Notes under the pieces: generated by a model
Database searches by the model: none
What the model saw: only the letters and a program-made list of their open reading frames with translations
Told to the model about the DNA's origin: nothing
Source of the DNA: a virus
IMG/VR virus record: IMGVR_UViG_3300021959_006010
Location: 124,001-188,000 of that record
Direction: 5' to 3' (one strand)
DNA length: 64,000 nt
Shown here: positions 1-64,000 of the stretch, piece after piece
Numbering within the stretch: the stretch's first letter is position 1
Layout of the letters: each line of letters starts with the position of its first letter
Translations under genes and position numbers: made by a program

Positions 1-568
1 CGTTTGCGCCGCCTGTGACTTGGTTAGTAATACTAAACCAATTGAACTGATTTACTCTACTACCTCCAGTACCATCCGAGTTAACAGCATACTCAGGATG
101 CGCAGGATCAAAGTGTCCATCAATAATTACAACATCAACATCTTTGCCTGTTGTTTGAACGTTAATTGTCCCGCTTTGGTTTGAAACAAAAACTCCTCCG
201 TTCGATCCCCAGTTTCCACGTTGTGTGCCTTCGTATACTCTAAGTAATCCCCAGTTGACATCGTTTACATCTTCAATTGAACTTTTATCAAAATTAGAAC
301 TAGTCTGCTCGTAAAAACGTGTGACTACCATTCCTAATTCTTCCGGAGTAAGAGATACGCCGATTACTCGCGGATCGTTTTTAACTTGTTCTGCTTCTTC
401 TTCAGTAAGCATATAATGCGTATTTCTACTTGGAATTCTTCTGTTGGCTACGTCAACTGCACGATCAGGAATATATAAATTTCCTCCCGGAGTTTCCATA
501 TCGTTGTAGAAATCGTCCAGTTCTTCTTTACTTCTTAGTGATACTACATATTCTCTTAATTCAGACAT
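1..568 (-). CDS. Virion-associated protein with subtilisin (S8)-like start (partial)
   Basis: The gene begins with ATG at 568 and runs off the left edge, so only the first 189 residues are visible. An AGAGG ribosome site lies in the end of the preceding fibre gene, one base away. After about 135 residues comes VDVVIIDGHFDPAHPEY, which resembles the strand carrying the catalytic Asp of S8 proteases, followed by a Gly/Ser-rich segment. The His and Ser of the triad would lie beyond the window. Its place directly downstream of tail-fibre genes suggests a virion protein or a protease that processes one. The S8 reading rests on one motif. Confidence 0.5.
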   Translation of the reverse strand, partial: MSELREYVVSLRSKEELDDFYNDMETPGGNLYIPDRAVDVANRRIPSRNTHYMLTEEEAEQVKNDPRVIGVSLTPEELGMVVTRFYEQTSSNFDKSSIEDVNDVNWGLLRVYEGTQRGNWGSNGGVFVSNQSGTINVQTTGKDVDVVIIDGHFDPAHPEYAVNSDGTGGSRVNQFNWFSITNQVTGGAN

Positions 569-569
569 A

Positions 570-2636
570 TTACGCCTCTATTTGTACTACTGTTACAGTT
601 ACAGTAATTGTTCTTGTTGTTCCACTTAAATTTCTTACAATTATTGGAACATCATTTGTAACAGGTGATTCGTCATTAAAACCAATTACCCCTGGTGTTA
701 ATTTTACAGTTTGTGCGCCAACTGTTACAACTTCAGAGATTAAACCACTAACATTGATAGGATCTACATCAATGGATCTACCACTATCAGTTGATCTCGA
801 ATTAGCATCGGTATAAATTCTTACCCACGCTGCTGCGTCTGTTTCTATTTTGTATAAAATATATCCTGGGAATGTAAGTGATAAAGTTGCAAGTGCTTGA
901 CTTTGATCAGTTAAACTAGAAGTAGTAACTTGGAAAGTTGTTCTGCTTCCTAAACTGGTTCCGCCGCCGCCACCACTCGGTGTAACGTTTTGCCAGTCCG
1001 AAGTAGCTGCTTGATATGTTAAAACTTGTCCATCAGTCGGACTTGTAATTTTAACATTAGTAATATCATTGATATCAGCAACAGTTCCGCCACTTGCAGG
1101 AGCATTTGGCTCCCAGTTACCAGTGCTACTATTATACGAAATTATATCTCCGTTGTTAGCTCCAGCACCTAGGTCTACATCTGTTAACGTATCTAATGTT
1201 GTTGCGCCGCCACCGCCGCTCGGTGTTTGGAACGTAAAATTACCTGCGCCATCTGTTGTTAATACTTGCCCGGCAATTAAACCGTCTACTATTCCAAGAT
1301 CGGTTAGTACAGTCGGTACATCTGCATCATTTGCTAGTTTATTCCACGCACCTCCATGTGCAAAGTACATTGCAGCATCTGCGTGGCTATGTGCTATTGC
1401 TCCGTGCCATGTTGTTGCATTTGGAAATGCTAATTGATCTACATAGTATTGACGAACAGGTTGTGCAGCAATAGCTGAATCAGATGCAATATATCCTGTG
1501 TCGTTATCAAAATTAATTGTAAGTGTTTGTCCAGTGATAGTAGTACTTAAATCAATTCCGCCTGTTACTGTTAAAATAGTATTGGTACTATTTGCTGTTA
1601 CACTTCCGTTATCGGAACTTACTGTACTGAAAATGTTTTGTGTTCCGCCGCCTGCGGATATAGTTGTAAATATAAAATTACCACTACCGTCTGTAGAAAG
1701 CACTTGACCGTTTGAACCATCGGCAATACCAAGATCAGTAAGTGTTGTTGGAACAGTAGACGATAGCGCATAGTTAGAAAGAGTTGACGATAAGAAACTG
1801 CTAGTTACATAGTTAGCCAGTTGTCCTGATAAAAATGATCCATCTACAAAATCTTGGTCATTTGTAAATGCACTTAACACTGTTGGTCTATTTATTACAT
1901 CAGTCCATTGTCCTGTAAATGCAAGCGTACTTAAACTTCCTGGCTGTACTGCTGACGTAGCAAGAGCTCCTTGTGCTGCTGTTGCAGCATCAGTAATACC
2001 ATATCCTCCTAGTGTTGTAGGAGTATTTTGTATATTTGTCCAGTCTACTATAACTGTACCAAAGTTTTGACTGTTTACCCATTCTCTTGTTGCAAGGGTA
2101 CCATCTTCGTCTGGAATAATAACATCTCTATCTGCGGTAACTGTTGTAGCTTGCAGTTTAGCTTCAAAGTCATCTGGTGCAGTGCCTTCAAATATAAGTT
2201 TAGTTCCTGCACTAATCCAAATGTTGTCTGTAGGATACAGTACAAGGTTTGCCGGAGAGCGTATTTCTGTTTCGCCACTAGCAACAGTCATTACGTTATC
2301 TGTAAATTGGAAATTTCCAACGTTAGCTGCTTGTCTACTTACAAACTGAAATGTTCCATCTCCGTTTGCTTGAAGTATGTGTCCAGCTGTCCCGTCAGCA
2401 ATTCCTAAATCTGTTAGTGTATCTGGAATATCAGGTAAGTTTTGTAAGTCGTTATAATCACCTGTAACTGTTACACCATTTACTTCAAGTGATCCAGTAG
2501 CAATATTTCCTACTGCTGAAATATTAAGTACATTAGTAATACTACTATTTGTTAGTAATAAGTTATCACCTTCGGGCAACTCTGCAAAGTTGCCGCCGTT
2601 TGATGTATCAATTACTAGGGGATATCTATTAGCCAT
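570..2636 (-). CDS. Tail fibre-like structural protein, 688 aa
   Basis: A modular Thr/Ser/Gly/Asn-rich protein with almost no Cys, as in trimeric phage fibres. A repeated module with core LTDLGIADG, then GQVL, then a DGxGNFxF strand, occurs near residues 75, 300 and 445. A Gly-rich hinge with GGGGG lies near 555, followed by a beta-rich C-terminal domain of about 130 residues. A GATAAATA late-promoter box lies about 25 bases upstream of the start. It belongs to a series of three minus-strand fibre genes. The exact position in the virion (fibre, whisker or baseplate) cannot be told. Confidence 0.8.
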   Translation of the reverse strand: MANRYPLVIDTSNGGNFAELPEGDNLLLTNSSITNVLNISAVGNIATGSLEVNGVTVTGDYNDLQNLPDIPDTLTDLGIADGTAGHILQANGDGTFQFVSRQAANVGNFQFTDNVMTVASGETEIRSPANLVLYPTDNIWISAGTKLIFEGTAPDDFEAKLQATTVTADRDVIIPDEDGTLATREWVNSQNFGTVIVDWTNIQNTPTTLGGYGITDAATAAQGALATSAVQPGSLSTLAFTGQWTDVINRPTVLSAFTNDQDFVDGSFLSGQLANYVTSSFLSSTLSNYALSSTVPTTLTDLGIADGSNGQVLSTDGSGNFIFTTISAGGGTQNIFSTVSSDNGSVTANSTNTILTVTGGIDLSTTITGQTLTINFDNDTGYIASDSAIAAQPVRQYYVDQLAFPNATTWHGAIAHSHADAAMYFAHGGAWNKLANDADVPTVLTDLGIVDGLIAGQVLTTDGAGNFTFQTPSGGGGATTLDTLTDVDLGAGANNGDIISYNSSTGNWEPNAPASGGTVADINDITNVKITSPTDGQVLTYQAATSDWQNVTPSGGGGGTSLGSRTTFQVTTSSLTDQSQALATLSLTFPGYILYKIETDAAAWVRIYTDANSRSTDSGRSIDVDPINVSGLISEVVTVGAQTVKLTPGVIGFNDESPVTNDVPIIVRNLSGTTRTITVTVTVVQIEA

Positions 2637-2659
2637 TCTCTAAATCCTATTGTTTTATA

Positions 2660-2667
2660 TATTTATC
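2660..2667 (-). promoter_or_regulatory. Late-promoter box GATAAATA
   Basis: An exact NATAAATA octamer, the T4-type late motif, lies between the two fibre genes upstream of the gene starting at 2636. Confidence 0.45.
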
Positions 2668-2676
2668 GTAACTCAC

Positions 2677-4494
2677 TTATGCACCAATACTACCGTTAGC
2701 AAGTATCCATCCTGTGCCATTCCAAATACAACTATACATTCCTGTACTTAATTCTTCAAGTCTCCAGGTAAAGGTTGTAGCAGTAGCAGTTGTAAGAGCC
2801 CCGTTAGTCCATATAGCATTTGCTACAGTAATATCATTGAATCCGCTTCCTGGATTCCTCCAAAGTTTTAGTTCTTGTCCTATATATGTACCATCTGCTA
2901 GTGTATAATTTTGTCCCGGTACAATAAAATGATTTGTAACTGTTATATCAATTGGTCCACCTACTGGAGCATCTGCAAAACTTGTAGTTTTAATTGAAGT
3001 ACTATTAAATGTAAGCCTATTATCAGCACTCATACCTACTGGATATTCTACAGGATTTTGTGGATCACTATCATCAACAAATTTTAAACTGTTGTTGCTT
3101 AGATAGAAGTGACGCACTTTAAACTCTGCACTACCAATATCATATGTTGCATTTGCAGTAGGTATAAAGTGTCCTGCTGATGTAATATCCCAGCGAGCGG
3201 TGTTTTCAGTTTTAAATTCAATATTACCATCTGATCCTGTGTCAGTTACAGTAACAGCACTGTCGCCTTGTGTAATAGCATTAGATGTACCACCGCCACT
3301 TTGTGCGACCCAGTCATAATCAGTACCTGTCCAACTAAGTACTTGACCTGTTGTTGCTGTACTTGTGTTTAAGTGTGCGTCAATGCCGCCTTCGACATCT
3401 GCAGGTTCAAATGTAAATACCCCTGTAGAGTTATTATAAGTTAAACTACCAGTGCCGCCGATTGGCGGTGGATTATTAGTTATACTAAAACTACTCAACG
3501 TAGTATAGTTGCCTAAGTTTGTGATTTGAGATTCAGTAATTAGTATAGCACCTTGGTGTTGTGTAACTGCTGTTTCTGTAATGTTTGCAGGAGGTACGTT
3601 TGTCCAAGTAACACTTGCTGTTAGATCGTTAGTTTCTGTGTAACTTGTTAGATAAGATGATAAATCTGGAGGTGTATATGTAAACACACCTGTGCTATCT
3701 GTGTATGTTAGTGTTCCATTACCACTTGCAGGGTTTGATACAACACTAAAATTGCCTAAAACATCTGGCGGTGTATATGTAAACACACCAGTAAAAACGT
3801 CATATGCAATAGCACCGCTACCACTTGCTGCTGCTGGAGCACCTACACTTAGATCAGCTAGTTCGATGTAACTGCTTAGATCCGGTGGAGTGTATGTAAA
3901 CACACCAGTCGAATTATTGTATGCAAGTCCTCCACTTCCACTTGCTGTTGCATCTGCACTTACACTTAGATCAGCTAATGTAATGTATGATCCTAAATCA
4001 CTAATTTGTGATTCGGTGATACTTAGAGCTGCTTGGTGTTGTGTAACACTTGATTCAGTTATGTTTATATCTGGTACGTTTGCCCAAGTAACCGCACTTG
4101 TTAAATCGTTTGTTTCAGTAGTAATATACGTAGATAAGTCAGGTGGTGTATACTGAAATATTCCTGTTATATTATCGTAAGTTAGTGTTCCACTACCTGC
4201 GGCAGCAAGACTTGTAACACTTAAATCTGTAAGAGCTATTCCTGCTGCACCACTAGTAGAAAGTAAAATTTGATCGTTATCGTCATCGTATGTAGCAGTT
4301 ATGTTAGTATGATTTGCATGTGTAAACATTGCCGCAGCATAGTCTTGTGATATTTCTTCTAGTTCTGCTGCTGTTCCTCCAGTAAGGGCATATAGTTCGT
4401 CGAAGTTTGAATTAATTTTAGTAAAACTTGTACGTAACGGATCGCCATCACCTTTGTTAGGACTTGTTCCTATATTAATTGTTTGTTTTGCCAT
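2677..4494 (-). CDS. Tail fibre-like structural protein, 605 aa
   Basis: The N-terminus (MAKQTINIGTSPNKGDGDPL, then FTKINSNFDELYAL) is a typical attachment module of marine T4-like fibre proteins and is shared with the 2637-residue neighbour. The middle holds at least five copies of a unit of about 40-60 residues built around DLSV, GSGxLxY and TGVFTYTPPDLSSY. The C-terminal 150 residues look like a separate globular domain ending in WNGTGWILANGSIGA. It starts inside the end of a 43-residue gene. Fibre identity is firm; receptor and position are unknown. Confidence 0.82.
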   Translation of the reverse strand: MAKQTINIGTSPNKGDGDPLRTSFTKINSNFDELYALTGGTAAELEEISQDYAAAMFTHANHTNITATYDDDNDQILLSTSGAAGIALTDLSVTSLAAAGSGTLTYDNITGIFQYTPPDLSTYITTETNDLTSAVTWANVPDINITESSVTQHQAALSITESQISDLGSYITLADLSVSADATASGSGGLAYNNSTGVFTYTPPDLSSYIELADLSVGAPAAASGSGAIAYDVFTGVFTYTPPDVLGNFSVVSNPASGNGTLTYTDSTGVFTYTPPDLSSYLTSYTETNDLTASVTWTNVPPANITETAVTQHQGAILITESQITNLGNYTTLSSFSITNNPPPIGGTGSLTYNNSTGVFTFEPADVEGGIDAHLNTSTATTGQVLSWTGTDYDWVAQSGGGTSNAITQGDSAVTVTDTGSDGNIEFKTENTARWDITSAGHFIPTANATYDIGSAEFKVRHFYLSNNSLKFVDDSDPQNPVEYPVGMSADNRLTFNSTSIKTTSFADAPVGGPIDITVTNHFIVPGQNYTLADGTYIGQELKLWRNPGSGFNDITVANAIWTNGALTTATATTFTWRLEELSTGMYSCIWNGTGWILANGSIGA

Positions 4495-4606
4495 AGACTT
4501 TACCCTCTACTTTAACTGCTAATTTTGTTCCACGATTTGTAACAACAGTGACTTTGTTGCCACTGTTGTTTGTTGAAACCGTTTTTTCTTCCGATTTTTT
4601 CGTCAT
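4475..4606 (-). CDS. Small basic protein wedged between fibre genes, 43 aa
   Basis: An ATG at 4606 overlaps the stop of the giant fibre gene by one base (TAATG), with a GTAGGAAGAACATA ribosome site, and the frame runs 43 codons to a TAA inside the start of the 605-residue fibre gene (20-base overlap). The product is Lys/Thr/Val-rich (MTKKSEEK at the start, KVTVVTNRGTKLAVKVEG in the middle) and probably forms a small beta sheet. The coupling at both ends and the good ribosome site argue that it is translated. No family is recognised. Confidence 0.6.
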   Translation of the reverse strand: MTKKSEEKTVSTNNSGNKVTVVTNRGTKLAVKVEGKVYGKTNN

Positions 4607-7600
4607 TATGTTCTTCCTACTAGCACTTCAACAACACCCTTGTCAGTATCGTCTTTCGTTGATATTGCTTTACCAATGACAGTACCTACGCCTGGAGTAT
4701 TGTTTACACAAGCATATCCAGGCACTGCACTAGTTACTAACATATCACCTTTTTGTACTTTACCAATTACTTTACAAGGTACTCTACCTTTTAGTGCAAC
4801 ACCTACAACATGATCACCTTCTAGCGCACTATTCATTAAGTGTGCTGGATTTGTTGTAACAATACCAGCAACTCTATGATCACCTTTGGTGTTTGTTACA
4901 GTAACTTCAGCATCGCCGCCTAGTACAAGAACTGTTCCTGCATCATAATCTGCATCACCTAAATAGTTTTCTGCTAAGTCAGCATATTGTGCTTGTGTAG
5001 CAGTACCTTCAAATGTTGTTGCATACACTGTATTAAACACACTCGAAGAACTACCTAAGTTTACATTGTCAGCAGTTGAACTCGGTAATATGTCATTATC
5101 TGTGGTATTGCCTGCGTTAGTTACTTGTTGAAGTGTTCTAGTAAGACCATTACTTGAACTAGTTACGTCTGATAATAATGCAACAGTACCACTTTCGTCT
5201 TTAAATTCAATTACTTTGTTACTAACTGTTGCGCCTGCAAATTGTACTGTCGTTGTAAAAGATCCATTTCTGTTAACAATATCTGCTGTATCAACAGTGT
5301 CAACAAAAATCTCATTATAACGTAAACTGTTGGTACCAATATCATAAGCACTGTCTGTATCAGGTTCAATACCTGTTGACTTAAATGTTGCAACTACTGG
5401 ACTTGTACTATTACCGCTGTTAGCAACAACAATAGCAACTTCGCCAGTACCTGCTTTACCACTTCCTGCACCTATTGCAATACCTGCACTTGCTGCTTCT
5501 TTCTCACCCGGTGCTTCGATAAATCCGTGATATGCCCAGTTACTTGCAACCCAAGAGCTTTCACTAAACGAAGTACTGTTGTCTTGTAGAATACTAGTAT
5601 CAAACACATCTGGATCTGTACCAGCGTCAGCACCATCCGGATCAGTTAGTCCGCCAATGTTTAGATTACCTGGAATATAAACATCTGGATTAATAGTTGA
5701 ACTACCGCCTTGTGCAGTTAACACAACACCTTCTACTGGTGTTGTAATTTTTAGTCTAGTACCGCCAGTGCCGTCTAGTTGTAGAACGGTATAGTCATTG
5801 TTTTGTCCTAGTGCTAGAGAGTTAACAGTAACTTCACCGTTTGCTTCTGTCTTAACCAAACTATCAGCTGTACCAGTAGTTGTAATAAGTTCAATGTCGT
5901 ATGTTTCTGAACCAGTTCTTACAACAGCGCCATTATTACTACCGCTAATGTCTGTGTGTAAAATGCCGCCGCCTTCGTCAACTACTGTACCAAATGATAC
6001 TTGTGCAACATTAGCGGTGTTTGCTGTTGAATTACCTAAAACACTATCAGATGCTATTGTTTGTAGTTTACTTAATGATATCCCGTTATCGGCAATAGTT
6101 GTCCAACCTCTTGCAACACTGAATATGTCTCCGTCGAATTTTGCCAATCCAAGTGTTGCTTGTACAGTTGCATCATCATCGCCGCCAACTGGAAGAGTAT
6201 CATTTTGCGGATCATAAGTGTCCGCTTCTTGCATATCTAGTTTACTTTGTAGTATTCCAGCAGTTGGAGAAACATCTGCATTGACAATGACTTCTGGATT
6301 GATTTGTAAATCAATTGTTGCTGTTGGAACATCAGGATCTACATTAGGATCATCTGAGTTATCATTGTCTGTTCTTACAATAGTTATTCCAATATCACTA
6401 CTTGCATCTTCGTCAGCATTGATTATTTCATCGTATATTCCGTCTTCAACTGTACCGCTAACACCTATGTTTGTATAAACACTTGCGTTTACAGTAATAC
6501 CTGTGTAATTTACAGTAGGAGTAAATGCAATCTCTACAACATCGCCAAGAACACTGTCTGTTCTTGCATATACACCAACTACGGTACCAAAGTCAACTGT
6601 TCCTGCTTGGTTTCTTAAAATAGCACCAATTTCAAAGTCGCCGCCTGATATAGATAGTGCATCAATTATTATTATTTTTGCACCACTCATAGCTAGCAGT
6701 TGATTTTCTGCACCGTTATAAACACTTACATCTCTTAGTAAAGAGAATTTGTTAAATGCATCAGATCTACTGTCAACATATGCTTTGTTTACTGCAACCT
6801 GTGGATCAGAGTTTAGATCAATATTAGCAAGGTCAGTAATATAATTACCGTCCATATCTAAGTTGCCTGTCATAGGCACAGATCCGTTTTGTACGATTAC
6901 ACGAGGACCAATTGGATTGCTTACAGGAATACCTGAATGATCGTAACCCAAGCGTCTGTTCACATAAGCTCTAACAGCACTTTCAACTGGAACAGTATCA
7001 ATTGCATTATCGCTCATTTCGCTGTCTGTAGAGAATTCAGTAACAACAACACCACGTTTAAATCCAATACCGTCAACATCTGAAAGCGCAATACTTGCAC
7101 TAAATGTAACAGTACCAGTACCTTGGTCAACTGTAAAGAATCTACCAACACGGAAGAAACCATCTTGGTCTGTACTTACATAGAACACACGCCCTTTGTT
7201 ACGCTCTTGAACTTCGGCGTCTTGATCTGCATTTTTTGCAGGGAAACCTAAGATAACATTTGGATAGTTAGTTTCGTTAAACGATCCTGTACCAATGTCT
7301 AAGAAGTCGTGTCCTGTTGCTCGACATGTTGAAATATTGATTGTAATTGTAGCCGGTGCACCGTCTTGCAATCCAGCTCTAAGTACAACACTTTCACCTG
7401 TTAAATCTACTGGAGAATTTAAGCCAGTAACACCTGCACTAGTAAGATCGCTGTTTGGAACTTCTGCAATATCTACTAATGCATAAGGGTGAGCATCTGA
7501 ATTATAACTATAAGTTTCTGCGCCTGTTGCAGCATCTGAAACTTCTCTATAATTATAAACATAGTGCTTTTTACCTGCCCAAGTCATAACCATTGGAAGT

Positions 7601-10600
7601 TGGTTAGTGTAATCTGCTGGTCTACCGCCTACAGGTGTTAAACTGTTGTTGTTTAAACGATTTCTATCCTTTTCTTCTGTAAGTGTTGATATAGCAATTT
7701 GGTCATCGCCAATTGTACCACCCATGCTAGTGCCTGTAACACTTGCAGGAAGGTTAGCTGTTTGTGATGCATATGTTCCGCTGACCAATAGTCTTACATA
7801 GTCATATGTTGCATCAAATGCTGTATAAACAGAACCAAATGCTAAATCATTACCTGCTGCATCAGCAGATCCAAAACTAATTGATCTGTATGTATAGTTA
7901 GGATCTTCAGCAAAGTTAACAGCAGTACTTGGACGAATAGTTAAGTTGCCAGGATTTTCTGCACCAGTAAGAATAAAGTTTTGGTTTGAACGTATGTTTA
8001 ACGGCTCGTCTTGTACTATTGCAGCTAAAAGTCCGTCATTACTAAATCCTGAATTACCTGTTGAAAAGTTTGCACGATAAACCTGTCCACTTTTTACAGG
8101 AGTTATTGCTGTTTGATTTATAGTCCCGCTAATAGTTGCCGATGTAATAGCACCAACCGCTCCAAGTTCAGGATCTGTATTAACTCCTGTAATTGTGATT
8201 GTTGCATCGTGTGTTGAAGTACTACCACCTAATTCCGTACCGTCTACTACAATTTGTTCAGTGCCAAGCCATCCTGAACCACCACCTGTTATACTTAGAG
8301 TGTATCCGTTTTGCTGACTCTTTTCGATTACAAATTCTGCATTTATACCACCCGGGCTTGTAGTAGTGTATACTGTATCATCAATTGTATAGCCGTCAAC
8401 TAATACTCCTGTAATTTTTGATATGTTTGCTACTTCGTATCTTCCGATACGATCTGCGCCTTGTATGTTGTGTACTAAATCTAACTCACCTTTGTTAGTT
8501 GGAACAAATTCTGTATCATAGAAATGTAAACTTAATTGTTCAAACTCGTTTGTAAATCCAGTTTGAATAGATAGTGGAATACTGTCAGGACCTTGTCCTG
8601 TTGCTGCAAATTCAAGTTCTTCAGCAAGGTTAAGTGTACCTGAAACGTTGTTTAAGTATACTTTTCTTCCACTTGTTGTAAATGCAATATCAGCACTAAA
8701 GTCTGAAGTAGGCTGCGTTACTGCATCACCAGCAGTTGCGTTTACTATACCTGTAGTTGTAACAATGCCGTCAACACTAAATGCTTTAGCTGCTTGAACC
8801 ATATCATTTTCAAGTGTAACTGCGTCTGGAACTTCGTTTGGATCAGCACCTTCTGCAACTAGACCAAAGTTACCGTTAGCGTTAGAGCCAGCAACTGAAC
8901 GAATCTGCGAACCGTTGTACGAGTAGTATGCAGCATGACAGTAGTATGTAAACATACTAACCATCTCTGACAAGCCACCATTCATTACAAGTAAGCCATA
9001 ACCTAAGTCGTTAATTTGTGTAAAGTCATTTCCTAGCTGTGATCTGTTACCAGCTGTTTGTAATGTAACATCATATGGTACAGGATAATCAACACTGCTA
9101 TAACCAACTGGATTTCCGTTTTGATCGTCTGGTCCAGAAGTAGAATCTAGTATAAGAGTAGCAGTTGGACTTAAAATACCATCTTTCGGATCATAGTCTA
9201 CAATATCGTTAACTTGGTATCTAGAACCGTTTATATAAAACGGAGCCGGAACTTGTGGTTTTCTAATAAACAATCCACTGTTTGGTGCGCCTTCAACTTC
9301 TAGTGTAAACGAATCAATAACATTAGTAATAGTTAAAGGAGTATTACCACAGAATGCATCTACAAGCATACCTCCACGGAATGCCTGACGGTTAATTGTT
9401 TGAGAGAAACTTGAACCAGTTTGAATATATGGAGATTTAGTTAGGATCTGTCCTTCGGGATCAAGCACACACATAAATCCGCCGTGCCCTTGTACAGTCA
9501 TATTACGCAAAATAGTTGCATCATTCATCATAAATGCATCTAATTGTGTGTTATTTCGTGCTGGGTTAAAGTCTGGATCAAAAGCAAACAACATCAAAGC
9601 AAATAGTTCGTTTATTGGACTATTAACACCTGTTTCTTTAACAATATTTGTATTAACATATTGTGTTAAAGAACTTAAACTTGTTATTGCTGTATTATCA
9701 ACAATGTCAAGAACATAAGCATTTAACTGCTGAATAGCAGCACTTGTTTGTGCTTCTTGTCCATTTACAGCACCTGCATAATAAGAACCTTGTGCAGCTA
9801 ACGAATTACTTCTACCGCCTTCTCTAAGATCTGCAACAATTGCATCTACAATAAATCCAACATCTCGAGAACACTTAGCACTGTCATAAGTAAAGCCGTT
9901 CCATATTCCTACATTATTTAGAATATTATCGTCGATCCAAGCAATGATTTCTGCTTGTAAAAATGCTCTGTTTTTCTCTAGCAAGCGAGCAGTATTTTCA
10001 TACTCTCCTGCGTTAGTAACTGTTAACTGACCATTGTTGTCTATGTTAATATCTCTTGTAGGATCGATAAGATAATGTCTACCAAAATAACCTGTTGGAT
10101 CATCAACGCCGGGAGTTAAATTTAGTAGAGGATCATAATACTCTGTGCCTCCTGTTGGCAAGTTTGTATCGGCATAACCAGTAGCACTTGTCGCTCCGTC
10201 GCCTGTCAATCCGTCAAATTCTCTATCTCTATAGAAATAAACGTTAGCCCAAGGACTTAACGATGGACGATTCTTAGGACGAATGATTACACGTCTAAAT
10301 TCGTCACCTTTGATAGAAGTATTTCCAGGTACACGAATTGGATAATCTTCGTAATATATACCAGTTTCGATTCTAATAGTTGTTTGATCTTCTTTTACTA
10401 AGTTTCCAAATTCTAATTCTTCACCGTCTACAAATTCTATAGGTCTTAAAAGATTTAGATAAAGACTATCATTATTAGTCGGTGTAGTTGTTGCAGTATC
10501 AGCTTCGTAGTCATAACGTGTAATTCTACCAATCGCACGTGATGACTTACCAACTACTACTTTACCAACTCTTAAATCACTGTTTGTTGGATTACCTTGG

Positions 10601-12519
10601 TCAACATAACCTGCACCACCGTTTGTAATGTTAACTCTAAATCTTTTCCCGTCAACTTCTTTTGGTCTAGAAAAAACGCCGTTCTCAACAATATCTAATA
10701 CAATATTAAAATTATCTTCAACGCTATCTTCGTCTTGCTGATCCGGTAACACTCCTGCATTTAATGCATCAAACTGTTGTGTGTAAATTGTTTGGTTAAC
10801 TGCTCCAGTTCTTGAATCAAAGTAAGGATCATTTGTATCATTTCTTAAAATATAATCCGTAATTAATTTTGCACGATCAACCGCAGCCAAGTATTCATAT
10901 TTCGATAATCCTTTTTCGTTATTAATTTTTAGATCTGAGTAGTAATAAACACCCGCTTGTATTGAAAGAGTATTAGCACGAATCCCTGCTACATGATCTA
11001 ATATAACACTTTTAATAACATTTGATAAATGGTCTTCTAAAGTTTTTACATCATAGAAATAGCCAGTCCAGTCAACTTGGGTTCCTCTTACGAGTGTTGT
11101 TTCTTGATTTGTAACATTATAGTCGATCCATGCAACAGTTTCTGCAACAATAAAATCGAGGTTATTGTTTACAAGTGTTTGTGCAACTAAATCATCTGCA
11201 ACAGGACTATCAATACCTGCACCTGCAACTACACTGTTAGATTCAACTCCTTGGTCAGTCCAAGTAATTGTTTGCATATAAGGACCTGGCTCAAACTTAC
11301 TTGCAATTTGTATTTCTTCTGCTTTACGTGCAGCAGCACCAACTGTTTTGAATGCATAACTTAGACTTCTTCCTTCGCTACCTGGGGGAGTAAATTCTTG
11401 GGTATCAGAACCTGTTGTACTTACAAATATATTAGTTGTACTTGAACGGCTTGCTTGGTCTACATAGTATTTTGTAACTGCTTGTAAATCTGTCGGACCG
11501 TTCGGAGTTCCTTGTCCTGCAAGATCTCCTGGATGGTCGTATAGGTATAGCGGACCCTCCATATCGTCACCTTGTCTGCGTACAACACTTTCTCTCGGAA
11601 GTGCTTCATTTTGCAGCCAGTTTCCGTAAAGTGCATCATTATAGTCATTATCAACAATAGTTTGTACACCAGATCCGCCTGACGGTCTTAAACGTACTGC
11701 ATCACGAAGTGCTTCTGTATCAGCTGTTGCATCTTGATATGTTGCGTATAGTTCAAGTTCGTCTACATTACGTACTCTTAAATAATAAGTGTTTCCACTT
11801 GTTAGTCCTGTAGCATCAGTACTACCGCTTTCATATGTCCATGCACTGCCGTTTATACTAGCATCTAATCCGTGTGCTGGAATTTCTAGATATCCTGTAG
11901 ATGTTGTATATCCGTTTATAGTAAGAGTATATTCAGAAGCGTCAGCTGGTTCAGGACGCATTCTTGCTCTATTACCCGGTGCTTGTCTTTTAATATAGTT
12001 TTCGTCAGCGTATTTTTTATCAATAACTAAGTCATCTATTGTAATATTAGGCTCATGTATAATATTGTAATCCGTAACAGCTTGCTCATTTACACTAACT
12101 CTACCAATTGCGTTATTATTAGCGTTTAACGGACCTGACAATTCCGGTGTTTGGTCTTCTGAAATTGCAATTTCTCCGATCGAAAGAATAATTTTTCCTT
12201 CTTCGGTCACATCAATATCAATAGTGTCTACAGTTTCTGGTGTTGCACCTGCTGCTTCTGTATTAGATACTATTTTTCTAATCTCAATACCTGTTCCATC
12301 TTGTTTAACAATTGGAATGTATGCAGCTAGATTGTTTCCGACATAAGCATCATAACTATCAGGTGTGTCACCTAAACTAGTAAATGTAATCTGTCCGCCT
12401 AAACCTACAACAGCATAAATCTCACGGAAGTTTTCATTTGTTTTACGAAAACTTTCGCGGACGCTATCACCTGTGCCGTCGTTACCCTCTACACCTATGT
12501 CAATAATTTGTCTTGCCAT
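4606..12519 (-). CDS. Giant tail fibre protein, 2637 aa
   Basis: Begins with the same attachment module as the 605-residue fibre (MARQIIDIGVEGNDGTGDSV). A region from about residue 364 (NIFVSTTGSD) to about 760 looks like a right-handed beta-helix (pectin-lyase-like) with YYEDYPIRVPGNTSIKG near 720. Near residue 1790 a segment FRVGRFFTVDQGTGTVTFSA is followed by a KRGVVV/EFSTD block that is also present in the opposing plus-strand fibre. The last 130 residues (from ATQAQYADLAENYL near 2510) form a C-terminal domain shared with that fibre. It is probably the main adhesin or long-fibre subunit. A GGAGC ribosome site precedes the start. Confidence 0.88.
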   Translation of the reverse strand: MARQIIDIGVEGNDGTGDSVRESFRKTNENFREIYAVVGLGGQITFTSLGDTPDSYDAYVGNNLAAYIPIVKQDGTGIEIRKIVSNTEAAGATPETVDTIDIDVTEEGKIILSIGEIAISEDQTPELSGPLNANNNAIGRVSVNEQAVTDYNIIHEPNITIDDLVIDKKYADENYIKRQAPGNRARMRPEPADASEYTLTINGYTTSTGYLEIPAHGLDASINGSAWTYESGSTDATGLTSGNTYYLRVRNVDELELYATYQDATADTEALRDAVRLRPSGGSGVQTIVDNDYNDALYGNWLQNEALPRESVVRRQGDDMEGPLYLYDHPGDLAGQGTPNGPTDLQAVTKYYVDQASRSSTTNIFVSTTGSDTQEFTPPGSEGRSLSYAFKTVGAAARKAEEIQIASKFEPGPYMQTITWTDQGVESNSVVAGAGIDSPVADDLVAQTLVNNNLDFIVAETVAWIDYNVTNQETTLVRGTQVDWTGYFYDVKTLEDHLSNVIKSVILDHVAGIRANTLSIQAGVYYYSDLKINNEKGLSKYEYLAAVDRAKLITDYILRNDTNDPYFDSRTGAVNQTIYTQQFDALNAGVLPDQQDEDSVEDNFNIVLDIVENGVFSRPKEVDGKRFRVNITNGGAGYVDQGNPTNSDLRVGKVVVGKSSRAIGRITRYDYEADTATTTPTNNDSLYLNLLRPIEFVDGEELEFGNLVKEDQTTIRIETGIYYEDYPIRVPGNTSIKGDEFRRVIIRPKNRPSLSPWANVYFYRDREFDGLTGDGATSATGYADTNLPTGGTEYYDPLLNLTPGVDDPTGYFGRHYLIDPTRDINIDNNGQLTVTNAGEYENTARLLEKNRAFLQAEIIAWIDDNILNNVGIWNGFTYDSAKCSRDVGFIVDAIVADLREGGRSNSLAAQGSYYAGAVNGQEAQTSAAIQQLNAYVLDIVDNTAITSLSSLTQYVNTNIVKETGVNSPINELFALMLFAFDPDFNPARNNTQLDAFMMNDATILRNMTVQGHGGFMCVLDPEGQILTKSPYIQTGSSFSQTINRQAFRGGMLVDAFCGNTPLTITNVIDSFTLEVEGAPNSGLFIRKPQVPAPFYINGSRYQVNDIVDYDPKDGILSPTATLILDSTSGPDDQNGNPVGYSSVDYPVPYDVTLQTAGNRSQLGNDFTQINDLGYGLLVMNGGLSEMVSMFTYYCHAAYYSYNGSQIRSVAGSNANGNFGLVAEGADPNEVPDAVTLENDMVQAAKAFSVDGIVTTTGIVNATAGDAVTQPTSDFSADIAFTTSGRKVYLNNVSGTLNLAEELEFAATGQGPDSIPLSIQTGFTNEFEQLSLHFYDTEFVPTNKGELDLVHNIQGADRIGRYEVANISKITGVLVDGYTIDDTVYTTTSPGGINAEFVIEKSQQNGYTLSITGGGSGWLGTEQIVVDGTELGGSTSTHDATITITGVNTDPELGAVGAITSATISGTINQTAITPVKSGQVYRANFSTGNSGFSNDGLLAAIVQDEPLNIRSNQNFILTGAENPGNLTIRPSTAVNFAEDPNYTYRSISFGSADAAGNDLAFGSVYTAFDATYDYVRLLVSGTYASQTANLPASVTGTSMGGTIGDDQIAISTLTEEKDRNRLNNNSLTPVGGRPADYTNQLPMVMTWAGKKHYVYNYREVSDAATGAETYSYNSDAHPYALVDIAEVPNSDLTSAGVTGLNSPVDLTGESVVLRAGLQDGAPATITINISTCRATGHDFLDIGTGSFNETNYPNVILGFPAKNADQDAEVQERNKGRVFYVSTDQDGFFRVGRFFTVDQGTGTVTFSASIALSDVDGIGFKRGVVVTEFSTDSEMSDNAIDTVPVESAVRAYVNRRLGYDHSGIPVSNPIGPRVIVQNGSVPMTGNLDMDGNYITDLANIDLNSDPQVAVNKAYVDSRSDAFNKFSLLRDVSVYNGAENQLLAMSGAKIIIIDALSISGGDFEIGAILRNQAGTVDFGTVVGVYARTDSVLGDVVEIAFTPTVNYTGITVNASVYTNIGVSGTVEDGIYDEIINADEDASSDIGITIVRTDNDNSDDPNVDPDVPTATIDLQINPEVIVNADVSPTAGILQSKLDMQEADTYDPQNDTLPVGGDDDATVQATLGLAKFDGDIFSVARGWTTIADNGISLSKLQTIASDSVLGNSTANTANVAQVSFGTVVDEGGGILHTDISGSNNGAVVRTGSETYDIELITTTGTADSLVKTEANGEVTVNSLALGQNNDYTVLQLDGTGGTRLKITTPVEGVVLTAQGGSSTINPDVYIPGNLNIGGLTDPDGADAGTDPDVFDTSILQDNSTSFSESSWVASNWAYHGFIEAPGEKEAASAGIAIGAGSGKAGTGEVAIVVANSGNSTSPVVATFKSTGIEPDTDSAYDIGTNSLRYNEIFVDTVDTADIVNRNGSFTTTVQFAGATVSNKVIEFKDESGTVALLSDVTSSSNGLTRTLQQVTNAGNTTDNDILPSSTADNVNLGSSSSVFNTVYATTFEGTATQAQYADLAENYLGDADYDAGTVLVLGGDAEVTVTNTKGDHRVAGIVTTNPAHLMNSALEGDHVVGVALKGRVPCKVIGKVQKGDMLVTSAVPGYACVNNTPGVGTVIGKAISTKDDTDKGVVEVLVGRT

Positions 12520-12531
12520 TCGTTTGCTCCG

Positions 12532-12900
12532 TTATACTGCTGGACTAGCTAAGTCCGGTAATTTTTCCATATCAAAGTTTACACTCACTCCGCAACCACA
12601 TGCAGACTGAGCATTAGGATTTTTAATCTCAAAGTTTGATCCTATAATTGATTTTGTATAGTCAATTGTTGATCCTGCTAGGAACATTAAACTATGAGCT
12701 CCAACTACAAACATCCCCATATCGCACTCAACACCAAAGTCGTGTGCTTCTATTTCGTCTACTTGTGCTGTACCCCATTCGTACTCAAATCCTGCACATC
12801 CGCCGCCTTTAATATTCAGCGTAATAGCATAACAATCGTGTTCTTGACACAACTTGCTAATTTGAACGTTGGCTGCTGGTGTTACTTTGATAAGACTCAT
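12532..12900 (-). CDS. HesB/IscA/ErpA-type iron-sulfur carrier
   Basis: A 122-residue A-type Fe-S carrier. The three cysteines of the family are present: C35 in GGGCAGFEY and C101/C103 in ACGCGVSVNF. Such proteins carry Fe-S clusters from the ISC/SUF scaffold to apo-enzymes. The gene ends 12 bases before the giant fibre gene. An AATAAATA box lies just upstream, so it may be expressed late. Plausible targets in this genome are the radical-SAM protein or ferredoxin feeding the bilin reductase. Marine T4-like phages are known to carry such genes. Confidence 0.88.
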   Translation of the reverse strand: MSLIKVTPAANVQISKLCQEHDCYAITLNIKGGGCAGFEYEWGTAQVDEIEAHDFGVECDMGMFVVGAHSLMFLAGSTIDYTKSIIGSNFEIKNPNAQSACGCGVSVNFDMEKLPDLASPAV

Positions 12901-12920
12901 TTTTTGTTCCTCTTCGACTG

Positions 12921-12928
12921 TATTTATT
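12921..12928 (-). promoter_or_regulatory. Late-promoter box AATAAATA
   Basis: A NATAAATA octamer about 20 bases upstream of the IscA-like gene, in the gap to the divergent gene at 12962. Confidence 0.4.
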
Positions 12929-12961
12929 CATAGATTTTATAATCTTAATGTAAATATAGTT

Positions 12962-13249
12962 ATGTATTTAAAAGAATATACAGTAACAAAAAGGTACGAA
13001 CGTGCTAGCAAACTAGGAAAAGTACATACTTATTGGCGCACATCGACTATTTGTGTTTTTAGGTGTGATAATTGTAATAAAGAGTTTGATCGTCCAAGGG
13101 GAAAGATGGATCCAAAACGACTAAGCAACAACTATTTCCATGTTTGTAAAAATTGTGATGCTAAAGTATTTGCTCAAAAAAGAGGTGTTCAAGCAAAACA
13201 AGTGTGGAGCCTGTCTGCTAGTTCTAATATTCCTATTAGTAAATTATGA
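12962..13249 (+). CDS. Small zinc-ribbon protein, 95 aa
   Basis: A plus-strand gene divergent from the IscA-like gene. I chose the ATG at 12962 (MYLKEYTVTKRYERASKLGK); the longer frame back to 12869 would run into the neighbour. Two CxxC knuckles (CDNC and CKNC) separated by about 30 basic residues form a probable zinc ribbon, and the protein is strongly positive, so a nucleic-acid role is likely. A TATAAT hexamer lies at 12938-12943 but there is no clear Shine-Dalgarno. The 3' end overlaps the convergent collar gene by six bases. Function unknown. Confidence 0.75.
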   Translation: MYLKEYTVTKRYERASKLGKVHTYWRTSTICVFRCDNCNKEFDRPRGKMDPKRLSNNYFHVCKNCDAKVFAQKRGVQAKQVWSLSASSNIPISKL

Positions 13250-13477
13250 TCTACTAGGATATGCGCCTTCAATTGCAATAATTGCTTTACAGCTATTTAG
13301 ATCTTCTATTTTAGGCAAAGCAAATGTTGTTCTGCCATCGCCGCCGTAGATTGTACCTAATATGCTAAACAATGCTGTATTTGATGCAATAGCCAACATA
13401 GCTCCATTACAGAATGCCCAACCTCTTGGAGCAAAGTTACCTGCGAAGTATTTTACTTCTCCTAATAATGGCTCCAT
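13244..13477 (-). CDS. Short phage tail-collar domain protein
   Basis: A 77-residue protein made almost wholly of the collar domain of microcystin-dependent-protein-like phage proteins: GEVKYFAGNFAPRGWAFCNG, then NTALFSILGTIYGGDGRTTF and ALP. Normal members continue for another 60-100 residues, so this is a minimal version. Its start overlaps the stop of the small membrane gene upstream by one base. It probably belongs to the virion as a fibre-tip or connector piece. Confidence 0.85.
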   Translation of the reverse strand: MEPLLGEVKYFAGNFAPRGWAFCNGAMLAIASNTALFSILGTIYGGDGRTTFALPKIEDLNSCKAIIAIEGAYPSRS

Positions 13478-13641
13478 TATTCAGCTTTCCAAATAGTCCA
13501 AGCACCGTATGCAATAGCACCGTAAGCTACTAGAGCAGCAATTGGCTTGAAGATAAGAAACGCAACGCCTGCTCCTACTAGTATAACACCGTCTAGTGTT
13601 GTACGTTCTTTAAGTCTTGCATTAATCCATTTTTGAATCAT
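13477..13641 (-). CDS. Small membrane protein, 54 aa
   Basis: ATG at 13641 with an AAGGAGAACAGAA ribosome site. The product begins MIQKWINARLKERTTLDG, then has two short hydrophobic helices (VILVGAGVAFLIF and ALVAYGAIAYGAWTIW) and ends in WKAE. Stop and the next ATG overlap (TAATG). A TATAAATA late box lies 20 bases upstream. Holin-like size and topology make a lysis role possible, but nothing specific supports it. Confidence 0.65.
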   Translation of the reverse strand: MIQKWINARLKERTTLDGVILVGAGVAFLIFKPIAALVAYGAIAYGAWTIWKAE

Positions 13642-13661
13642 TTCTGTTCTCCTTGTTAAAA

Positions 13662-13669
13662 TATTTATA
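13662..13669 (-). promoter_or_regulatory. Late-promoter box TATAAATA
   Basis: A perfect T4-type late octamer upstream of the small membrane protein and collar genes, in the gap to the divergent gene at 13698. Confidence 0.6.
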
Positions 13670-13697
13670 TAAGTAATTATTCCTATAGGAGGTAATT

Positions 13698-13943
13698 ATG
13701 TTAAAATGGTTAAAAAGAGTCTTAGGAACTGATTATCCTGAGGCACCAGTTATAGCACAGGAGCAACCAAAGCCGGCTGCAAAACCCAAGCCGCAACCCA
13801 AAAAGCCTGCAAAAAAGGCTAAAAAAGTTGATTTAGATGCTATGACTAAAAAGGATTTACTTGCTCACGCAAAGACAATTGGTGTTAAATCAAATGCTAG
13901 CATGAGCAAAGGTGCAATTCTTGATGCAATTAAGAACGGCTAA
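13698..13943 (+). CDS. SAP-like small basic protein, 81 aa
   Basis: A plus-strand gene with a strong TAGGAGGTAATT ribosome site. Residues 20-45 are a Lys/Pro/Ala-rich linker like a histone tail. Residues 47-81 (VDLDAMTKKDLLAHAKTIGV, then SMSKGAILDAIKN) match the two-helix SAP/Rho-N type motif that binds nucleic acid. It is probably a small DNA- or RNA-binding protein. It overlaps the convergent gene at 13930 by 14 bases. Confidence 0.72.
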   Translation: MLKWLKRVLGTDYPEAPVIAQEQPKPAAKPKPQPKKPAKKAKKVDLDAMTKKDLLAHAKTIGVKSNASMSKGAILDAIKNG

Positions 13944-14217
13944 TTGCCGCTTGTAGTTGCGTTATTGCAGAATCTTGGCGAGCAAGCTTTCGTTCTAATA
14001 CATCGATAGCTGCTCGCTGTTTTTTTGACTGCTCTTCCAAACTTCTAACATACGCTAAAGACGGAACTTCTTGCTGCGAGCCATCTTCTCCAAGCATAAG
14101 AACTGTGTCAACACCTTGCGCTCGTAATCCGCCTGTTACACGATTAGGATTTTTATTAGATGATGATTGGGTCTGGTCCGGCGACTTTCTGCCGTACATC
14201 TTGTTCAAATAGCTCAT
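13930..14217 (-). CDS. Coiled-coil protein of unknown function, 95 aa
   Basis: The N-terminal half is polar and disordered-looking (MSYLNKMYGRKSPDQTQSSS), with a short VDTVLMLGEDGSQQEV strand pair. Residues 53-92 form a heptad-rich coiled coil (SLEEQSKKQRAAIDVLERKL). It starts inside the last 62 bases of uvsE, and a TATAAATA late box lies at 14235-14242, suggesting separate late expression and a possible virion role. Confidence 0.6.
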   Translation of the reverse strand: MSYLNKMYGRKSPDQTQSSSNKNPNRVTGGLRAQGVDTVLMLGEDGSQQEVPSLAYVRSLEEQSKKQRAAIDVLERKLARQDSAITQLQAAISRS

Positions 14218-15238
14218 TATTCTTCTCCATATAGTATTTATATAAGCTAATACTTGCTAGATTCTTGCATTTGCTTTCGACCATAATATCTGCATAAGGC
14301 AAAAATTCTAGTGCCCAATCGTTGACTGCATCATTCCACATGTAATCGCTGTGGGCTCGTAGTTTTGCTTTTTTGTATTCGCCTGCAAGTAGTATATCCA
14401 TATCAGGTTTAACATTTGTAGGATGTCCTACAAGCAAGTCTTCTCGAGATACTGAATAGTGTATTACAGGACGTACACCACGCCACGAGTCAATTATGCG
14501 AGTAAATCTATCGTCGGTTGGGAGAATGTATTCTCCTTCACGGCACCAGTGATGGTGTATGTCAAGAACGAGTGCGCAGTGGTCGACAAGCTCGAGGCTG
14601 TGTTCAAGTCCCCACTTGTTCTCGTCGTTCTCGATCGTGATGGTGTTTCGTGCTTCGGGCGAGAGTCTCTTGAGGGCGTCTTTGATGCCTTGTGGACCTC
14701 TTCGACCCGATATGTGTACGTTGCACTTGAAGTCTTGGAAGGTACGACCGTATCCCATCCAGCGCAAGACATCGGTGTGATATTCAAATTCTTCTATGCT
14801 CCTATCTACTATATCGTCGTTATCGCTTGCAAGGACAGTAAACTGACCAGGATGCATAGACAACCTAACATCAAGCGACCGGGCAAGATCACCGACCCTT
14901 GCGAAATTGCTTTCACAATATCGGACCACATCAGGACGTTTCCAGTAATAGCACCAAGTAGGCTCAGTGTATACAGGAAGGACATCACTGCCAAGTCGAA
15001 CCATTCGTAATTCATGTGGTAAACTCCCTACGTATTCAATCAGGTTGTAGTAGCTTTCGATATTATGTACCATAATATCCCACAACCGTTGTTCAGCAAC
15101 ATCACGAGATTGTCTATTCAACCATTGTACTGTTGTGCTACGAGTATTTAGTGGACGTTGGATTTCCTCTAACAGTTTCTTTTTTTGTGTCTGATCAGGA
15201 TGCATGTATTTGCATGCAAAGCCTATACGTTGTGTCAT
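14156..15238 (-). CDS. uvsE: UV-damage endonuclease UvsE/UvdE
   Basis: A 360-residue TIM-barrel repair enzyme that nicks DNA 5' to UV photoproducts. Family motifs seen in order: RIGFACKYMHPD at the start, LPHELRMVRLGSDVLP near 75, RLSMHPGQFTVLAS near 125, NVHISGRRG near 172, TIENDENKWGLEHSLELVD near 200, LDIHHHWCREG near 222 and VIHYSVSRED near 257. These include the conserved metal-binding His and Glu residues. Length is close to normal. Its ATG overlaps the stop of the ferredoxin reductase gene (ATGA), so queD-FNR-uvsE form one unit. Confidence 0.92.
   Translation of the reverse strand: MTQRIGFACKYMHPDQTQKKKLLEEIQRPLNTRSTTVQWLNRQSRDVAEQRLWDIMVHNIESYYNLIEYVGSLPHELRMVRLGSDVLPVYTEPTWCYYWKRPDVVRYCESNFARVGDLARSLDVRLSMHPGQFTVLASDNDDIVDRSIEEFEYHTDVLRWMGYGRTFQDFKCNVHISGRRGPQGIKDALKRLSPEARNTITIENDENKWGLEHSLELVDHCALVLDIHHHWCREGEYILPTDDRFTRIIDSWRGVRPVIHYSVSREDLLVGHPTNVKPDMDILLAGEYKKAKLRAHSDYMWNDAVNDWALEFLPYADIMVESKCKNLASISLYKYYMEKNNELFEQDVRQKVAGPDPIII
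14235..14242 (-). promoter_or_regulatory. Late-promoter box TATAAATA inside uvsE
   Basis: A perfect late octamer within the end of uvsE, 18 bases ahead of the start at 14217. It would let the coiled-coil gene be expressed late, independently of uvsE. Confidence 0.55.
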
Positions 15239-15942
15239 AATACAAATGCCTTTTCTTGTACAAAATTACCTGCTGTTCTACGATTACCTTCTACCCAACC
15301 TGAATTAGTGACAATATCTTTAAGATCGTTATTAAAGGGCATACTACCACATATCATGATTTTATCTGTATTAGGATCACCATTTGTTAATATTATACCA
15401 TCTTTAATAAGATCTGTCATCCTATTTCTTTGTTCTGGCCATTCCGGGTCTCTAGTAACAATAGGAATGTAATCTATATCCATTTCTTGCAAGAACTCAT
15501 TATATGATAGCAATTCTTTTGCTTGTCTTACACTCCATACTACATGTATTCTATTAAAAGAATCATATGTAGTTGGATCTCGTAACAGGCTTATAAAGGG
15601 CGCAATGCCTGTTCCTGTTGCAAGCATCCACAAATCGCCGCCAAGTTCTAAATTTGCTAGAGTTAATGTGCCAGTTGGTTTATCGCCTACTTCAAGTTCG
15701 TCGCCAACTTTTACATGTTGTAGTCTACTAGTAAGCGGACCGTCAGGAACCTTAATTGAATAAAATTCAAGAAAGTCGTCATATGGGCCACTTGTTATAG
15801 AATAAGCACGATTAATATCATCGTCTCCCATTCCAATCATTGTAAACTCACCAGCTGTAAACCTAAATGTATTAGGACGTTCTGTACGTATCCTAAACAA
15901 CGTATCTGTATAATGTTCTACTTCTGTTATTTTTAAAAACAC
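15235..15942 (-). CDS. Ferredoxin/flavodoxin-NADP+ reductase (Fpr class)
   Basis: Transfers electrons between NADPH and ferredoxin or flavodoxin. I chose a GTG start at 15942 because AGAGGTAATT lies just upstream and the queD stop is 11 bases away; a longer frame would run back into queD. RAYSIT (residues 45-50) is the FAD-binding RxYS motif, FYSIKVPDGPLTSRL the second flavin segment, ATGTGIAPF (about 108-116) the NADP site, and KIMICGSMPFNNDL the C-terminal nucleotide segment. Length 235 aa suits bacterial Fpr. In this genome it could reduce the ferredoxin needed by the bilin reductase at 54480; that link is inference. Confidence 0.9.
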   Translation of the reverse strand: MFLKITEVEHYTDTLFRIRTERPNTFRFTAGEFTMIGMGDDDINRAYSITSGPYDDFLEFYSIKVPDGPLTSRLQHVKVGDELEVGDKPTGTLTLANLELGGDLWMLATGTGIAPFISLLRDPTTYDSFNRIHVVWSVRQAKELLSYNEFLQEMDIDYIPIVTRDPEWPEQRNRMTDLIKDGIILTNGDPNTDKIMICGSMPFNNDLKDIVTNSGWVEGNRRTAGNFVQEKAFVL

Positions 15943-15952
15943 AATTACCTCT

Positions 15953-16402
15953 TTAAATCGAATAAATTGCAGAGTTGGCACCGTGTTCGGCACATTCAAC
16001 TTTTACAACATAGCATCGATTGTCTGTCATATCACGAATTAGTTTATCTGCAAAGTTGAATGCATGTTCTGCAAACTTCTCTGCACCAACACCGTCAAAC
16101 ACTCTACATTCTGCTAGTCCGAATTCTTCTAGTTCTTGTAGTTTTACACGCCAAGGATCTTTTTTGTCTAAGCATAGTTTATGGTCAAAGTTATCTTCGA
16201 GCCAAGCCTTTAGTGGCTTTAGTCCTCCAAAATCTACTGCCCAGTTTTTATTATCTAGCTCGTCACATCCAAATGTAAACGTAAATGCTAAACTGTAACC
16301 GTGTAGTAGATGACAGTGCGAATGATCAGCGTTAGGCTGACGAAACACTGCTGACAGACCAATATTATGTCCGTAATGTTTTGTAGAATAATGTTTACCC
16401 AT
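15953..16402 (-). CDS. queD: QueD / 6-pyruvoyl-tetrahydropterin synthase-like
   Basis: The start at 16402 is set by AGGAGGCAAGAG; the frame is open further upstream but crosses promoter sequence. The protein is 149 aa. Family motifs: HSHCHLLHGYS (27-37), NWAVDFGGLKPL, NFDHKLCLD, GVGAEKFAEHAFN and VECAEHGANSAIY. The enzyme makes 6-carboxy-tetrahydropterin in the 7-deazaguanine (queuosine or DNA-modification) pathway. The usual HGH zinc pair reads HGY here, with extra His at 27 and 29 that may substitute. No other que gene is in the window. A sigma70-type promoter and a late box both precede it. Confidence 0.87.
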   Translation of the reverse strand: MGKHYSTKHYGHNIGLSAVFRQPNADHSHCHLLHGYSLAFTFTFGCDELDNKNWAVDFGGLKPLKAWLEDNFDHKLCLDKKDPWRVKLQELEEFGLAECRVFDGVGAEKFAEHAFNFADKLIRDMTDNRCYVVKVECAEHGANSAIYSI

Positions 16403-16440
16403 CTCTTGCCTCCTGTGTTGAGTAAGTTTGATGCGCAGAA

Positions 16441-16448
16441 TATTTATA
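16441..16448 (-). promoter_or_regulatory. Late-promoter box TATAAATA
   Basis: Perfect late octamer about 40 bases upstream of the queD start and downstream of the sigma70-type promoter, giving queD-FNR-uvsE two promoter classes. Confidence 0.55.
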
Positions 16449-16488
16449 GTGGGATGAGCATATAAGACCACTTTGTAACATACTATGT

Positions 16489-16517
16489 ATTATAGTATAC
16501 ATTACTTATCCTGTCAA
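16489..16517 (-). promoter_or_regulatory. Consensus sigma70-type promoter for queD-FNR-uvsE
   Basis: TTGACA at 16512-16517 and TATAAT at 16489-16494 with a 17-base spacer: perfect consensus on the minus strand. Confidence 0.82.
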
Positions 16518-16535
16518 CCTCAACATATAAAATTT

Positions 16536-16543
16536 AATAAATA
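16536..16543 (+). promoter_or_regulatory. Late-promoter box AATAAATA
   Basis: A NATAAATA octamer about 30 bases upstream of the giant plus-strand fibre gene, whose ribosome site is TATAGGATTCGAC. Confidence 0.5.
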
Positions 16544-16573
16544 CTACAGCAAACTTAAACTATAGGATTCGAC

Positions 16574-19500
16574 ATGGCAACAGAAGCTGTATGGTATGAT
16601 ATTTTCAGAAACTTAACACTCAAAGTAAAATCAGATGGTAGTACAATTGATACTATCGTAGCTGACGAGTACAAGGACACACTTACAATTAACCAAGGAC
16701 TTGGCGTAGCATTTAATCCAAGTGCTGCTGGAGACGAGTTTGACATTGATGTAGATTATCAATTATATGTGCCTGTTGGAACTACAACTGTAAGATTACA
16801 AGATGTAAATTCAAACACAAGAGATGTAAAATTAACACCTGGTTCTGGTGTTTTTATTAGCAGACTTGCAGATGATGAGCTTGCATTTACAAGTTACGGT
16901 GTTGCTGAAAATGATAATCTACACACTGTAACCAAAAGAGGTGCAATTACTACTAATAAACTAATTATAAATGATTTAGAAATTGGTGATATTACAAGTA
17001 CTCCTGGTGTTGACGGATTTTCAGTTCTAGGTGTCGAATTTCAAGGCGACGGTACTTTAGATAACCCGGCTAGACTGTTGCCAGCATATGTAGGTATTAC
17101 TGATCCTACATATACAAAAACATACGAATTTAGCGTAGGTGCAGCAGGTATATTTGGTTACTCTGCTAGCTATCTACCTCCATTAAACTTAACAACAGGT
17201 AGTATTGTTCTTGAAAGAGAAGATCCACTAAATCCAGGAGTTTGGGCTCCTATTGCGCAACAGTCAGGTACAACAGCAGGTGTTACATATCAGCTTTCAA
17301 ATACATATGCAGAAAGTTACACCGGCGGAACTGTTAATTACAGAATTACTGTTAGCTGGACTGGTAACACTAGCCAAGTAAGAGTAGATTTAAATTTAAC
17401 TTACGAAGTTTACGATGTAGCAACTAACGTTTTACTTGAAACTGATACTGCAAACAACAGAGTGTTTTTAAGCGGCAATGTTGGTATAGACGAAGCTAAC
17501 CCTCTTGTTAGTTTAGTAATAAACAGAACAGATGCAATTGCATTACCTAAAGGTATTACAGCCGAACAGCCAACTGGCGCAGACGGATATATTAGATATA
17601 ATACACAAACTAACAAATTTGAAGGATTTTCAAATGGGTTCTGGAACGAATTAGGAAGTGTAAGTGACGTCGACTTAGACACCTACATTACAGCAGAACT
17701 AAATCCCGGAACTGACGATGATACTTTGTATTTTTACAATGCATTTGCAAATAGTTTATCGTTGTCATCAACATTATTAGATGTAAAAAATGATGTTTTA
17801 GTTAGAATTAACAATACAACAGATAGCACTAATTCAACAACAGGTGCTCTTATTGTTGACGGTGGTGCATCTATTAAGAAAAACTTAACGGTTGGATCTA
17901 GTAATACAAATACTGTTACATTTAATAGCAGAGTTGCTAGCTCTTTTGTTCCCGAAGTTACAGCAACACATGCACTTGGCGAAGATGCACTTCGTTGGAG
18001 TGAGCTATTTGTTAGTGATGCAGTAAATGTTAATGATTATACACTTCCACTAGCAGACGGTACTGTAAACCAAATTGTACAAACTGATGCACAAGGACAG
18101 TTATTCTTCGGTGATGCAGACACGTTTGGTGGTAACAGAGTTTATGTAAGTGCTGCAAAAGGTGACGATGCAAACGATGGTATAACTGCTCCAGTCGCAA
18201 CTATTGCACGAGCAGCAAGAATCGCTGCTGATCTAGCATACTCTCCAGAAACAACTGATCCAACAACTGAATCAGAAACTGCTGCACTAAGAGCAGCAGC
18301 ACAGTCTATTGCAGACGATACTATTACATATGTTAATACAACATATCCAACACTAATTTATGACCAAGCAAAGTGTAACAGAGATGTTAAAGAAATTATC
18401 GACAGTGCTATTTACGATTTACGCTTTGGCGGCAACAGCCGTTCAGTAGCAGCAGGTGAGTATTACTATGACGGTACTGGTACATTATATATTACTGGTC
18501 AAGTATCAGAAACTATAGATGCTATTAATTATGCTAAAAGCCTTGCAATAACATACTTAACAGGTACTAGAGCTACTGCAATTGGCGCAAGTTTTGATAC
18601 TGTAACAAGTATTATTACAAGTTTAGGTAACGCACCTGCAAAAACATACGGTGATTTTATTACTAACCAAATTACCATTATGGTTGCATCAGGCGATTAT
18701 GTTGAACAAAACCCGATCTTATTAGGTGATGATATTTCGATTGTAGGTGATAACTTACGTAGAACAGTTATCCGTCCAGCGAACGAAAATTTAGATATGT
18801 TCCGTGTAAGAAACAGTTCTTACATTACAGGCGTAGTTTTCCGTGACGGATTAGTAAACAGAATACCAGATTATACATTCCGCTATGCTATTAGTTTTGA
18901 TAATGTGGTAGACACTGCTACCAGCAGGGCAGGATATGTAAATCTTCCAGTTAGCCGTCCTAGGATTTTTACATCACCATACATTCAAAACTGTTCTGTG
19001 ATTTCGTTCTTAGGCGGTAACGGGGTTGAAATAGACGGTAACTTAATTGATACACCAAACATTCCAAACAGTGATATTGAAGCAGAGAATCCTATTGATT
19101 TAGCAGACGGTGTACCTGAACAAGGTAAGTCAATGGTTGCTAACGCATTTACTATTCTATCGTTTGGTGGTGTTGCGTGGCGTGTAATGAACGAAGCATA
19201 TGCACAGATTGTTAGCTGCTTCGTAATCTTTACTGGCAACGGCTGTATTGCACAAAATGGTGGTTATCTATCTATTACAAACTCGGCGTCAAACTTTGGA
19301 TTGTTTGCTCTTAGAGCAAGTGGTTATAGTCCAAATGCATTTGAGTTTGACCGAGGTATTATCAGCGGCAACGGTATATACGAAGTATATCAAACTCTTA
19401 AATTTGTAGGTTTACAACGTGCTCCATTGGAACACTTTATTGTTAGAGTTAGAAACAATTCTAACATTGATATTACTGATAACTTTAATAACAATAGTAC

Positions 19501-22500
19501 TTTTGGTAATACTGCAAGTGTTGTTCCGACAATTAGCAATGTAAGCGGTAATACTATTACTTTTGCTTCAGCACACGGTTTCCAATCAGGCGAAGAAGTT
19601 GAATATAATTCAAACGGCAATGTAGAAATTGTAGGTCTACTAAACGAAATGACTTACTTTGTAAGTGTTCCAAACACTACTCAAATACAAATTTTTAATG
19701 ATGCCGATTTTACTAAACCAGTAGTAGATTTAGATGCATCGCCTACAAGTGGTACACACGAGTTTAAGTCAGGGTATGAAGAATTTTATGTAACTGAAGT
19801 CGTTAGTTCGCATAATATCTACCAAACACTTACAATACCTGCCGGAACTTACACAATCACACCAGGTGATACTATCCAAGCAACTGATGGCGCTGATACA
19901 ATTAGTGCAACTATTTACAGCTACGACTCAGGTACTAACGAGCTAGTAGTAAGTGTTGAACTTGTACAAAGTGGACAAACAACAGTAAGAAATGAGTTTA
20001 CAACTAACAGTGTTATTGATGCAGGCGAAATAGCAGGCGGTACAGTAAATGTTCTTGGCGTAGCAAACAGAAGAGATTTGTATAGTTCAGAAGTTGCTAT
20101 TATTAGTACAGAAAACAGACCAATGCAAACTATCGGTAGTACTGCGTTTAATCAAATTTACTTACATAGACCTTCGATTGTTAACAGTTCTGCACACACA
20201 TGGGAATATGCAGGTTCAGGTACAGACTATAATGCTCTACCACAGAACGGCGGACAAACAGTTGAGTACTTTGAACAAGTAAGTACACTTCCGGGTCGTG
20301 TTTATACATCAGGTACTAACGAACTTGGCGACTTTAAAGTTGGTGATTTTGTTAGAGCGTTTAACAGAACAGGCAACATTAACTTTAAAAACAAAGTTAG
20401 TATTGGTGAGCTTGACTCACTTGCATTAAGTCTAAGTTCTGGTGTTGTAGTTGACGAAATTTCAACTGATATTGATTTAGGTGACAACGAAATTGGCGGA
20501 CCGCAGCATAGTAGACTTGTTACTCAGCTAGCTGCAAGAAGCTTTATTGACAACAGACTTGGTAACTTTATCGACCAAAACTTGTCAACCAATGCTGTGC
20601 CAAATGCTGTTGTTCAATTAAACGGACAAGGTCAAATTAATGCGGAACTTATTCCTCCGTCAAGTGGTACAAGTGCATTTAGACTAGACGAATATAATGC
20701 ACGTTTAGAACTCCACGAAGATATTCCAAGCAACGATCTAAAATCAGGCGACATTGTAATTGAAGAATATCAAGAGACAGTTATTAACTTAACTGGTAAT
20801 GTTACTGTTGTTGCAGGCGAAACTGTAACACAAGCAAATAGCGCCGCAACTGGTACTGTTAAAACAAGTGTAACAAATGGTTCTACTATTAGAGTAATTG
20901 CTCCATTTAGTGGTACATTTAATCTAACAGACGAACTTACAGGGTCAACTAGTGGAGCATTAGGTGCTAATAGTGTCCCAACTGTTGTAAGCGGACCTAA
21001 CGATGTAACAGACAACTATTTCTTAGCAACTGCAAATGCAAGTCAGTTCTTAGTATTAGATCCAGCTGACACATATGACTTTACTGATATAATTGCAAAC
21101 TCAACACCTGTTACAGGAGCACTAACAGGCGCAACAGGTACTGCTACAGAACACAGAACAGGTGTTGTTACAAGTGTTGATGTAAATAACTTACTTGCAG
21201 GTTCAGGATATTTAACCCCTGGTGCATACAATGACGTAGCTCTTACAAGTGTTACAGGCACAGGTACAGGCGCTCTAGCAGATATTGTTGTAAATGGCGC
21301 AGGTCAGGTTGACAGTATTGATATTACATTTGGCGGTAGTGGTTATGCTGTAGGAGACGAACTAAGTGCAGCCGATAACGACATAGGTGGCCAAGGCGGT
21401 GGCGGCACTGACTTTAGTGTAGATGTATTAAGCATTGAAAATAGATTGTATATTGATCTAGAACCTACTATTGGTATACAGTTTAATGCATCTGATATTA
21501 ATGTAGAATTTACAGTTGACGATAATGCTACTGATTTTACTATTAACCAAACTGCAGAAACAAACTTCGGATTTGATGCTGCTGATGTTGGAGTTGGAGG
21601 CGATGTAACTTACTCAAACAGTAGAATTACACTAACAGCACACGGCATGGCAGACGGTGATCCTGTACGTTATGATTCCGGCGCCAATCCAACAATAGGA
21701 AGTTTAACAAACGGCGATACATATTTTGTTAAAGTTATTGACGCAGACACTATCGAACTTTATACTAATTACGGCTTAAACAGCAAAGTTACATTTATTA
21801 GTTCAAGCACAGGGTCGCATCAATTAAAAATTGATTTTGTTAACTTAACTGACGAATTTTTCTATGCTCCTGCACACGGACTAACAGCAGGACAAGCAAT
21901 TCAATTTAATGCTACAACACCTGTAGTAGGTATTACAGACGGCGATTATCTGTTTGCAGGTAGTATTACTACAAATGCATTTACATTACACAGTGCAAGA
22001 GGTAGCGCATTAGATAGTGTAAACGGTATTACTGTAAATCCAGTAAATTTAACTGCTGACGGTAGTGGTAATGCAACAATTACTATTCAAAATGTTGAGA
22101 TAGTAGGCGAAGTTAACACTAGCGGAAAAGAAGAAAGCAGCTGGAGTAATCTAAGTGCGACAACAATCGATGCTGAAGATATTGTAAGTGGTATTGTTAG
22201 CACATCAAGATTGGCAACAGGTAGTGCAAATAACTTAACAGTCCTACGAGGAGACTCGACTTGGAGTTTTGCTGTACAAGGTATGGTTCCAGAGTTTCCT
22301 GTTACACTAACAGGTCAATCTTATAATGATGGTGTTAAAGATGTTTACTACAACGAAGTAGAAGTAAGTGTAGAACTAGCAAACTATGATAATCCTGTTG
22401 CACCAAGTGCAGGAACAGAAACTGTAGGTGTTGCAGCATTTGATTTTAACCACTTTAACATTGACGCAAATGGACTAGTAACAACTAAAACACCTGCTAA

Positions 22501-24970
22501 CGGCGGCGTGATTGATGCTGACAAACTAGACGGTCAACAAGGAAGTTACTATCTAAATCCAGTCAATTTGTCAAGAGCTGTTCCTATAGAAAACGGTGGT
22601 ACAAATTTAAGCAGTTATACACAAGGCGATCTACTATATGCAGCAACTAACATAGGTACTGGATCATTTACCGAAACCCTAAGTACACTAGCAATAGGTG
22701 CTGCAAATAGTGTACTACAAAGCAACGGAACAGTACCTACTTGGACTGATACACTAACACTTGCAGACTTAACTGTAGGCAACATTCAAGTTGCTGTAAC
22801 AGGTGACAACGAAATTGATACAACTAGTGGTAACTTAACACTTGATTCAGCTGGCGGTACTGTTGAGATTGATGATAACCTTACTGTTGCTGGAAACTTA
22901 ACAGTTAATGGTACAACAACGACTGTTAATAGTACAACTGTAACAATAGATGATCCGATCTTTACACTAGGCGGTGACACAGTACCTACTACTGATGATA
23001 ATAAAGACCGCGGTATTGAGTTTAGATGGTATGATACTCCTACAACAACTGCAAAGGTTGGTTTCTTTGGATTTGATGATAGCACTGGCAAATTTACATT
23101 TATTCCAGATGCAACAAACACAAATGAAGTGTTTAGTGGTACAGCAGGCGATGTAGCATTCAACGACGGTGCATTTACTAGTATTACATCAGGCAGCATA
23201 ACTGTTACCGGTGATACATCACTAGAAGGAAATGTTACACTAGGCAATGCAGCAGCAGATAGAATTACATTTACTGGTCAAATTGCTACAGATCTTGTGT
23301 TCCAAGGTGCAACCGATGACACATTTACAACAACATTAGCAATTACAGATCCAACTACACCAAGTAACACAATTACATTCCCAGATGCAAGTGGTACCGT
23401 TGCAGTAAGTGTAACTGATACCACAACAACTACACAAGGTGATTTAAATTTAGACTTTACCTTAAGTGCTGCCGGTAATGTAAGTGCAACAGGCGATGCA
23501 CACGGACTAGCAACAGGTGATAGTCCAACATTCGCTGGTTTAACAATCAATGGCTCAAGTGTAGTATTTGAAGGTGCAACTGCTAACGACTTCGAAACAA
23601 CTCTAACAGTTACAGATCCAACTGCTGACAGAACTATCACGTTCCCAAATGCAGATGGTACAGTAGTTGTAAGTGCTGGTACTAGTGCTACACAAAGCGG
23701 ATTAGATTTATCCATAAGTGCAGCAGGTCAAATCAGTGGTAGTGCCGAAGGACTTGCTGCAACAGATAGTCCAACATTTGCAGGATTGACTATTAACGGT
23801 AATACTATTGTACTCGAAGGTGCAACAGAAGATGCATTTGAGACTACACTTAACGTAGTTGATCCAACAGCAACGAGAACTATTAACATACCAAACAATA
23901 GCGGTACAATGGCTGTTGCTGTAGACAACACTACAACAACTACACAAGGTGATCTAAACGTTACTATGGGTCTAAGTGCTACCGGTGTAGTAACAGCAAG
24001 CGGTGACGCACATGGACTAGCAACAGGTGATAGTCCAACATTTGCCGGATTAACAATTAATGGTTCGAACATAGTATTCGAAGGTGCTACTGCAAATGCA
24101 TTCGAAACATCGTTTGTAATTACAGATCCTACAGCAGACAGAACTATTACTTTCCCAGATAGTAGTGGTACTGTTGCATTTATTAGCGGTAGTGACATTT
24201 TAACTATTAATGCAAACTCAGGTACTAGTACACTACAATCAGGTGACACACTAACTATCACAGGCGGAACATATTTAACTGCTGGTGTATCCGGCGACAC
24301 AGTAACTATAAATCATGATAACACTACTAGAACAGATACAACAAGTACCGATGCTCCGTCACATGGTGGTACCTTTGAAGCAGTTACAAGTGTTACAACA
24401 AATGCAACAGGTCATGTAACAGCTATTGATGTTTCTACTATTACAATACCAGCAGAAGCAGACACATTGAGTAGTGTTCTTGGTAGAGGAAATACTGCTA
24501 ATACAAACATACTTCCTGACTCAACAGCTAACAATCGAAACATCGGTAGTGCAACTGCTATTTGGAATACTGTATACGCTACAACATTTGATGGTACTGC
24601 AACACAAGCACAATACGCTGACTTAGCAGAAAAATATCTAGCAGATGACATCTATGGTCCAGGTACTGTAATAGCAGTTGGCGGCGATGCAGAAGTAACA
24701 GCAGCGCACGACGAAATTGCACACAGCGTACTAGGTGTTGTAAGTACTGCTCCTGCGTTCTTAATGAACAAGGATTTAGTAGATGGCACTGCAATTGCAC
24801 TTAAAGGTCGTGTACCAGTTAAGTGCATAGGTACTGTACGCAAAGGTGACAGACTAGCACCAAGCCACTTTGCAGGTTATGCTACTGTCGACAACAGTCG
24901 TACAGCGTGGAGTTTTGCTATTGCACTTGAAGATGGAGAAGATGGTTTAGTAGAAGCAATTATTCTTTAA
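16574..24970 (+). CDS. Giant tail fibre/adhesin, 2798 aa
   Basis: The largest gene here and the only long one on the plus strand. The N-terminus (MATEAVWYDIFRNLTLKVKS) differs from the minus-strand fibres. Near residue 518 VYVSAAKGDDANDG starts a probable beta-helix, with a DYVEQNPILLGDDISIVGDN strand set near 706. Near 1240 RVYTSGTNELGDFKVGDF and the following SSGVVVDEISTD block parallel the 2637-residue fibre. Residues about 2230-2560 hold roughly four copies of an 85-residue unit with GDSPTFAGLTINGS and DRTITFP. The last 125 residues (from ATQAQYADLAEKYL) are homologous to the other giant's C-terminus. Likely a receptor-binding fibre. Confidence 0.88.
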   Translation: MATEAVWYDIFRNLTLKVKSDGSTIDTIVADEYKDTLTINQGLGVAFNPSAAGDEFDIDVDYQLYVPVGTTTVRLQDVNSNTRDVKLTPGSGVFISRLADDELAFTSYGVAENDNLHTVTKRGAITTNKLIINDLEIGDITSTPGVDGFSVLGVEFQGDGTLDNPARLLPAYVGITDPTYTKTYEFSVGAAGIFGYSASYLPPLNLTTGSIVLEREDPLNPGVWAPIAQQSGTTAGVTYQLSNTYAESYTGGTVNYRITVSWTGNTSQVRVDLNLTYEVYDVATNVLLETDTANNRVFLSGNVGIDEANPLVSLVINRTDAIALPKGITAEQPTGADGYIRYNTQTNKFEGFSNGFWNELGSVSDVDLDTYITAELNPGTDDDTLYFYNAFANSLSLSSTLLDVKNDVLVRINNTTDSTNSTTGALIVDGGASIKKNLTVGSSNTNTVTFNSRVASSFVPEVTATHALGEDALRWSELFVSDAVNVNDYTLPLADGTVNQIVQTDAQGQLFFGDADTFGGNRVYVSAAKGDDANDGITAPVATIARAARIAADLAYSPETTDPTTESETAALRAAAQSIADDTITYVNTTYPTLIYDQAKCNRDVKEIIDSAIYDLRFGGNSRSVAAGEYYYDGTGTLYITGQVSETIDAINYAKSLAITYLTGTRATAIGASFDTVTSIITSLGNAPAKTYGDFITNQITIMVASGDYVEQNPILLGDDISIVGDNLRRTVIRPANENLDMFRVRNSSYITGVVFRDGLVNRIPDYTFRYAISFDNVVDTATSRAGYVNLPVSRPRIFTSPYIQNCSVISFLGGNGVEIDGNLIDTPNIPNSDIEAENPIDLADGVPEQGKSMVANAFTILSFGGVAWRVMNEAYAQIVSCFVIFTGNGCIAQNGGYLSITNSASNFGLFALRASGYSPNAFEFDRGIISGNGIYEVYQTLKFVGLQRAPLEHFIVRVRNNSNIDITDNFNNNSTFGNTASVVPTISNVSGNTITFASAHGFQSGEEVEYNSNGNVEIVGLLNEMTYFVSVPNTTQIQIFNDADFTKPVVDLDASPTSGTHEFKSGYEEFYVTEVVSSHNIYQTLTIPAGTYTITPGDTIQATDGADTISATIYSYDSGTNELVVSVELVQSGQTTVRNEFTTNSVIDAGEIAGGTVNVLGVANRRDLYSSEVAIISTENRPMQTIGSTAFNQIYLHRPSIVNSSAHTWEYAGSGTDYNALPQNGGQTVEYFEQVSTLPGRVYTSGTNELGDFKVGDFVRAFNRTGNINFKNKVSIGELDSLALSLSSGVVVDEISTDIDLGDNEIGGPQHSRLVTQLAARSFIDNRLGNFIDQNLSTNAVPNAVVQLNGQGQINAELIPPSSGTSAFRLDEYNARLELHEDIPSNDLKSGDIVIEEYQETVINLTGNVTVVAGETVTQANSAATGTVKTSVTNGSTIRVIAPFSGTFNLTDELTGSTSGALGANSVPTVVSGPNDVTDNYFLATANASQFLVLDPADTYDFTDIIANSTPVTGALTGATGTATEHRTGVVTSVDVNNLLAGSGYLTPGAYNDVALTSVTGTGTGALADIVVNGAGQVDSIDITFGGSGYAVGDELSAADNDIGGQGGGGTDFSVDVLSIENRLYIDLEPTIGIQFNASDINVEFTVDDNATDFTINQTAETNFGFDAADVGVGGDVTYSNSRITLTAHGMADGDPVRYDSGANPTIGSLTNGDTYFVKVIDADTIELYTNYGLNSKVTFISSSTGSHQLKIDFVNLTDEFFYAPAHGLTAGQAIQFNATTPVVGITDGDYLFAGSITTNAFTLHSARGSALDSVNGITVNPVNLTADGSGNATITIQNVEIVGEVNTSGKEESSWSNLSATTIDAEDIVSGIVSTSRLATGSANNLTVLRGDSTWSFAVQGMVPEFPVTLTGQSYNDGVKDVYYNEVEVSVELANYDNPVAPSAGTETVGVAAFDFNHFNIDANGLVTTKTPANGGVIDADKLDGQQGSYYLNPVNLSRAVPIENGGTNLSSYTQGDLLYAATNIGTGSFTETLSTLAIGAANSVLQSNGTVPTWTDTLTLADLTVGNIQVAVTGDNEIDTTSGNLTLDSAGGTVEIDDNLTVAGNLTVNGTTTTVNSTTVTIDDPIFTLGGDTVPTTDDNKDRGIEFRWYDTPTTTAKVGFFGFDDSTGKFTFIPDATNTNEVFSGTAGDVAFNDGAFTSITSGSITVTGDTSLEGNVTLGNAAADRITFTGQIATDLVFQGATDDTFTTTLAITDPTTPSNTITFPDASGTVAVSVTDTTTTTQGDLNLDFTLSAAGNVSATGDAHGLATGDSPTFAGLTINGSSVVFEGATANDFETTLTVTDPTADRTITFPNADGTVVVSAGTSATQSGLDLSISAAGQISGSAEGLAATDSPTFAGLTINGNTIVLEGATEDAFETTLNVVDPTATRTINIPNNSGTMAVAVDNTTTTTQGDLNVTMGLSATGVVTASGDAHGLATGDSPTFAGLTINGSNIVFEGATANAFETSFVITDPTADRTITFPDSSGTVAFISGSDILTINANSGTSTLQSGDTLTITGGTYLTAGVSGDTVTINHDNTTRTDTTSTDAPSHGGTFEAVTSVTTNATGHVTAIDVSTITIPAEADTLSSVLGRGNTANTNILPDSTANNRNIGSATAIWNTVYATTFDGTATQAQYADLAEKYLADDIYGPGTVIAVGGDAEVTAAHDEIAHSVLGVVSTAPAFLMNKDLVDGTAIALKGRVPVKCIGTVRKGDRLAPSHFAGYATVDNSRTAWSFAIALEDGEDGLVEAIIL

Positions 24971-25268
24971 GATCTTGTTTAACAGATTTTAAAATTTCTC
25001 TTAGGTCGTCTATTAAAACTATGGAGTGCGAATAAAGATTTATGAGAGACTGTACTTTTCTCATAATCCAATACCACCAAAATGCAGCTATTCCTGAAAA
25101 TAAACCTGTAACTAATATTGATAATTTGTGGTGAGTTTCAGACGTACCAAACCAATATGCTGCCAGCAGAGTTATTACACCAATTATAGGTATTACACGG
25201 GCTGCACAATGCCAGGCATCGAATTCTTGTTCTATTTTTTTTAATTTTCGCTGTTTTTCGAGATCCAT
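24960..25268 (-). CDS. Small membrane protein, 102 aa
   Basis: A charged N-terminal helix (MDLEKQRKLKKIEQEFD), then two transmembrane helices (VIPIIGVITLLAAYWFG at about 25-41 and LVTGLFSGIAAFWWYWIM at about 52-69) and a C-terminal amphipathic helix ending KSVKQDLKE. Its 3' end overlaps the end of the convergent giant fibre gene by 11 bases. Function unknown; a lysis-associated role is possible by topology only. Confidence 0.65.
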   Translation of the reverse strand: MDLEKQRKLKKIEQEFDAWHCAARVIPIIGVITLLAAYWFGTSETHHKLSILVTGLFSGIAAFWWYWIMRKVQSLINLYSHSIVLIDDLREILKSVKQDLKE

Positions 25269-25307
25269 AGTAATATTTAATATCTATACATTAGTTATTA
25301 TATACTA

Positions 25308-26432
25308 TTACTTTGATATTAGTCCAAAAGATTTCCATTCGCCCGGGCTTCCAGAACGAGTGCATACCCAACCCATATAGCCGCCTGCTGTAGGATTAGA
25401 ATTCCATACTGTATCACCTTGACGATATGTTCCTGCTGTTGGAGCTCTTTCAGCTACTTCAAATTTCTTTTCTTGAAATCTTACTGGACCAGCTACTGTT
25501 AAGTCTGCATCATCTGCAAAGTTCCTAACCCCAATTCCAACACGTCTTTCGAAACTTGTTTTGCCTGAAACTACTACGTTTCCGCTCGAACTAATAGATA
25601 TTCTAGGAGTATCATCAGTTATAATATCAAGACCTGATGCTGTCCAAGTACCTGCTTTAACACTAGAAGCGTCGGGATCTATTACAAATTCTGAATTTAA
25701 TCCTTTTACACTAACAATGGCATTAGGAGTATCAGTACCTATACCCAAACGCATTGTTCCGCTGTCCCAGAATATAAATTCGTCTACTGTAAGGTTACCT
25801 GAAGTGTGTAAATCTTGTAGTGTACCTACTTTTACTAAACGACTTTCTCTAACACTTTCGCCTATTTTAGTTTTTGATAATACAGGCCTGCCGTCAATAA
25901 AGTACGCACCTTCTCCGTGTAAATCTAAACTTTCAGTACTCCATAATCTATCTGGATTTGCTTTTAAAACAAATTGTCTAGTATGACCCGATCCTATCCA
26001 AAGAAGTCCTTTTCCGTGTATTCCATTATTAGCAGCTAAAAATTCTAAACTACTTGAACGCTCAAAACGTGTGTCTTGAGTTATATGTTCAACATGTAAT
26101 TGTTCTGCCGAAATTTTACCTTTTACTGTTAGATTACCATCAACTGATGTATCTCCAACTAGTGTTTCTACATCAATTTTGTCTGTTAGTAGACCCTCGT
26201 CGTTGACCAAAACAACTAATCTGCTGCTTTTATCTTTTATTCCAACACTTTCAAAATTAGTAATTCTGCCGCCGTTAATTTTGTCGCCGGAAATACTACG
26301 ATTTGCAACTGCTTTAGGATCAAAAGGTTGAGAAGCATTTGCTGCTTCTAATAACTCGTTTAAAAGAGGTCCTACGTGTGCAAAACCCTCTTTTATAATA
26401 TCTACTTTAGCTGGATCTATTTTACTGTTCAT
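25308..26432 (-). CDS. Fibre-like structural protein, 374 aa
   Basis: The N-terminal 60 residues include FDPKAVANRSISGDKINGGR, a motif frequent in phage fibre or baseplate proteins. The middle has fibre-type strands (VDGNLTVKGKISAEQL, SGNLTVDEFIFWDSGTMRLG, TPRISISSSGNVVVSG). The last 45 residues (TYRQGDTVWNSNP through GEWKSFGLI) resemble the aromatic chitin-binding-like tips of tailspikes. A GATAAATA late box lies six bases upstream of the start. Probably a secondary fibre or fibre-tip adhesin. Confidence 0.75.
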   Translation of the reverse strand: MNSKIDPAKVDIIKEGFAHVGPLLNELLEAANASQPFDPKAVANRSISGDKINGGRITNFESVGIKDKSSRLVVLVNDEGLLTDKIDVETLVGDTSVDGNLTVKGKISAEQLHVEHITQDTRFERSSSLEFLAANNGIHGKGLLWIGSGHTRQFVLKANPDRLWSTESLDLHGEGAYFIDGRPVLSKTKIGESVRESRLVKVGTLQDLHTSGNLTVDEFIFWDSGTMRLGIGTDTPNAIVSVKGLNSEFVIDPDASSVKAGTWTASGLDIITDDTPRISISSSGNVVVSGKTSFERRVGIGVRNFADDADLTVAGPVRFQEKKFEVAERAPTAGTYRQGDTVWNSNPTAGGYMGWVCTRSGSPGEWKSFGLISK

Positions 26433-26437
26433 AACAA

Positions 26438-26445
26438 TATTTATC
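26438..26445 (-). promoter_or_regulatory. Late-promoter box GATAAATA
   Basis: NATAAATA octamer just upstream of the 374-residue fibre-like gene and downstream of the topoisomerase genes, marking the switch from replication to structural genes. Confidence 0.4.
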
Positions 26446-26449
26446 TGTA

Positions 26450-27775
26450 TTAAAGAGAAATATTATTTAAGTCCTCTAGTAAAATAGTTTCAAACGTCTT
26501 TTTGCTGTATTCTTTAATCTCTGCTTTTAGTTCTTTTGCTTTTGCATTTAGCTTTTTAATTTCTTCTGTAGTCAAACTACGCATCGGTAATCCTAAGAAC
26601 CCTTTAACACGATCTTTTAGTATTGCATCATACGCTTCGCCTTGAGCAATCACATCTGCTTCTTTAGCGTTACGTAATTCAATTGCTTCTTCTACTACAC
26701 CTTGGATAAACTTAGCACGGGCATTTGTATAATCCATTTCTTCTTGCATACTTGCAAGTAGGTATTGCTTGCGCAGATTGTTATATTCAATACGTTTAGT
26801 ATACCACGCTTCTAGTAGTTCTTTTATATTATTAAAAATAACAATTTTGTTGTTTTCGTCAATACAAGTATAATTTTCGGTTACTTTCTTAATTAATTTG
26901 AGTTTGGTCATAATCCATTCGTCTGTACGCTCGCCAAACGCACGATCTACTTGAATTTCAAATTCAAACTCGTCATTATCTGAAAAGTCTTCGTAGTCTT
27001 TGATTACTTTATCTTCTACTAGTTTTTCAAGTACGCTCTGATACTGCTTGAGTGTGTAACCCACAGGCAGTGCATCGATAGTAATACGATGTTTAGTTTT
27101 GCGTGTAAACGATCCGTGTATTTCCCACTGTCCTTCGCTTTCGCCTTTTACAACAGTACACTTCATACCTTGCCAGTATGGTGTTAGTCGAGCAGTAATC
27201 TTAGCACCTTCTGCACGTTGTTGTACCCACTTGACAATCTGTGCAGGATCACGTGGTAGAATCTTTTGTGCGTAACCAATTGATACACCGTCCGAGCCGT
27301 TAATTGCAAGCACAGGCAGTGTAGGCACATAGTAGCGTGGCTCAATCTTTGCACCTTCGAAGTTCTGATGTTCAAGGTTTACAAAGTCGTCCTTAACAAA
27401 CAACTGTTTAAGGATTGGATTCATACGAGCAAAAATGTAACGTGTTGCTGCCGCTTCGTTAATAAATGCACTACCAAAGTTACCATCGCCTTCTAGCAAG
27501 GGCACGTTGTTGCCACTACCTACATAGTCAGCAGTCATATTAACAATAGTGCCTTCTAGGCTACCGTGCAAGTATTGTGCATAGTCTTGTACCTTAGGAC
27601 CTAGATTGCTTACTTTAACAAACTTGTCAATGTTTTGCTGTAGTACAGTGTGTACAATCTTACGACTTGCGTTCTTTTGTCCGTCGATGTAACTAGACAG
27701 TTTACGCACATTGTCGTATACTGAAAAGTCAATGTATTCTTCTTTGAAGAAATCTTCTAGTTTGAGTTCTGCCAT
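26450..27775 (-). CDS. 52: DNA topoisomerase II, medium subunit (T4 gp52-like)
   Basis: A 441-residue breakage-reunion subunit. The catalytic tyrosine is Y113 in EAAATRYIFARM, preceded by the LLEGDGNFGSA loop. FYVPTLPVLAINGSDGVSIGY-type sequence follows near 150-175, and the C-terminal half is a coiled-coil arm as in T4 gp52. It follows the large subunit with one base between stop and start, so the two are co-translated. The pair forms a type IIA topoisomerase acting in replication. Confidence 0.95.
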   Translation of the reverse strand: MAELKLEDFFKEEYIDFSVYDNVRKLSSYIDGQKNASRKIVHTVLQQNIDKFVKVSNLGPKVQDYAQYLHGSLEGTIVNMTADYVGSGNNVPLLEGDGNFGSAFINEAAATRYIFARMNPILKQLFVKDDFVNLEHQNFEGAKIEPRYYVPTLPVLAINGSDGVSIGYAQKILPRDPAQIVKWVQQRAEGAKITARLTPYWQGMKCTVVKGESEGQWEIHGSFTRKTKHRITIDALPVGYTLKQYQSVLEKLVEDKVIKDYEDFSDNDEFEFEIQVDRAFGERTDEWIMTKLKLIKKVTENYTCIDENNKIVIFNNIKELLEAWYTKRIEYNNLRKQYLLASMQEEMDYTNARAKFIQGVVEEAIELRNAKEADVIAQGEAYDAILKDRVKGFLGLPMRSLTTEEIKKLNAKAKELKAEIKEYSKKTFETILLEDLNNISL

Positions 27776-27776
27776 G

Positions 27777-29567
27777 TTACACCTTCATAATATCAAATGG
27801 AGCAGCCTGTAGGATTTGCTCTTTACGATAATCAATTGTACTACCACTAAACCAGTTTGTAAAGAGATCAGTGTCATCAATATTCACAGTTGGCAACATT
27901 TCATCCATTGTATCTTGATCAATAATATGTTTTAGATCCTTTTCACTCCAAGAACCAAGTCCTTTTACATAACTTACATCTAGTTTGTGATCAATTTTAT
28001 TTACATCAGCGAATGTATAAGCCCACTCTTTAACTATATTATTCTTCTTGCCGATAGCAATAGGTGTGCGCAGTATCTTTAACTTACCATTGTTTAAATG
28101 CTCAGGGAAGTACTTGTACATAAACAGCGCAACCAATCCGCGGATACGACTTCCATCTGCGTCAGCATCAGTAGCAATACAAATCTCAGCATCTGGGAAT
28201 GTAGTAATAATTGAATACAGTTCGCTCAGTTCTTTGTTCGCCATAAACTTTTGATGCGATACTTCTAGCACGTTTAGTGGAACACCTTTTAGTGCATAAA
28301 ATGCATTACCTTTGCGTCCAAGACATTTAATCAAACCACCACTTGCTGAATCACCTTCTACAACAAAGATACGGTCTGTTCTGTGTCCAATGGCAGCAAA
28401 GTATTTGTCGCTTTTAACTTTCTTTTTCTTTTCAAGTTTACCTAGTTCTTTCTTAGCCGCTAGGTCTTCTTGCATTTTAGTGTAAGCACAAATTTCGTTA
28501 ATCAAGTCATCATTTTTCATTAACTTGTTAACAATTTTCTTAGCGTCAATCTCACCAATTGCTTCGCGACATTCAGCGGCAGAATTTGTTACACGTTCTT
28601 TGGTTTGACTGTCAAATTTTAGTGCAGGAAAGCCGTTGATAATAGCGTGTACTCGCAAGTGCTGTTTCAAACGAGCAGGAGTAATATCCACCTTCTTGCG
28701 TCTTTTTAATGTATCACGGAACTCTGGAATCACAACACTTAAGAAGTGATCGATGTGAGTACCACCTTTTACACTTAGTCCGTTTACTAGTGAGTGCGAC
28801 TGATGCGAGCCGTCTGACTTAGTAATACCAAATGTTGCTTTTTCACTTGGAAAGATATCACACTCGCCAAAGTATTCGTTAAACTTAAGGCGCACAATCT
28901 TTTTGTTAAAACGAAAGCGAATCGTATCAAATGCTAGTGCAAGCGAACGAACACGTTCTTCTATCATTTGGATGTGCGCTTCGTCGATGTTCTCTAGCCC
29001 AAAAAACTCATAGTCCGGAAGGAACTTAACTGTAGTACCTTTGAGTGCAGTTTCTTTCGTCTTTACACTTTTGATCTGCTCATCTGCTCCGCGGAGATGT
29101 ACTTGCAATTTGCCGTCGCCGCTCTTTGCTTCAAACTTCTTTGAAGTTACAAATGTAATCATAGAGCCTACGCCGTTCATACCAATTGACTCACGGTTAG
29201 TGTCGTCAAAGTTTGAACCTGCTCTTGCTCTTGTAAATGCTGAAACCATTTGATACTCTTTGCCGTCTGGAGTATCAATTTCAACTGCTGGAATACCGCG
29301 ACCGTTGTCGCTTACTATAATAGTGCCATCTGGGTCAATATCTACATCAATGCGTGTAGCAAACTTGCGATCAGTTCTAACGTGTTCGTCTACTGAGTTG
29401 TCAATAATCTCGTTGATTACTTTTAGCAAGCCACCTACGATATTGACCTTTTTGAATTCTGTGTTTAGAAACGCTTCTTCTTGTTGTACAACTTGTGATC
29501 CCCCGTACATAGAAAAGCGTTTGCGAATGTGTTCTGCATCCGATAGTAGTTTAAAATTGTCAGTCAT
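27777..29567 (-). CDS. 39: DNA topoisomerase II, large subunit (T4 gp39-like, with gp60 part)
   Basis: A 596-residue ATPase/TOPRIM subunit. GHKL motifs: INEIIDNSVDEH near 52, DNGRGIP near 88 and ESIGMNGVGS near 127. TOPRIM motifs: VVEGDSASGG near 400 and DADADGSRIRG near 470. T4 splits this protein between genes 39 and 60; here it is one chain, as in most T4 relatives. A near-consensus sigma70 promoter precedes it. Partner: the gene at 26450. Confidence 0.95.
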   Translation of the reverse strand: MTDNFKLLSDAEHIRKRFSMYGGSQVVQQEEAFLNTEFKKVNIVGGLLKVINEIIDNSVDEHVRTDRKFATRIDVDIDPDGTIIVSDNGRGIPAVEIDTPDGKEYQMVSAFTRARAGSNFDDTNRESIGMNGVGSMITFVTSKKFEAKSGDGKLQVHLRGADEQIKSVKTKETALKGTTVKFLPDYEFFGLENIDEAHIQMIEERVRSLALAFDTIRFRFNKKIVRLKFNEYFGECDIFPSEKATFGITKSDGSHQSHSLVNGLSVKGGTHIDHFLSVVIPEFRDTLKRRKKVDITPARLKQHLRVHAIINGFPALKFDSQTKERVTNSAAECREAIGEIDAKKIVNKLMKNDDLINEICAYTKMQEDLAAKKELGKLEKKKKVKSDKYFAAIGHRTDRIFVVEGDSASGGLIKCLGRKGNAFYALKGVPLNVLEVSHQKFMANKELSELYSIITTFPDAEICIATDADADGSRIRGLVALFMYKYFPEHLNNGKLKILRTPIAIGKKNNIVKEWAYTFADVNKIDHKLDVSYVKGLGSWSEKDLKHIIDQDTMDEMLPTVNIDDTDLFTNWFSGSTIDYRKEQILQAAPFDIMKV

Positions 29568-29596
29568 ATATTTCTCTTGTTTTGTTTTATGCGTAT

Positions 29597-29625
29597 ATTA
29601 TATAGCCAAAAGAAGATTTTTTCAA
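29597..29625 (-). promoter_or_regulatory. Sigma70-type promoter for the topoisomerase genes
   Basis: TTGAAA at 29620-29625 and TATAAT at 29597-29602, 17-base spacer. An AT-rich inverted repeat (AAAAGAAG and CTTCTTTT arms) overlaps the spacer and might also act as a weak terminator for the ligase gene. Confidence 0.75.
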
Positions 29626-29667
29626 CCTTCTTTTTCTAAATTCCAAACGCAACGAACAGATTCTTGC

Positions 29668-31035
29668 TTATATTTTTTCGTGTACTTCAAATCCGCGGAA
29701 GGTTTTGAACCTTGGGAAACGAAGCGAGTAAGTACCATCTTGATTTTGTGTAATAGCATCTGCTCTAACCTCTACAAGTTGACCAACAAGAGCATCCCTG
29801 CTATTCCAAAAAGTAGTGCGGTTATCATCCGTAAATCCGCTACCGACATTAACCCTAATATCTTTCCCATCATCCACCCCAGAGCATACCAAAGCCCCGA
29901 GTCGTCCTTCGTTTCGTCCTGTTCCATGTTCGTAACCCATTACTTCCAGTGTAACTTCAATAAACGGCTTTGCTTTAAGCCATGCATGTGTACGTTTACA
30001 CTCGTATGGAGCATCAACGTCTTTAATCATTACACCTTCATAACCACCTTCTACGGCTGCTTTATTAAGCTCTACAAAACGTTCTTGGCCTTCAGGTGTG
30101 TCCAAGTCTACTTCTTCCCAGTCCAGTGCTTGTACGTGCTTTAAAACGTCTGCGTGTTCTTCTACCCATGCTTTAGTAATTGCACTACGAAAACTCTGTG
30201 GCTTATCCCAAGAACCGTTTAGGAAGTTGCCTAGCGGAATAGTATCAAACAAATGCAGTACTGCATCTCCAGCGGCTACATTATCCTTGCGATGCACTTG
30301 CTTCATAAGATCCTGGAAGTTAGCACTCATTACTTCGCCGTCAAGTACTAGTGGATAAGGCACAGGATATTCTTGTACCACAGCACGAATCTCTTCAATG
30401 ATGTGATCAAAGTTGTGGAACTGTTTGCCGTTACGGCTGTACATTTCAATCTTCTTGCCGTGACGATCGTGGATTACAACTAATACACGAACACCGTCTA
30501 GTTTGATTTCGATCTGCTTCTTGCCAATCATTTTCTTTTCGTGGTTAGCAGAATCGTGTGCAAGAGCACAAGTAAACACAGGAACAGTGCCTGGTGCGAC
30601 TTTGTTTACAGTTTTCTCACTTACGCCACAACGCAAGTCTTTGATAAGGATTCTACGATACCAATCATTCCACTGTTCTGTAGTAGCAACACTCATTGCC
30701 AATTCAATAGCATCACGAGCGGCATGTCCTGTTAGCTCGCGATCACGCAGTTGTTGTGCTAGTTTAAGGAAACTATTCCATCCAAGACCTTGTCCTTCGT
30801 CTACTTCTTTAGTAGGAACCTGCTTAACACCAAATGTTACAAGTGGATCAAGTGCCATACGCAAACCTTCAAAGAACTCTGGAAGTCCTTCGTCGTATGC
30901 TGCTTTAAGAATTGCTTCCTTATCTAAGCGACTGTTGTGTGTTTCTAGTGCGTGGATAATATAGGTAGGTTGTGTTCTCATAGACTCTAAATAATCACCT
31001 GCTGTTGTAAATTTAAGATCGCCCATTTCGCTCAT
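29668..31035 (-). CDS. lig: ATP-dependent DNA ligase
   Basis: A 455-residue ligase sealing nicks in DNA. The adenylated lysine is K178 in EIKLDGVR (motif I). LVLDGEVM is motif III-like, EGVMIKD motif IV and WLKAKP motif V. The N-terminal 150 residues match the DNA-binding domain of T4 gp30-type ligases. Length is close to T4 gp30 (487 aa). ATG at 31035 overlaps the stop of the SWIM gene by four bases, so it belongs to the run of genes from 32534 down. Confidence 0.94.
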   Translation of the reverse strand: MSEMGDLKFTTAGDYLESMRTQPTYIIHALETHNSRLDKEAILKAAYDEGLPEFFEGLRMALDPLVTFGVKQVPTKEVDEGQGLGWNSFLKLAQQLRDRELTGHAARDAIELAMSVATTEQWNDWYRRILIKDLRCGVSEKTVNKVAPGTVPVFTCALAHDSANHEKKMIGKKQIEIKLDGVRVLVVIHDRHGKKIEMYSRNGKQFHNFDHIIEEIRAVVQEYPVPYPLVLDGEVMSANFQDLMKQVHRKDNVAAGDAVLHLFDTIPLGNFLNGSWDKPQSFRSAITKAWVEEHADVLKHVQALDWEEVDLDTPEGQERFVELNKAAVEGGYEGVMIKDVDAPYECKRTHAWLKAKPFIEVTLEVMGYEHGTGRNEGRLGALVCSGVDDGKDIRVNVGSGFTDDNRTTFWNSRDALVGQLVEVRADAITQNQDGTYSLRFPRFKTFRGFEVHEKI

Positions 31036-31256
31036 GCCATTGCCCCTTCTACTTTTGCTAGCACTGCTTTTGAATGTTTACAGTAACCGTGGAATGCAAA
31101 CCCAGTACAATCACAGTTAAACCCTTTGTCGTGTAGTTCTACACTATATTCTTTGCCTTTAGAACCTTGCATAGGCCAGACAATGCCTACCATCCAATGA
31201 TCTTTAGGATCAAAGATAGTAGGCTTTAGATATCGTTCAAACTTTGACTTTTTCAT
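31032..31256 (-). CDS. SWIM-type zinc-finger protein, 74 aa
   Basis: Residues 47-63 read FNCDCTGFAFHGYCKHS, the CxC...CxH pattern of a SWIM zinc finger, after a two-strand segment. SWIM domains bind DNA or proteins. It is linked by four-base overlaps to the gene before it and to the ligase after it, which suggests a replication or repair accessory role. Confidence 0.82.
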   Translation of the reverse strand: MKKSKFERYLKPTIFDPKDHWMVGIVWPMQGSKGKEYSVELHDKGFNCDCTGFAFHGYCKHSKAVLAKVEGAMA

Positions 31257-31549
31257 ATTTGCCTCGGTTTTGTGCCTGTTAAAAAATACATTTTATTTAT
31301 AATAGCATCAACATCCGATTCTGTCAACCATCCTTTTATCGTATCTCCCTCTTGAGTGACACCCGGTAGTTCTTTCATATCACCATCTTTAAATACACAA
31401 ATTTCGTACAATCCTTGCTTTCCGCCGTAACCATCGTCAATTATACTCAAGTCATAGTTTCCAAAATTTAATATAATTTGTCCGCCTGCTTCTGTTACAA
31501 GGCTCTTGTGTTGTTTTTTGGTCATCCATTTAAAGTCTTTCAGTTTCAT
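31253..31549 (-). CDS. Conserved phage protein of unknown function, 98 aa
   Basis: A soluble alpha/beta protein with a central ILNFGNYDLSIIDDGYG strand pair, GLYEICVF, and ELPGVTQEGDTIKGWLTE before a C-terminal helix. The layout is one I recognise from hypothetical proteins of marine T4-like phages. It overlaps the SWIM gene by four bases. No catalytic motif seen. Confidence 0.68.
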   Translation of the reverse strand: MKLKDFKWMTKKQHKSLVTEAGGQIILNFGNYDLSIIDDGYGGKQGLYEICVFKDGDMKELPGVTQEGDTIKGWLTESDVDAIINKMYFLTGTKPRQI

Positions 31550-31550
31550 A

Positions 31551-31781
31551 TTACCACCCTGGTGCTGAATAGTCTGTGTGTTTCTTGTACATTGCCATGC
31601 CGTCTAGGCCGTAGGCAGGGCAAACCGAAATAAATTCCGGTAAGCCCATATCATCTTTTTCTCCACCTTCGCCACAGATAAAGTAAACACCTTCAAGTTG
31701 CTCTGCTTTAGAATGCTTCAAGATAGTTTTCAGTTTCTGGAATAGTTCGTATTCCTTTTCAGTAATCTCAATCATTTTCAA
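31551..31781 (-). CDS. Unknown protein, 76 aa
   Basis: An N-terminal helix (MKMIEITEKEYELFQKLKTI) followed by a mixed segment with two Cys (FICGEGGEK and ISVCPAYG) and a C-terminal MYKKHTDYSAPGW. Starts inside the previous gene (14-base overlap) and ends one base before the next. Function not recognised. Confidence 0.58.
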   Translation of the reverse strand: MKMIEITEKEYELFQKLKTILKHSKAEQLEGVYFICGEGGEKDDMGLPEFISVCPAYGLDGMAMYKKHTDYSAPGW

Positions 31782-31998
31782 AACATCCTCTTCCTGTTTG
31801 ATGTTCCCAAGTCAGTAGTCCTGCTCGCGGAGCATTAGGCTTGGTGCATACTCCCCAGTCTGCGTCAAGTGCCCAAAACCACTTGCATCCACAGCTACAA
31901 TCTGGATAGTCGTCTCCATCAGCCCAACGCTCCACTTCCCCACCGTAGTCTTTGTAGTCGGAAGGGAGCACCTTTACGATGCTCCAATCTATTTTCAT
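31768..31998 (-). CDS. Cys-rich unknown protein, 76 aa
   Basis: Contains a metal-site-like pattern: DYPDCSCGCKWFWALDADWG, then VCTKPNAPRAGLLTWEHQ and GCFE. The WGVC/PRAGLLTWEHQ/GC signature resembles a small uncharacterised bacterial family, but I cannot name it with certainty. Four-base overlap with the phosphoesterase gene upstream. Confidence 0.6.
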   Translation of the reverse strand: MKIDWSIVKVLPSDYKDYGGEVERWADGDDYPDCSCGCKWFWALDADWGVCTKPNAPRAGLLTWEHQTGRGCFEND

Positions 31999-32534
31999 CG
32001 TACTCTCAATTCCTCTATGTTAACAGGAGTGTAGTTAATTTGCTCTACACACACGCATCTGTGGAATTCAGTTGGCGATGGATTCTGGTGGATGTGTCCG
32101 TGTACGTTTACCATACTGCCTTCGCCAAATCTGTGACTTTCGCCTAATGTACTATTGTGTACAGGAACGTGGGTCAATAACAATCCAAACTCGGGGAACA
32201 TTCTCCACATGTCAATCTTGCCCCACCAGCCTCCGGCAGCGTGGAACTTGATGTTGTCGTGGTTACCAACAATCAAACGCTTCTGTCCGTTCAACCGAGG
32301 CATGTTAGTGTCCATCCACTCTTGCTTGCGAGTGCCAAACAACACATCGCCCAAGTGGTACACTTTGTCACCTGGCTTGACTACACTGTTCCAGTTAGCG
32401 ATCATCTGCTCGTTCATATCTTCAACGTCAGTAAAACGATCGCCACGAGTAGGACGTCCGTCAATGTCAGTAAATGTCAAAATGTTAGCGTGATCAAAGT
32501 GTGTATCACTGATTACCCAAATATCTCTAGCCAT
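31995..32534 (-). CDS. Calcineurin-like metallophosphoesterase
   Basis: 179 residues with the full motif set of the dimetal phosphoesterase fold: SDTHFDHAN (9-17), YHLGDVLFG, IVGNHDN, LLLTHVPVH and VHGHIHQ. Likely hydrolyses a phosphoester in nucleotides or nucleic acids; the substrate is not predictable. A sigma70-type promoter lies just upstream, so it leads the operon ending in the ligase. Confidence 0.9.
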   Translation of the reverse strand: MARDIWVISDTHFDHANILTFTDIDGRPTRGDRFTDVEDMNEQMIANWNSVVKPGDKVYHLGDVLFGTRKQEWMDTNMPRLNGQKRLIVGNHDNIKFHAAGGWWGKIDMWRMFPEFGLLLTHVPVHNSTLGESHRFGEGSMVNVHGHIHQNPSPTEFHRCVCVEQINYTPVNIEELRVR

Positions 32535-32562
32535 GTCATGACCCTCTTATCTAATTTATTTT

Positions 32563-32591
32563 AGTTTAACATCTATTAGCTAGTCTGTCAA
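32563..32591 (-). promoter_or_regulatory. Sigma70-type promoter for phosphoesterase-ligase operon
   Basis: TTGACA at 32586-32591, TAAACT at 32563-32568, 17-base spacer; the -35 overlaps the stop of the radical-SAM gene. Confidence 0.68.
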
Positions 32592-33715
32592 CTTCTAAAA
32601 ATCAAGTTGTACATATCTTTGTTTACTTCTTCAAACGAAGTTCCGTAAAAGTTATCTAAATCAATTACATATTGTTTAAATTTTTCAACTTGTGCAGGAT
32701 TGTACATGCCAAAGCTATCTTCTAAAATATCTTTTACACTGTCTGTTACTAGTTTGTGTTGTATTAGCCATTGTTTAGCACTATCTTTTAGATTTCTTGC
32801 ATCTAAGAAAGAAGGATAATTTGTAACAACTTGGCTACGGTCAAACTCTTTTAGTCCTAGCGATTCAATATATTTTTCTATCTTTTTACTTTGATTGATA
32901 TTAAACATACTTAAAGTTACACTAATTCCGACATATATAGATTTGTGTTCTATAAAACTTAGAAGACTTTTTAAATTGTTTTCAAATTGATTCCATATAG
33001 AGTGTTGTCTTACATAATCATTAACTTTTCCTATTCCGTCAATACTTACATAGATATGTGTAGTTTTACACTTTTCAAATATTTCTAACCATTGTTCTGT
33101 AAAAGGTTCGTGTAAATTAGTCGGCATTTCTAGATGTATTTTTTCCAATTGTCCTATACTATCTAGATGTTCTAATAATGCTAAATGCTTTTTCTGGTAA
33201 GTAGGTTCTCCGCCCATCAATTTTAAAACTTCAAGAGATGATAAATCTAATGTGCTCCATTCAAAAAACTCTATTCGTTCTGTTCTAATATGTTCGTACT
33301 CGTTAGGTAATTTTACATTGAACCATTTGCTCGAACTCCGTGGCATACACATTCTACAAGCTAAATTACAAGCATTACCTGGAGTGATCTCTAGGAATCT
33401 TAGTTTTTGATCTAAAAAGTCCTTGTTGTCTAATAAATGACGGAACTGTTTTAGTTTATCTAATCTATAACTTGAATGTCTCAACGATTCTGCTTTCCAA
33501 CAAGCACTACATCCTTGTGGTTTTTCTCCTCGAAGAAACTGTTTTTGTAGACCTATATAATCAGTTGAATTTAATAAACCAGACTCGCCAACTGAATCTA
33601 ATGTACCGTTATATCGACAACACGGTTTAATATTATCTGTTTCGATAAGTTTATTATGTCCTGCTAGTGTAGAAGAAATAAATGGCAATACACAAAACGT
33701 ACTTGGTAAAATCAT
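32588..33715 (-). CDS. Radical-SAM protein with N-terminal Cys cluster (twitch/SPASM-like)
   Basis: A 375-residue protein. C116, C120 and C123 in ACNLACRMC form the radical-SAM 4Fe-4S site; KLMGGEPTYQKK and YVSIDGIGKVNDYVR are later barrel motifs. Five further Cys lie in front (C8, C32, C33, C69, C72), in patterns KPCCRYNG and GCSACW typical of an auxiliary cluster domain placed at the N-terminus. Substrate unknown; relatives in marine phages are called twitch-domain radical-SAM proteins. There is no clear Shine-Dalgarno. The gene starts 22 bases downstream of tRNA-Cys. Confidence 0.85.
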   Translation of the reverse strand: MILPSTFCVLPFISSTLAGHNKLIETDNIKPCCRYNGTLDSVGESGLLNSTDYIGLQKQFLRGEKPQGCSACWKAESLRHSSYRLDKLKQFRHLLDNKDFLDQKLRFLEITPGNACNLACRMCMPRSSSKWFNVKLPNEYEHIRTERIEFFEWSTLDLSSLEVLKLMGGEPTYQKKHLALLEHLDSIGQLEKIHLEMPTNLHEPFTEQWLEIFEKCKTTHIYVSIDGIGKVNDYVRQHSIWNQFENNLKSLLSFIEHKSIYVGISVTLSMFNINQSKKIEKYIESLGLKEFDRSQVVTNYPSFLDARNLKDSAKQWLIQHKLVTDSVKDILEDSFGMYNPAQVEKFKQYVIDLDNFYGTSFEEVNKDMYNLIFRS

Positions 33716-33736
33716 ACTATTACTTATTTTTTAGAT

Positions 33737-33811
33737 TGGAGTGAGCGGCGAGACTCGAACTCGCATGAGACAGATTTGCAATCTGTTGCCTAACCTTTCG
33801 ACCACGCTCAC
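33737..33811 (-). tRNA. tRNA-Cys(GCA)
   Basis: Complete cloverleaf: acceptor GTGAGCG/CGCTCAC, anticodon stem ACAGA/TCTGT with loop TTGCAAA giving GCA, T-loop TTCGAGT, discriminator T and encoded CCA. The first bases overlap the stop codon of the deaminase gene. Confidence 0.95.
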
Positions 33812-34125
33812 ACTGTATATTCTACTTCTGGTATGCCTATTTTTTCAATTGCGTGTTGGCATACACGACACGGCTTTGCTAATCTAGGATTACCATCTCT
33901 GTCATAGCGTTCGATTACAATCTTTCTGATTGCAGTCCAATCTTTGCATTTACGCAGAGCGTCAATTTCTGCGTGTAGGAAAATTGCATCAGGCTTACCT
34001 GCTTCAACTGCAAACTTACCTTGCAGTGGATGGCTCTTTGTGTAACTGTTTGTACCAACTGCTAACTTGCGTCCTCGCTTGTCATACAGTGTTGCAGTTA
34101 AATTAAATTCGCCTCTGTTTTGCAA
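33808..34125 (-). CDS. Cytidine/deoxycytidylate deaminase-family protein, 105 aa
   Basis: H51-A-E53 and P-C86-RV-C89 are the zinc-binding HAE and PCxxC motifs of nucleotide deaminases. At 105 residues it is shorter than dCMP deaminase of T4 (193 aa). The start is a TTG at 34125 after AAAGGATAGGA; no in-frame ATG is available. It lies between tRNA-Pro and tRNA-Cys with a four-base overlap with the latter, so it may be read from the tRNA transcript. Substrate could be dCMP, cytidine or a tRNA base. Confidence 0.82.
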   Translation of the reverse strand: MQNRGEFNLTATLYDKRGRKLAVGTNSYTKSHPLQGKFAVEAGKPDAIFLHAEIDALRKCKDWTAIRKIVIERYDRDGNPRLAKPCRVCQHAIEKIGIPEVEYTV

Positions 34126-34144
34126 TAGTCCTATCCTTTAAAAC

Positions 34145-34222
34145 TGGTCGGGGATGCAGGATTCGAACCTGCGGCTTTTCCGCCCCAAACGGAACACTCT
34201 GACCAAACTGAGCTAATCCCCG
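34145..34222 (-). tRNA. tRNA-Pro(TGG)
   Basis: Acceptor CGGGGAT/ATCCCCG, anticodon loop TTTGGGG giving TGG, T-loop TTCGAAT, discriminator A and encoded CCA. It begins at the base right after the CCA of tRNA-Trp. Confidence 0.95.
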
Positions 34223-34296
34223 TGGCATAGGTGGAGGGAGTCGAACCCCCATTAACGGTTTTGGAGACCGCTGTGTTGCCATTACACCACACCCAT
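34223..34296 (-). tRNA. tRNA-Trp(CCA)
   Basis: Acceptor ATGGGTG/CACCTAT, anticodon loop CTCCAAA giving CCA, T-arm GGGGG/CCCTC around TTCGACT, discriminator G and encoded CCA. No spacer separates it from tRNA-Pro, so the pair must be cut apart by 3'/5' processing. Confidence 0.93.
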
Positions 34297-34333
34297 AAAA
34301 AAAGCCCCTAACATTATTAGTGCTAGGGGCTTG
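34297..34333 (-). terminator. Intrinsic terminator or processing hairpin before tRNA-Trp
   Basis: Arms AAGCCCCTA and TAGGGGCTT close a 13-base loop and are followed by a T run that ends at the first base of tRNA-Trp. A TTGACA lies directly upstream of the left arm, so a promoter overlapping the hairpin is also possible. Confidence 0.7.
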
Positions 34334-34354
34334 TCAACGTAATAAAAAGTCACG

Positions 34355-34417
34355 TCAAGACATACCCCTGCATCCTGGAGGCCAACAAGTAATGTTTGTT
34401 GTGTTAGTCTTGAACAT
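34355..34417 (-). CDS. Candidate 20-residue leader peptide
   Basis: After a strong promoter and an AAAGGATAGATAC ribosome site, ATG at 34417 opens a 20-codon frame to TGA at 34355. The product is MFKTNTTNITC, then WPPGCRGMS, with two Cys and a Trp-Pro-Pro step that could stall ribosomes. It lies between the promoter and the terminator hairpin at 34297, which is the layout of an attenuator leader. It could also be a coincidental frame in a small RNA. Confidence 0.45.
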   Translation of the reverse strand: MFKTNTTNITCWPPGCRGMS

Positions 34418-34446
34418 GTATCTATCCTTTCATTTAGTATGCGTAT

Positions 34447-34475
34447 ACTATAACTTATTTATCTCTGTGTGTCAA
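34447..34475 (-). promoter_or_regulatory. Sigma70-type promoter within the tRNA region
   Basis: TTGACA at 34470-34475, TATAGT at 34447-34452, 17-base spacer. It drives the small peptide frame and possibly tRNA-Trp, tRNA-Pro, the deaminase and tRNA-Cys by read-through. Confidence 0.78.
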
Positions 34476-34645
34476 CCGTTTTTTGAATTATTTTCTTCTA
34501 TTTTACATCCGGCTTTAATACCACAATGTGGACAACTAAACTGATACCTATCAATTTTCATTTTTTCCATTGTAGCATATGTAAACCAGTTCTTGCAATT
34601 TCCGCAAGTTAGATGCCAAATAGTTTCTTTTACTGCTTTGAACAT
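34472..34645 (-). CDS. Small zinc-ribbon protein, 57 aa
   Basis: ATG at 34645, stop inside the -35 box of the following promoter. Two knuckles, CGNC near 14 and CPHC near 38, plus a further Cys (GCKIEE), make a rubredoxin-like zinc ribbon. Starts MFKAVKETIWHL. It sits between tRNA-Thr and the promoter. Function unknown; nucleic-acid binding is plausible. Confidence 0.65.
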   Translation of the reverse strand: MFKAVKETIWHLTCGNCKNWFTYATMEKMKIDRYQFSCPHCGIKAGCKIEENNSKNG

Positions 34646-34661
34646 AGTTTACTTTCTTTTA

Positions 34662-34737
34662 TGGTGCCGGTGCACGGACTCGAACCGCGGACCTACTGAT
34701 TACAAATCAGTTGCTCTACCAGCTGAGCTACACCGGC
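34662..34737 (-). tRNA. tRNA-Thr(TGT)
   Basis: Acceptor GCCGGTG/CACCGGC, anticodon stem ACTGA/TCAGT with loop TTTGTAA giving TGT, T-loop TTCGAGT, discriminator A and encoded CCA. Confidence 0.96.
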
Positions 34738-34743
34738 TAAAGT

Positions 34744-34905
34744 TTATTCTGTTACTTCCTCTACAGGTGCAACATAACCTCTTTTATTTAGTTCCGCAAC
34801 TGCTTTGCTTTTGTGTTTACGGTTGTTATTATCTTGCGATGCACGTACTAGAGCTTCGTTGCTCATTGTGCTTACTTTTACTTCGTTAATCTTTGGCGAT
34901 GCCAT
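34744..34905 (-). CDS. Small protein in tRNA cluster, 53 aa
   Basis: ATG at 34905 with an AACGAGGAAATACTT ribosome site, stop six bases before tRNA-Thr. The product (MASPKINEVKVSTMSNEALV at the start, KAVAELNKRGYVAP near the end) is helical and charged. Not recognised; the good ribosome site supports translation. Confidence 0.6.
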   Translation of the reverse strand: MASPKINEVKVSTMSNEALVRASQDNNNRKHKSKAVAELNKRGYVAPVEEVTE

Positions 34906-34928
34906 AAGTATTTCCTCGTTAAGTTATT

Positions 34929-35003
<75 letters not shown>

Positions 35004-35009
35004 ATTGTA

Positions 35010-35100
35010 TGGCGGAAACGGAGGGATTCGAACCCTCGGTACGCTTATCACGTACGGCTCCTTAGCAGGGAGCTGGTTTCAGCCACTCACCCACGTTTCC
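35010..35100 (-). tRNA. tRNA-Ser(GCT)
   Basis: A class II tRNA of 91 bases with the long variable arm expected for Ser. Acceptor GGAAACG/CGTTTCC, anticodon loop CTGCTAA giving GCT, T-loop TTCGAAT, discriminator G and encoded CCA. Confidence 0.95.
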
Positions 35101-35102
35101 TA

Positions 35103-35165
35103 TAAAACATATCCCCGCTTTATCAGATACGTTGCATCAGCTATACTGTATGCAGGATATGTTTT
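35103..35165 (-). ncRNA. Structured RNA between tRNA-Ser and tRNA-Asn
   Basis: Perfect 11-base arms (AAAACATATCC and GGATATGTTTT) enclose about 39 bases, inside which TGCAT/ATGCA and CAG/CTG form a further small hairpin. It fills the gap between the two tRNAs, so it would be part of the same primary transcript. It lacks a T-loop and anticodon arm, so it is not a decayed tRNA. It could be a processing element or a small RNA. Confidence 0.5.
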
Positions 35166-35169
35166 AACT

Positions 35170-35245
35170 TGGCTCCCCGAGCTGGACTCGAACCAGCGAC
35201 ATACGGATTAACAGTCCGGTGTTCTACCAACTGAACTATCAGGGA
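35170..35245 (-). tRNA. tRNA-Asn(GTT)
   Basis: Acceptor TCCCTGA/TCGGGGA, anticodon loop CTGTTAA giving GTT, T-loop TTCGAGT, discriminator G and encoded CCA. The anticodon and T arms closely match bacterial tRNA-Asn. It is the first tRNA of the cluster, downstream of the glycine-zipper gene. Confidence 0.95.
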
Positions 35246-35251
35246 ATAAAC

Positions 35252-35752
35252 TTATTTTGCGTTGATGACTACATTAATAGGAATTCGATCACCAATACTG
35301 TACTGGTTGTATGTATAACTACTTCCCTGCACACCACTCCATTCGTATGTAATGCGATAGTTCTTTAGTTTTTCTACAGTTTCTTGTCTGTACTCTTTAG
35401 TACAACGTTGCTCTTGGCGATATCCGACAATGCCTTGCTGTTGTCCTTTGTCCGCCGCAATCACTCCGCCAAGAACAGCACCAGCCGCTGCACCATTATC
35501 TTTACCAGTAACTCCTTTACCAAGTAGTCCTCCGATAATCATGCCTGTTAACACATCTCCACCTGAGGCTCCGCTGCCAACATTGCCATAGATTGGCACA
35601 TCAACAGTACTACAAGACTGATACGGTGTTGTAAAAATTTGTGTTTCGTAATTAGCTTCAACTTGTGTGATAGTTGCTAATGGTGTCTTATCTGCAAGAG
35701 CGGGTGACGCCGTCGCTGCTAAGACAGATGCTGTAATAAGTAATTTTTTCAT
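35252..35752 (-). CDS. Exported glycine-zipper (17 kDa antigen-like) protein
   Basis: The start at 35752 follows GGAAGGGATCT and gives a clean signal peptide (MKKLLITASVLAATASPALA). The centre (residues about 75-105, VLTGMIIGGLLGKGVTG through AAAGAVLGGVIAADKG) is a glycine-zipper 2TM motif as in Rickettsia 17 kDa surface antigens. Two Cys lie before and after it. It is probably placed in the outer membrane or periplasm of the infected host, or used in lysis. Both a sigma70-type promoter and a TATAAATA box precede it. Confidence 0.82.
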   Translation of the reverse strand: MKKLLITASVLAATASPALADKTPLATITQVEANYETQIFTTPYQSCSTVDVPIYGNVGSGASGGDVLTGMIIGGLLGKGVTGKDNGAAAGAVLGGVIAADKGQQQGIVGYRQEQRCTKEYRQETVEKLKNYRITYEWSGVQGSSYTYNQYSIGDRIPINVVINAK

Positions 35753-35776
35753 AGATCCCTTCCTTACCTTACGCAC

Positions 35777-35807
35777 TATTTATAACATTAATTGTAGTAC
35801 TTGTCAA
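35777..35807 (-). promoter_or_regulatory. Overlapping sigma70-type and late promoters
   Basis: TTGACA at 35802-35807 and TATAAA at 35779-35784 with a 17-base spacer; the same bases (35777-35784) spell the late octamer TATAAATA. One site could serve both host and phage sigma factors. Confidence 0.68.
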
Positions 35808-35973
35808 TCGGAAAAATGTGATCTTTCCAATAAATTTCCATAAATTCTTGAAGTTTATCGGGATACTCTTCTTTTTTTACAGTATCCATATACTCATTCC
35901 ATGTTTGATGTACAAGAATGTTTTTTGAAACCCATTCTTGTATATCTTCAAAAATCATTTCTTCAATTGTCAT
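35788..35973 (-). CDS. Unknown acidic protein, 61 aa
   Basis: A helical, aromatic-rich product (MTIEEMIFEDIQEWVSKNIL at the start, FMEIYWKDHIFPIDKYYN at the end). It overlaps the preceding gene by 11 bases and contains the promoter of the glycine-zipper gene near its stop. Not recognised. Confidence 0.55.
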   Translation of the reverse strand: MTIEEMIFEDIQEWVSKNILVHQTWNEYMDTVKKEEYPDKLQEFMEIYWKDHIFPIDKYYN

Positions 35974-36178
35974 TTAAAATTTTTCTCAGTATACGTTCAG
36001 CTTCGGGATATTCTTCCATATTATCAACAATATTATCTACGTATTCCCAACGTTTCATTTCTTGTCTAGTTTTAATTTCTTCTTTAGTTATATCAGGCTG
36101 ATACGCAGGATTTAGACTTACACGGTAAGGCTGTGTCCAACTATGATAAACTTTGCCACGAAATTGATTATTCGACAT
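35963..36178 (-). CDS. Unknown protein, 71 aa
   Basis: I chose the ATG at 36178 because AGGAGTGGTATA precedes it; an upstream in-frame start would lie within the previous gene. The product starts [20 protein letters not shown] and ends in a helix with EEYPEAERILRKILND. Coupled by an 11-base overlap to the SH3-like gene. Confidence 0.58.
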   Translation of the reverse strand: MSNNQFRGKVYHSWTQPYRVSLNPAYQPDITKEEIKTRQEMKRWEYVDNIVDNMEEYPEAERILRKILNDN

Positions 36179-36515
36179 TATACCACTCCTGTTTGTACTC
36201 GTCAATAATATCTACTGAGTTGATTCGCTCATAACGAAAGCTACGCCAACCCTTTGCATTAACATCCCAGACACCAACAACAGCATCTGATATTTCTCGA
36301 ACTTTCTTTTGACTCATTGTATCGTCTTTTGTAGCACGAGGTTTCATATCTTCGCGTAGTGTACAAGTCATTACTCGCTTGTCACCGTTGAGCTTAGTAA
36401 AATCAACCACTAGAACATTTTGCTCAAGCAGTGTCTTAAGTTCTTCCTTTACAGGAATACCCTTAAGACTTGCTACTGTTTCAGCGACTTGTGACGACTT
36501 TATCTGCGAGTCCAT
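36168..36515 (-). CDS. SH3-like beta-barrel protein (DUF2693/WYL_2 type), 115 aa
   Basis: The segment [20 protein letters not shown] with MTCTLRED, and [20 protein letters not shown], match a small Sm/SH3-like barrel family widespread in phages, often found near replication genes and of unproven function. The N-terminal 20 residues are an extra helix. The start overlaps the end of clpP by 35 bases. Confidence 0.72.
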
Positions 36516-37098
36516 TTTCTACTGCCTCTTCTGCTGTTAAAAATGTATCAAATTTCATAGTTTCGAAAAGTTCTTCGTAGGTCTTGCCTGCTGTGTTATG
36601 TTTTACATATAACTCAGTTAGACGTTTATTAACCTTCTGCGACTCTTCATAATGACGCTTTGCATCTTCAAACTGTAATTCCTGTACGTGTACACTGCCG
36701 CTAGTACCAGGAGTACCTGAGCTTACACGGTGTATCATTGTACGACTCTCTGGCAACACAATACGCTCGCCCGGTGCACCTGCTTGTGCTAAGAAACTAC
36801 CCATTGAACAGGCTTGACCCATTACAATAGTACGAACAGGTGATTTAATATATTGCATTGTGTCGTAGATAGCAAGTCCTGCTGTGACTGCGCCACCTGG
36901 ACTGTTAATATATAAATTAATAGCTTTATCAGGATTTTCGCTTTCGAGATATAACATCTGTGCAACAATAACATTTGCCATGTTGTCTTCTACTGGACCG
37001 TTAAGCATAATGATGCGATCCTTCATCAAGCGGCTGTAAATATCCCAAGAGCGTTCGCCGCGAGCTTCTTGTTCTACTACCATAGGAATAAGTGGCAT
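36481..37098 (-). CDS. clpP: ClpP-like serine protease subunit
   Basis: 205 residues, normal ClpP length. S98 in [11 protein letters not shown] and H123 in TMIHRVSSG are the nucleophile and base; the [11 protein letters not shown] oxyanion strand is intact. By eye the family Asp (in the E. coli IERDTERD segment) aligns with T180 of LFETMKFD, with D184 nearby. ClpP needs a ClpX or ClpA ATPase, which would come from the host; a phage ClpS is present at 55702. It could redirect host protein turnover or mature virion proteins. The start abuts the 75-residue gene by one base. Confidence 0.92.
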
Positions 37099-37325
37099 TA
37101 TCGACGTCCTTCCTTAATATAACGCACTGCTGGTCCTGGACTAGTAAATTCCATACCGTGAGCGTTACCAACATAGATTTTTCCATTCCATTTCATTGGA
37201 ATTTTATTAGTGGCAACAAAAGCATCAAAACTTTGACCTTCTCTAAAGTTATCTACTTCTGCTTCTACAGCTATTTCACTACTAGTGTTAGTTAACATAG
37301 CTAATGTTTCGTGTATTGCTTTCAT
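37098..37325 (-). CDS. Unknown protein, 75 aa
   Basis: A small alpha/beta protein: [20 protein letters not shown], then [20 protein letters not shown] and a basic C-terminus YIKEGRR. Shares one base with clpP and four with the previous gene, so clpP is probably translated by coupling. A promoter lies inside the upstream gene at 37371. Confidence 0.58.
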
Positions 37326-37576
37326 TTTTTTCCTAGTAATTTAAGGTTTAATACAAAGTTTTCTACTAGTAGTTTAACAATAATTGCGCCATCTGTCAAG
37401 TGATTTCTTTCCATTTCTAGAACGTGCGTAGCCATCATTATATAGGCTTGTTCTTCTGTTATTGCTAATTCGCCCCAGTCAATAGGATCTACTGTTTCGC
37501 ATTCTTTGGCTAGTGCTACAAGGTTGCGAATTGCTTCGTCATCTACTTCAAACATATTAGTCCCAGAGGTTTTCAT
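37322..37576 (-). CDS. Unknown helical protein, 84 aa
   Basis: Starts considered were 37576 (GGAAAGTACT ahead, my choice) and 37555 (coupled to the upstream stop). The product has EVDDEAIRNLVALAKECETV and ITEEQAYIMMATHVLEMERN, all helical, with a basic end LKLLGKK. Not recognised. Confidence 0.55.
   Translation of the reverse strand: MKTSGTNMFEVDDEAIRNLVALAKECETVDPIDWGELAITEEQAYIMMATHVLEMERNHLTDGAIIVKLLVENFVLNLKLLGKK
37371..37399 (-). promoter_or_regulatory. Sigma70-type promoter inside the 84-residue gene
   Basis: TTGACA at 37394-37399, TAAACT at 37371-37376, 17-base spacer; would drive the 75-residue gene and clpP. Confidence 0.5.
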
Positions 37577-38276
37577 AGTACTTTCCAAATAATCTAAATC
37601 CATTAGAGATACGTTCTTGATATGCCTTGCGTCCTTCCCAATCATACACTCGAGTATCGTTAGGACCTTTTACCATTTGGTAGTTGCCATCTTCTAGTTT
37701 CTTCCACTGGACGTCCCATTCACCTGACTCAAACTGTTCTTCCCAACTATTGTCCAGTTTGCTTTCGAACGCAAATATCATTTCGTCTAGTACCCAGTCC
37801 CAACGCTCAAAGTGTGTGCTATCAGTTTCGCAGTTGTCTTTCTGCTTCTTGGTCTGCTTCTTAGGCTTTAGTTCTGGCGGACATTCCTTTGGATCAATAT
37901 AAGGAGCACCGTGTTTGGTTGCCTTTAGTTGCTTGAGCATAGGCAATACAATGTGTGCTAGAGTATGATCCATGCTCCATGTATCCCAACGATCGATTCG
38001 CACTTCAATCTTTTGTTCTTGCTTACTATGTATCCAAGATAGAAACTTGTAAAGCCAAGTAGTAGGACGGCGATCGCCTCCCCAGTCACGCACTTCACCT
38101 ACTTCTGCTTCTGGCTCAATGCTACCGTGAGCAAGCCATTCGCCAAACTTGTGTACACGCTCCGCAGTGTGCGGAAAGCCGTACTCGTCCTTTTCTTTCG
38201 GCACCCAAAACATAAGTGTTTCGGCCAACTGATATGGCCCGTACCATGATTCATATTTTCCAATTTTAACTTTCAT
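37557..38276 (-). CDS. Conserved marine-phage protein, 239 aa
   Basis: A Trp-rich protein (MKVKIGKYESWYGPYQLAET, FWVPKEKDEYGFPHTAERVH, WDTWSMDHTLAHIVLPMLKQ) with a basic stretch KPKKQTKKQKDN and a WDWVLDEMIFAFE helix near 160-170. I recognise this as a hypothetical protein common in marine T4-like phages; no function is known to me. Overlaps the next upstream gene by 11 bases. Confidence 0.7.
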   Translation of the reverse strand: MKVKIGKYESWYGPYQLAETLMFWVPKEKDEYGFPHTAERVHKFGEWLAHGSIEPEAEVGEVRDWGGDRRPTTWLYKFLSWIHSKQEQKIEVRIDRWDTWSMDHTLAHIVLPMLKQLKATKHGAPYIDPKECPPELKPKKQTKKQKDNCETDSTHFERWDWVLDEMIFAFESKLDNSWEEQFESGEWDVQWKKLEDGNYQMVKGPNDTRVYDWEGRKAYQERISNGFRLFGKYYENLWD

Positions 38277-38442
38277 AACTTACCACCACTACATTATGTT
38301 CTTTGCCTGGTATGACCCAAGGTTGTGCATATTCCATTGCTGTTTCTGCATCTTCAAATAGCAAAGGTTTCAAGTCCCAACAATGATCTGTTTTCTCAGT
38401 AATAAAAATCCAATCATCTTCTACCTCGTCCAGGCATACCAT
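38266..38442 (-). CDS. Unknown protein, 58 aa
   Basis: ATG at 38442 overlaps the stop of the 37-residue frame upstream (TAATG), favouring it over a GTG four codons earlier. Product MVCLDEVEDDWIFITEKTDH, then FEDAETAMEYAQPWVI and a strand VVVVSYES. Small alpha/beta fold, unknown role. Confidence 0.58.
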   Translation of the reverse strand: MVCLDEVEDDWIFITEKTDHCWDLKPLLFEDAETAMEYAQPWVIPGKEHNVVVVSYES

Positions 38443-38555
38443 TATTGCGTACACGTCACAGTTTCTCTCGTGTCCTTGTTATAAAGTGTTACACCAAATG
38501 CATAAACACTTACTAATAACCAACCATCTTCTCTTTTGTAATCACTTACGGTCAT
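38442..38555 (-). CDS. Microprotein, 37 aa
   Basis: ATG about 38555 lies inside the end of the BPSL0761-like gene and the frame stops at the TAATG junction with the next gene. Product starts MTVSDYKREDGWLLVSVYAF and ends TVTCTQ. It fills what would otherwise be a 100-base hole in a run of coupled genes, which supports it. Confidence 0.5.
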   Translation of the reverse strand: MTVSDYKREDGWLLVSVYAFGVTLYNKDTRETVTCTQ

Positions 38556-38751
38556 AGTCTAGTTCCTCTAATGGTTCAAAGCTCTCTTCAATATACTTCA
38601 TATTATACTGCGAAGGATAATGTCTTAGCAATCGTTGTGCTTCTTCACGCACTGCACGTGGTACACGAGGGTATTTCTTAGGATCTCGCAGATCCATTAA
38701 GAAACGTTCTACTCGCAATACTGCATTTGTACGTTCTATTGGAAGTGTCAT
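38542..38751 (-). CDS. BPSL0761-like protein, 69 aa
   Basis: The sequence MTLPIERTNAVLRVERFLMD, DPKKYPRVPRAVREEAQRLL and RHYPS matches a small uncharacterised family found in proteobacteria and phages. ATG at 38751 overlaps the upstream stop (ATGA). Helical and basic in the middle, acidic at the end. Function unknown. Confidence 0.7.
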   Translation of the reverse strand: MTLPIERTNAVLRVERFLMDLRDPKKYPRVPRAVREEAQRLLRHYPSQYNMKYIEESFEPLEELDYDRK

Positions 38752-38933
38752 TTGCAATCCTCAATAAAAATCTTTAGTGTGCGATCATCGTCTTGAAGCA
38801 TATAATGCATCCATTCGTCAGGTTTAAAATAACGCACGTACTCGCGCCCGTCTGACCCAATTACTTCTACACGGCTTACGTCTTTAAACTGTAAATCTTT
38901 TAAATTACTTGCCATTTCATTTAAATCGCTCAT
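38748..38933 (-). CDS. Unknown protein, 61 aa
   Basis: ATG at 38933 forms a TAATG junction with the gene before. Product MSDLNEMASNLKDLQFKDVS, then VEVIGSDGREYVRYFKPDEW and MLQDDDRTLKIFIEDCK. Acidic, unrecognised. Confidence 0.58.
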   Translation of the reverse strand: MSDLNEMASNLKDLQFKDVSRVEVIGSDGREYVRYFKPDEWMHYMLQDDDRTLKIFIEDCK

Positions 38934-39313
38934 TATGATAGTCCTGTAATCAATTGATAATTGTCCCACGCTTTTTGTTGTGCAGGTGTCATTTCTTCAG
39001 GCGGTACAAAGCACTCTAACCAGTAGTAGGGCATACGCTGTGGATGTGCCTTAAACTGTCGTGGCTGATGTAGTTTGCCCGAGTCATATAACTCTATTAG
39101 TATGTCGTGCATTGCTTTTTGACGATCTTCTAGTCCAGCCCATTCGGGATGGCTAAGTCCGCCGTACAAGTAACCTTCCCAGATTTGACTCCAGTGGTTG
39201 TCATTGTGCGGGTTTATATCTGTCCTAGCAACAATAACTAGTACATCGCCGATGTCTACACGTTCTTCTAAAATATCCCTCATGCATCTGCTGAGGCTAA
39301 GTCCGATTTTCAT
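38933..39313 (-). CDS. Conserved phage protein, 126 aa
   Basis: Has GDVLVIVARTDINPHNDNHW, SHPEWAGLEDRQKAMHDILI and MPYYWLECFVPPEEMTPAQQ. Mixed alpha/beta, no catalytic motif seen. Coupled at both ends by TAATG and ATGA junctions to its neighbours. Confidence 0.62.
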   Translation of the reverse strand: MKIGLSLSRCMRDILEERVDIGDVLVIVARTDINPHNDNHWSQIWEGYLYGGLSHPEWAGLEDRQKAMHDILIELYDSGKLHQPRQFKAHPQRMPYYWLECFVPPEEMTPAQQKAWDNYQLITGLS

Positions 39314-39540
39314 TGGTCTGCGTATTCTCCCATTGCGATCTTAAATTTTCTAGCACTTTCTTCATATTCGAAATGGAATGTATGCTCATAAACATCTGTC
39401 CATGTAGTAACACTCCATTGGTGTTGTTGACAATTCCTTTTAGCAAATGTTTTTCCACGATCAACTACATCACTGTGTAGTCTTACAGTATATCCTGGCT
39501 TCCAACGCTGTTTATATTCAAATATTTCTACAGGTGTCAT
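39310..39540 (-). CDS. Unknown protein, 76 aa
   Basis: Product MTPVEIFEYKQRWKPGYTVR, HSDVVDRGKTFAKRNCQQHQ and HTFHFEYEESARKFKIAMGE: a short beta sheet capped by a helix. One-base overlap upstream, ATGA downstream. Unrecognised. Confidence 0.58.
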   Translation of the reverse strand: MTPVEIFEYKQRWKPGYTVRLHSDVVDRGKTFAKRNCQQHQWSVTTWTDVYEHTFHFEYEESARKFKIAMGEYADQ

Positions 39541-39782
39541 TAGTGTATAGTTCCTGTTAAAGGTTCGCCGATGCCATCGTCATCGTCTTCATCAAATTCT
39601 TTAGGATCGATACCAAATACATCTATACATAATTTTATAATGCTTTCAGGTACAGGATCTTCCTCCATATTCTTTGGAACCCATAATCCTTTTAACAATC
39701 CAGTTTTGCCGCAAATAATAAGTCCAAAGTCAGTATCTTCTAATGCTTCGCCAAATTCTAATTCGTGATTATTCTCGCTCAT
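39540..39782 (-). CDS. Acidic unknown protein, 80 aa
   Basis: Product MSENNHELEFGEALEDTDFG, LIICGKTGLLKGLWVPKNME and a strongly acidic tail FDEDDDDGIGEP. The pattern is familiar from marine T4-like phages but has no assigned function. Its start overlaps the 47-residue gene. Confidence 0.6.
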   Translation of the reverse strand: MSENNHELEFGEALEDTDFGLIICGKTGLLKGLWVPKNMEEDPVPESIIKLCIDVFGIDPKEFDEDDDDGIGEPLTGTIH

Positions 39783-39912
39783 TTGGTTCCATACCTTTTC
39801 TTGTAAATTCTTTAGCTCTTTTTACTTGTTCTTTCTCTGACAGTCTTGAGTTAGACAAATATGTTTTCCACATTTTAAACAGCTTCTTTTTATCAATACT
39901 GTCATCGCTCAT
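39769..39912 (-). CDS. Small helical protein, 47 aa
   Basis: ATG at 39912 overlaps the stop of the gene before it (ATGA) and the frame runs 47 codons into the start of the next gene. Product MSDDSIDKKKLFKMWKTYLS, then RLSEKEQVKRAKEFTRKGM: basic and helical. The double coupling supports it being real. Confidence 0.58.
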   Translation of the reverse strand: MSDDSIDKKKLFKMWKTYLSNSRLSEKEQVKRAKEFTRKGMEPNERE

Positions 39913-40385
39913 ACTTGACAGTCCTTGCCCGGATACACATATTCTTCTTCTTTACGCTGTGCAAATAAATCTTCTACGTCTTTAGCAATAAATTTACCGT
40001 TAATAACTCGCATCACTAAATCGCAGCCATTGCTTTTAATATACACCCGGCCGCCGTCAATCATTTTACCATTATCTAGTGTTCGATAATCATGATGAGT
40101 TTGACTGTAATAGTACTTACCTTCTTCTTCAATCATACCAAACTCAAGTGACTCCACAACATCTGCGTTAGTAATCATAAGGTGACCTCTAACATTATCG
40201 TAATACAACCCAAAATAACGATTACCAAACTCGGGATGAGGCGTTTCTCTATAGTACACATCCACAGGGACATCACTAGCAGTAAGATCTGTAGTGCAAA
40301 CATATTTTACCTCCACTCCGTCTTTATTAGTATAGTGCTCTGTGACCTTTTCTACATCAAAGTTAGGTCTATGTTGAATATTCAT
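39909..40385 (-). CDS. Unknown protein, 158 aa
   Basis: Beta-rich: VEVKYVCTTDLTASDVPVDV, RYFGLYYDNVRGHLMITNAD and a C-terminal basic/acidic tail EEEYVYPGKDCQV. It starts inside tilS (17-base overlap). No family recognised. Confidence 0.62.
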   Translation of the reverse strand: MNIQHRPNFDVEKVTEHYTNKDGVEVKYVCTTDLTASDVPVDVYYRETPHPEFGNRYFGLYYDNVRGHLMITNADVVESLEFGMIEEEGKYYYSQTHHDYRTLDNGKMIDGGRVYIKSNGCDLVMRVINGKFIAKDVEDLFAQRKEEEYVYPGKDCQV

Positions 40386-40968
40386 CTTTTACCTTCTTAG
40401 CAATAGTTTTATGGATACCAGGATTTACTTGTAATACATGAGGCATCATTTCATGTCTAATATAGTTTCTAGTATAACACGTATCTGTGTTGCTGTCATC
40501 CTCTATGTACGGTACATTTTTCAAATTACACCAAAGTTCAAAATCTCTTTTACGTGTGAGGCGGAAAGGACGGATCACGTTCTTGTTGCGGTAGGGGATA
40601 ATTTTTCCTGTACCGTGCATACTGCTCCACACCCAAGTTTCTACACAATCATCTAAGTGATGGCAGGTAATAATATCTGCGTTAATTGTAGAGAAAAACT
40701 TGTAACGTTCATTGCGCCAGTATTCTTCTTGGCTTTCATTTTGATCACGCTCTCGAGTGATACGACCATACAAAAGACCTAGGCCGTGTTCGTTGCAGTA
40801 ATCGCCAATAAAATATCCTGCTTCTTTACTGTGTTCTGTGCCATGATCAAAATACATAACCGAAACAGTATGATTGTTGCGTAAAAAGTCTACAACTGCC
40901 ATCGAGTCTACGCCGCCTGAACAGGCAACGTAAACTTCTCTTGGTAACTTATTCTGTAGTTTTATCAT
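40369..40968 (-). CDS. tilS: TilS-like tRNA(Ile)-lysidine synthetase, N-domain only
   Basis: A 199-residue PP-loop ATPase. SGGVDS (17-22) is the P-loop; TCHHLDDCVETW near 100, VIRPFRLTRKRD near 130 and EDDSNTDTCYTRNYIRHEMM near 155 are TilS signatures. TilS changes C34 of tRNA-Ile(CAT) to lysidine so that AUA is read. Cellular TilS has extra C-terminal domains, absent here. No tRNA-Ile is in the window, so it may act on the host tRNA. Overlaps the preceding gene by 20 bases. Confidence 0.85.
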   Translation of the reverse strand: MIKLQNKLPREVYVACSGGVDSMAVVDFLRNNHTVSVMYFDHGTEHSKEAGYFIGDYCNEHGLGLLYGRITRERDQNESQEEYWRNERYKFFSTINADIITCHHLDDCVETWVWSSMHGTGKIIPYRNKNVIRPFRLTRKRDFELWCNLKNVPYIEDDSNTDTCYTRNYIRHEMMPHVLQVNPGIHKTIAKKVKDEYST

Positions 40969-41164
40969 CGTGCCACTCGGTATGTTTTAAAATTTCTACA
41001 TTATCACCTTGTCCACGAGTCTTTAAATACCCTTGTTCTATTAAACTATCAATTACTAATTCTGCTGTAAGAAGTCCTTTAGAGTTTGATCCCCATGTCC
41101 ATCCTACTGCTGTAAAAATTACTGCTGTGAGTAACAACCAAATTTCGTTTACCCATAGTTCCAT
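40949..41164 (-). CDS. Single-span membrane protein, 71 aa
   Basis: Start ATG at 41164 after TTTGGAGGATAAC. One transmembrane helix (IWLLLTAVIFTAVGWTWG, residues about 7-24) and a soluble C-terminal half with LVIDSLIEQGYLKTRGQGDN, which looks like a small winged-helix fragment. Follows another small membrane gene by one base. Function unknown. Confidence 0.62.
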   Translation of the reverse strand: MELWVNEIWLLLTAVIFTAVGWTWGSNSKGLLTAELVIDSLIEQGYLKTRGQGDNVEILKHTEWHDDKTTE

Positions 41165-41165
41165 G

Positions 41166-41333
41166 TTATCCTCCAAACAACCAAACTAATGCCGCACCTA
41201 CAAAAATCCAAGGTGCTAACTGCCAACCAAGTTTAATTGCTCCTGCAACTACTGCAAGTACTACACCAAAAGTAAAACCGAATACTAATAAAGGTTGTAA
41301 TACGTCCCATGCTAAACTTAAATCGCCACCCAT
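41166..41333 (-). CDS. Small membrane protein, 55 aa
   Basis: ATG at 41333 with TTAAAGGGAGAGTAAA. Two hydrophobic helices (LLVFGFTFGVVLAVVAGA and WIFVGAALVWLFGG). Paired with the next membrane gene; such pairs are common among phage holins, but there is no specific evidence. Confidence 0.6.
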   Translation of the reverse strand: MGGDLSLAWDVLQPLLVFGFTFGVVLAVVAGAIKLGWQLAPWIFVGAALVWLFGG

Positions 41334-41377
41334 TTTACTCTCCCTTTAATGTATTTAACATTACACAAATCATATTT

Positions 41378-42217
41378 TTACACCTTATACAATCTTACAT
41401 AATTTAAACGAGTTTCGTTTGCTTCAAACAAACGATTTTTAGTTTGTGACTTAACCTTTGCTTTAATACGCTTGCGGTCTCCCACCGCATATTCAAATTT
41501 ATTCATAAAAGACACAAGGTTACCGTCAGTAGTAACTGCTGTATAGTTGTATGATTCCCACTGTGTGCTGTAACGCTTGTCAAGAATTTTTACAACAGTT
41601 TCAACAATGTCTTTTTCTTTACCAAGATACTGGCTGTCGCGATACTCAACTCGAATCTCTTTCTTTAGTCCATTTTCGTGCTGATCACGTTTGATAAATT
41701 CTGGAGCATATGCAATGCGACCCATACCTACAACACGAACTTCGTCCTGTGTCAGTTCTGTTACCATATCTGCTTTAAAGTTGTCAAGCTCGCCTAAACC
41801 AAGCATCACATAACGCTTCATCCACTTGATTGCTTCTTGTACACTAGCATAATCGCCTTCGGTAGGTTCAAACATAACAAAGTCTGTAGGAAGATATTGT
41901 GCATTACTACTGTTGGTTTTCTGCTCCCAGTAGAACCGAACAAGATCTTTATTAGCAAATTGTGTCTTGTTTTCTTCTTCGCTAAATCGACGGGTATGCT
42001 TAACATAAGTTTCTTTGTTAATTCGATAGGCAGCATACGCTACTGCGAGTGCATCTGTAAGCGGAACAGTTTTCATTGGAAGTACCTTATGCTTATTTCC
42101 TGCAATAGTAATGCTAGGAGTTTCGTCAGCAAGTTCGTATTCTAGTTCCCAACGCTTAAACTCTGACTTGCTCATACTACCCCAGTCAAGGGTATCTGGA
42201 TTAGGAAGTTTTGCCAT
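41378..42217 (-). CDS. Conserved phage protein of unknown function, 279 aa
   Basis: Starts MAKLPNPDTLDWGSMSKSEF. A central helical region is followed from about residue 185 by beta-strand segments ending in a possible OB-like domain (SFMNKFEYAVGDRKRIKAKV, ETRLNYVRLYKV). A strong sigma70-type promoter lies just upstream. No motif I can name; a nucleic-acid role is suggested only by the basic barrel-like end. Confidence 0.65.
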   Translation of the reverse strand: MAKLPNPDTLDWGSMSKSEFKRWELEYELADETPSITIAGNKHKVLPMKTVPLTDALAVAYAAYRINKETYVKHTRRFSEEENKTQFANKDLVRFYWEQKTNSSNAQYLPTDFVMFEPTEGDYASVQEAIKWMKRYVMLGLGELDNFKADMVTELTQDEVRVVGMGRIAYAPEFIKRDQHENGLKKEIRVEYRDSQYLGKEKDIVETVVKILDKRYSTQWESYNYTAVTTDGNLVSFMNKFEYAVGDRKRIKAKVKSQTKNRLFEANETRLNYVRLYKV

Positions 42218-42253
42218 AATGTGCCTCTATGTGTTTGCCTAAGTTATGTATAT

Positions 42254-42282
42254 ACTATAACACCGAACCTAATCGATGTCAA
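42254..42282 (-). promoter_or_regulatory. Sigma70-type promoter for the 279-residue gene
   Basis: TTGACA at 42277-42282, TATAGT at 42254-42259, 17-base spacer; the -35 overlaps the end of the methyltransferase-like gene. Confidence 0.78.
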
Positions 42283-42703
42283 CCGAATCAAAGAATTTTT
42301 CAAAAATAATTTCTAAAGTTTCTTCGTCATAAGGAAACGTTCCGTCAAAACGATAATGATATCTAAGTCCGTCAGCACATACAATATTTTTTTCTACAAT
42401 ATGACGTAGGTCCTCTCTTCCACATAATAATCTCTCACGACATAGTTCAATATTATCTTGCATAAGATCAACACCATAAATGTTACTAAGTGCGTGTTCG
42501 AACGTGCTACCATTCTCCATCTTACGTATAAGTATTTCGCCTAAAAATTGTCCATCACCGCAACTCGGTTCAAGATATGTTTTTGTAGGATCTGTAAACA
42601 ACTCTCGCGGAAGTTGATCAAGTACTTCGTTTACAAGTTCAGTTGGCGTAAAAACTTCGCCAGTTGATTTAACTCTAACTTCTTCTCGTTCTATTCCACT
42701 CAT
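42269..42703 (-). CDS. SAM-binding methyltransferase-like protein, 144 aa
   Basis: I chose ATG at 42703, eight bases after the stop of the larger methyltransferase. GEVFTPTELVNEVLDQLP (about 15-32) is the FTP motif of adenine methyltransferases, and TYLEPSCGDGQFLGEIL (about 42-58) is the SAM-binding motif I; NIYGVDLMQDNIELCRERL follows as motif II. The protein ends before an NPPY motif would be expected, so it may be a specificity/accessory partner or a shortened enzyme. Next to a second methyltransferase and a split helicase. Confidence 0.75.
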   Translation of the reverse strand: MSGIEREEVRVKSTGEVFTPTELVNEVLDQLPRELFTDPTKTYLEPSCGDGQFLGEILIRKMENGSTFEHALSNIYGVDLMQDNIELCRERLLCGREDLRHIVEKNIVCADGLRYHYRFDGTFPYDEETLEIIFEKFFDSVDID

Positions 42704-42710
42704 ATACGAT

Positions 42711-43997
42711 CTATTTCGTATGTGATTTTTTATCTTCTTCAGATCCAATTTCTTGTACCTTTTTTAATTCTTCAGGAGTTAGATTAAAAATAGTTGCAAT
42801 GTTAATATCTTGTGTGAGATCAATCTTTTTCAAGTATTTTAAAAACTTGATATTAGGAGCACGACCTTCTTGAGTAATAACTTTAAAGAATTTACAAAGA
42901 TCAGAAACACATAGTTCTTTTAGCGATTCTGCTTCTTTTGCTGTCTTTGTGCTGTAAGAAATTACCCCGTGTCCGCCCAAAGGATGCTGTTGACAACCTG
43001 ACAGCATGTTTCCGTTATAATCAATAACGTAACTAGTTCCAAGCATTGCAGTGATAAACTTTGGTCCTCTTGGATCAAATCCTTCGTTTTGTTTCTTTAA
43101 TTTTTCTAGCTTTTTTTCTGTTACTGTGACTTGATAAGTTACTGGGTTATTGCCTGCTTTGATTCCGCCAATTGCAGTAAATTCTCCATTAGGATCTTCT
43201 ACAAAATTATTTTTATCAAACTTACCAATATCGGCACTAGTACCGTTGTAATTATTAGGTCCATCGCTATCAAAACACTTGTCTACGATTGACATTACTA
43301 CTGGATCGGCAGCATACTTCTTTAGTTGTAACATTTTATAAGTATCGTGCTTTATAGTACCTTCGTCGGAAAGTTCTATATAGCTGTCTTTAAAATTTGT
43401 AGTTTTTTGTACAACTGAGTATCCGATTTCAACACCAATGTTTGGAAAATGTTTTTGTACACGATTACCTTTTGAAACCATATGCACAGTTCCAGCTCGT
43501 TCCATATTTGTACCATCTACTTTATGTCCAAACAACCCTGGAAAAAGAGTAGGAGGAGTAATTAAAGCAACATATCCTCCGTCTTTAACTAAGTTATACG
43601 ACTTATTATAAAAATGCTGATAAATTGCATTCTTGCCGTTTGGATGCTTAAATGGAGGGTTGCCTATTACTACGTCAAATTGCATATCAGTTTTCCATTC
43701 TAAAAAGTCTGATTTAATAACATTTTCAAAACCTTTGTTTTTTAAATCGTTAGTAAACACTTTGTACTTATCGGTCAAGTAAATGCTATTTTTAATGTCT
43801 TGAACCGAACGTCCAAGACGAAGCATACGTTGTGCAACTGCGTTTGCTTCAGTGGCATGTCCACTTGCAATAGATAAGATTTTTACATTGTCTTTGAGTA
43901 AGAGTGCATCAGGTATGTTTTCGAGGATTTCATCCCATAATTCTTTCGAATCAGGTTTACCTAAAATGCCTTTGGTAAGATCACGTACAAAACGCAT
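42711..43997 (-). CDS. N6-adenine DNA methyltransferase (Eco57I-like)
   Basis: 428 residues. Motif I-like ILSIASGHATEANAVA (40-55), then FDVVIGNPPFKHPNGKNAIY with catalytic NPPF at 113-116, then DGGYVALITPPTLFPG. The C-terminal 250 residues would hold target recognition. It probably methylates adenine in DNA. It lies between the split helicase and a smaller SAM-binding protein and has its own consensus promoter, as restriction-modification methylases often do. Confidence 0.85.
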   Translation of the reverse strand: MRFVRDLTKGILGKPDSKELWDEILENIPDALLLKDNVKILSIASGHATEANAVAQRMLRLGRSVQDIKNSIYLTDKYKVFTNDLKNKGFENVIKSDFLEWKTDMQFDVVIGNPPFKHPNGKNAIYQHFYNKSYNLVKDGGYVALITPPTLFPGLFGHKVDGTNMERAGTVHMVSKGNRVQKHFPNIGVEIGYSVVQKTTNFKDSYIELSDEGTIKHDTYKMLQLKKYAADPVVMSIVDKCFDSDGPNNYNGTSADIGKFDKNNFVEDPNGEFTAIGGIKAGNNPVTYQVTVTEKKLEKLKKQNEGFDPRGPKFITAMLGTSYVIDYNGNMLSGCQQHPLGGHGVISYSTKTAKEAESLKELCVSDLCKFFKVITQEGRAPNIKFLKYLKKIDLTQDINIATIFNLTPEELKKVQEIGSEEDKKSHTK

Positions 43998-44023
43998 AAC
44001 GCCCTCGTTTATTAACTATGTAT

Positions 44024-44052
44024 ATTATACTATACAATAAATGGACTGTCAA
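44024..44052 (-). promoter_or_regulatory. Perfect sigma70-type promoter for the methyltransferase
   Basis: TTGACA at 44047-44052, TATAAT at 44024-44029, 17-base spacer. It overlaps the last codons of the helicase C-terminal ORF, so the methyltransferase can be made without the helicase. Confidence 0.85.
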
Positions 44053-45370
44053 CTGTATTCTTAGAGTTTTGTACAATTACATCTAGGATAGGTTCGTTCA
44101 AAAGATTTCTATCAAGAATCACTTCTACAAAGTCGGGCGAAACACCAAACAAGTCTTCAAACTCTTCTGCATCTTCTGTGTCATTACCGATTATTTGAAT
44201 ACATTCTCTATAGGTATTTCCTGCGTTAGCAAGATTGTAAACACTAGTTGCACTCATATTGAGAGATCTAACTGCATCATTGATAAGTTTTTCAAGAGCA
44301 ATTTTTTCGTTATCGGTTAATTTTGTTCTTTCAGTATCACCTTCTGTTATTCTATTTTTAGCCTTATTGATAGCGTTTCGTTTTTGCTTCTCAGAAGCAG
44401 ATGCTTTAACATTTGCAATGTCTTCAATGATATCTAAAACACTTTCAACGTCAACAGATACATCTGCAATACGTAATAGGTTTTCGTTATCTCCAAGTAT
44501 TTTAAACAAGTCTTCTTCGGTAACTTCAACGGCTGTACCGTAACGTACCTTAAAACAATCAATGCTAGATAGTACAAAACTTTGCGCACTTGGAAAGTCT
44601 AAATTTTCGCTTTTTTGAACCATTACAATTTCGTCAACAAGCAAACGCTCGATGTTCTCTGAACGGTTAGGATCAAAGCTCAAATCTAAAATATGTCCAT
44701 ACTCTTTAAAATTGCCGGAGTAAGTTTTGCCCGGAGTAAGACAACGGCTTACTTTTTGTTGTGTGGAATCTACACTTCCGCGATCATATGCAACGACAGT
44801 TGCTTGAATTTCCGAAATGCTGTAGCTACGTGAGCCCATTTGATTAGCAATAATAATTACACCTTCTTTGCCTGCCATACGTGCTTCGTTAATTTCTTTA
44901 GTAGTTTCGTATTGTGCTTGCTTATTGCTAGTGTAGTCGCCGTTAAGAATCTTAATATGATAATTAGGAATTGCACGTTCTGCAATTTCTTTAATCTGTT
45001 TCATCTCACGCTTGTTTGCACTTACTAACATCATAAAACAATCAATGCTTTCGCCAGTAAGATTGCTCAAGTTAATCTCTTGACGCAAGGGCTCTTCGCC
45101 AGTTAGACTAAGAAACAGTTTAGTAATAAATGCCTTGTTGCCGTTAGGCTTTCCCCAAATTTTAATCCAACTTGGTTGCACAACCTCATCAAACTCTTCA
45201 ACGTCTTTTTTAAGATTGTCTACTTCTAACATATAAAACTTACGTTTAACAATGTTTTCTTCAGTTTGTTCTAGTTGCGAGTATGCAGTATAGATAACAC
45301 CGTCAGCACGACCTGATCCTTTTGCAAGACGTTGTACATTTGTGCCGCTTGCGAAAACTTTAATTAACAT
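44030..45370 (-). CDS. SF2 helicase, C-terminal half
   Basis: 446 residues. SGTNVQRLAKGSGRADGV near 8-26 follows on naturally from the DEAD-box end of the upstream ORF. IDCFMMLVSANKREMKQI is motif IV-like, VIIIANQMGSRSYSISEIQA (about 168-187) motif V and STQQKVSRCLTPG motif VI with its Arg. The C-terminal 200 residues are helical. The start ATGTTAA overlaps the upstream stop by seven bases in the -1 frame. So one helicase is made as two chains, or joined by frameshifting. Confidence 0.8.
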   Translation of the reverse strand: MLIKVFASGTNVQRLAKGSGRADGVIYTAYSQLEQTEENIVKRKFYMLEVDNLKKDVEEFDEVVQPSWIKIWGKPNGNKAFITKLFLSLTGEEPLRQEINLSNLTGESIDCFMMLVSANKREMKQIKEIAERAIPNYHIKILNGDYTSNKQAQYETTKEINEARMAGKEGVIIIANQMGSRSYSISEIQATVVAYDRGSVDSTQQKVSRCLTPGKTYSGNFKEYGHILDLSFDPNRSENIERLLVDEIVMVQKSENLDFPSAQSFVLSSIDCFKVRYGTAVEVTEEDLFKILGDNENLLRIADVSVDVESVLDIIEDIANVKASASEKQKRNAINKAKNRITEGDTERTKLTDNEKIALEKLINDAVRSLNMSATSVYNLANAGNTYRECIQIIGNDTEDAEEFEDLFGVSPDFVEVILDRNLLNEPILDVIVQNSKNTVDSPFIV

Positions 45371-46173
45371 GTTAAAAACTCCATCTTCTTAACTTGGTTG
45401 TCTGCATGTGTTCCGAAGTCACCTTCGTCTGCAAATACGAAAATGTCATCATTATTAATATTTGCAATCCACTTGTGTTTAGTAGACCATTCGTCAAAGT
45501 CGCCGTGCAATGATACAGGAATAATAATACGTTGGTTGTTGTCAAGTGCATGTATAGCACTCAACTCGTCTTGCACAAGTGCAATATCTAAAAAGTCATC
45601 GAACTGATCAAGCTCATCAATAAAACTACTGTGTACACTAAGCCAGTAAGCAGGTAATAGCATTACACGATTTCCATACTTTTTAGATATCTCATTAAAC
45701 AACATAAGAGCCCAAATAGTTTTACCAAATCGAGGACATAAATTTGCAATTACTGTAGCAATGTCGCCGCATTTCTCAATAATGTCCATTGCTTCGTCTA
45801 ATGCTTTCTTTTGCAACTTACGCAATTTTACTTTGTTACGAATTCGTTTACCTTCAAGTTCTGCAATTAAAGCGTCAATGTATGTATATGCATCTTCAAC
45901 GTTGTTGCCGGGAATCTTAAACCATTCTGTGCCTTTGCCGTCAGTATGGTGCAGTCCTCTTTTAGTAAGAACTTTGTGTAGTTCGTAATCTCGTTTGATT
46001 TTTTGCAAGTTATTCCATGCACCTACGTGTACTTTCGATTCGTACTCGGCTGCGCCGCCTTGTTCGTTCATACGAACTTCAACATCTCGAATACTATCAC
46101 CTACTTTTGTAAGTACATAGCCGTCGAAAAGTTTAATTGCACTTGGATAAGTGTAAGAATATATGTTAATCAT
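45364..46173 (-). CDS. GIY-YIG-like domain fused to SF2 helicase N-terminal half
   Basis: I chose ATG at 46173, which overlaps the stop of the SprT gene (ATGA). Residues about 18-90 (YVLTKVGDSIRDVEVRMNEQ, ELHKVLTKRGL, GTEWFKI) resemble the T5orf172/MUG113 branch of GIY-YIG nucleases. Residues 146-153 (CPRFGKTI) are a Walker A variant, MLLPAYWLSVHSSF motif Ia-like and VFADEGDFGTH (246-256) the DExx box. The ORF stops right there and the second RecA domain is in the next ORF. A nuclease-helicase of restriction type is my inference. Confidence 0.75.
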   Translation of the reverse strand: MINIYSYTYPSAIKLFDGYVLTKVGDSIRDVEVRMNEQGGAAEYESKVHVGAWNNLQKIKRDYELHKVLTKRGLHHTDGKGTEWFKIPGNNVEDAYTYIDALIAELEGKRIRNKVKLRKLQKKALDEAMDIIEKCGDIATVIANLCPRFGKTIWALMLFNEISKKYGNRVMLLPAYWLSVHSSFIDELDQFDDFLDIALVQDELSAIHALDNNQRIIIPVSLHGDFDEWSTKHKWIANINNDDIFVFADEGDFGTHADNQVKKMEFLTC

Positions 46174-46598
46174 GTGTCCCATGTCCATTTTTTATTGCCA
46201 AGACCTTCTTGCTCTGCCCATCGTACAAATAGTCCGCACTCTCTTCCATGTGCTTCTATTTCCCACGGCTGATCCCAATAATCAGTAGTTGGGCTGATCA
46301 GTTTACCTTGCCATACGTTTTCAGATTTTAGTTCTTTACGGGCATACTGTTTTACATGCACCATTTCGTGTGCAACAGTTTCTAACAGTCTGCGTAATTT
46401 CAACGTGCGATCTACTTCAATTTCAAATGTACGTGTAGTTTCGCTTAAACAATAACCATACGCACCTTTAGGAGATGTTAGCTTAACGGTTATGTCTAGT
46501 GTACGCATACGCGGCATTAACTTCTTAATACAAAAGTTAACAATGCTTTCTACATACTTTTTTTGTGACTGTGTTCCGCCAATTATCGTAAGTTCCAT
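46170..46598 (-). CDS. SprT-like zinc metalloprotease, 142 aa
   Basis: H77-E78-MV-H81 in VAHEMVHVKQ is the HExxH zinc site, and EIEAHGRECGLFVRW supplies the third ligand region. SprT/Spartan-type proteins cut DNA-bound proteins in eukaryotes; in phages the role is unproved. It leads the gene run into the helicase and methyltransferases and overlaps the helicase start by four bases. A consensus promoter precedes it. Confidence 0.83.
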   Translation of the reverse strand: MELTIIGGTQSQKKYVESIVNFCIKKLMPRMRTLDITVKLTSPKGAYGYCLSETTRTFEIEVDRTLKLRRLLETVAHEMVHVKQYARKELKSENVWQGKLISPTTDYWDQPWEIEAHGRECGLFVRWAEQEGLGNKKWTWDT

Positions 46599-46630
46599 AG
46601 GAAGGTGCCCGTTTTTGTTAATATAGTATT

Positions 46631-46659
46631 ATTATACGATCAAAAACAGTAAGTGTCAA
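46631..46659 (-). promoter_or_regulatory. Perfect sigma70-type promoter for sprT-helicase
   Basis: TTGACA at 46654-46659, TATAAT at 46631-46636, 17-base spacer, in the gap after infA. Confidence 0.85.
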
Positions 46660-46667
46660 CCAAAGAT

Positions 46668-46886
46668 TTATGTTCTATATATAACGCGGCCTTTAGAAAG
46701 ATCATATGGAGACATTTCTACTGTAACTTTGTCTCCTTGTACTAGACGAATTTTGAATTTTCTCATTTTTCCTCCAGTATATGCAGTTATGATATGCTCA
46801 TTGTCTAATTTTACTTTGAACATTTGATTTGGTAATACTTCAACAATAGTACCGCTTAATTCGAACAAATCTTTGTCTTTGGCCAC
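46668..46886 (-). CDS. infA: Translation initiation factor IF-1
   Basis: 72 residues, exactly the length of E. coli IF-1, and alignable along its whole length: [40 protein letters not shown] and [19 protein letters not shown]-1 is an OB-fold protein that binds the 30S A site during initiation. The basic GGKMRK loop is intact. It starts two bases after an AbrB-like gene. Cell-encoded IF-1 is essential and universal, but a phage copy is unusual. With S21 in the same window it suggests altered initiation on phage mRNAs. Confidence 0.94.
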
Positions 46887-46888
46887 TT

Positions 46889-47077
46889 TTACTCCTCTTT
46901 GTTGATTTTTTCTAAAATCAATGTACCTTGATCGCCCACAGAAATTTTGAGAGTATCTCCCTCTTTTAAGTTTGCTGCTTCAAGAACTTCTGGCGGAATA
47001 TTCATTAGCACATTTTCGTCATCGCCAGGAATGTCTTCAAAAATATCTTCTACTTTATAAACAATTGGTTTTTCCAT
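46889..47077 (-). CDS. AbrB/MazE-fold (SpoVT-AbrB) protein, 62 aa
   Basis: I chose ATG at 47077 because CAGAGGAGAACCCT precedes it. Residues about 25-60 ([36 protein letters not shown]) form the swapped-hairpin AbrB fold typical of antitoxins and transition-state regulators; there is an acidic N-terminus. It sits immediately before infA and after a TATAAATA late box. It may be a DNA-binding regulator; no toxin is next to it. Confidence 0.72.
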
Positions 47078-47090
47078 AGGGTTCTCCTCT

Positions 47091-47104
47091 GATAAATATT
47101 TATA
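47091..47104. promoter_or_regulatory. Bidirectional late-promoter palindrome
   Basis: ATAAATATTTAT carries GATAAATA on the plus strand (47091-47098) and TATAAATA on the minus strand (47097-47104). The minus box serves the AbrB-infA pair; the plus box lies five bases from the ATG of the plus-strand gene. Confidence 0.6.
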
Positions 47105-47538
47105 TGATCGATGCGTATCGTTTAGCATTTTACGATGTAATAAAAGAAACGCAAGCCAAAACAGGATACGAATTACCGGAACACCTTGAGGCTTACGTTG
47201 TTATGCTTTTGGCTCATCATATAGATCATCCTAATTTTTTACCTGAAAAATCATTTGCAGAAGCATACTTAAAACTAGAACGTCCTGGCGATATGAGTGC
47301 AAAAGAACTAGGCGATATTTGTTTGTTTGTTACAGGTGTTTTTCCTACATATGGACGTAAACACGGACTTAATCGTAAATACTATCAAGATATCGGAATT
47401 GGATCTTACGAAATAGTAGCAGAGGTAATGAGTCCTGATTTGTTCTCACAACTTGCTACACATTTCAATTTTTTGTCAGACTTTATAGAAATATCTACTA
47501 GTTCTTCCAAACAGATGCATAGTATCCTTTTCCATTAG
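47104..47538 (+). CDS. Unknown plus-strand protein, 144 aa
   Basis: Helical: MIDAYRLAFYDVIKETQAKT, HLEAYVVMLLAHHIDHPNFL, GDICLFVTGVFPTYGRKHGL. The HH and YGRKHGLNRKYY clusters do not match a family I know. There is no Shine-Dalgarno; the late box ends five bases from the ATG, so the message would be close to leaderless. Its 3' end overlaps the convergent gene by 41 bases. Confidence 0.65.
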   Translation: MIDAYRLAFYDVIKETQAKTGYELPEHLEAYVVMLLAHHIDHPNFLPEKSFAEAYLKLERPGDMSAKELGDICLFVTGVFPTYGRKHGLNRKYYQDIGIGSYEIVAEVMSPDLFSQLATHFNFLSDFIEISTSSSKQMHSILFH

Positions 47539-48223
47539 TATCGCCGCCTCCGTTATCAACTTCAACGCCGTCATACTCTACACTAGTAATAGTGTCTTCA
47601 CCGTTTAAAAATTCTGTAGTTACAATAGTAAGTTTCTTAGGATCAAAGTCGCCGTAAGTAGTAATAACACCATCAAAGAATGTACCCTTTTCACTACTGT
47701 AAAGTTGAGCAATGTATTCAGTACCTTCTGGTGTTTCGTCTGACACTCCCATTTGAACTATTTCAACTTCGTAGTCGCTTTCTTCACCTAGTCGATCATT
47801 CAATTCGTCGATGCGTTCGTCTAGCACTTCTGCAATTACTCTTGAACTATATTCGTCACTATCAACCTCATCAATGCAAATATGACAACTATCCCATGTG
47901 CCGCCATAGCTGTGTTCAAACTCTGTGTGAGATTCGTACCAAGGACGCTTATAATTGTCATCGTCTTTGTCGTGTAAGAACTGTGCTTCTTCAGGCACAC
48001 CGTCGATATCATCATATTCTGGTTCTTCGTCGTCGTCAGAAGCCATATATGATACAAGATCGTTATCGCCGTGCTCATCTAAGACAGGCTTCCAAAAATC
48101 ATGTGCTTCTTTTGAAATACTCATGTAGGCTGCTTCGCCGCCGTATCCGCTAATCAATACACGAAAATAGCGTTCGCCTTTAAGTGTATCGATAGTTTCT
48201 TGCTTTTCTTCGCTAGTTGCCAT
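47498..48223 (-). CDS. Acidic unknown protein, 241 aa
   Basis: Very acidic centre (YMASDDDEEPEYDDIDGVPE). The first 50 residues (RYFRVLISGYGGEAAYMSIS) look like a small beta domain, and a CHICIDEVDSDEYSSRVIAE segment lies near 120. Familiar from marine T4-like phages, function unknown. It has its own promoter and a GAGG ribosome site. Confidence 0.65.
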   Translation of the reverse strand: MATSEEKQETIDTLKGERYFRVLISGYGGEAAYMSISKEAHDFWKPVLDEHGDNDLVSYMASDDDEEPEYDDIDGVPEEAQFLHDKDDDNYKRPWYESHTEFEHSYGGTWDSCHICIDEVDSDEYSSRVIAEVLDERIDELNDRLGEESDYEVEIVQMGVSDETPEGTEYIAQLYSSEKGTFFDGVITTYGDFDPKKLTIVTTEFLNGEDTITSVEYDGVEVDNGGGDTNGKGYYASVWKN

Positions 48224-48255
48224 TTTATAACCTCGTTAACATCTAAGTTATAATA

Positions 48256-48285
48256 ACTATACTACACTTATGGCAGAGCTGTCAA
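48256..48285 (-). promoter_or_regulatory. Sigma70-type promoter for the 241-residue gene
   Basis: TTGACA at 48280-48285, TATAGT at 48256-48261, 18-base spacer; overlaps the stop of the upstream coiled-coil gene. Confidence 0.7.
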
Positions 48286-48575
48286 CCTTTTTTTCGCATA
48301 AGTTTTGCTTTTAAATCATCTAGCTCTTTTTCGTGTTTAGCTCTTTGAGTATTTTCTTCTCGTGTTCTCTCCAAACTTCTCGGCGGCTGTCGTTTTGCTT
48401 CATCCACCAATTGCTTGGGTTGTGTCTGTGTATTTTTATTGGGTCTGTTATCGATCTCAAGGCTGCTTTTAATAGCGGCGATTCTTCTCTTGATGTCAAC
48501 AATTCTTTGATAGAGCTCATCCTCAGGTTGCTCGGCATCTATAACTTTCCTTTCTAGTCTTAACCATTTAAGCAT
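48282..48575 (-). CDS. Coiled-coil protein, 97 aa
   Basis: ATG at 48575 (MLKWLRLERKVIDAEQPEDE); a TTG further up is possible but too close to the AGGAG box. A first helix pair is followed by a polar linker (KNTQTQPKQLVDEAKRQ) and a second basic helix ending LKAKLMRKKG. Just downstream of a barrel-like gene. Role unknown. Confidence 0.55.
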   Translation of the reverse strand: MLKWLRLERKVIDAEQPEDELYQRIVDIKRRIAAIKSSLEIDNRPNKNTQTQPKQLVDEAKRQPPRSLERTREENTQRAKHEKELDDLKAKLMRKKG

Positions 48576-48579
48576 ACTG

Positions 48580-48936
48580 TTATTTAACCAAAAATTCAAC
48601 TCCTAGAAGCAAACCGAAATTATGATCACTATTTACATATTCACCAGTTGGAGCAATAAAATATCTAGTATTTTCGGAGGCATCATAAGTAAATCTTGCA
48701 AAAGGTGCAAGCTTTGAAATTTCTGGATATCCTGTTGCTAATGCAGCTTCGAAACTAAGATTCTCTGTAAGATCTTGTCTATATCCTACGTAAAAACTTA
48801 TTTTATCTACACTATTGTAATAAAATCCAGATATTAACTGTTCGTTTTGATAACGTATATGAGGATGTACTCCGTTGTAATTGTGTTCTAATCCTGCGTG
48901 TAAACTTAATCCTAAAGCTAATGTTATTGGATCCAT
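48580..48936 (-). CDS. Beta-rich (outer-membrane-barrel-like) protein, 118 aa
   Basis: ATG at 48936 after GAAGGAAGGAAAACA. Alternating polar/hydrophobic strands (GVHPHIRYQNEQLISGFYYN, KISFYVGYRQDLTENLSFEA, FARFTYDASENTRYFIAPTG) ending in GLLLGVEFLVK resemble a small beta-barrel. There is no cleavable signal peptide. The family occurs in marine T4-like phages, unassigned. It leads into a group of envelope-type genes. Confidence 0.62.
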   Translation of the reverse strand: MDPITLALGLSLHAGLEHNYNGVHPHIRYQNEQLISGFYYNSVDKISFYVGYRQDLTENLSFEAALATGYPEISKLAPFARFTYDASENTRYFIAPTGEYVNSDHNFGLLLGVEFLVK

Positions 48937-48949
48937 TGTTTTCCTTCCT

Positions 48950-49048
48950 TCAAGAAAATACAACTACTACCGCAAAACCTACTATGGCTATGAGAATAAC
49001 ACATAGCCATACATATTGCATTGGTGTTGTATCTCTATGACTCCACAT
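48950..49048 (-). CDS. Single-span membrane microprotein, 32 aa
   Basis: ATG at 49048 overlaps the stop of the previous gene (TAATG). After MWSHRDTTPMQY the product is one hydrophobic helix (VWLCVILIAIVGFAVVVV) ending in FS. Size and coupling fit phage membrane microproteins such as holin regulators. Confidence 0.58.
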   Translation of the reverse strand: MWSHRDTTPMQYVWLCVILIAIVGFAVVVVFS

Positions 49049-49686
49049 TATTTCATATCATTTAGAGGATTATCCAGTGCCTCCTGTAGCAATTCTCTAA
49101 TGTCCTTGTCTAGCTTGTCCATGTTTTCGTCTATTCTCGATTCAGTAGCTCTCATTGTGTCACGCACATCTTTTTCAGTTTCTCTATTGAGTGACTCAAC
49201 TTCACGTATGCTTTGTGCTACATCTTTTTCAACTTGATTTATATCAGCACGTACACCTTCGAGGGTTGCTTCAATACTTGCTTGTGCGTCCTTAACACGT
49301 TTCTCTGATTCGTCTACTTTATCTTCCATTCTATCAACTGCTTGTTCAGTTTTTAGAATGTCTTCACGTAGTCCGTCTTTGATATCACGAGTATAGTCTA
49401 CTGCTTCTTCAAGTTTAACTTCTATAATGTCCATACGTTCACTGTAGGATGCCATAAGCTCTTGGTACTCTTGTTGTTGATCTACAAACGCTATAGCTTC
49501 TTCTATCTTTTGATACATTAAGAAACCTCCGTATAAAGAACCTATTACAGTACCTATTACAGTTAATAATGCAGTTACACTCATAAATGTAACTTTTATT
49601 CCAAGGACACGGAACTCTTTATTCTTTAGATTTTCTATGCCCTCTTCCATGTTTTCTAGGCTTTCACCTAAGTCTTTGTTAGCCAT
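49048..49686 (-). CDS. Membrane-anchored coiled-coil protein, 212 aa
   Basis: One transmembrane segment near residues 31-58 (IKVTFMSVTALLTVIGTVIG, SLYGGFLMY) follows a short cytoplasmic helix. The rest (65-212) is an unbroken charged coiled coil (e.g. ETEKDVRDTMRATESRIDEN). Such proteins resemble spanin-like or membrane-tethering factors; the function here is not known. Confidence 0.7.
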   Translation of the reverse strand: MANKDLGESLENMEEGIENLKNKEFRVLGIKVTFMSVTALLTVIGTVIGSLYGGFLMYQKIEEAIAFVDQQQEYQELMASYSERMDIIEVKLEEAVDYTRDIKDGLREDILKTEQAVDRMEDKVDESEKRVKDAQASIEATLEGVRADINQVEKDVAQSIREVESLNRETEKDVRDTMRATESRIDENMDKLDKDIRELLQEALDNPLNDMK

Positions 49687-49697
49687 TGCCCTCTCCT

Positions 49698-51758
49698 TTA
49701 TTCGTATTGCGATCTAACCATATCTCTATGTAGTTGATCGCTTGCTCCGTTAAACAATCTTGCATTAGGATTGTCATAATTCTTTTGCCCTTCGTATATT
49801 TCTTTAGGTGCATAAAAATTAGCATCTGCTAAACCTTGTGATTGATATGCTCTAAAGTTTGGATTGTAACCTAGTAGTGCAGCATTTGCATCTTCGTTAT
49901 CTGTACCTGCTAATGCTTCTGCTACAAGTGCATCTTCTTTTGCATTTTGATCTTCCACACTTTCTGTACTTTCTTCAATTGAGTTTTCAACAGTTTCTGC
50001 TTCTAAACTTTGCACTTTAGCAAATGCTAAACTTATTGCACTGTCTACGGCTGCAATGTCAAAGTTAGAATCAACAACTAGCTCAATTGCTAGTCCGCCT
50101 GTGTCGCCTGTATCGTCCGACTGTCCTGGTGTTGACGATATAACAACATTCATTGTACCAGACTCGCCAAAGCTGCTGGGTAATCCAGTTGAGTCTGTAT
50201 TTTCGTCTGTTGTTGTGCCCATTGCAACTGCTTGACTTCCTGTTGTGCTAGAACCGTCATCGCTGCCGTCCATTGACTGTGATCCAAAGTTTTGTGATCC
50301 TGTAGAACCTGAACCAGTTGTATTTGTGCTTGAATTGCTTGCTACACTGTTGCTTGTGCTTGTTGCTTCTGTGCTACTGCCTGCGACAACTGCTGTTGCT
50401 GTTGCAGTTTGTTCTAAATTAGCAACACTTTGTTCTGCAATATCTGATTGTATATCTGCGCTTGTTTGTTCTGCGGCTGCTACACTTGCTTGTGAGTTTG
50501 CAACTGCTCCCGAGCTTGCTGCGCCTGCTACATTGTCTGCTGCTGCAACTGCGGCTGCTGCTACACTCAACGGATTTGCACTAGGTGCATTAGACGCTGA
50601 TGATTCTTCTTGTGCTACTTCTTCTGTAGCTTCTTCTACCGCAGCTACTTCTTCAACTGCTGCTGTTGTTTCTTCTGCAACTGCCTCAGATGGTGTAGGA
50701 TCACTTGCAGCGGCGACTTGTGTACTTTCTTGTGTTTGAACAGGTTCAAAAGTTTGCGTTTGAGTTTCTGTAATTGGTTCACTCGTAATTTCCTCCAATG
50801 CTCCTGATCCGTCATCTAATGATGCTGTTGATGTTTCTTGTACTGACTGTAGGAACGCTTGATCGTCTGTTGTTCCTGCAGGATCTGCTGTGGTTGACTG
50901 TGCAATCATTTCTAATAGTGCATCTTGTTCTGCTGCCAGTGCATCTGCATAACCAGGACAAGTAGGACTGCTTAATGGATCTAAGTCACAACTGTTATCT
51001 TCTTCTGGTGGACGGTAAACATACAGTCCGTATATTTGTCCTTCTCTAAATTCTGGTCCCCACCATCCTGCCCAGTAGCCTGCATCTTGTCCGTATACTT
51101 CAATTGTAACAGTGTCAACACCTGTTGCGTCTGTGCCAAATGCTTGCGGGAATAACTGTTGTCCACTCTTTAGTTCCCAGTTAGCAATACGATAAGAATA
51201 GTCATATTCTTTAGAATACAGTTCGTTGCCTGCTGTGTCTTTGAATGTTATGGTTACAGTTAGTGGATCTTGGTTAGCCATTTGGTTTGTGCTTGTGTCG
51301 TTAGCATTAGCGTTTTTAACTTTCCACTGATACAAGTAACCTACAACATCAATACCTACTTCTCTTAGTGCCTGTGCAATTACATCTTGTGTTTGACTAA
51401 TAGTTGCTGCTGTATAACCAAAGCGTATAGCACCATCTCCATTAATACCAATGTTAGCACAACTACCTCCTGATGTCCCTGCCCACGAACCGTCACCTCC
51501 ATTGTCTTGACTTTGTTGTAAGCAGCCTGAGGTTGCACTCCAACTGCCTGCACTATTGTTTAACAGTGGATCAAAGTAGGTTATGTCTTCTTCAAGATAG
51601 CTTGAATCGCCAGGAATGCCATAGATAGTTCCAGTATCTACTGTACCAGTAGTCCCATCACTAAACGTAGTTTCCTGTGCTAAACTATTAGAGGCCCAAA
51701 AGCAGAACCATAAGCCCAGCGCCGAGGATGCCTTTAACAGCCCCTTCCATTTGGTCAT
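49698..51758 (-). CDS. Secreted low-complexity protein, 686 aa
   Basis: Signal peptide MTKWKGLLKASSALGLWFCF with WASNSLAQ ahead of the cleavage. Residues about 30-260 look globular, with Cys pairs and YLYQWKVKNANANDTSTNQM. Then a Ser/Thr/Ala/Glu/Gln-rich low-complexity stalk (about 270-560) and a short C-terminal domain ending DQLHRDMVRSQYE. AGGAGACAAGACGTA precedes the start. It overlaps the end of the Asn/Thr-rich gene by 71 bases. Probably acts in the periplasm or on the cell surface. Confidence 0.72.
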   Translation of the reverse strand: MTKWKGLLKASSALGLWFCFWASNSLAQETTFSDGTTGTVDTGTIYGIPGDSSYLEEDITYFDPLLNNSAGSWSATSGCLQQSQDNGGDGSWAGTSGGSCANIGINGDGAIRFGYTAATISQTQDVIAQALREVGIDVVGYLYQWKVKNANANDTSTNQMANQDPLTVTITFKDTAGNELYSKEYDYSYRIANWELKSGQQLFPQAFGTDATGVDTVTIEVYGQDAGYWAGWWGPEFREGQIYGLYVYRPPEEDNSCDLDPLSSPTCPGYADALAAEQDALLEMIAQSTTADPAGTTDDQAFLQSVQETSTASLDDGSGALEEITSEPITETQTQTFEPVQTQESTQVAAASDPTPSEAVAEETTAAVEEVAAVEEATEEVAQEESSASNAPSANPLSVAAAAVAAADNVAGAASSGAVANSQASVAAAEQTSADIQSDIAEQSVANLEQTATATAVVAGSSTEATSTSNSVASNSSTNTTGSGSTGSQNFGSQSMDGSDDGSSTTGSQAVAMGTTTDENTDSTGLPSSFGESGTMNVVISSTPGQSDDTGDTGGLAIELVVDSNFDIAAVDSAISLAFAKVQSLEAETVENSIEESTESVEDQNAKEDALVAEALAGTDNEDANAALLGYNPNFRAYQSQGLADANFYAPKEIYEGQKNYDNPNARLFNGASDQLHRDMVRSQYE

Positions 51759-52869
51759 TACGTCTTGTCTCCTGTTCTATGTTTGTTGGTTGTAGCTCAG
51801 GATTTAGTTCCCACTTTGCTTTTGCCTCTGTACCAATTGAACCATCAAACGGGCAAGGAGTACCTGCCATTTCCATTGCACGATATACACTTGGGTCTTG
51901 ACACATAAGAGCAACTGCTGCAACCTTCATCCCCATATTGTAGAGTGTTTTTGAATTTTTGAGTCTTTCACAATTTAAATCACGAACGTGGCCACCGCCT
52001 GATGCGCCAAGTATTTGTGTTTGCACAGCCGCAGAGTATGTTACAGTACAAGTGTCGTTACCACCTAACATCACAGTAGGTGCAATAGCACTTGGAGGAG
52101 GAGACTCGATCTTTTGTGTAATAGTGCTATCGTTTTTGTTTACATTATTATTGTTGTTTGTATTGTTGTTGGTATTTGTGTTTGTATTTGTACTTGTACT
52201 AGTGTTTACGTTTGTATTATTGTTTGTATTAGTATTGGTATTATTACTAGTAACATTACTTGTGCTATTAACTGTTTGGTTGATATTGGAATCTGTAGTT
52301 TGATTTACATTTTGGTTGATTGTTGAATCACTAGTTTGGTTAATAGTTGTGTTATTAGTATTTGTATTAGTGTTTGTATTGTTTGTACCACCACTTAGAA
52401 TATTATTGTTTGTATTAGTAGTTGTACTATTGATAGTAGTGTCATTAGTATTAACGTTTGTATTAGTGTTTGTATTGTTAGAGGTAGTTGTACTATCAAT
52501 TGTAGTGTTGTTAGTATTCAAATTAGTATTTGTATTAGTTGTGCCGCCACTCAACACATTGTTATTTGTATTAGTACTAGTAATTGTAGTATTATTAGTA
52601 TTCAAATTGGTGTTGGTGTTTGTACTATCAATTGTTGTATTGTTAGTATTGGTGTTGGTATTCGTGCTAGTACTAGTACTATCAATAGTACTTGTATTAG
52701 TGTTGGTGTTGTCTGTTGTTACATTGCTATTTGTTGTAGTTGTTGAGTCATTGTTTGTAGTAACATAACTAGTAGAATCATAACTAGTTCCGTCAATTAC
52801 TGTTTGTGCATAAATTCCTGAAGATAACAACAGTGATACTCCAGAAGCCAACAAAAGTTTTTTAGTCAT
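51688..52869 (-). CDS. Exported Asn/Thr-repeat protein, 393 aa
   Basis: ATG at 52869 gives a signal peptide (MTKKLLLASGVSLLLSSGIY, then AQ). Residues about 22-260 are almost wholly Asn, Thr and Ser in repeats of NTNT, NNTTIDST and LSGGTTNTNT. A compact C-terminal domain of about 120 residues has four Cys (CTVTYSA, LNCERLK, ALMCQD, TPCPFD) and ends in a hydrophobic helix (GAVKGILGAGLMVLLLGL). The C-terminal helix may anchor it in a membrane. A GATAAATA box lies 42 bases upstream. Nothing like the repeat occurs elsewhere in the window. Confidence 0.75.
   Translation of the reverse strand: MTKKLLLASGVSLLLSSGIYAQTVIDGTSYDSTSYVTTNNDSTTTTNSNVTTDNTNTNTSTIDSTSTSTNTNTNTNNTTIDSTNTNTNLNTNNTTITSTNTNNNVLSGGTTNTNTNLNTNNTTIDSTTTSNNTNTNTNVNTNDTTINSTTTNTNNNILSGGTNNTNTNTNTNNTTINQTSDSTINQNVNQTTDSNINQTVNSTSNVTSNNTNTNTNNNTNVNTSTSTNTNTNTNNNTNNNNNVNKNDSTITQKIESPPPSAIAPTVMLGGNDTCTVTYSAAVQTQILGASGGGHVRDLNCERLKNSKTLYNMGMKVAAVALMCQDPSVYRAMEMAGTPCPFDGSIGTEAKAKWELNPELQPTNIEQETRRNDQMEGAVKGILGAGLMVLLLGL
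52100..52790. repeat. Degenerate coding repeat (Asn/Thr codons)
   Basis: Short tandem units of AAC/AAT and ACA/ACT codons within the exported Asn/Thr-rich gene, with longer units of roughly 60-100 bases ending in an LSGGT(N/T)NTN coding block at least twice. Prone to slippage. Confidence 0.75.
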
Positions 52870-52910
52870 TCTCGTGCCCTCTTTATAAGTGCCCTCACAC
52901 TCATATAATG

Positions 52911-52918
52911 TATTTATC
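52911..52918 (-). promoter_or_regulatory. Late-promoter box GATAAATA
   Basis: NATAAATA octamer 42 bases upstream of the Asn/Thr-rich gene, in the gap to the divergent Fis-like gene. Confidence 0.45.
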
Positions 52919-52949
52919 TTGTACACTGTAAGATATTTTACACCTACTT

Positions 52950-52957
52950 TATAAATA
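52950..52957 (+). promoter_or_regulatory. Late-promoter box TATAAATA
   Basis: Perfect late octamer four bases ahead of the ATG of the Fis-like gene, so that transcript would have almost no leader. Confidence 0.6.
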
Positions 52958-52961
52958 CGTT

Positions 52962-53207
52962 ATGAGCAAAACAGAAAATGATATATGGTGGGATCTATTT
53001 GACGATATGAGAGATCAGTTATATTCTAGTAGTTCAGTTGAAGAGAATAAAACCAATATGCTATCTAATATCGAGCACTATATGATCGACTGTATTAAAG
53101 AAGCTCTAAAAGAAGAAAATAATAATCAAACTCGAGCCGCAAAAAAATTAGGCATCAGTCGAGAATGCCTAATTTATAAAATTAAAAAGTATACAATAAA
53201 CTTCTAA
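52962..53207 (+). CDS. Fis-family helix-turn-helix protein, 81 aa
   Basis: Residues about 44-77 (CIKEALKEENNNQTRAAKKL, GISRECLIYKIKKY) match the Fis/NtrC-type C-terminal helix-turn-helix, including the NQTRAA turn seen in Fis. The N-terminal half (MSKTENDIWWDLFDDMRDQL) is acidic and helical like the Fis dimer arm. It probably bends or binds DNA. Plus strand, one base from the convergent gene, with no Shine-Dalgarno and a late box right at its start. Confidence 0.85.
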   Translation: MSKTENDIWWDLFDDMRDQLYSSSSVEENKTNMLSNIEHYMIDCIKEALKEENNNQTRAAKKLGISRECLIYKIKKYTINF

Positions 53208-54452
53208 TTATCCAACGGTAGCTGATTTTTTGTATCCTGGTCCGGTTTCTACATACATTTTATAACGTAATAATTCGTACCCGCTAGGTGCTTCTTTTCC
53301 ATCTTTTACAGATTTCTTTTTCAACGCCTTTCTGTATGTGCTACCGCTAAAACGCCCGCCACTGCAAACAAATCTCATTTTAAAAATTAAATCGCTTCCG
53401 CCTTCTTCGTAGTCTGCCATAATTCTTAATTCGGATTTTTTTGTATCAGCTACTGCACTTATTGTTAGATTAGGAACGTTTTTTTCAAATTCTTGTACGG
53501 TTGTAGTATATGCTCCGTTTTTATCAAAAGTAAGAAGTTTAATATTGTCATCGTCTTTATTGATATGTTTCTTTAAGAATACAACTATATCGTTTAAAAA
53601 TGCTGCTTCTTCTCCATCTTTTTCAATTTGAGTGTTAATTTGTTCTGCTGCTTTAACTATGTTTTTATTAAATGCTTGAACGCCTTCGTTTTCACGTCTG
53701 ATAGCACGAAGTTCTTTTTCGTATTCTTTTTCAAGTTTACCGTCTTTTGCATTTTTGTTTACAAGATCTCTCAATTTAGCATCAAGCTCATTATATGCAT
53801 CTAAAGATGCATCGTCAATATCATCAACAATACCAATATCAGCAAAGAATTCAACTTGTCCGCCTGATCCTTTATCAACTCCTGGATGCTGACTAACCGG
53901 CATAACACCCTTACCTGAAGTATCTGTTTTTAAACTATAACCTAAACGTGTTACTTCTCTGTTACCTTCAGTATCAGTATGTACAATACTTACATCAACT
54001 TTAGTACCTTTTTGATCTGCGCCGCCTTCAGCACCTACTGCAATACTATCAGCTATACCATTTGCAAAAATATCCTTTAATTGAAGTCCGGCAGTTTTTA
54101 CTTGAGCATTTGCATCATTAATAATTCCAGGTAATTCAGCAGAAATATTTTCAATAGATGTTTCAATACGTCTTAGATCAGCTATGTGATCCTTCATATT
54201 AATAATATTTTTAAAAACAACTTTGTCAGTAATCTCACTCTTCATACCGTCTTCTCTAGTATCAAGATATGTCAACGACTGATCAAGCCCTTTAATAACT
54301 CTAATTACATCAGCTTTGTCTACTGGATTTGGGAATTTTGCAAAGGCAGCAGTAACGGCTGCTCCCCATACTGTTTCTGCAAGATCGCCTTTTGTATAAC
54401 CCTCTGTTAGTACAGTTGGTTGGTGGTATAATTTAAATTCTCTAAAACGCAT
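53208..54452 (-). CDS. Conserved phage protein, possible nuclease-like fold, 414 aa
   Basis: Starts MRFREFKLYHQPTVLTEGYT and GDLAETVWGAAVTAAF, a beginning familiar from marine T4-like phages. Near 150-180 GTKVDVSIVHTDTEGNREVT, RLGYSLKT has the D...xxK spacing of PD-(D/E)xK nucleases but with Ser in place of Glu. A coiled-coil region (about 220-290) and a beta-rich C-terminus follow. A CATAAATA late box precedes it. The nuclease idea is weak. Confidence 0.55.
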   Translation of the reverse strand: MRFREFKLYHQPTVLTEGYTKGDLAETVWGAAVTAAFAKFPNPVDKADVIRVIKGLDQSLTYLDTREDGMKSEITDKVVFKNIINMKDHIADLRRIETSIENISAELPGIINDANAQVKTAGLQLKDIFANGIADSIAVGAEGGADQKGTKVDVSIVHTDTEGNREVTRLGYSLKTDTSGKGVMPVSQHPGVDKGSGGQVEFFADIGIVDDIDDASLDAYNELDAKLRDLVNKNAKDGKLEKEYEKELRAIRRENEGVQAFNKNIVKAAEQINTQIEKDGEEAAFLNDIVVFLKKHINKDDDNIKLLTFDKNGAYTTTVQEFEKNVPNLTISAVADTKKSELRIMADYEEGGSDLIFKMRFVCSGGRFSGSTYRKALKKKSVKDGKEAPSGYELLRYKMYVETGPGYKKSATVG

Positions 54453-54476
54453 TGATAGTTTCCTAAATATTTTTAG

Positions 54477-54484
54477 TATTTATG
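54477..54484 (-). promoter_or_regulatory. Late-promoter box CATAAATA
   Basis: NATAAATA octamer overlapping the bilin reductase stop and 25 bases upstream of the 414-residue gene, whose ribosome site is TTTAGGAAACTATCA. Confidence 0.42.
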
Positions 54485-55172
54485 TAATCTTAGGAAACAA
54501 CATGTCACGACAGAATACTTCTACATCTTCTTCAGGTAAACCTAAACTTTTCATAACTGCCGGGGTGTGCGGATTTTGTTGCTGATTATGACAATAATAA
54601 TCTTGGCATGCTGCTACGATATCAGGACTTCCTTCTCCCTTTGATTCTCCAACTTCGTCAAAGTATGCATGTAAGTTGTCTAGTGCAATTCTTATAATTT
54701 CTGTTGCTTCGTCTTCTGTCTTAACATTGCCAGCTGCTAACATTTTACCTGTAAATATATTTCTCGCCCATTCTGGTAGTTCACGCTGTTTCTCTGGAAT
54801 AAAGTGTTCAACACTATCGTAGTAACCTTGTATCATAGGATGATCAACCTCTGAACTAGGCGAAAAATCATGGAATGCTCCTGTTATTTTATTCTTACCA
54901 GCAATAACATCAAAGCCATAAATTGGAGCAGAATTATCTAAGGTAGGAAAAATACATACGTGCATCATCCAGAGGCCTTTTGTATCTCGAGCGTCAACAA
55001 CATCAATATGTGCCCGACGAATGCTATCGTTAGCCCAGACACGATTAATCCAACCATTGTCTGGCTGATTAAAAGCATCAAGTCCTTCTTCGTTGATTTC
55101 CGTTGCACGTTCATCAAACGTTTTAATAATTTCATCTTTACAATCGATTAGTTTATCCCAGATAAAACTCAT
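54480..55172 (-). CDS. Ferredoxin-dependent bilin reductase (PcyA/PcyX-like)
   Basis: 230 residues. WMMHVCIFPTLDNSAPIYGF, DVIAGKNKITGAFHDFSP contains H71 and D88, matching the PcyA pair His88/Asp105 that protonates biliverdin; the C-terminal DYYCHNQQQNP through EVFCRDMLFP is the family signature. The enzyme reduces biliverdin IXalpha with ferredoxin electrons. The His and Asp pattern and length favour the PcyA/PcyX branch over PebS, but I cannot settle the product (phycoerythrobilin or phycocyanobilin). Overlaps the heme oxygenase stop (ATGA), so both are co-translated. Confidence 0.88.
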   Translation of the reverse strand: MSFIWDKLIDCKDEIIKTFDERATEINEEGLDAFNQPDNGWINRVWANDSIRRAHIDVVDARDTKGLWMMHVCIFPTLDNSAPIYGFDVIAGKNKITGAFHDFSPSSEVDHPMIQGYYDSVEHFIPEKQRELPEWARNIFTGKMLAAGNVKTEDEATEIIRIALDNLHAYFDEVGESKGEGSPDIVAACQDYYCHNQQQNPHTPAVMKSLGLPEEDVEVFCRDMLFPKIT

Positions 55173-55705
55173 TCTTCTCCTAACTCCTCAAATAGTTGCA
55201 TAGCAAATTCAAAACAACGATTGGCTTCGTCTGCCATCTCATCGTGTAGCATTGCACGTACTGTTGTTTTTAAATTTTCTACGTCTTCAAACTCATACAT
55301 TTTACCTGAGCCTGGATTACGTTTAGCAATCATTTGACCGCCATACATATCACCAAAGTGACGTACATAAATGTGTGCAAGCAATTCGTCACTATTCAAA
55401 GTTACTACATGACTTGCATATTGATCCACTACAGGACACAATAAATCTGTGTTTCTTTGAATATCATATTCTGATTCTAATTCTTCGAGATCTTTTAATA
55501 TGTTGTCTACTCTACAAATATTTTCAATACCTTCTAGAACACTACGTTGTTTTGCAATCGATTCTAAAACTGCATATTGTACATATTGATTGTAAATGTA
55601 TCTGTGATATTCTTGCGGAGTCATGCCTTTTAACAATTTACGGGCATGTTCGGTACGTTCTGCTTTTTGATGGTTAGCCCATGTAAGCTCTTTAAGTTTG
55701 CTCAT
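55169..55705 (-). CDS. ho: Heme oxygenase
   Basis: 178 residues, all helical. H12 in WANHQKAERT is the proximal heme ligand, and HFGDMYGGQMIAKRN (116-130) is the distal helix with the flexible glycines. It opens heme to biliverdin, CO and iron. Length is shorter than cyanobacterial HO1 (about 240 aa). It overlaps ClpS upstream and the bilin reductase downstream by four bases each, so heme is led straight to a reduced bilin. Confidence 0.9.
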   Translation of the reverse strand: MSKLKELTWANHQKAERTEHARKLLKGMTPQEYHRYIYNQYVQYAVLESIAKQRSVLEGIENICRVDNILKDLEELESEYDIQRNTDLLCPVVDQYASHVVTLNSDELLAHIYVRHFGDMYGGQMIAKRNPGSGKMYEFEDVENLKTTVRAMLHDEMADEANRCFEFAMQLFEELGEE

Positions 55706-56007
55706 TCTGCCTCTACTGTAACTTGTAATGGAAAGCCGTTTGTTCTACTTAAATTAACTGTTTCGATTGCTTTTTGCTCTGCAATTTCAAAAAGATAAGT
55801 TCCAACAACTCCACTTCCTTCGTTGTGGATTGTCATTGTAATACTCTCTGCAGATTCGCGACTGTGTTTAAAGATTTCTGTTAGAACTTTGTAAACCCAT
55901 TCCATTGGTGTTTGGTCGTCGTTTAAGAAAATAACATTGTATTTTAAAGGTTCAGTTATTTGTTCTTCAATTTTTTCATCTAGTTTAATTTCAATATCTG
56001 TACTCAT
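55702..56007 (-). CDS. clpS: ClpS-like N-degron adaptor
   Basis: Start at 56007 after TAGGAGATAAT; 101 residues. YNVIFLNDDQTPMEWVYKVL, ITMTIHNEGSGVVGTYLFEI and NGFPLQVTVEAE are the ClpS core: the NDDxTPMEW pocket and the conserved H and G. ClpS brings proteins with destabilising N-termini to ClpAP. With the phage ClpP this could steer host proteolysis. It is the first gene of the ClpS-HO-bilin reductase set. Confidence 0.9.
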   Translation of the reverse strand: MSTDIEIKLDEKIEEQITEPLKYNVIFLNDDQTPMEWVYKVLTEIFKHSRESAESITMTIHNEGSGVVGTYLFEIAEQKAIETVNLSRTNGFPLQVTVEAE

Positions 56008-56028
56008 ATTATCTCCTAGTAAGTAAAT

Positions 56029-56048
56029 GGGGGAGTCTGAGCTCCCCC
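56029..56048 (-). terminator. GC-rich hairpin after hsp20
   Basis: GGGGGAG and CTCCCCC arms with a six-base loop lie eight bases after the hsp20 stop, followed by ATTTA rather than a clean T run. A likely pause, partial terminator or mRNA 3'-end stabiliser between hsp20 and clpS. Confidence 0.6.
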
Positions 56049-56055
56049 TAGACAA

Positions 56056-56541
56056 TTACTTGCCTACTTCTCCTTCGAACTCTCCTTCGATTGCTTCTTG
56101 TACATGACCGTTCCAGTCTGTAATAGCAATCTTTTTAGGCTGTAGTTCTTCAGGTATTTCACGCTTTAGATATATGTTAAGCATACCTAGTTCAAGGCCT
56201 GCGCTTTCTACTTCAACGTGATCAGCAAGTGTAAACTCTCTACGGAAGTTGCGTCCGCCGATTCCTTTGTGTAGGTAGTTTACTTCTTCGCCTCCCTTAG
56301 GAGCGTTACCTTCAATTGTTAGAATATTTTTATCCTTAGTAATTTCTAAGTTATCCATACCAAAGCCAGCAACTGCAAGTGAGATCATATACTCATCTTC
56401 GTTGATTTGCACAATATTGTATGGAGGATATCCTGTTGTCTTACTATTAGCAAATTCTCTTTCAAGTTGATTGAAAATTCTATCAAATCCAATAGTAGCT
56501 CTGTGGAATTGAGGTAGGTCTAGAGTTGTTAGTCTTGTCAT
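56056..56541 (-). CDS. Hsp20-family small heat-shock protein
   Basis: 161 residues. The alpha-crystallin domain spans about 38-135: YNIVQINEDEYMISLAVAGF, KNILTIEGN, YLHKGIGGRNFRREFTLADH and GMLNIYLKREIPEE with the I-x-I-like KKIAI tail. It is a holdase chaperone, common in marine T4-like phages where it is thought to help virion assembly. Downstream of GMP reductase with a long leader that carries a small hairpin and a GATAAATA box. Confidence 0.92.
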   Translation of the reverse strand: MTRLTTLDLPQFHRATIGFDRIFNQLEREFANSKTTGYPPYNIVQINEDEYMISLAVAGFGMDNLEITKDKNILTIEGNAPKGGEEVNYLHKGIGGRNFRREFTLADHVEVESAGLELGMLNIYLKREIPEELQPKKIAITDWNGHVQEAIEGEFEGEVGK

Positions 56542-56573
56542 GTTTTTTCTCCTTTAATAAGCAAGTTAACATT

Positions 56574-56592
56574 GTAACCCTTTCGGCGTTAC
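56574..56592 (-). other. Leader hairpin with GAAA loop before hsp20
   Basis: GTAACGCC and GGGTTAC arms with a GAAA tetraloop (one bulged base), in the 5' leader of hsp20. No T run follows, so it may stabilise or regulate the message rather than terminate. Confidence 0.4.
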
Positions 56593-56597
56593 GACTT

Positions 56598-56605
56598 TAT
56601 TTATC
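56598..56605 (-). promoter_or_regulatory. Late-promoter box GATAAATA
   Basis: NATAAATA octamer about 57 bases upstream of hsp20, next to the GMP reductase stop. Confidence 0.45.
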
Positions 56606-56610
56606 AACTA

Positions 56611-57774
56611 TCAATTACCGATAGTTGACGATTCGTACACAGAATTGTGTGTCTGTGTACATCGAACAAATGTGGTACATTTGCTCAAATGCTTTAATCT
56701 GACTGCGCCAGCATAAGTGCAAGTAGAGCGCACCCCACCAAGTATATCTTGAATGCTACCTTCCACTGCTCCTCGGTAAGGAACAAGAACCGTTCTTCCT
56801 TCACTACTGCGATACTCCTTTAGTCCGCCAAAATGTTTTTCGTTCGCGGCCTTCGAACTCATTCCGTAGAATTGTACAAACTTTTTTTCTTTATAAATGC
56901 ATTCAACATCGTTTGGTTCTTCATTTGAAATCAAAACATACTCGTCTGTTTTATACAATTTGGTAATTACTTCGCCGCCACCTTCATCGTGTCCGGCTAA
57001 CATACCACCAAGCATTACAAAATCTGCACCAGCTGCGAAAGCCTTGGCAACATCTCCGGGGCAAGTACAGCCGCCGTCAGCAATAATATGTCCGCCAAGC
57101 CCATGAGCAGCATCAGCACACTCAATGACAGCGGAAAGTTGTGGGTATCCGACTCCAGTTTGAATCCTAGTAGTACAAACGCTACCAGGTCCAATACCAA
57201 CTTTAATAATATCAGCTCCAGCAAGAATAAGTTCCTCCGTCATTTCGCCTGTTACTACATTTCCGGCGATGATTACAATATGTGGATAGCGTTGTCTAAA
57301 CTCACGCACAAATGTTGCAAAGCGTTCTGAGTAGCCATTCGCAACATCAATACACACATATTTTAGATTACCGTCTGCTTGTTCGTATACATTGCGAAAC
57401 TTCATTTCGTCTCGATCAGTAATACCGATACTCATAGCAACATAGTTAGTGCGACTATAGTCATCAGTATCAAAGAAACTTACAAGTTCTTGTACACTAT
57501 AAGTTTTAACTAAACAAGTAAAGATACTTTGTTTAGCCAGTGTGTCGGCCATTTCAAACGTTCCAACACCGTCCATGTTAGAAGCCATAATAGGAACGCC
57601 TCGCCAGTGACGTGTGTCAGGACGTAACTGTTCCATACTCATATCTTCCGGAGTCCAGTTACGCCAAGTATAGCCTCTTTGTAAATCTACTTCTTTTCGA
57701 GATCCTAGAGTTGATCGTTTAGGACGAATTAGTACATCCTTATAATCAAGTTTCATGTCTTCTTCGAGACGCAT
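56611..57774 (-). CDS. guaC: GMP reductase
   Basis: 387 residues (E. coli GuaC has 347). The start [20 protein letters not shown] matches GuaC closely. [43 protein letters not shown] with C200 as catalytic Cys, and [14 protein letters not shown] are all present; there is no CBS domain, which excludes IMP dehydrogenase. It turns GMP into IMP with NADPH. Insertions near 40-55 and 285-300 explain the extra length. It could rebalance purine nucleotides for AT-rich phage DNA. Confidence 0.92.
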
Positions 57775-57783
57775 AATAACCTC

Positions 57784-58032
57784 TTAGTAACCTAATTCTC
57801 TTTTACGTTTTGCTAGTGCTTTTAGATGTCTGTTGCGAGCTTGTTTTTTCTTTCTGTTTTTTACAATACTCGGCTTTTCATAAAATTCTCGATTTCTTAG
57901 TTCTTGTAAAACACCATCTTCTTGAACTAATTTCTTGAAGCGTCTCATAGCTTTATTAAAATCGCCATTGCGTACTTCTACACGAAGTCCTTGAACTTCA
58001 ACTTCGTTTTTTCTATTTTGATTCCTGCGCAA
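57784..58032 (-). CDS. rpsU: Ribosomal protein S21
   Basis: Basic protein of about 82 aa with VQGLRVEVRNGDFNKAMRRF, KKLVQEDGVLQELRNREFYE and KPSIVKNRKKKQARNR, the S21 pattern. Start: TTG at 58032 has GGAGG five bases ahead; an ATG at 58044 has no ribosome site, so I prefer TTG. Overlaps the previous gene by 20 bases. S21 is needed for initiation in many bacteria and is known in phages of marine hosts; it may favour phage messages. Confidence 0.9.
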   Translation of the reverse strand: MRRNQNRKNEVEVQGLRVEVRNGDFNKAMRRFKKLVQEDGVLQELRNREFYEKPSIVKNRKKKQARNRHLKALAKRKRELGY

Positions 58033-58411
58033 AATTGCCTCCATCTTCTATCAAAAAATCGAGTGTATAAACTCTTTTAACACTTATATTAGTATATACT
58101 GGATTGGTATCATTTGTCAACCAATAAGTGTTTGTGTTTGCAACAATAAAACTTGCTAAATCTCTTACACGTCTTGGGCTATTGTCAATGTCAAAGATTA
58201 CTATATCTGCTATGTGTGCAACACTAAGCAACCAATCTATATTTTCTTCTTCTTCGGGATTATCGTATATGTAAATATTAAGAGGTGCATTCCAAGATTC
58301 TAGATGATTTTGAAACTCTTCTTTTATAGAATCTCTACAACCGATTAATAAAAAACTACGATTATTATTAAACAATTTATCCGGTGCGGTAATCAAGTTA
58401 ATTGTGTGCAT
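58013..58411 (-). CDS. Conserved marine-phage protein, 132 aa
   Basis: Rossmann-like alternation: RSFLLIGCRDSIKEEFQNHL, PLNIYIYDNPEEEENIDWLL, HIADIVIFDIDN. I recognise this type from T4-like marine phages, where it is hypothetical. Its last codons contain the ribosome site and start of rpsU. Confidence 0.65.
   Translation of the reverse strand: MHTINLITAPDKLFNNNRSFLLIGCRDSIKEEFQNHLESWNAPLNIYIYDNPEEEENIDWLLSVAHIADIVIFDIDNSPRRVRDLASFIVANTNTYWLTNDTNPVYTNISVKRVYTLDFLIEDGGNFAQESK
58091..58120 (-). promoter_or_regulatory. Possible sigma70-type promoter for rpsU
   Basis: TTGACA at 58115-58120 and TATACT at 58091-58096, 18-base spacer, inside the 132-residue gene. Confidence 0.45.
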
Positions 58412-58433
58412 ACTTTATATATTCAAACCTTGA

Positions 58434-60641
58434 TTATTTTTTGTCGTTTTTGGTAGGTTTCTTTTTTTGAATTTCCTCAATTTCTTCTGTATAAAACATT
58501 TTATTTACAGTTGGAGGAATAGGCTGCTGTACTTTATTCCAAAGACTATCGGGACTTTGTTCAGCGTTTTGTACGTATCCTGTTTTGTATACTACTTCGT
58601 CGGAAGGTAAAGGAATCGGTCTTGTAATGTTCGCCACTCTCTGCCCTGTTTGAATACTTGACTCATGGCTAGTTTCCCCATCTCGTTCATTGTCCACCAC
58701 ATCGTTTTCTTGTAATTCTGTTGCATCTGTGTCCCGAACATTTTGTCCATCATCTCTAGATTCGCTAGGTGTATCGTCAGTAGGTTGTGTATCATCTACT
58801 TCTCCTTGTTGTATTCCAGTGTCTTCTGGATTATCTTGTTGCGTGTCTTCTGTGCTTTCAGATTCTTCTTCTGTGCCCACTGGCGTAACATCTTCCTGCG
58901 CAACTTCTGCATCTTCTTCAAGTGCTGTTCTTTGTTCAACTTCTTCATCTAGCTGTCTCTCTTCTTCTGTGGCCACAGCCATTCCTTTGGCAGTGTCTCC
59001 TCTCGTACCTCCGGTTCCAGTGGTATGTTCGCTAGTAATTGTTTCAACAGTTCCTCCGTTGTCATCTACTTCCTCCTCTTTAGTAGGCGGCGTAGAATCG
59101 TCAATATTAAAACTAGAGTTGTCAACTATAGTATGTTCTCGCTGGCGTTCGTGATCTTTCCATTCTGCTTGCCGAAGTAACTCCTTCTGATCGTCTTTAC
59201 GTTTTTTATTAAATTCAAACGTATATTGACTTGCGATCAAAAGTAACACAGCTAACGGGTCAAAAACAAAGATGATAATAAGTATCACCCAACGAACGGC
59301 TTCTTCCAGCATATCAGTATCAGTTTGCTCACCGTAAACAAATTCTGCAATATACTTTACTGGGCCTACTTCTGCTTCTAGTTTGCGATATTCTGCTTCT
59401 AGAGCATATTTTTCTTCTGTGAGTGTGTCTATTTCTGCATTTGCAGTTCTAATGCGATCATTTTGTTCTTCAATAGCCGCATCTATTTCGGCGGCTTTGT
59501 CTTCTTGCGCAAGTTGCGCTCGTAGACGTTCAATTAATGCCTGTGATTGTGCAACCTGAGTTTCTGCACTCTCACGCAATCTCTGTATCTCGTCTCTTGC
59601 TGTTGCAATTATAGGAGACTCAGTTTGACGCACTTCGTCAATCTTACCCAGCATTGTAAGCTCTCTGTCTTTTAATGCTGGTATTTGAGATGTTCTAATA
59701 TCTTTTACTATTCCTGCAAGACGCTCGCGTTCGCTATCTACTGTGCTTGTAGCAGATACACGTAATTGTGATACTTCGCCTTGTATTTGTGTAATACGCT
59801 CACGCTGTGCCGCTACCCAAGCAACAAGAGCCTTACGTGTGTTACTCCCAAATGCGCCATCACTTGTTACACCAATAATTGCTTGTCCTGCTCTAATTTG
59901 ATCTCGTTCGCCACTATTGACTTGATTAGTAACACGAATAATTTCTTGTTCAATTGCATCTATTTGCTCAAGCAAAGGATCTACTGCACTTGTGTCAGCA
60001 CTAAGATTTGCAATCTTATCTTCGTATTCTCTTGCGGTAGTTTCTAAACGTGATATTTCATCTAGGATATTTGTTAATTGAGTTTCAAATGGCTTAGTTC
60101 TATTATTATCATTTTCTCTAGCATCTGCAATAATTTGATTTTGCTGACCAATAGCTGGCTGAATACGTTCAAATGCAAGATCAATACGTTCTTGCTCTTT
60201 GTCAATTTGATTTTGTATGTTTGCATCAGAACCTGTACCTGTAGACTGTAAGTTTTCAATACGTTCTTGTGCTCTTACTACAATGCCTTCTTGACGTGCA
60301 ATTTCTGTAGTCAGACGTTCAACTTGTGCAACACTTTCTTGACTAGCACTTGTTTGTTCGATGTGTGCTTTAGATAAGAATCCAAAGATACCCATACTTG
60401 TAATAAGCATAAGAACTATTACTGCAAGTGTCAGATATCCTTTAAGCCACCAAACAGTTTGTTTCCAATATCGGTGTAACCAAACTGCTGTTACTAGTTT
60501 AGCAATCTCTAGTGTGCCGCCCATAATCATAATAGGCACAGCAGCCGCGGCAAAAATAGCCACAAGGCCAGCGACTGAGTAGTATATAGCAACGGCGCTT
60601 ATTGACAGCGCCGTTATTAATGTTAAAATTCCTAAGAGCAT
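58434..60641 (-). CDS. Polytopic membrane protein with long coiled coil, 735 aa
   Basis: Three membrane helices in the first 95 residues (ILTLITALSISAVAIYYSVA, VAIFAAAAVPIMIMGG, YLTLAVIVLMLITSMGIFGF), a coiled coil of about 340 residues, another membrane segment near 452-476 (WVILIIIFVFDPLAVLLLIA) and an acidic Glu/Asp/Thr-rich tail of about 250 residues. Near 255-285 IIGVTSDGAFGSNTRKALVA has the pattern of a peptidoglycan-binding repeat. Common in marine T4-like phages without known function; the layout suggests an envelope-spanning tether. Confidence 0.75.
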   Translation of the reverse strand: MLLGILTLITALSISAVAIYYSVAGLVAIFAAAAVPIMIMGGTLEIAKLVTAVWLHRYWKQTVWWLKGYLTLAVIVLMLITSMGIFGFLSKAHIEQTSASQESVAQVERLTTEIARQEGIVVRAQERIENLQSTGTGSDANIQNQIDKEQERIDLAFERIQPAIGQQNQIIADARENDNNRTKPFETQLTNILDEISRLETTAREYEDKIANLSADTSAVDPLLEQIDAIEQEIIRVTNQVNSGERDQIRAGQAIIGVTSDGAFGSNTRKALVAWVAAQRERITQIQGEVSQLRVSATSTVDSERERLAGIVKDIRTSQIPALKDRELTMLGKIDEVRQTESPIIATARDEIQRLRESAETQVAQSQALIERLRAQLAQEDKAAEIDAAIEEQNDRIRTANAEIDTLTEEKYALEAEYRKLEAEVGPVKYIAEFVYGEQTDTDMLEEAVRWVILIIIFVFDPLAVLLLIASQYTFEFNKKRKDDQKELLRQAEWKDHERQREHTIVDNSSFNIDDSTPPTKEEEVDDNGGTVETITSEHTTGTGGTRGDTAKGMAVATEEERQLDEEVEQRTALEEDAEVAQEDVTPVGTEEESESTEDTQQDNPEDTGIQQGEVDDTQPTDDTPSESRDDGQNVRDTDATELQENDVVDNERDGETSHESSIQTGQRVANITRPIPLPSDEVVYKTGYVQNAEQSPDSLWNKVQQPIPPTVNKMFYTEEIEEIQKKKPTKNDKK

Positions 60642-60686
60642 AGTCTTGTATTTAAGTCAAAAATAGCCTCGAATTAAGCTATCTTA

Positions 60687-61196
60687 TTACTTCTCCCATC
60701 GATAAAAAACGTGTACACCGATTCTTCCAACTAAATCAAAGTTTCGAGCCCATCTAGGTTGTACATAATTAGCATGATAGTGAGTAGCACCTTCGGAGAT
60801 TCCTCTAAAATCTCCGTGTACCATCATCATATATGCTCTTTGTTGTGCATTTACCCACGCATCTTTGTCTGTAGGATAATCACTTTTGCCATCACAATAC
60901 CAGCTGAATTGGCATTGGTTACGTTTCATTTGTCCGTTAGGATGTTTAAGTCCTTGTTTTACAACTCCGCAAATTGTATTTGGATAGCGTGTATCTTGTA
61001 CACGATTAAGAACTACATCAGCAACAGCTAATTGATCTGCTAGATTTGATCCTCGTGCTTCGTAGTAAATATTCTGTGCAAGACACCATTCTTCTTCATT
61101 TCCTGCATGTGGAAATAAAATGTCCATGCCAGTTTCTTTTGCTTGTGCCGTGCTGGATACTGCCAGCAGAACTGCTGCGATTAGATATTTTTTCAT
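60687..61196 (-). CDS. Secreted SleB/CwlJ-type cell-wall hydrolase
   Basis: 169 residues with a signal peptide (MKKYLIAAVLLAVSSTAQAK). CLAQNIYYEARGSNLADQLA holds the catalytic Glu (E46) of Hydrolase_2 enzymes; VADVVLNRVQDTRYPNTICG, QCQFSWYCDG and GATHYHANYVQPRWA complete the family pattern. It cuts peptidoglycan, so it is a lysin candidate exported by the Sec path. GGGCAAGAAAAC is a weak ribosome site and a GATAAATA late box is upstream. Confidence 0.88.
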   Translation of the reverse strand: MKKYLIAAVLLAVSSTAQAKETGMDILFPHAGNEEEWCLAQNIYYEARGSNLADQLAVADVVLNRVQDTRYPNTICGVVKQGLKHPNGQMKRNQCQFSWYCDGKSDYPTDKDAWVNAQQRAYMMMVHGDFRGISEGATHYHANYVQPRWARNFDLVGRIGVHVFYRWEK

Positions 61197-61214
61197 GTTT
61201 TCTTGCCCTTTTTG

Positions 61215-61222
61215 TATTTATC
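61215..61222 (-). promoter_or_regulatory. Late-promoter box GATAAATA
   Basis: NATAAATA octamer overlapping the previous gene's stop and 20 bases upstream of the hydrolase gene. Confidence 0.45.
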
Positions 61223-61646
61223 GACGCATTTGTGCTATTTCTTTTGCTTGTTTAGTACCACGCATAATAGGTACAGCATTGGATTTATGCATTGTGCCAA
61301 TTCCAACAATAAGGTCTCCTGTATATTGGGGTGATTCTTTCTTTGCTGCAAAACCATCAATAGTGTTAGAAAGACTTGGATAGTTTTTTGTTTCTCGCTG
61401 ATATGTTTCTTTAGGAACATATGGTTCGAATTCTTTTTTAACTACCTTATGTTCGCCGCGAATGTAAGAAAGGTACTGTTCGAGCGTGTCGAACTGTGCC
61501 GAATGGCAATTTGTTTGGCGCATACGTTTGTTATATGCTCGCCATTCTTGCTCTAGTTTGAGCATTTGATTGTCAGTTAGATTCTTCTTCTTACGCTTCT
61601 TGTAGTTTGTTGTGGTCATATAAGGACCTACTAGATGCATAGTCAT
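61218..61646 (-). CDS. Conserved marine-phage protein, 142 aa
   Basis: MTMHLVGPYMTTTNYKKRKK, then a basic helix and SPQYTGDLIVGIGTMHKSNA. Familiar as a hypothetical of marine T4-like phages. The ribosome site AGGAG lies six bases from the ATG and is the right arm of a perfect 10-base inverted repeat whose left arm lies in the promoter spacer (see 61652). Confidence 0.7.
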   Translation of the reverse strand: MTMHLVGPYMTTTNYKKRKKKNLTDNQMLKLEQEWRAYNKRMRQTNCHSAQFDTLEQYLSYIRGEHKVVKKEFEPYVPKETYQRETKNYPSLSNTIDGFAAKKESPQYTGDLIVGIGTMHKSNAVPIMRGTKQAKEIAQMRR

Positions 61647-61651
61647 AAAAA

Positions 61652-61693
61652 ACTCCTGCTATTTTGTTACTGTCTAAACAGTATAGCAGGAGT
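61652..61693 (-). promoter_or_regulatory. RBS-masking hairpin overlapping a promoter
   Basis: Arms ACTCCTGCTA (61684-61693) and TAGCAGGAGT (61652-61661) pair perfectly, with an inner ACTGT/ACAGT stem. The right arm holds the AGGAG of the gene at 61646. Read-through transcripts would hide the ribosome site; transcripts started at the promoter here lack the left arm and would be open. Confidence 0.7.
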
Positions 61694-61708
61694 CTATTAT
61701 CTTGTCAA
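61680..61708 (-). promoter_or_regulatory. Sigma70-type promoter within the hairpin
   Basis: TTGACA at 61703-61708, TATACT at 61680-61685, 17-base spacer. The predicted start near 61673 lies after the left hairpin arm. Confidence 0.8.
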
Positions 61709-61714
61709 GTCTTT

Positions 61715-61969
61715 TTATTGGATGTTGTTTTCACGCTTCCAAACACGATGTTTTGCTTCGCTCCAAACAACCATTGCAAAGCTATAAACAACAAACGGAA
61801 TACCAATTGTTAGCCAAGCAAAGAATTGACTTTGAAAGTCTGCGTAACCAAATGCAACATAGCCTTGAGTAATAACATACCATACTGCCATTATTCCTAC
61901 AAAGCCTGCAATAAGTTTTGCAACAATCTTTACAGATTCGATTAGTGTATTTTTAGTAGTTGAATTCAT
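61715..61969 (-). CDS. Two-span membrane protein, 84 aa
   Basis: ATG at 61969 after AGGAGAAAAACATC; longer frames upstream run through the promoter. Helices: IVAKLIAGFVGIMAVWYVIT and FFAWLTIGIPFVVYSFAMVV, basic C-terminus KHRVWKRENNIQ. Possible holin by topology only. Confidence 0.68.
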   Translation of the reverse strand: MNSTTKNTLIESVKIVAKLIAGFVGIMAVWYVITQGYVAFGYADFQSQFFAWLTIGIPFVVYSFAMVVWSEAKHRVWKRENNIQ

Positions 61970-62032
61970 GATGTTTTTCTCCTTTATCATGTTGGGCATT
62001 TGCCTCCCGACTACCAAATGCGCTATGTGTAT

Positions 62033-62061
62033 AACATAGCACAACACTACATCTATGTCAA
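62033..62061 (-). promoter_or_regulatory. Sigma70-type promoter with operator-like palindrome
   Basis: TTGACA at 62056-62061, TATGTT at 62033-62038, 17-base spacer. The -10 sits in the inverted repeat GCTATGT-TATAC-ACATAGC, which could be a protein-binding site or a leader hairpin. Confidence 0.7.
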
Positions 62062-62065
62062 CAGT

Positions 62066-62206
62066 TTATTTGTCAAGTTTTTTCTTTATCCAAAGAACAC
62101 TTGCATAAACAGCAAGAGCCCACACTGTTGCGAGTAATATATCGCTCCAGTGTTCTCGCATATTGTAGATAAACTCTATGCCTACTCTTGCTGTATCTGC
62201 GTCCAT
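62066..62206 (-). CDS. Small membrane protein, 46 aa
   Basis: ATG at 62206 overlaps the stop of the S74-domain gene (TAATG). After an acidic start (MDADTARVGIEFIYNMREHW) comes one membrane helix (ILLATVWALAVYASVLWI) and a basic end KKKLDK. Single-span, N-out or N-in unknown. Confidence 0.6.
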   Translation of the reverse strand: MDADTARVGIEFIYNMREHWSDILLATVWALAVYASVLWIKKKLDK

Positions 62207-63945
62207 TAGTGTATACTTGGCAATTTATTATAGTCTACTTGATAGTAGCCTGACTCGTGTATACTCACTGCGTCAGCGTACTCAGTGTCTAATAGCTCTT
62301 GTGCCATTACACCCGTATGCTGCTCGTTGCTCCATACATAATTGTATGTGTAAGTGTTAAGTCCTGCAACTACACCTGCAAACTCTACATTCTCTTTTAG
62401 ACGCACATCTGAAAACCATTTCTTAGGATTGCTAATGGTTTTCCAGGCTTTGTTAGCCGCGTCTTCAATTGCCTTTTCAGCACTGTTGATTGCATTGTTG
62501 CATTGATTAATTGCTGAGTTACAAGCATTGATAGTTGAATTAGCTGCGTTCATCATATTTTGTGCAGACAATGCTTGTTTTGTCCAATTAGCAGCTTCAC
62601 TGCCCCAATGTGCTACTGAGTTAGCTGCATTGGTTACTGCGCTAGTTGCATCGTTTACTGCTTTCTCTGTCGCATTTACTGCACTGTTAGCACCTGCTAG
62701 TGCTTTTTGTGCGCCTACTTGTGCTTCTTGTGCAACGCCTAGGCTGTAGTTTGCAACTTTAACTGCTTCGTCTTGTGCTGCATCAAGTTGATCAGTCATA
62801 TACTTCTGTGCTTTGTCAACTGTGCCGCCTGCATCTAGGATTGCTTGTGCGCCGTCAATGATAGGATTCATATCAATGTCTAGATCAAAGTCTGCGTCTA
62901 GTCCAATTAGACAAGCAACCTTACCGTCTACACCAATTGATAGTTTGTTGTCTTCGTATGTTGCGTGAGCACCACCACTTACACCAATTTGTGCACCAGC
63001 ACTTACACCTGCTGAACCACCTGCTTCTACATTACCTACGTGAGCTGAACCACTTGCATCTGCACTAACACTTGCGCCTGCAATGGCACCACCTTCAACA
63101 CTTGCACCGTGTTCGCCAACACTTGCACTTCCGCCTGCTTGTGCATATGCTTCTGCGTGTACACCTGCTTCGCCTTCTGCGCCTGCGTCAACGCTTACAT
63201 CACCAATAGGCGTATCTAGTCCAATGCTTGCATCTGCACTTCCACCTACTGTTGCATCAGCACTTGCACTTGCACCTACTTCTGCGGCTGCACTTGCATC
63301 ACTACCATCCCAGCCGCCACTTGCGTTTGCGTGGGCTTCTACTTCTGCACCTGCTTGAGCGTTTGCTTCTGCACTTGCATCTTCGTGTAGTGTACCAATG
63401 TTACCTAGGTCTTGTTGTGCGTGTGCTTCTGCGCCTGCTTCTGCATCAGCACTAACACCTGCGTGAGCTTCTGCACCTGCTGCAAACGAACTGTCTGTAG
63501 TTTCTACACCAGCACTTGCTCCCGCTTCTGCACTTGCGTGAGCACCTGCACTTGCACTTGCTCCAGCATTTTCGTTGCCTACACTTGTGCTTGTGTCAAC
63601 ACCTGCACTTGCATCTACAACTACTGCGTATTGCGGTTCGCTTACTTTGTCAACATTAGCTTGTGCATCTAGTACAGCAGCGTGAGCAGCATCATATTCT
63701 TCTTGTTTTTTCTTTTGATCTTCAACAGCCGCATCGTGATCTTTTTGCGCTTGATCCAACTGTGCCTGAGCATCTTTTTGTTGTTGCTCTGCTTTTGCTT
63801 TTTCTTGATCAGCGTGTGCTTTATTTGAATCAGCAGTGTTTTTTTGTTGTGTAGCACTGCTTAGTTGATTCTGTGCCTGAGATTTTTCTGCTTCTTTTTG
63901 GTTCTTTTCGTTCTGCGCATTGCGCTTGTCGTCTTCTGCACTCAT
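62206..63945 (-). CDS. Ala/Gly/Ser-repeat fibre protein with S74 autoprotease domain, 579 aa
   Basis: TAGGAGATACTCA precedes the start. Residues 1-105 form a charged coiled coil (Lys/Gln/Ala). Residues about 110-345 are Ala/Gly/Ser/Asp/Glu repeats (ASAEAGASAG, GAEAHA, ADASG) with regular spacing. A helical region of about 140 residues follows, then FSDVRLKENVEFAGVVAGLN, GVMAQELLDTEYADAV and YYQVDYNKL, the Peptidase_S74 intramolecular chaperone with its Ser and Lys. Such domains trimerise fibres then cut themselves off. So this is probably a virion or exported trimer. Confidence 0.83.
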   Translation of the reverse strand: MSAEDDKRNAQNEKNQKEAEKSQAQNQLSSATQQKNTADSNKAHADQEKAKAEQQQKDAQAQLDQAQKDHDAAVEDQKKKQEEYDAAHAAVLDAQANVDKVSEPQYAVVVDASAGVDTSTSVGNENAGASASAGAHASAEAGASAGVETTDSSFAAGAEAHAGVSADAEAGAEAHAQQDLGNIGTLHEDASAEANAQAGAEVEAHANASGGWDGSDASAAAEVGASASADATVGGSADASIGLDTPIGDVSVDAGAEGEAGVHAEAYAQAGGSASVGEHGASVEGGAIAGASVSADASGSAHVGNVEAGGSAGVSAGAQIGVSGGAHATYEDNKLSIGVDGKVACLIGLDADFDLDIDMNPIIDGAQAILDAGGTVDKAQKYMTDQLDAAQDEAVKVANYSLGVAQEAQVGAQKALAGANSAVNATEKAVNDATSAVTNAANSVAHWGSEAANWTKQALSAQNMMNAANSTINACNSAINQCNNAINSAEKAIEDAANKAWKTISNPKKWFSDVRLKENVEFAGVVAGLNTYTYNYVWSNEQHTGVMAQELLDTEYADAVSIHESGYYQVDYNKLPSIH

Positions 63946-63978
63946 TGAGTATCTCCTATTGGTTACATAATAGTTATT

Positions 63979-64000
63979 AAAAAAGGACCCTTTCGGATCC
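63979..64000 (-). terminator. Intrinsic terminator at the right edge
   Basis: GGATCC and GGGTCC arms (one G-T pair) with a GAAA loop, followed by TTTTTT, on the minus strand. It ends transcription coming from beyond the window, just ahead of the S74-domain gene. Confidence 0.8.

Follow-up and report, generated by a model that had tools for sequence, protein, structure and literature searches.

A putative heme oxygenase–PcyX module behind clpS in a marine, PA5oct-like jumbo phage with a probably proteobacterial host

The window analysed here comprises 64,000 nucleotides, positions 124001–188000 of a 275,366-bp virus record (IMGVR_UViG_3300021959_006010) that is classed as linear and may be incomplete. 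The window contains genes for a ClpS adaptor, a heme oxygenase (HO) and a ferredoxin-dependent bilin reductase, all on the minus strand (Table 1). As the original prediction had proposed, the three genes are joined by ATGA overlaps. Specifically, coordinates and DNA agree on a 4-nt overlap between the clpS stop and the HO start, and on another between the HO stop and the reductase start. A Shine-Dalgarno-like AGGAG lies ahead of the clpS ATG, and the three proteins score above the cut-offs of their respective Pfam families. Because their genes overlap, HO and the reductase are probably co-translated. The gene order of the region is bS21–GMP reductase–HSP20–ClpS–HO–PcyX, and the gene for the 414-aa protein downstream of the reductase is also found in 16 related loci. 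Elsewhere in the window, the gene for a ferredoxin-NADP reductase-like protein adjoins a reading frame (14156–15238) whose product resembles UvsE-type UV-damage endonucleases, with a score slightly under the curated cut-off.

Table 1. Genes of the ClpS–HO–PcyX region and other relevant genes, in window coordinates
Product	Position	Strand	Features
Ferredoxin-NADP reductase-like protein	15235..15999	-	PRK10926 2.8e-35, under equivalog cut-off; Pfam NAD_binding_1
ClpP peptidase	36481..37098	-	PRK00277 250.7 bits vs cut-off 249 (NCBIfam); PF00574
414-aa protein, function unassigned	53208..54452	-	directly downstream of reductase; PHROG matches weak
Bilin reductase, ferredoxin-dependent, PcyX type	54480..55172	-	230 aa; H71, D88, D57; PF05996 4.9e-17
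Heme oxygenase (HO)	55169..55705	-	178 aa; PF01126 Heme_oxygenase 1.7e-16
ClpS adaptor	55702..56007	-	101 aa; PF02617 3e-26; first gene of overlapping set
HSP20 small heat-shock protein	56056..56541	-	PF00011 3e-14; directly upstream of clpS, as in most relatives
GMP reductase	56611..57774	-	NCBIfam GMP reductase models above cut-off
Ribosomal protein bS21	57784..58044	-	PF01165 3.6e-18; neighbourhood matches rpsU of Pseudomonas phage MIJ3

By tree position, sequence identity and a PcyX-specific Asp, the reductase is classified as PcyX type, in agreement with the original prediction. Its best match among solved structures is PcyX_EBK42635 (5owg; E 5e-85, compared with 5e-13 for PcyA). It is 53% identical to EBK42635 over the full length and 53% identical to the reductase of pelagiphage Mosig, whereas identity to cyanophage PcyA is 21–25%. 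In two trees, drawn with PebA, PebB and HY2 left out and with long branches on some rows, the reductase falls within the PcyX clade with supports of 100/99 and 99/99, apart from cyanobacterial PcyA in both trees and from PebS in the first. Falsiroseomonas reductases branch beside the phage clade in the first tree, which agrees with the published AX clade of reductases (PMC10151467). AlphaFold run on the single reductase sequence gave a poor model (pLDDT 53), which was set aside; the solved relative 5owg was taken instead.

The catalytic residues are consistent with this assignment. H71 and D88, the His/Asp pair singled out in the original prediction, are invariant in 267 reductases. D57 aligns with Asp55 of EBK42635, a residue described as PcyX-specific; the PcyA activity found for phage CB_2 has been put down to its lack (PMC11480375). 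Phage sequences from three scans have Asp here in 80/80, 80/80 and 52/55 cases, and all 48 bacterial or cyanobacterial PcyA sequences of a genome scan have Glu. Three ClpS-linked phage reductases (L278, L298 and L334) have Asn, Thr or Glu at the equivalent position and may form a different bilin product.

HO has the features of HO-1-type enzymes, namely a proximal His, an Asp/Gly-rich distal helix and the heme oxygenase fold. H12, already noted as the heme ligand, is invariant in 36 phage HOs, and D119 of the distal GDMYGGQ is nearly invariant. An AlphaFold model built from an alignment of phage HOs has a pLDDT of 94, and its best PDB folds are heme oxygenases, with HmuO first (TMq ~0.8). In most relatives with a reductase ~75–84% identical to that of the window, HO is just ~40% identical; in L015 and L025–L027 it is 73–78% identical. 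We read this disparity between the two proteins as exchange of HO in place among relatives, a sign that HO activity may be under selection at that position. In some relatives (L048 and L072), a ~500-aa gene, flavin-dependent halogenase-like by eye, lies between HO and reductase.

The phage that carries the module is PA5oct-like. Its large terminase is closest to those of the Pseudomonas PA5oct-group phages (54% identity), followed by Sinorhizobium phage Phosso (50%) and Vibrio phage 2.275.O (45%), and it shares the bS21, HSP20 and ClpS neighbourhood with the first group. Like PA5oct and MIJ3 (Wroclawvirus), it encodes its own ClpA (genome positions 100512–102767; 876 bits, under the curated ClpA cut-off), which has a Clp_N domain and is the putative partner of ClpS. 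Unlike the window phage, PA5oct and MIJ3 have a superoxide dismutase behind ClpS and give no match to the reductase. Mosig-type pelagiphages are more distant, with a terminase 35% identical and a different gene context. No psbA/psbD-type gene (PF00124, Photo_RC) was found in 32 records, namely the genome of the window and 31 related ones. Together with the nearest terminase, this absence speaks against an ordinary cyanophage and supports the predicted non-cyanobacterial host, which is probably proteobacterial.

The original prediction had counted ClpS as a member of the bilin pathway, and here the evidence points elsewhere. The window ClpS belongs to the ClpS core family and has the residues (NDD, TPM, His) that we take, by comparison with E. 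coli ClpS, to line the N-degron pocket; N, D, T, P and H of this pocket are invariant in 59 phage ClpS sequences. A search for a Leu/Phe-transferase, which could feed substrates to ClpS, gave none. Pseudomonas phage MIJ3 has the order clpX–bS21–x–queD–HSP20–clpS–sodB, Vibrio phage 2.275.O has bS21–clpS–KTSC–x–SOD, and Phosso has HSP20–TK–clpS followed by genes without assignment. Because ClpS sits in a bS21/HSP20 neighbourhood in these cultured relatives, which lack HO and PcyX, it probably predates HO–PcyX in this phage family and is probably a member of an older stress block with no dedicated role in the pathway. The dismutases of MIJ3 and 2.275.O were confirmed by Pfam, and phmmer found no dismutase homologue in the genome of the window. 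The parallel between dismutase and HO–PcyX behind ClpS is suggestive only and may be coincidence, since unrelated genes occupy the same position in HO-less relatives.

The arrangement is widespread among related viral contigs. In a scan seeded with the reductase, HO is present in 79 of 80 contigs, and ClpS and HO precede the reductase in 78; the clpS–HO overlap is exactly −4 in 38 of these 78 loci, which indicates that the trio is not a chance association. The two exceptions differ from each other. L047, a 133-kb PA5oct-like contig, encodes ClpA, ClpP and the reductase, with neither HO nor ClpS within the fetched flanks. L082 (3300008997_001583) encodes HO and lacks ClpS; its terminase and neck gene are Mosig-like and its reductase groups with a jumbo-type one (99/90), a combination that may stem from a second exchange between lineages of phages. 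A further scan, whose seed alignment had the ClpS of the cultured phage MIJ3 as its first sequence, returned 80 contigs, 55 with HO and reductase downstream and 74 with HSP20 upstream. These counts refer to contigs, not independent events, and contain some redundancy (59 distinct ClpS sequences). The 80 contigs recovered with Mosig PcyX are a separate phage lineage, in which ClpS is absent throughout and a neck gene is present in 72.

The second tree places the Mosig-type clade, to which the characterised PcyX belongs, within the ClpS-linked phage diversity. The fork, which comprises 30 rows, has a support of 100/97 with other ClpS-linked rows outside, in a tree whose bootstrap is not fully settled. 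This topology suggests that pelagiphages obtained PcyX from the ClpS-linked jumbo-phage pool. No PcyX was found in a search of plasmids. Four contigs from bacterial MAGs (L210–L213) with reductases ~70% identical were considered as bacterial PcyX and rejected, since their gene order is identical to that of the phages; we take them for phage sequences that ended up in bacterial bins. One of them, L212 (PBPT01000016.1, 335 kb, labelled Neomarinimicrobiota), is probably a jumbo phage genome.

The enzyme pair itself is known. EBK42635, a phage phycoerythrobilin synthase, shares its clade and three catalytic residues with the window reductase, but it groups with Mosig-type phages, whereas the window reductase is from a jumbo phage and has ClpS upstream. 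Pelagibacter phage Mosig EXVC030M has the same HO–PcyX pair, with PcyX beside neck genes, no adjacent ClpS and a 2Fe-2S ferredoxin of its own. Cyanophage PebS and PcyA, which come from phages of cyanobacteria, belong to the same reductase family but fall outside the PcyX clade. HO–PcyX(–AlaS) cassettes have been reported in non-cyanobacterial marine phages, with their purpose left unexplained (Wegner et al. 2024, PMC11480375). The enzymes are the same as here, and AlaS (genome positions 214234–215442, above cut-off) likewise lies apart from the pair, as in the published 'broken cassette'. That study proposes a pelagiphage origin and does not mention ClpS, and the occurrence of ClpA, ClpS and ClpP in jumbo phages has also been published (PMC6102473, PMC7824862). 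In a literature search mostly confined to papers outside subscription, no paper linking ClpS or jumbo phages with HO–PcyX was found. Thus, part of the novelty seen in the original prediction had been anticipated, and what is new is the jumbo-phage lineage, the conserved HSP20–ClpS–HO–PcyX order and its likely age.

Taken together, the sequence data argue for a PcyX-type module that would turn heme into phycoerythrobilin (PEB), a pink bilin pigment, and that is carried by a PA5oct-like jumbo phage whose host is not a cyanobacterium and is probably a proteobacterium, a reading to which we assign a probability of about 0.7. HO would cleave heme into biliverdin with release of iron and CO, and PcyX would convert biliverdin via 15,16-DHBV to PEB by a four-electron reduction. 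Because no 2Fe-2S ferredoxin gene was found in the genome of the window, the electrons would presumably be supplied by ferredoxin of the host, which the ferredoxin-NADP reductase-like protein of the phage may recharge. The pair lies behind ClpS, in the region where two cultured relatives have superoxide dismutase downstream. As to its purpose, we tentatively lean, at somewhat less than even odds, towards a module that serves heme turnover and the redox protection of infected cells, together with HSP20, ClpS and the phage ClpA/ClpP. A role in light is without support here, since photosystem and phytochrome genes are absent, and light harvesting in particular is unlikely because Pseudomonas, Sinorhizobium and Vibrio, the hosts of the closest cultured phages, do not use phycobilisomes.

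The main rival is iron release. Under this somewhat unlikely explanation, HO would free iron from existing host heme for iron enzymes of the phage, and PcyX would merely clear biliverdin. In Mosig and many of the relatives, homologues of 2OG-Fe(II) oxygenases lie close to the cassette, which fits such a demand, and iron supply has been proposed before (PMC11480375). However, the same genome encodes AlaS, and AlaS with HO would yield bilin and CO with a net iron gain of zero; heme that is made and then broken returns just its own iron, which makes pure iron salvage less attractive. HO by itself would also be enough to obtain iron. Use of the bilin as chromophore for a host phytochrome or a bilin-binding globin is improbable: no PHY domain was found in the genome of the window or in 22 related records, and PEB is not the usual chromophore of phytochromes. 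The precedent for it is phage CB_2, whose HO and PcyA, if expressed together with Cph1, can provide a phytochrome with its chromophore (PMC11480375).

A dedicated function of ClpS, in which it would act with phage ClpA/ClpP to remove a host regulator or else the host's ALA synthase or glutamyl-tRNA reductase, leaving tetrapyrrole flux to the phage AlaS–HO–PcyX route, would account for the frequent conservation of the ClpS–HO adjacency and −4 overlap and for the presence of both AlaS and ClpA in the phage. Moreover, both in Salmonella and in chloroplasts Clp acts on glutamyl-tRNA reductase, and chloroplast ClpS1 binds this enzyme (PMC7966870). Nevertheless, we consider it doubtful and have downgraded ClpS as a pathway-specific partner: MIJ3, 2.275.O and Phosso have ClpS without HO or PcyX, which speaks against this being its original role, HO is absent from several ClpS loci, and Mosig-type phages have HO–PcyX without ClpS. 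Slightly less probable still is a complete phage tetrapyrrole circuit, in which AlaS would provide precursor, HO–PcyX would drain heme to PEB and ClpS–ClpA/ClpP would degrade host heme-synthesis enzymes or regulators. Finally, the reductase could be a PcyA making phycocyanobilin, or the phage an ordinary cyanophage. PcyA is indeed the best NCBIfam model, reflecting distant homology, but the score is far under its cut-off, and D57, both trees, the missing psbA/psbD and the terminase leave this explanation very improbable.

To judge from the distribution of the reductase, a widespread jumbo-phage lineage, and not the pelagiphages, appears to be the centre of PcyX diversity. Cultivable relatives are thus offered for testing the purpose of phage heme breakdown, and the superoxide dismutase in the same region of two of them gives a concrete redox-protection hypothesis for a question open in the literature.

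Two further observations concern the genome at large. Between ~19000 and 55000 of the genome (G000, loci L083–L085), outside the window, there is a row of many proteins that are radical-SAM-like by eye. The bS21 proteins of related contigs, those of the window and of L038-type loci included, fall into clearly distinct types, which could serve for host assignment; by eye, the L038-type protein resembles SAR11 bS21.
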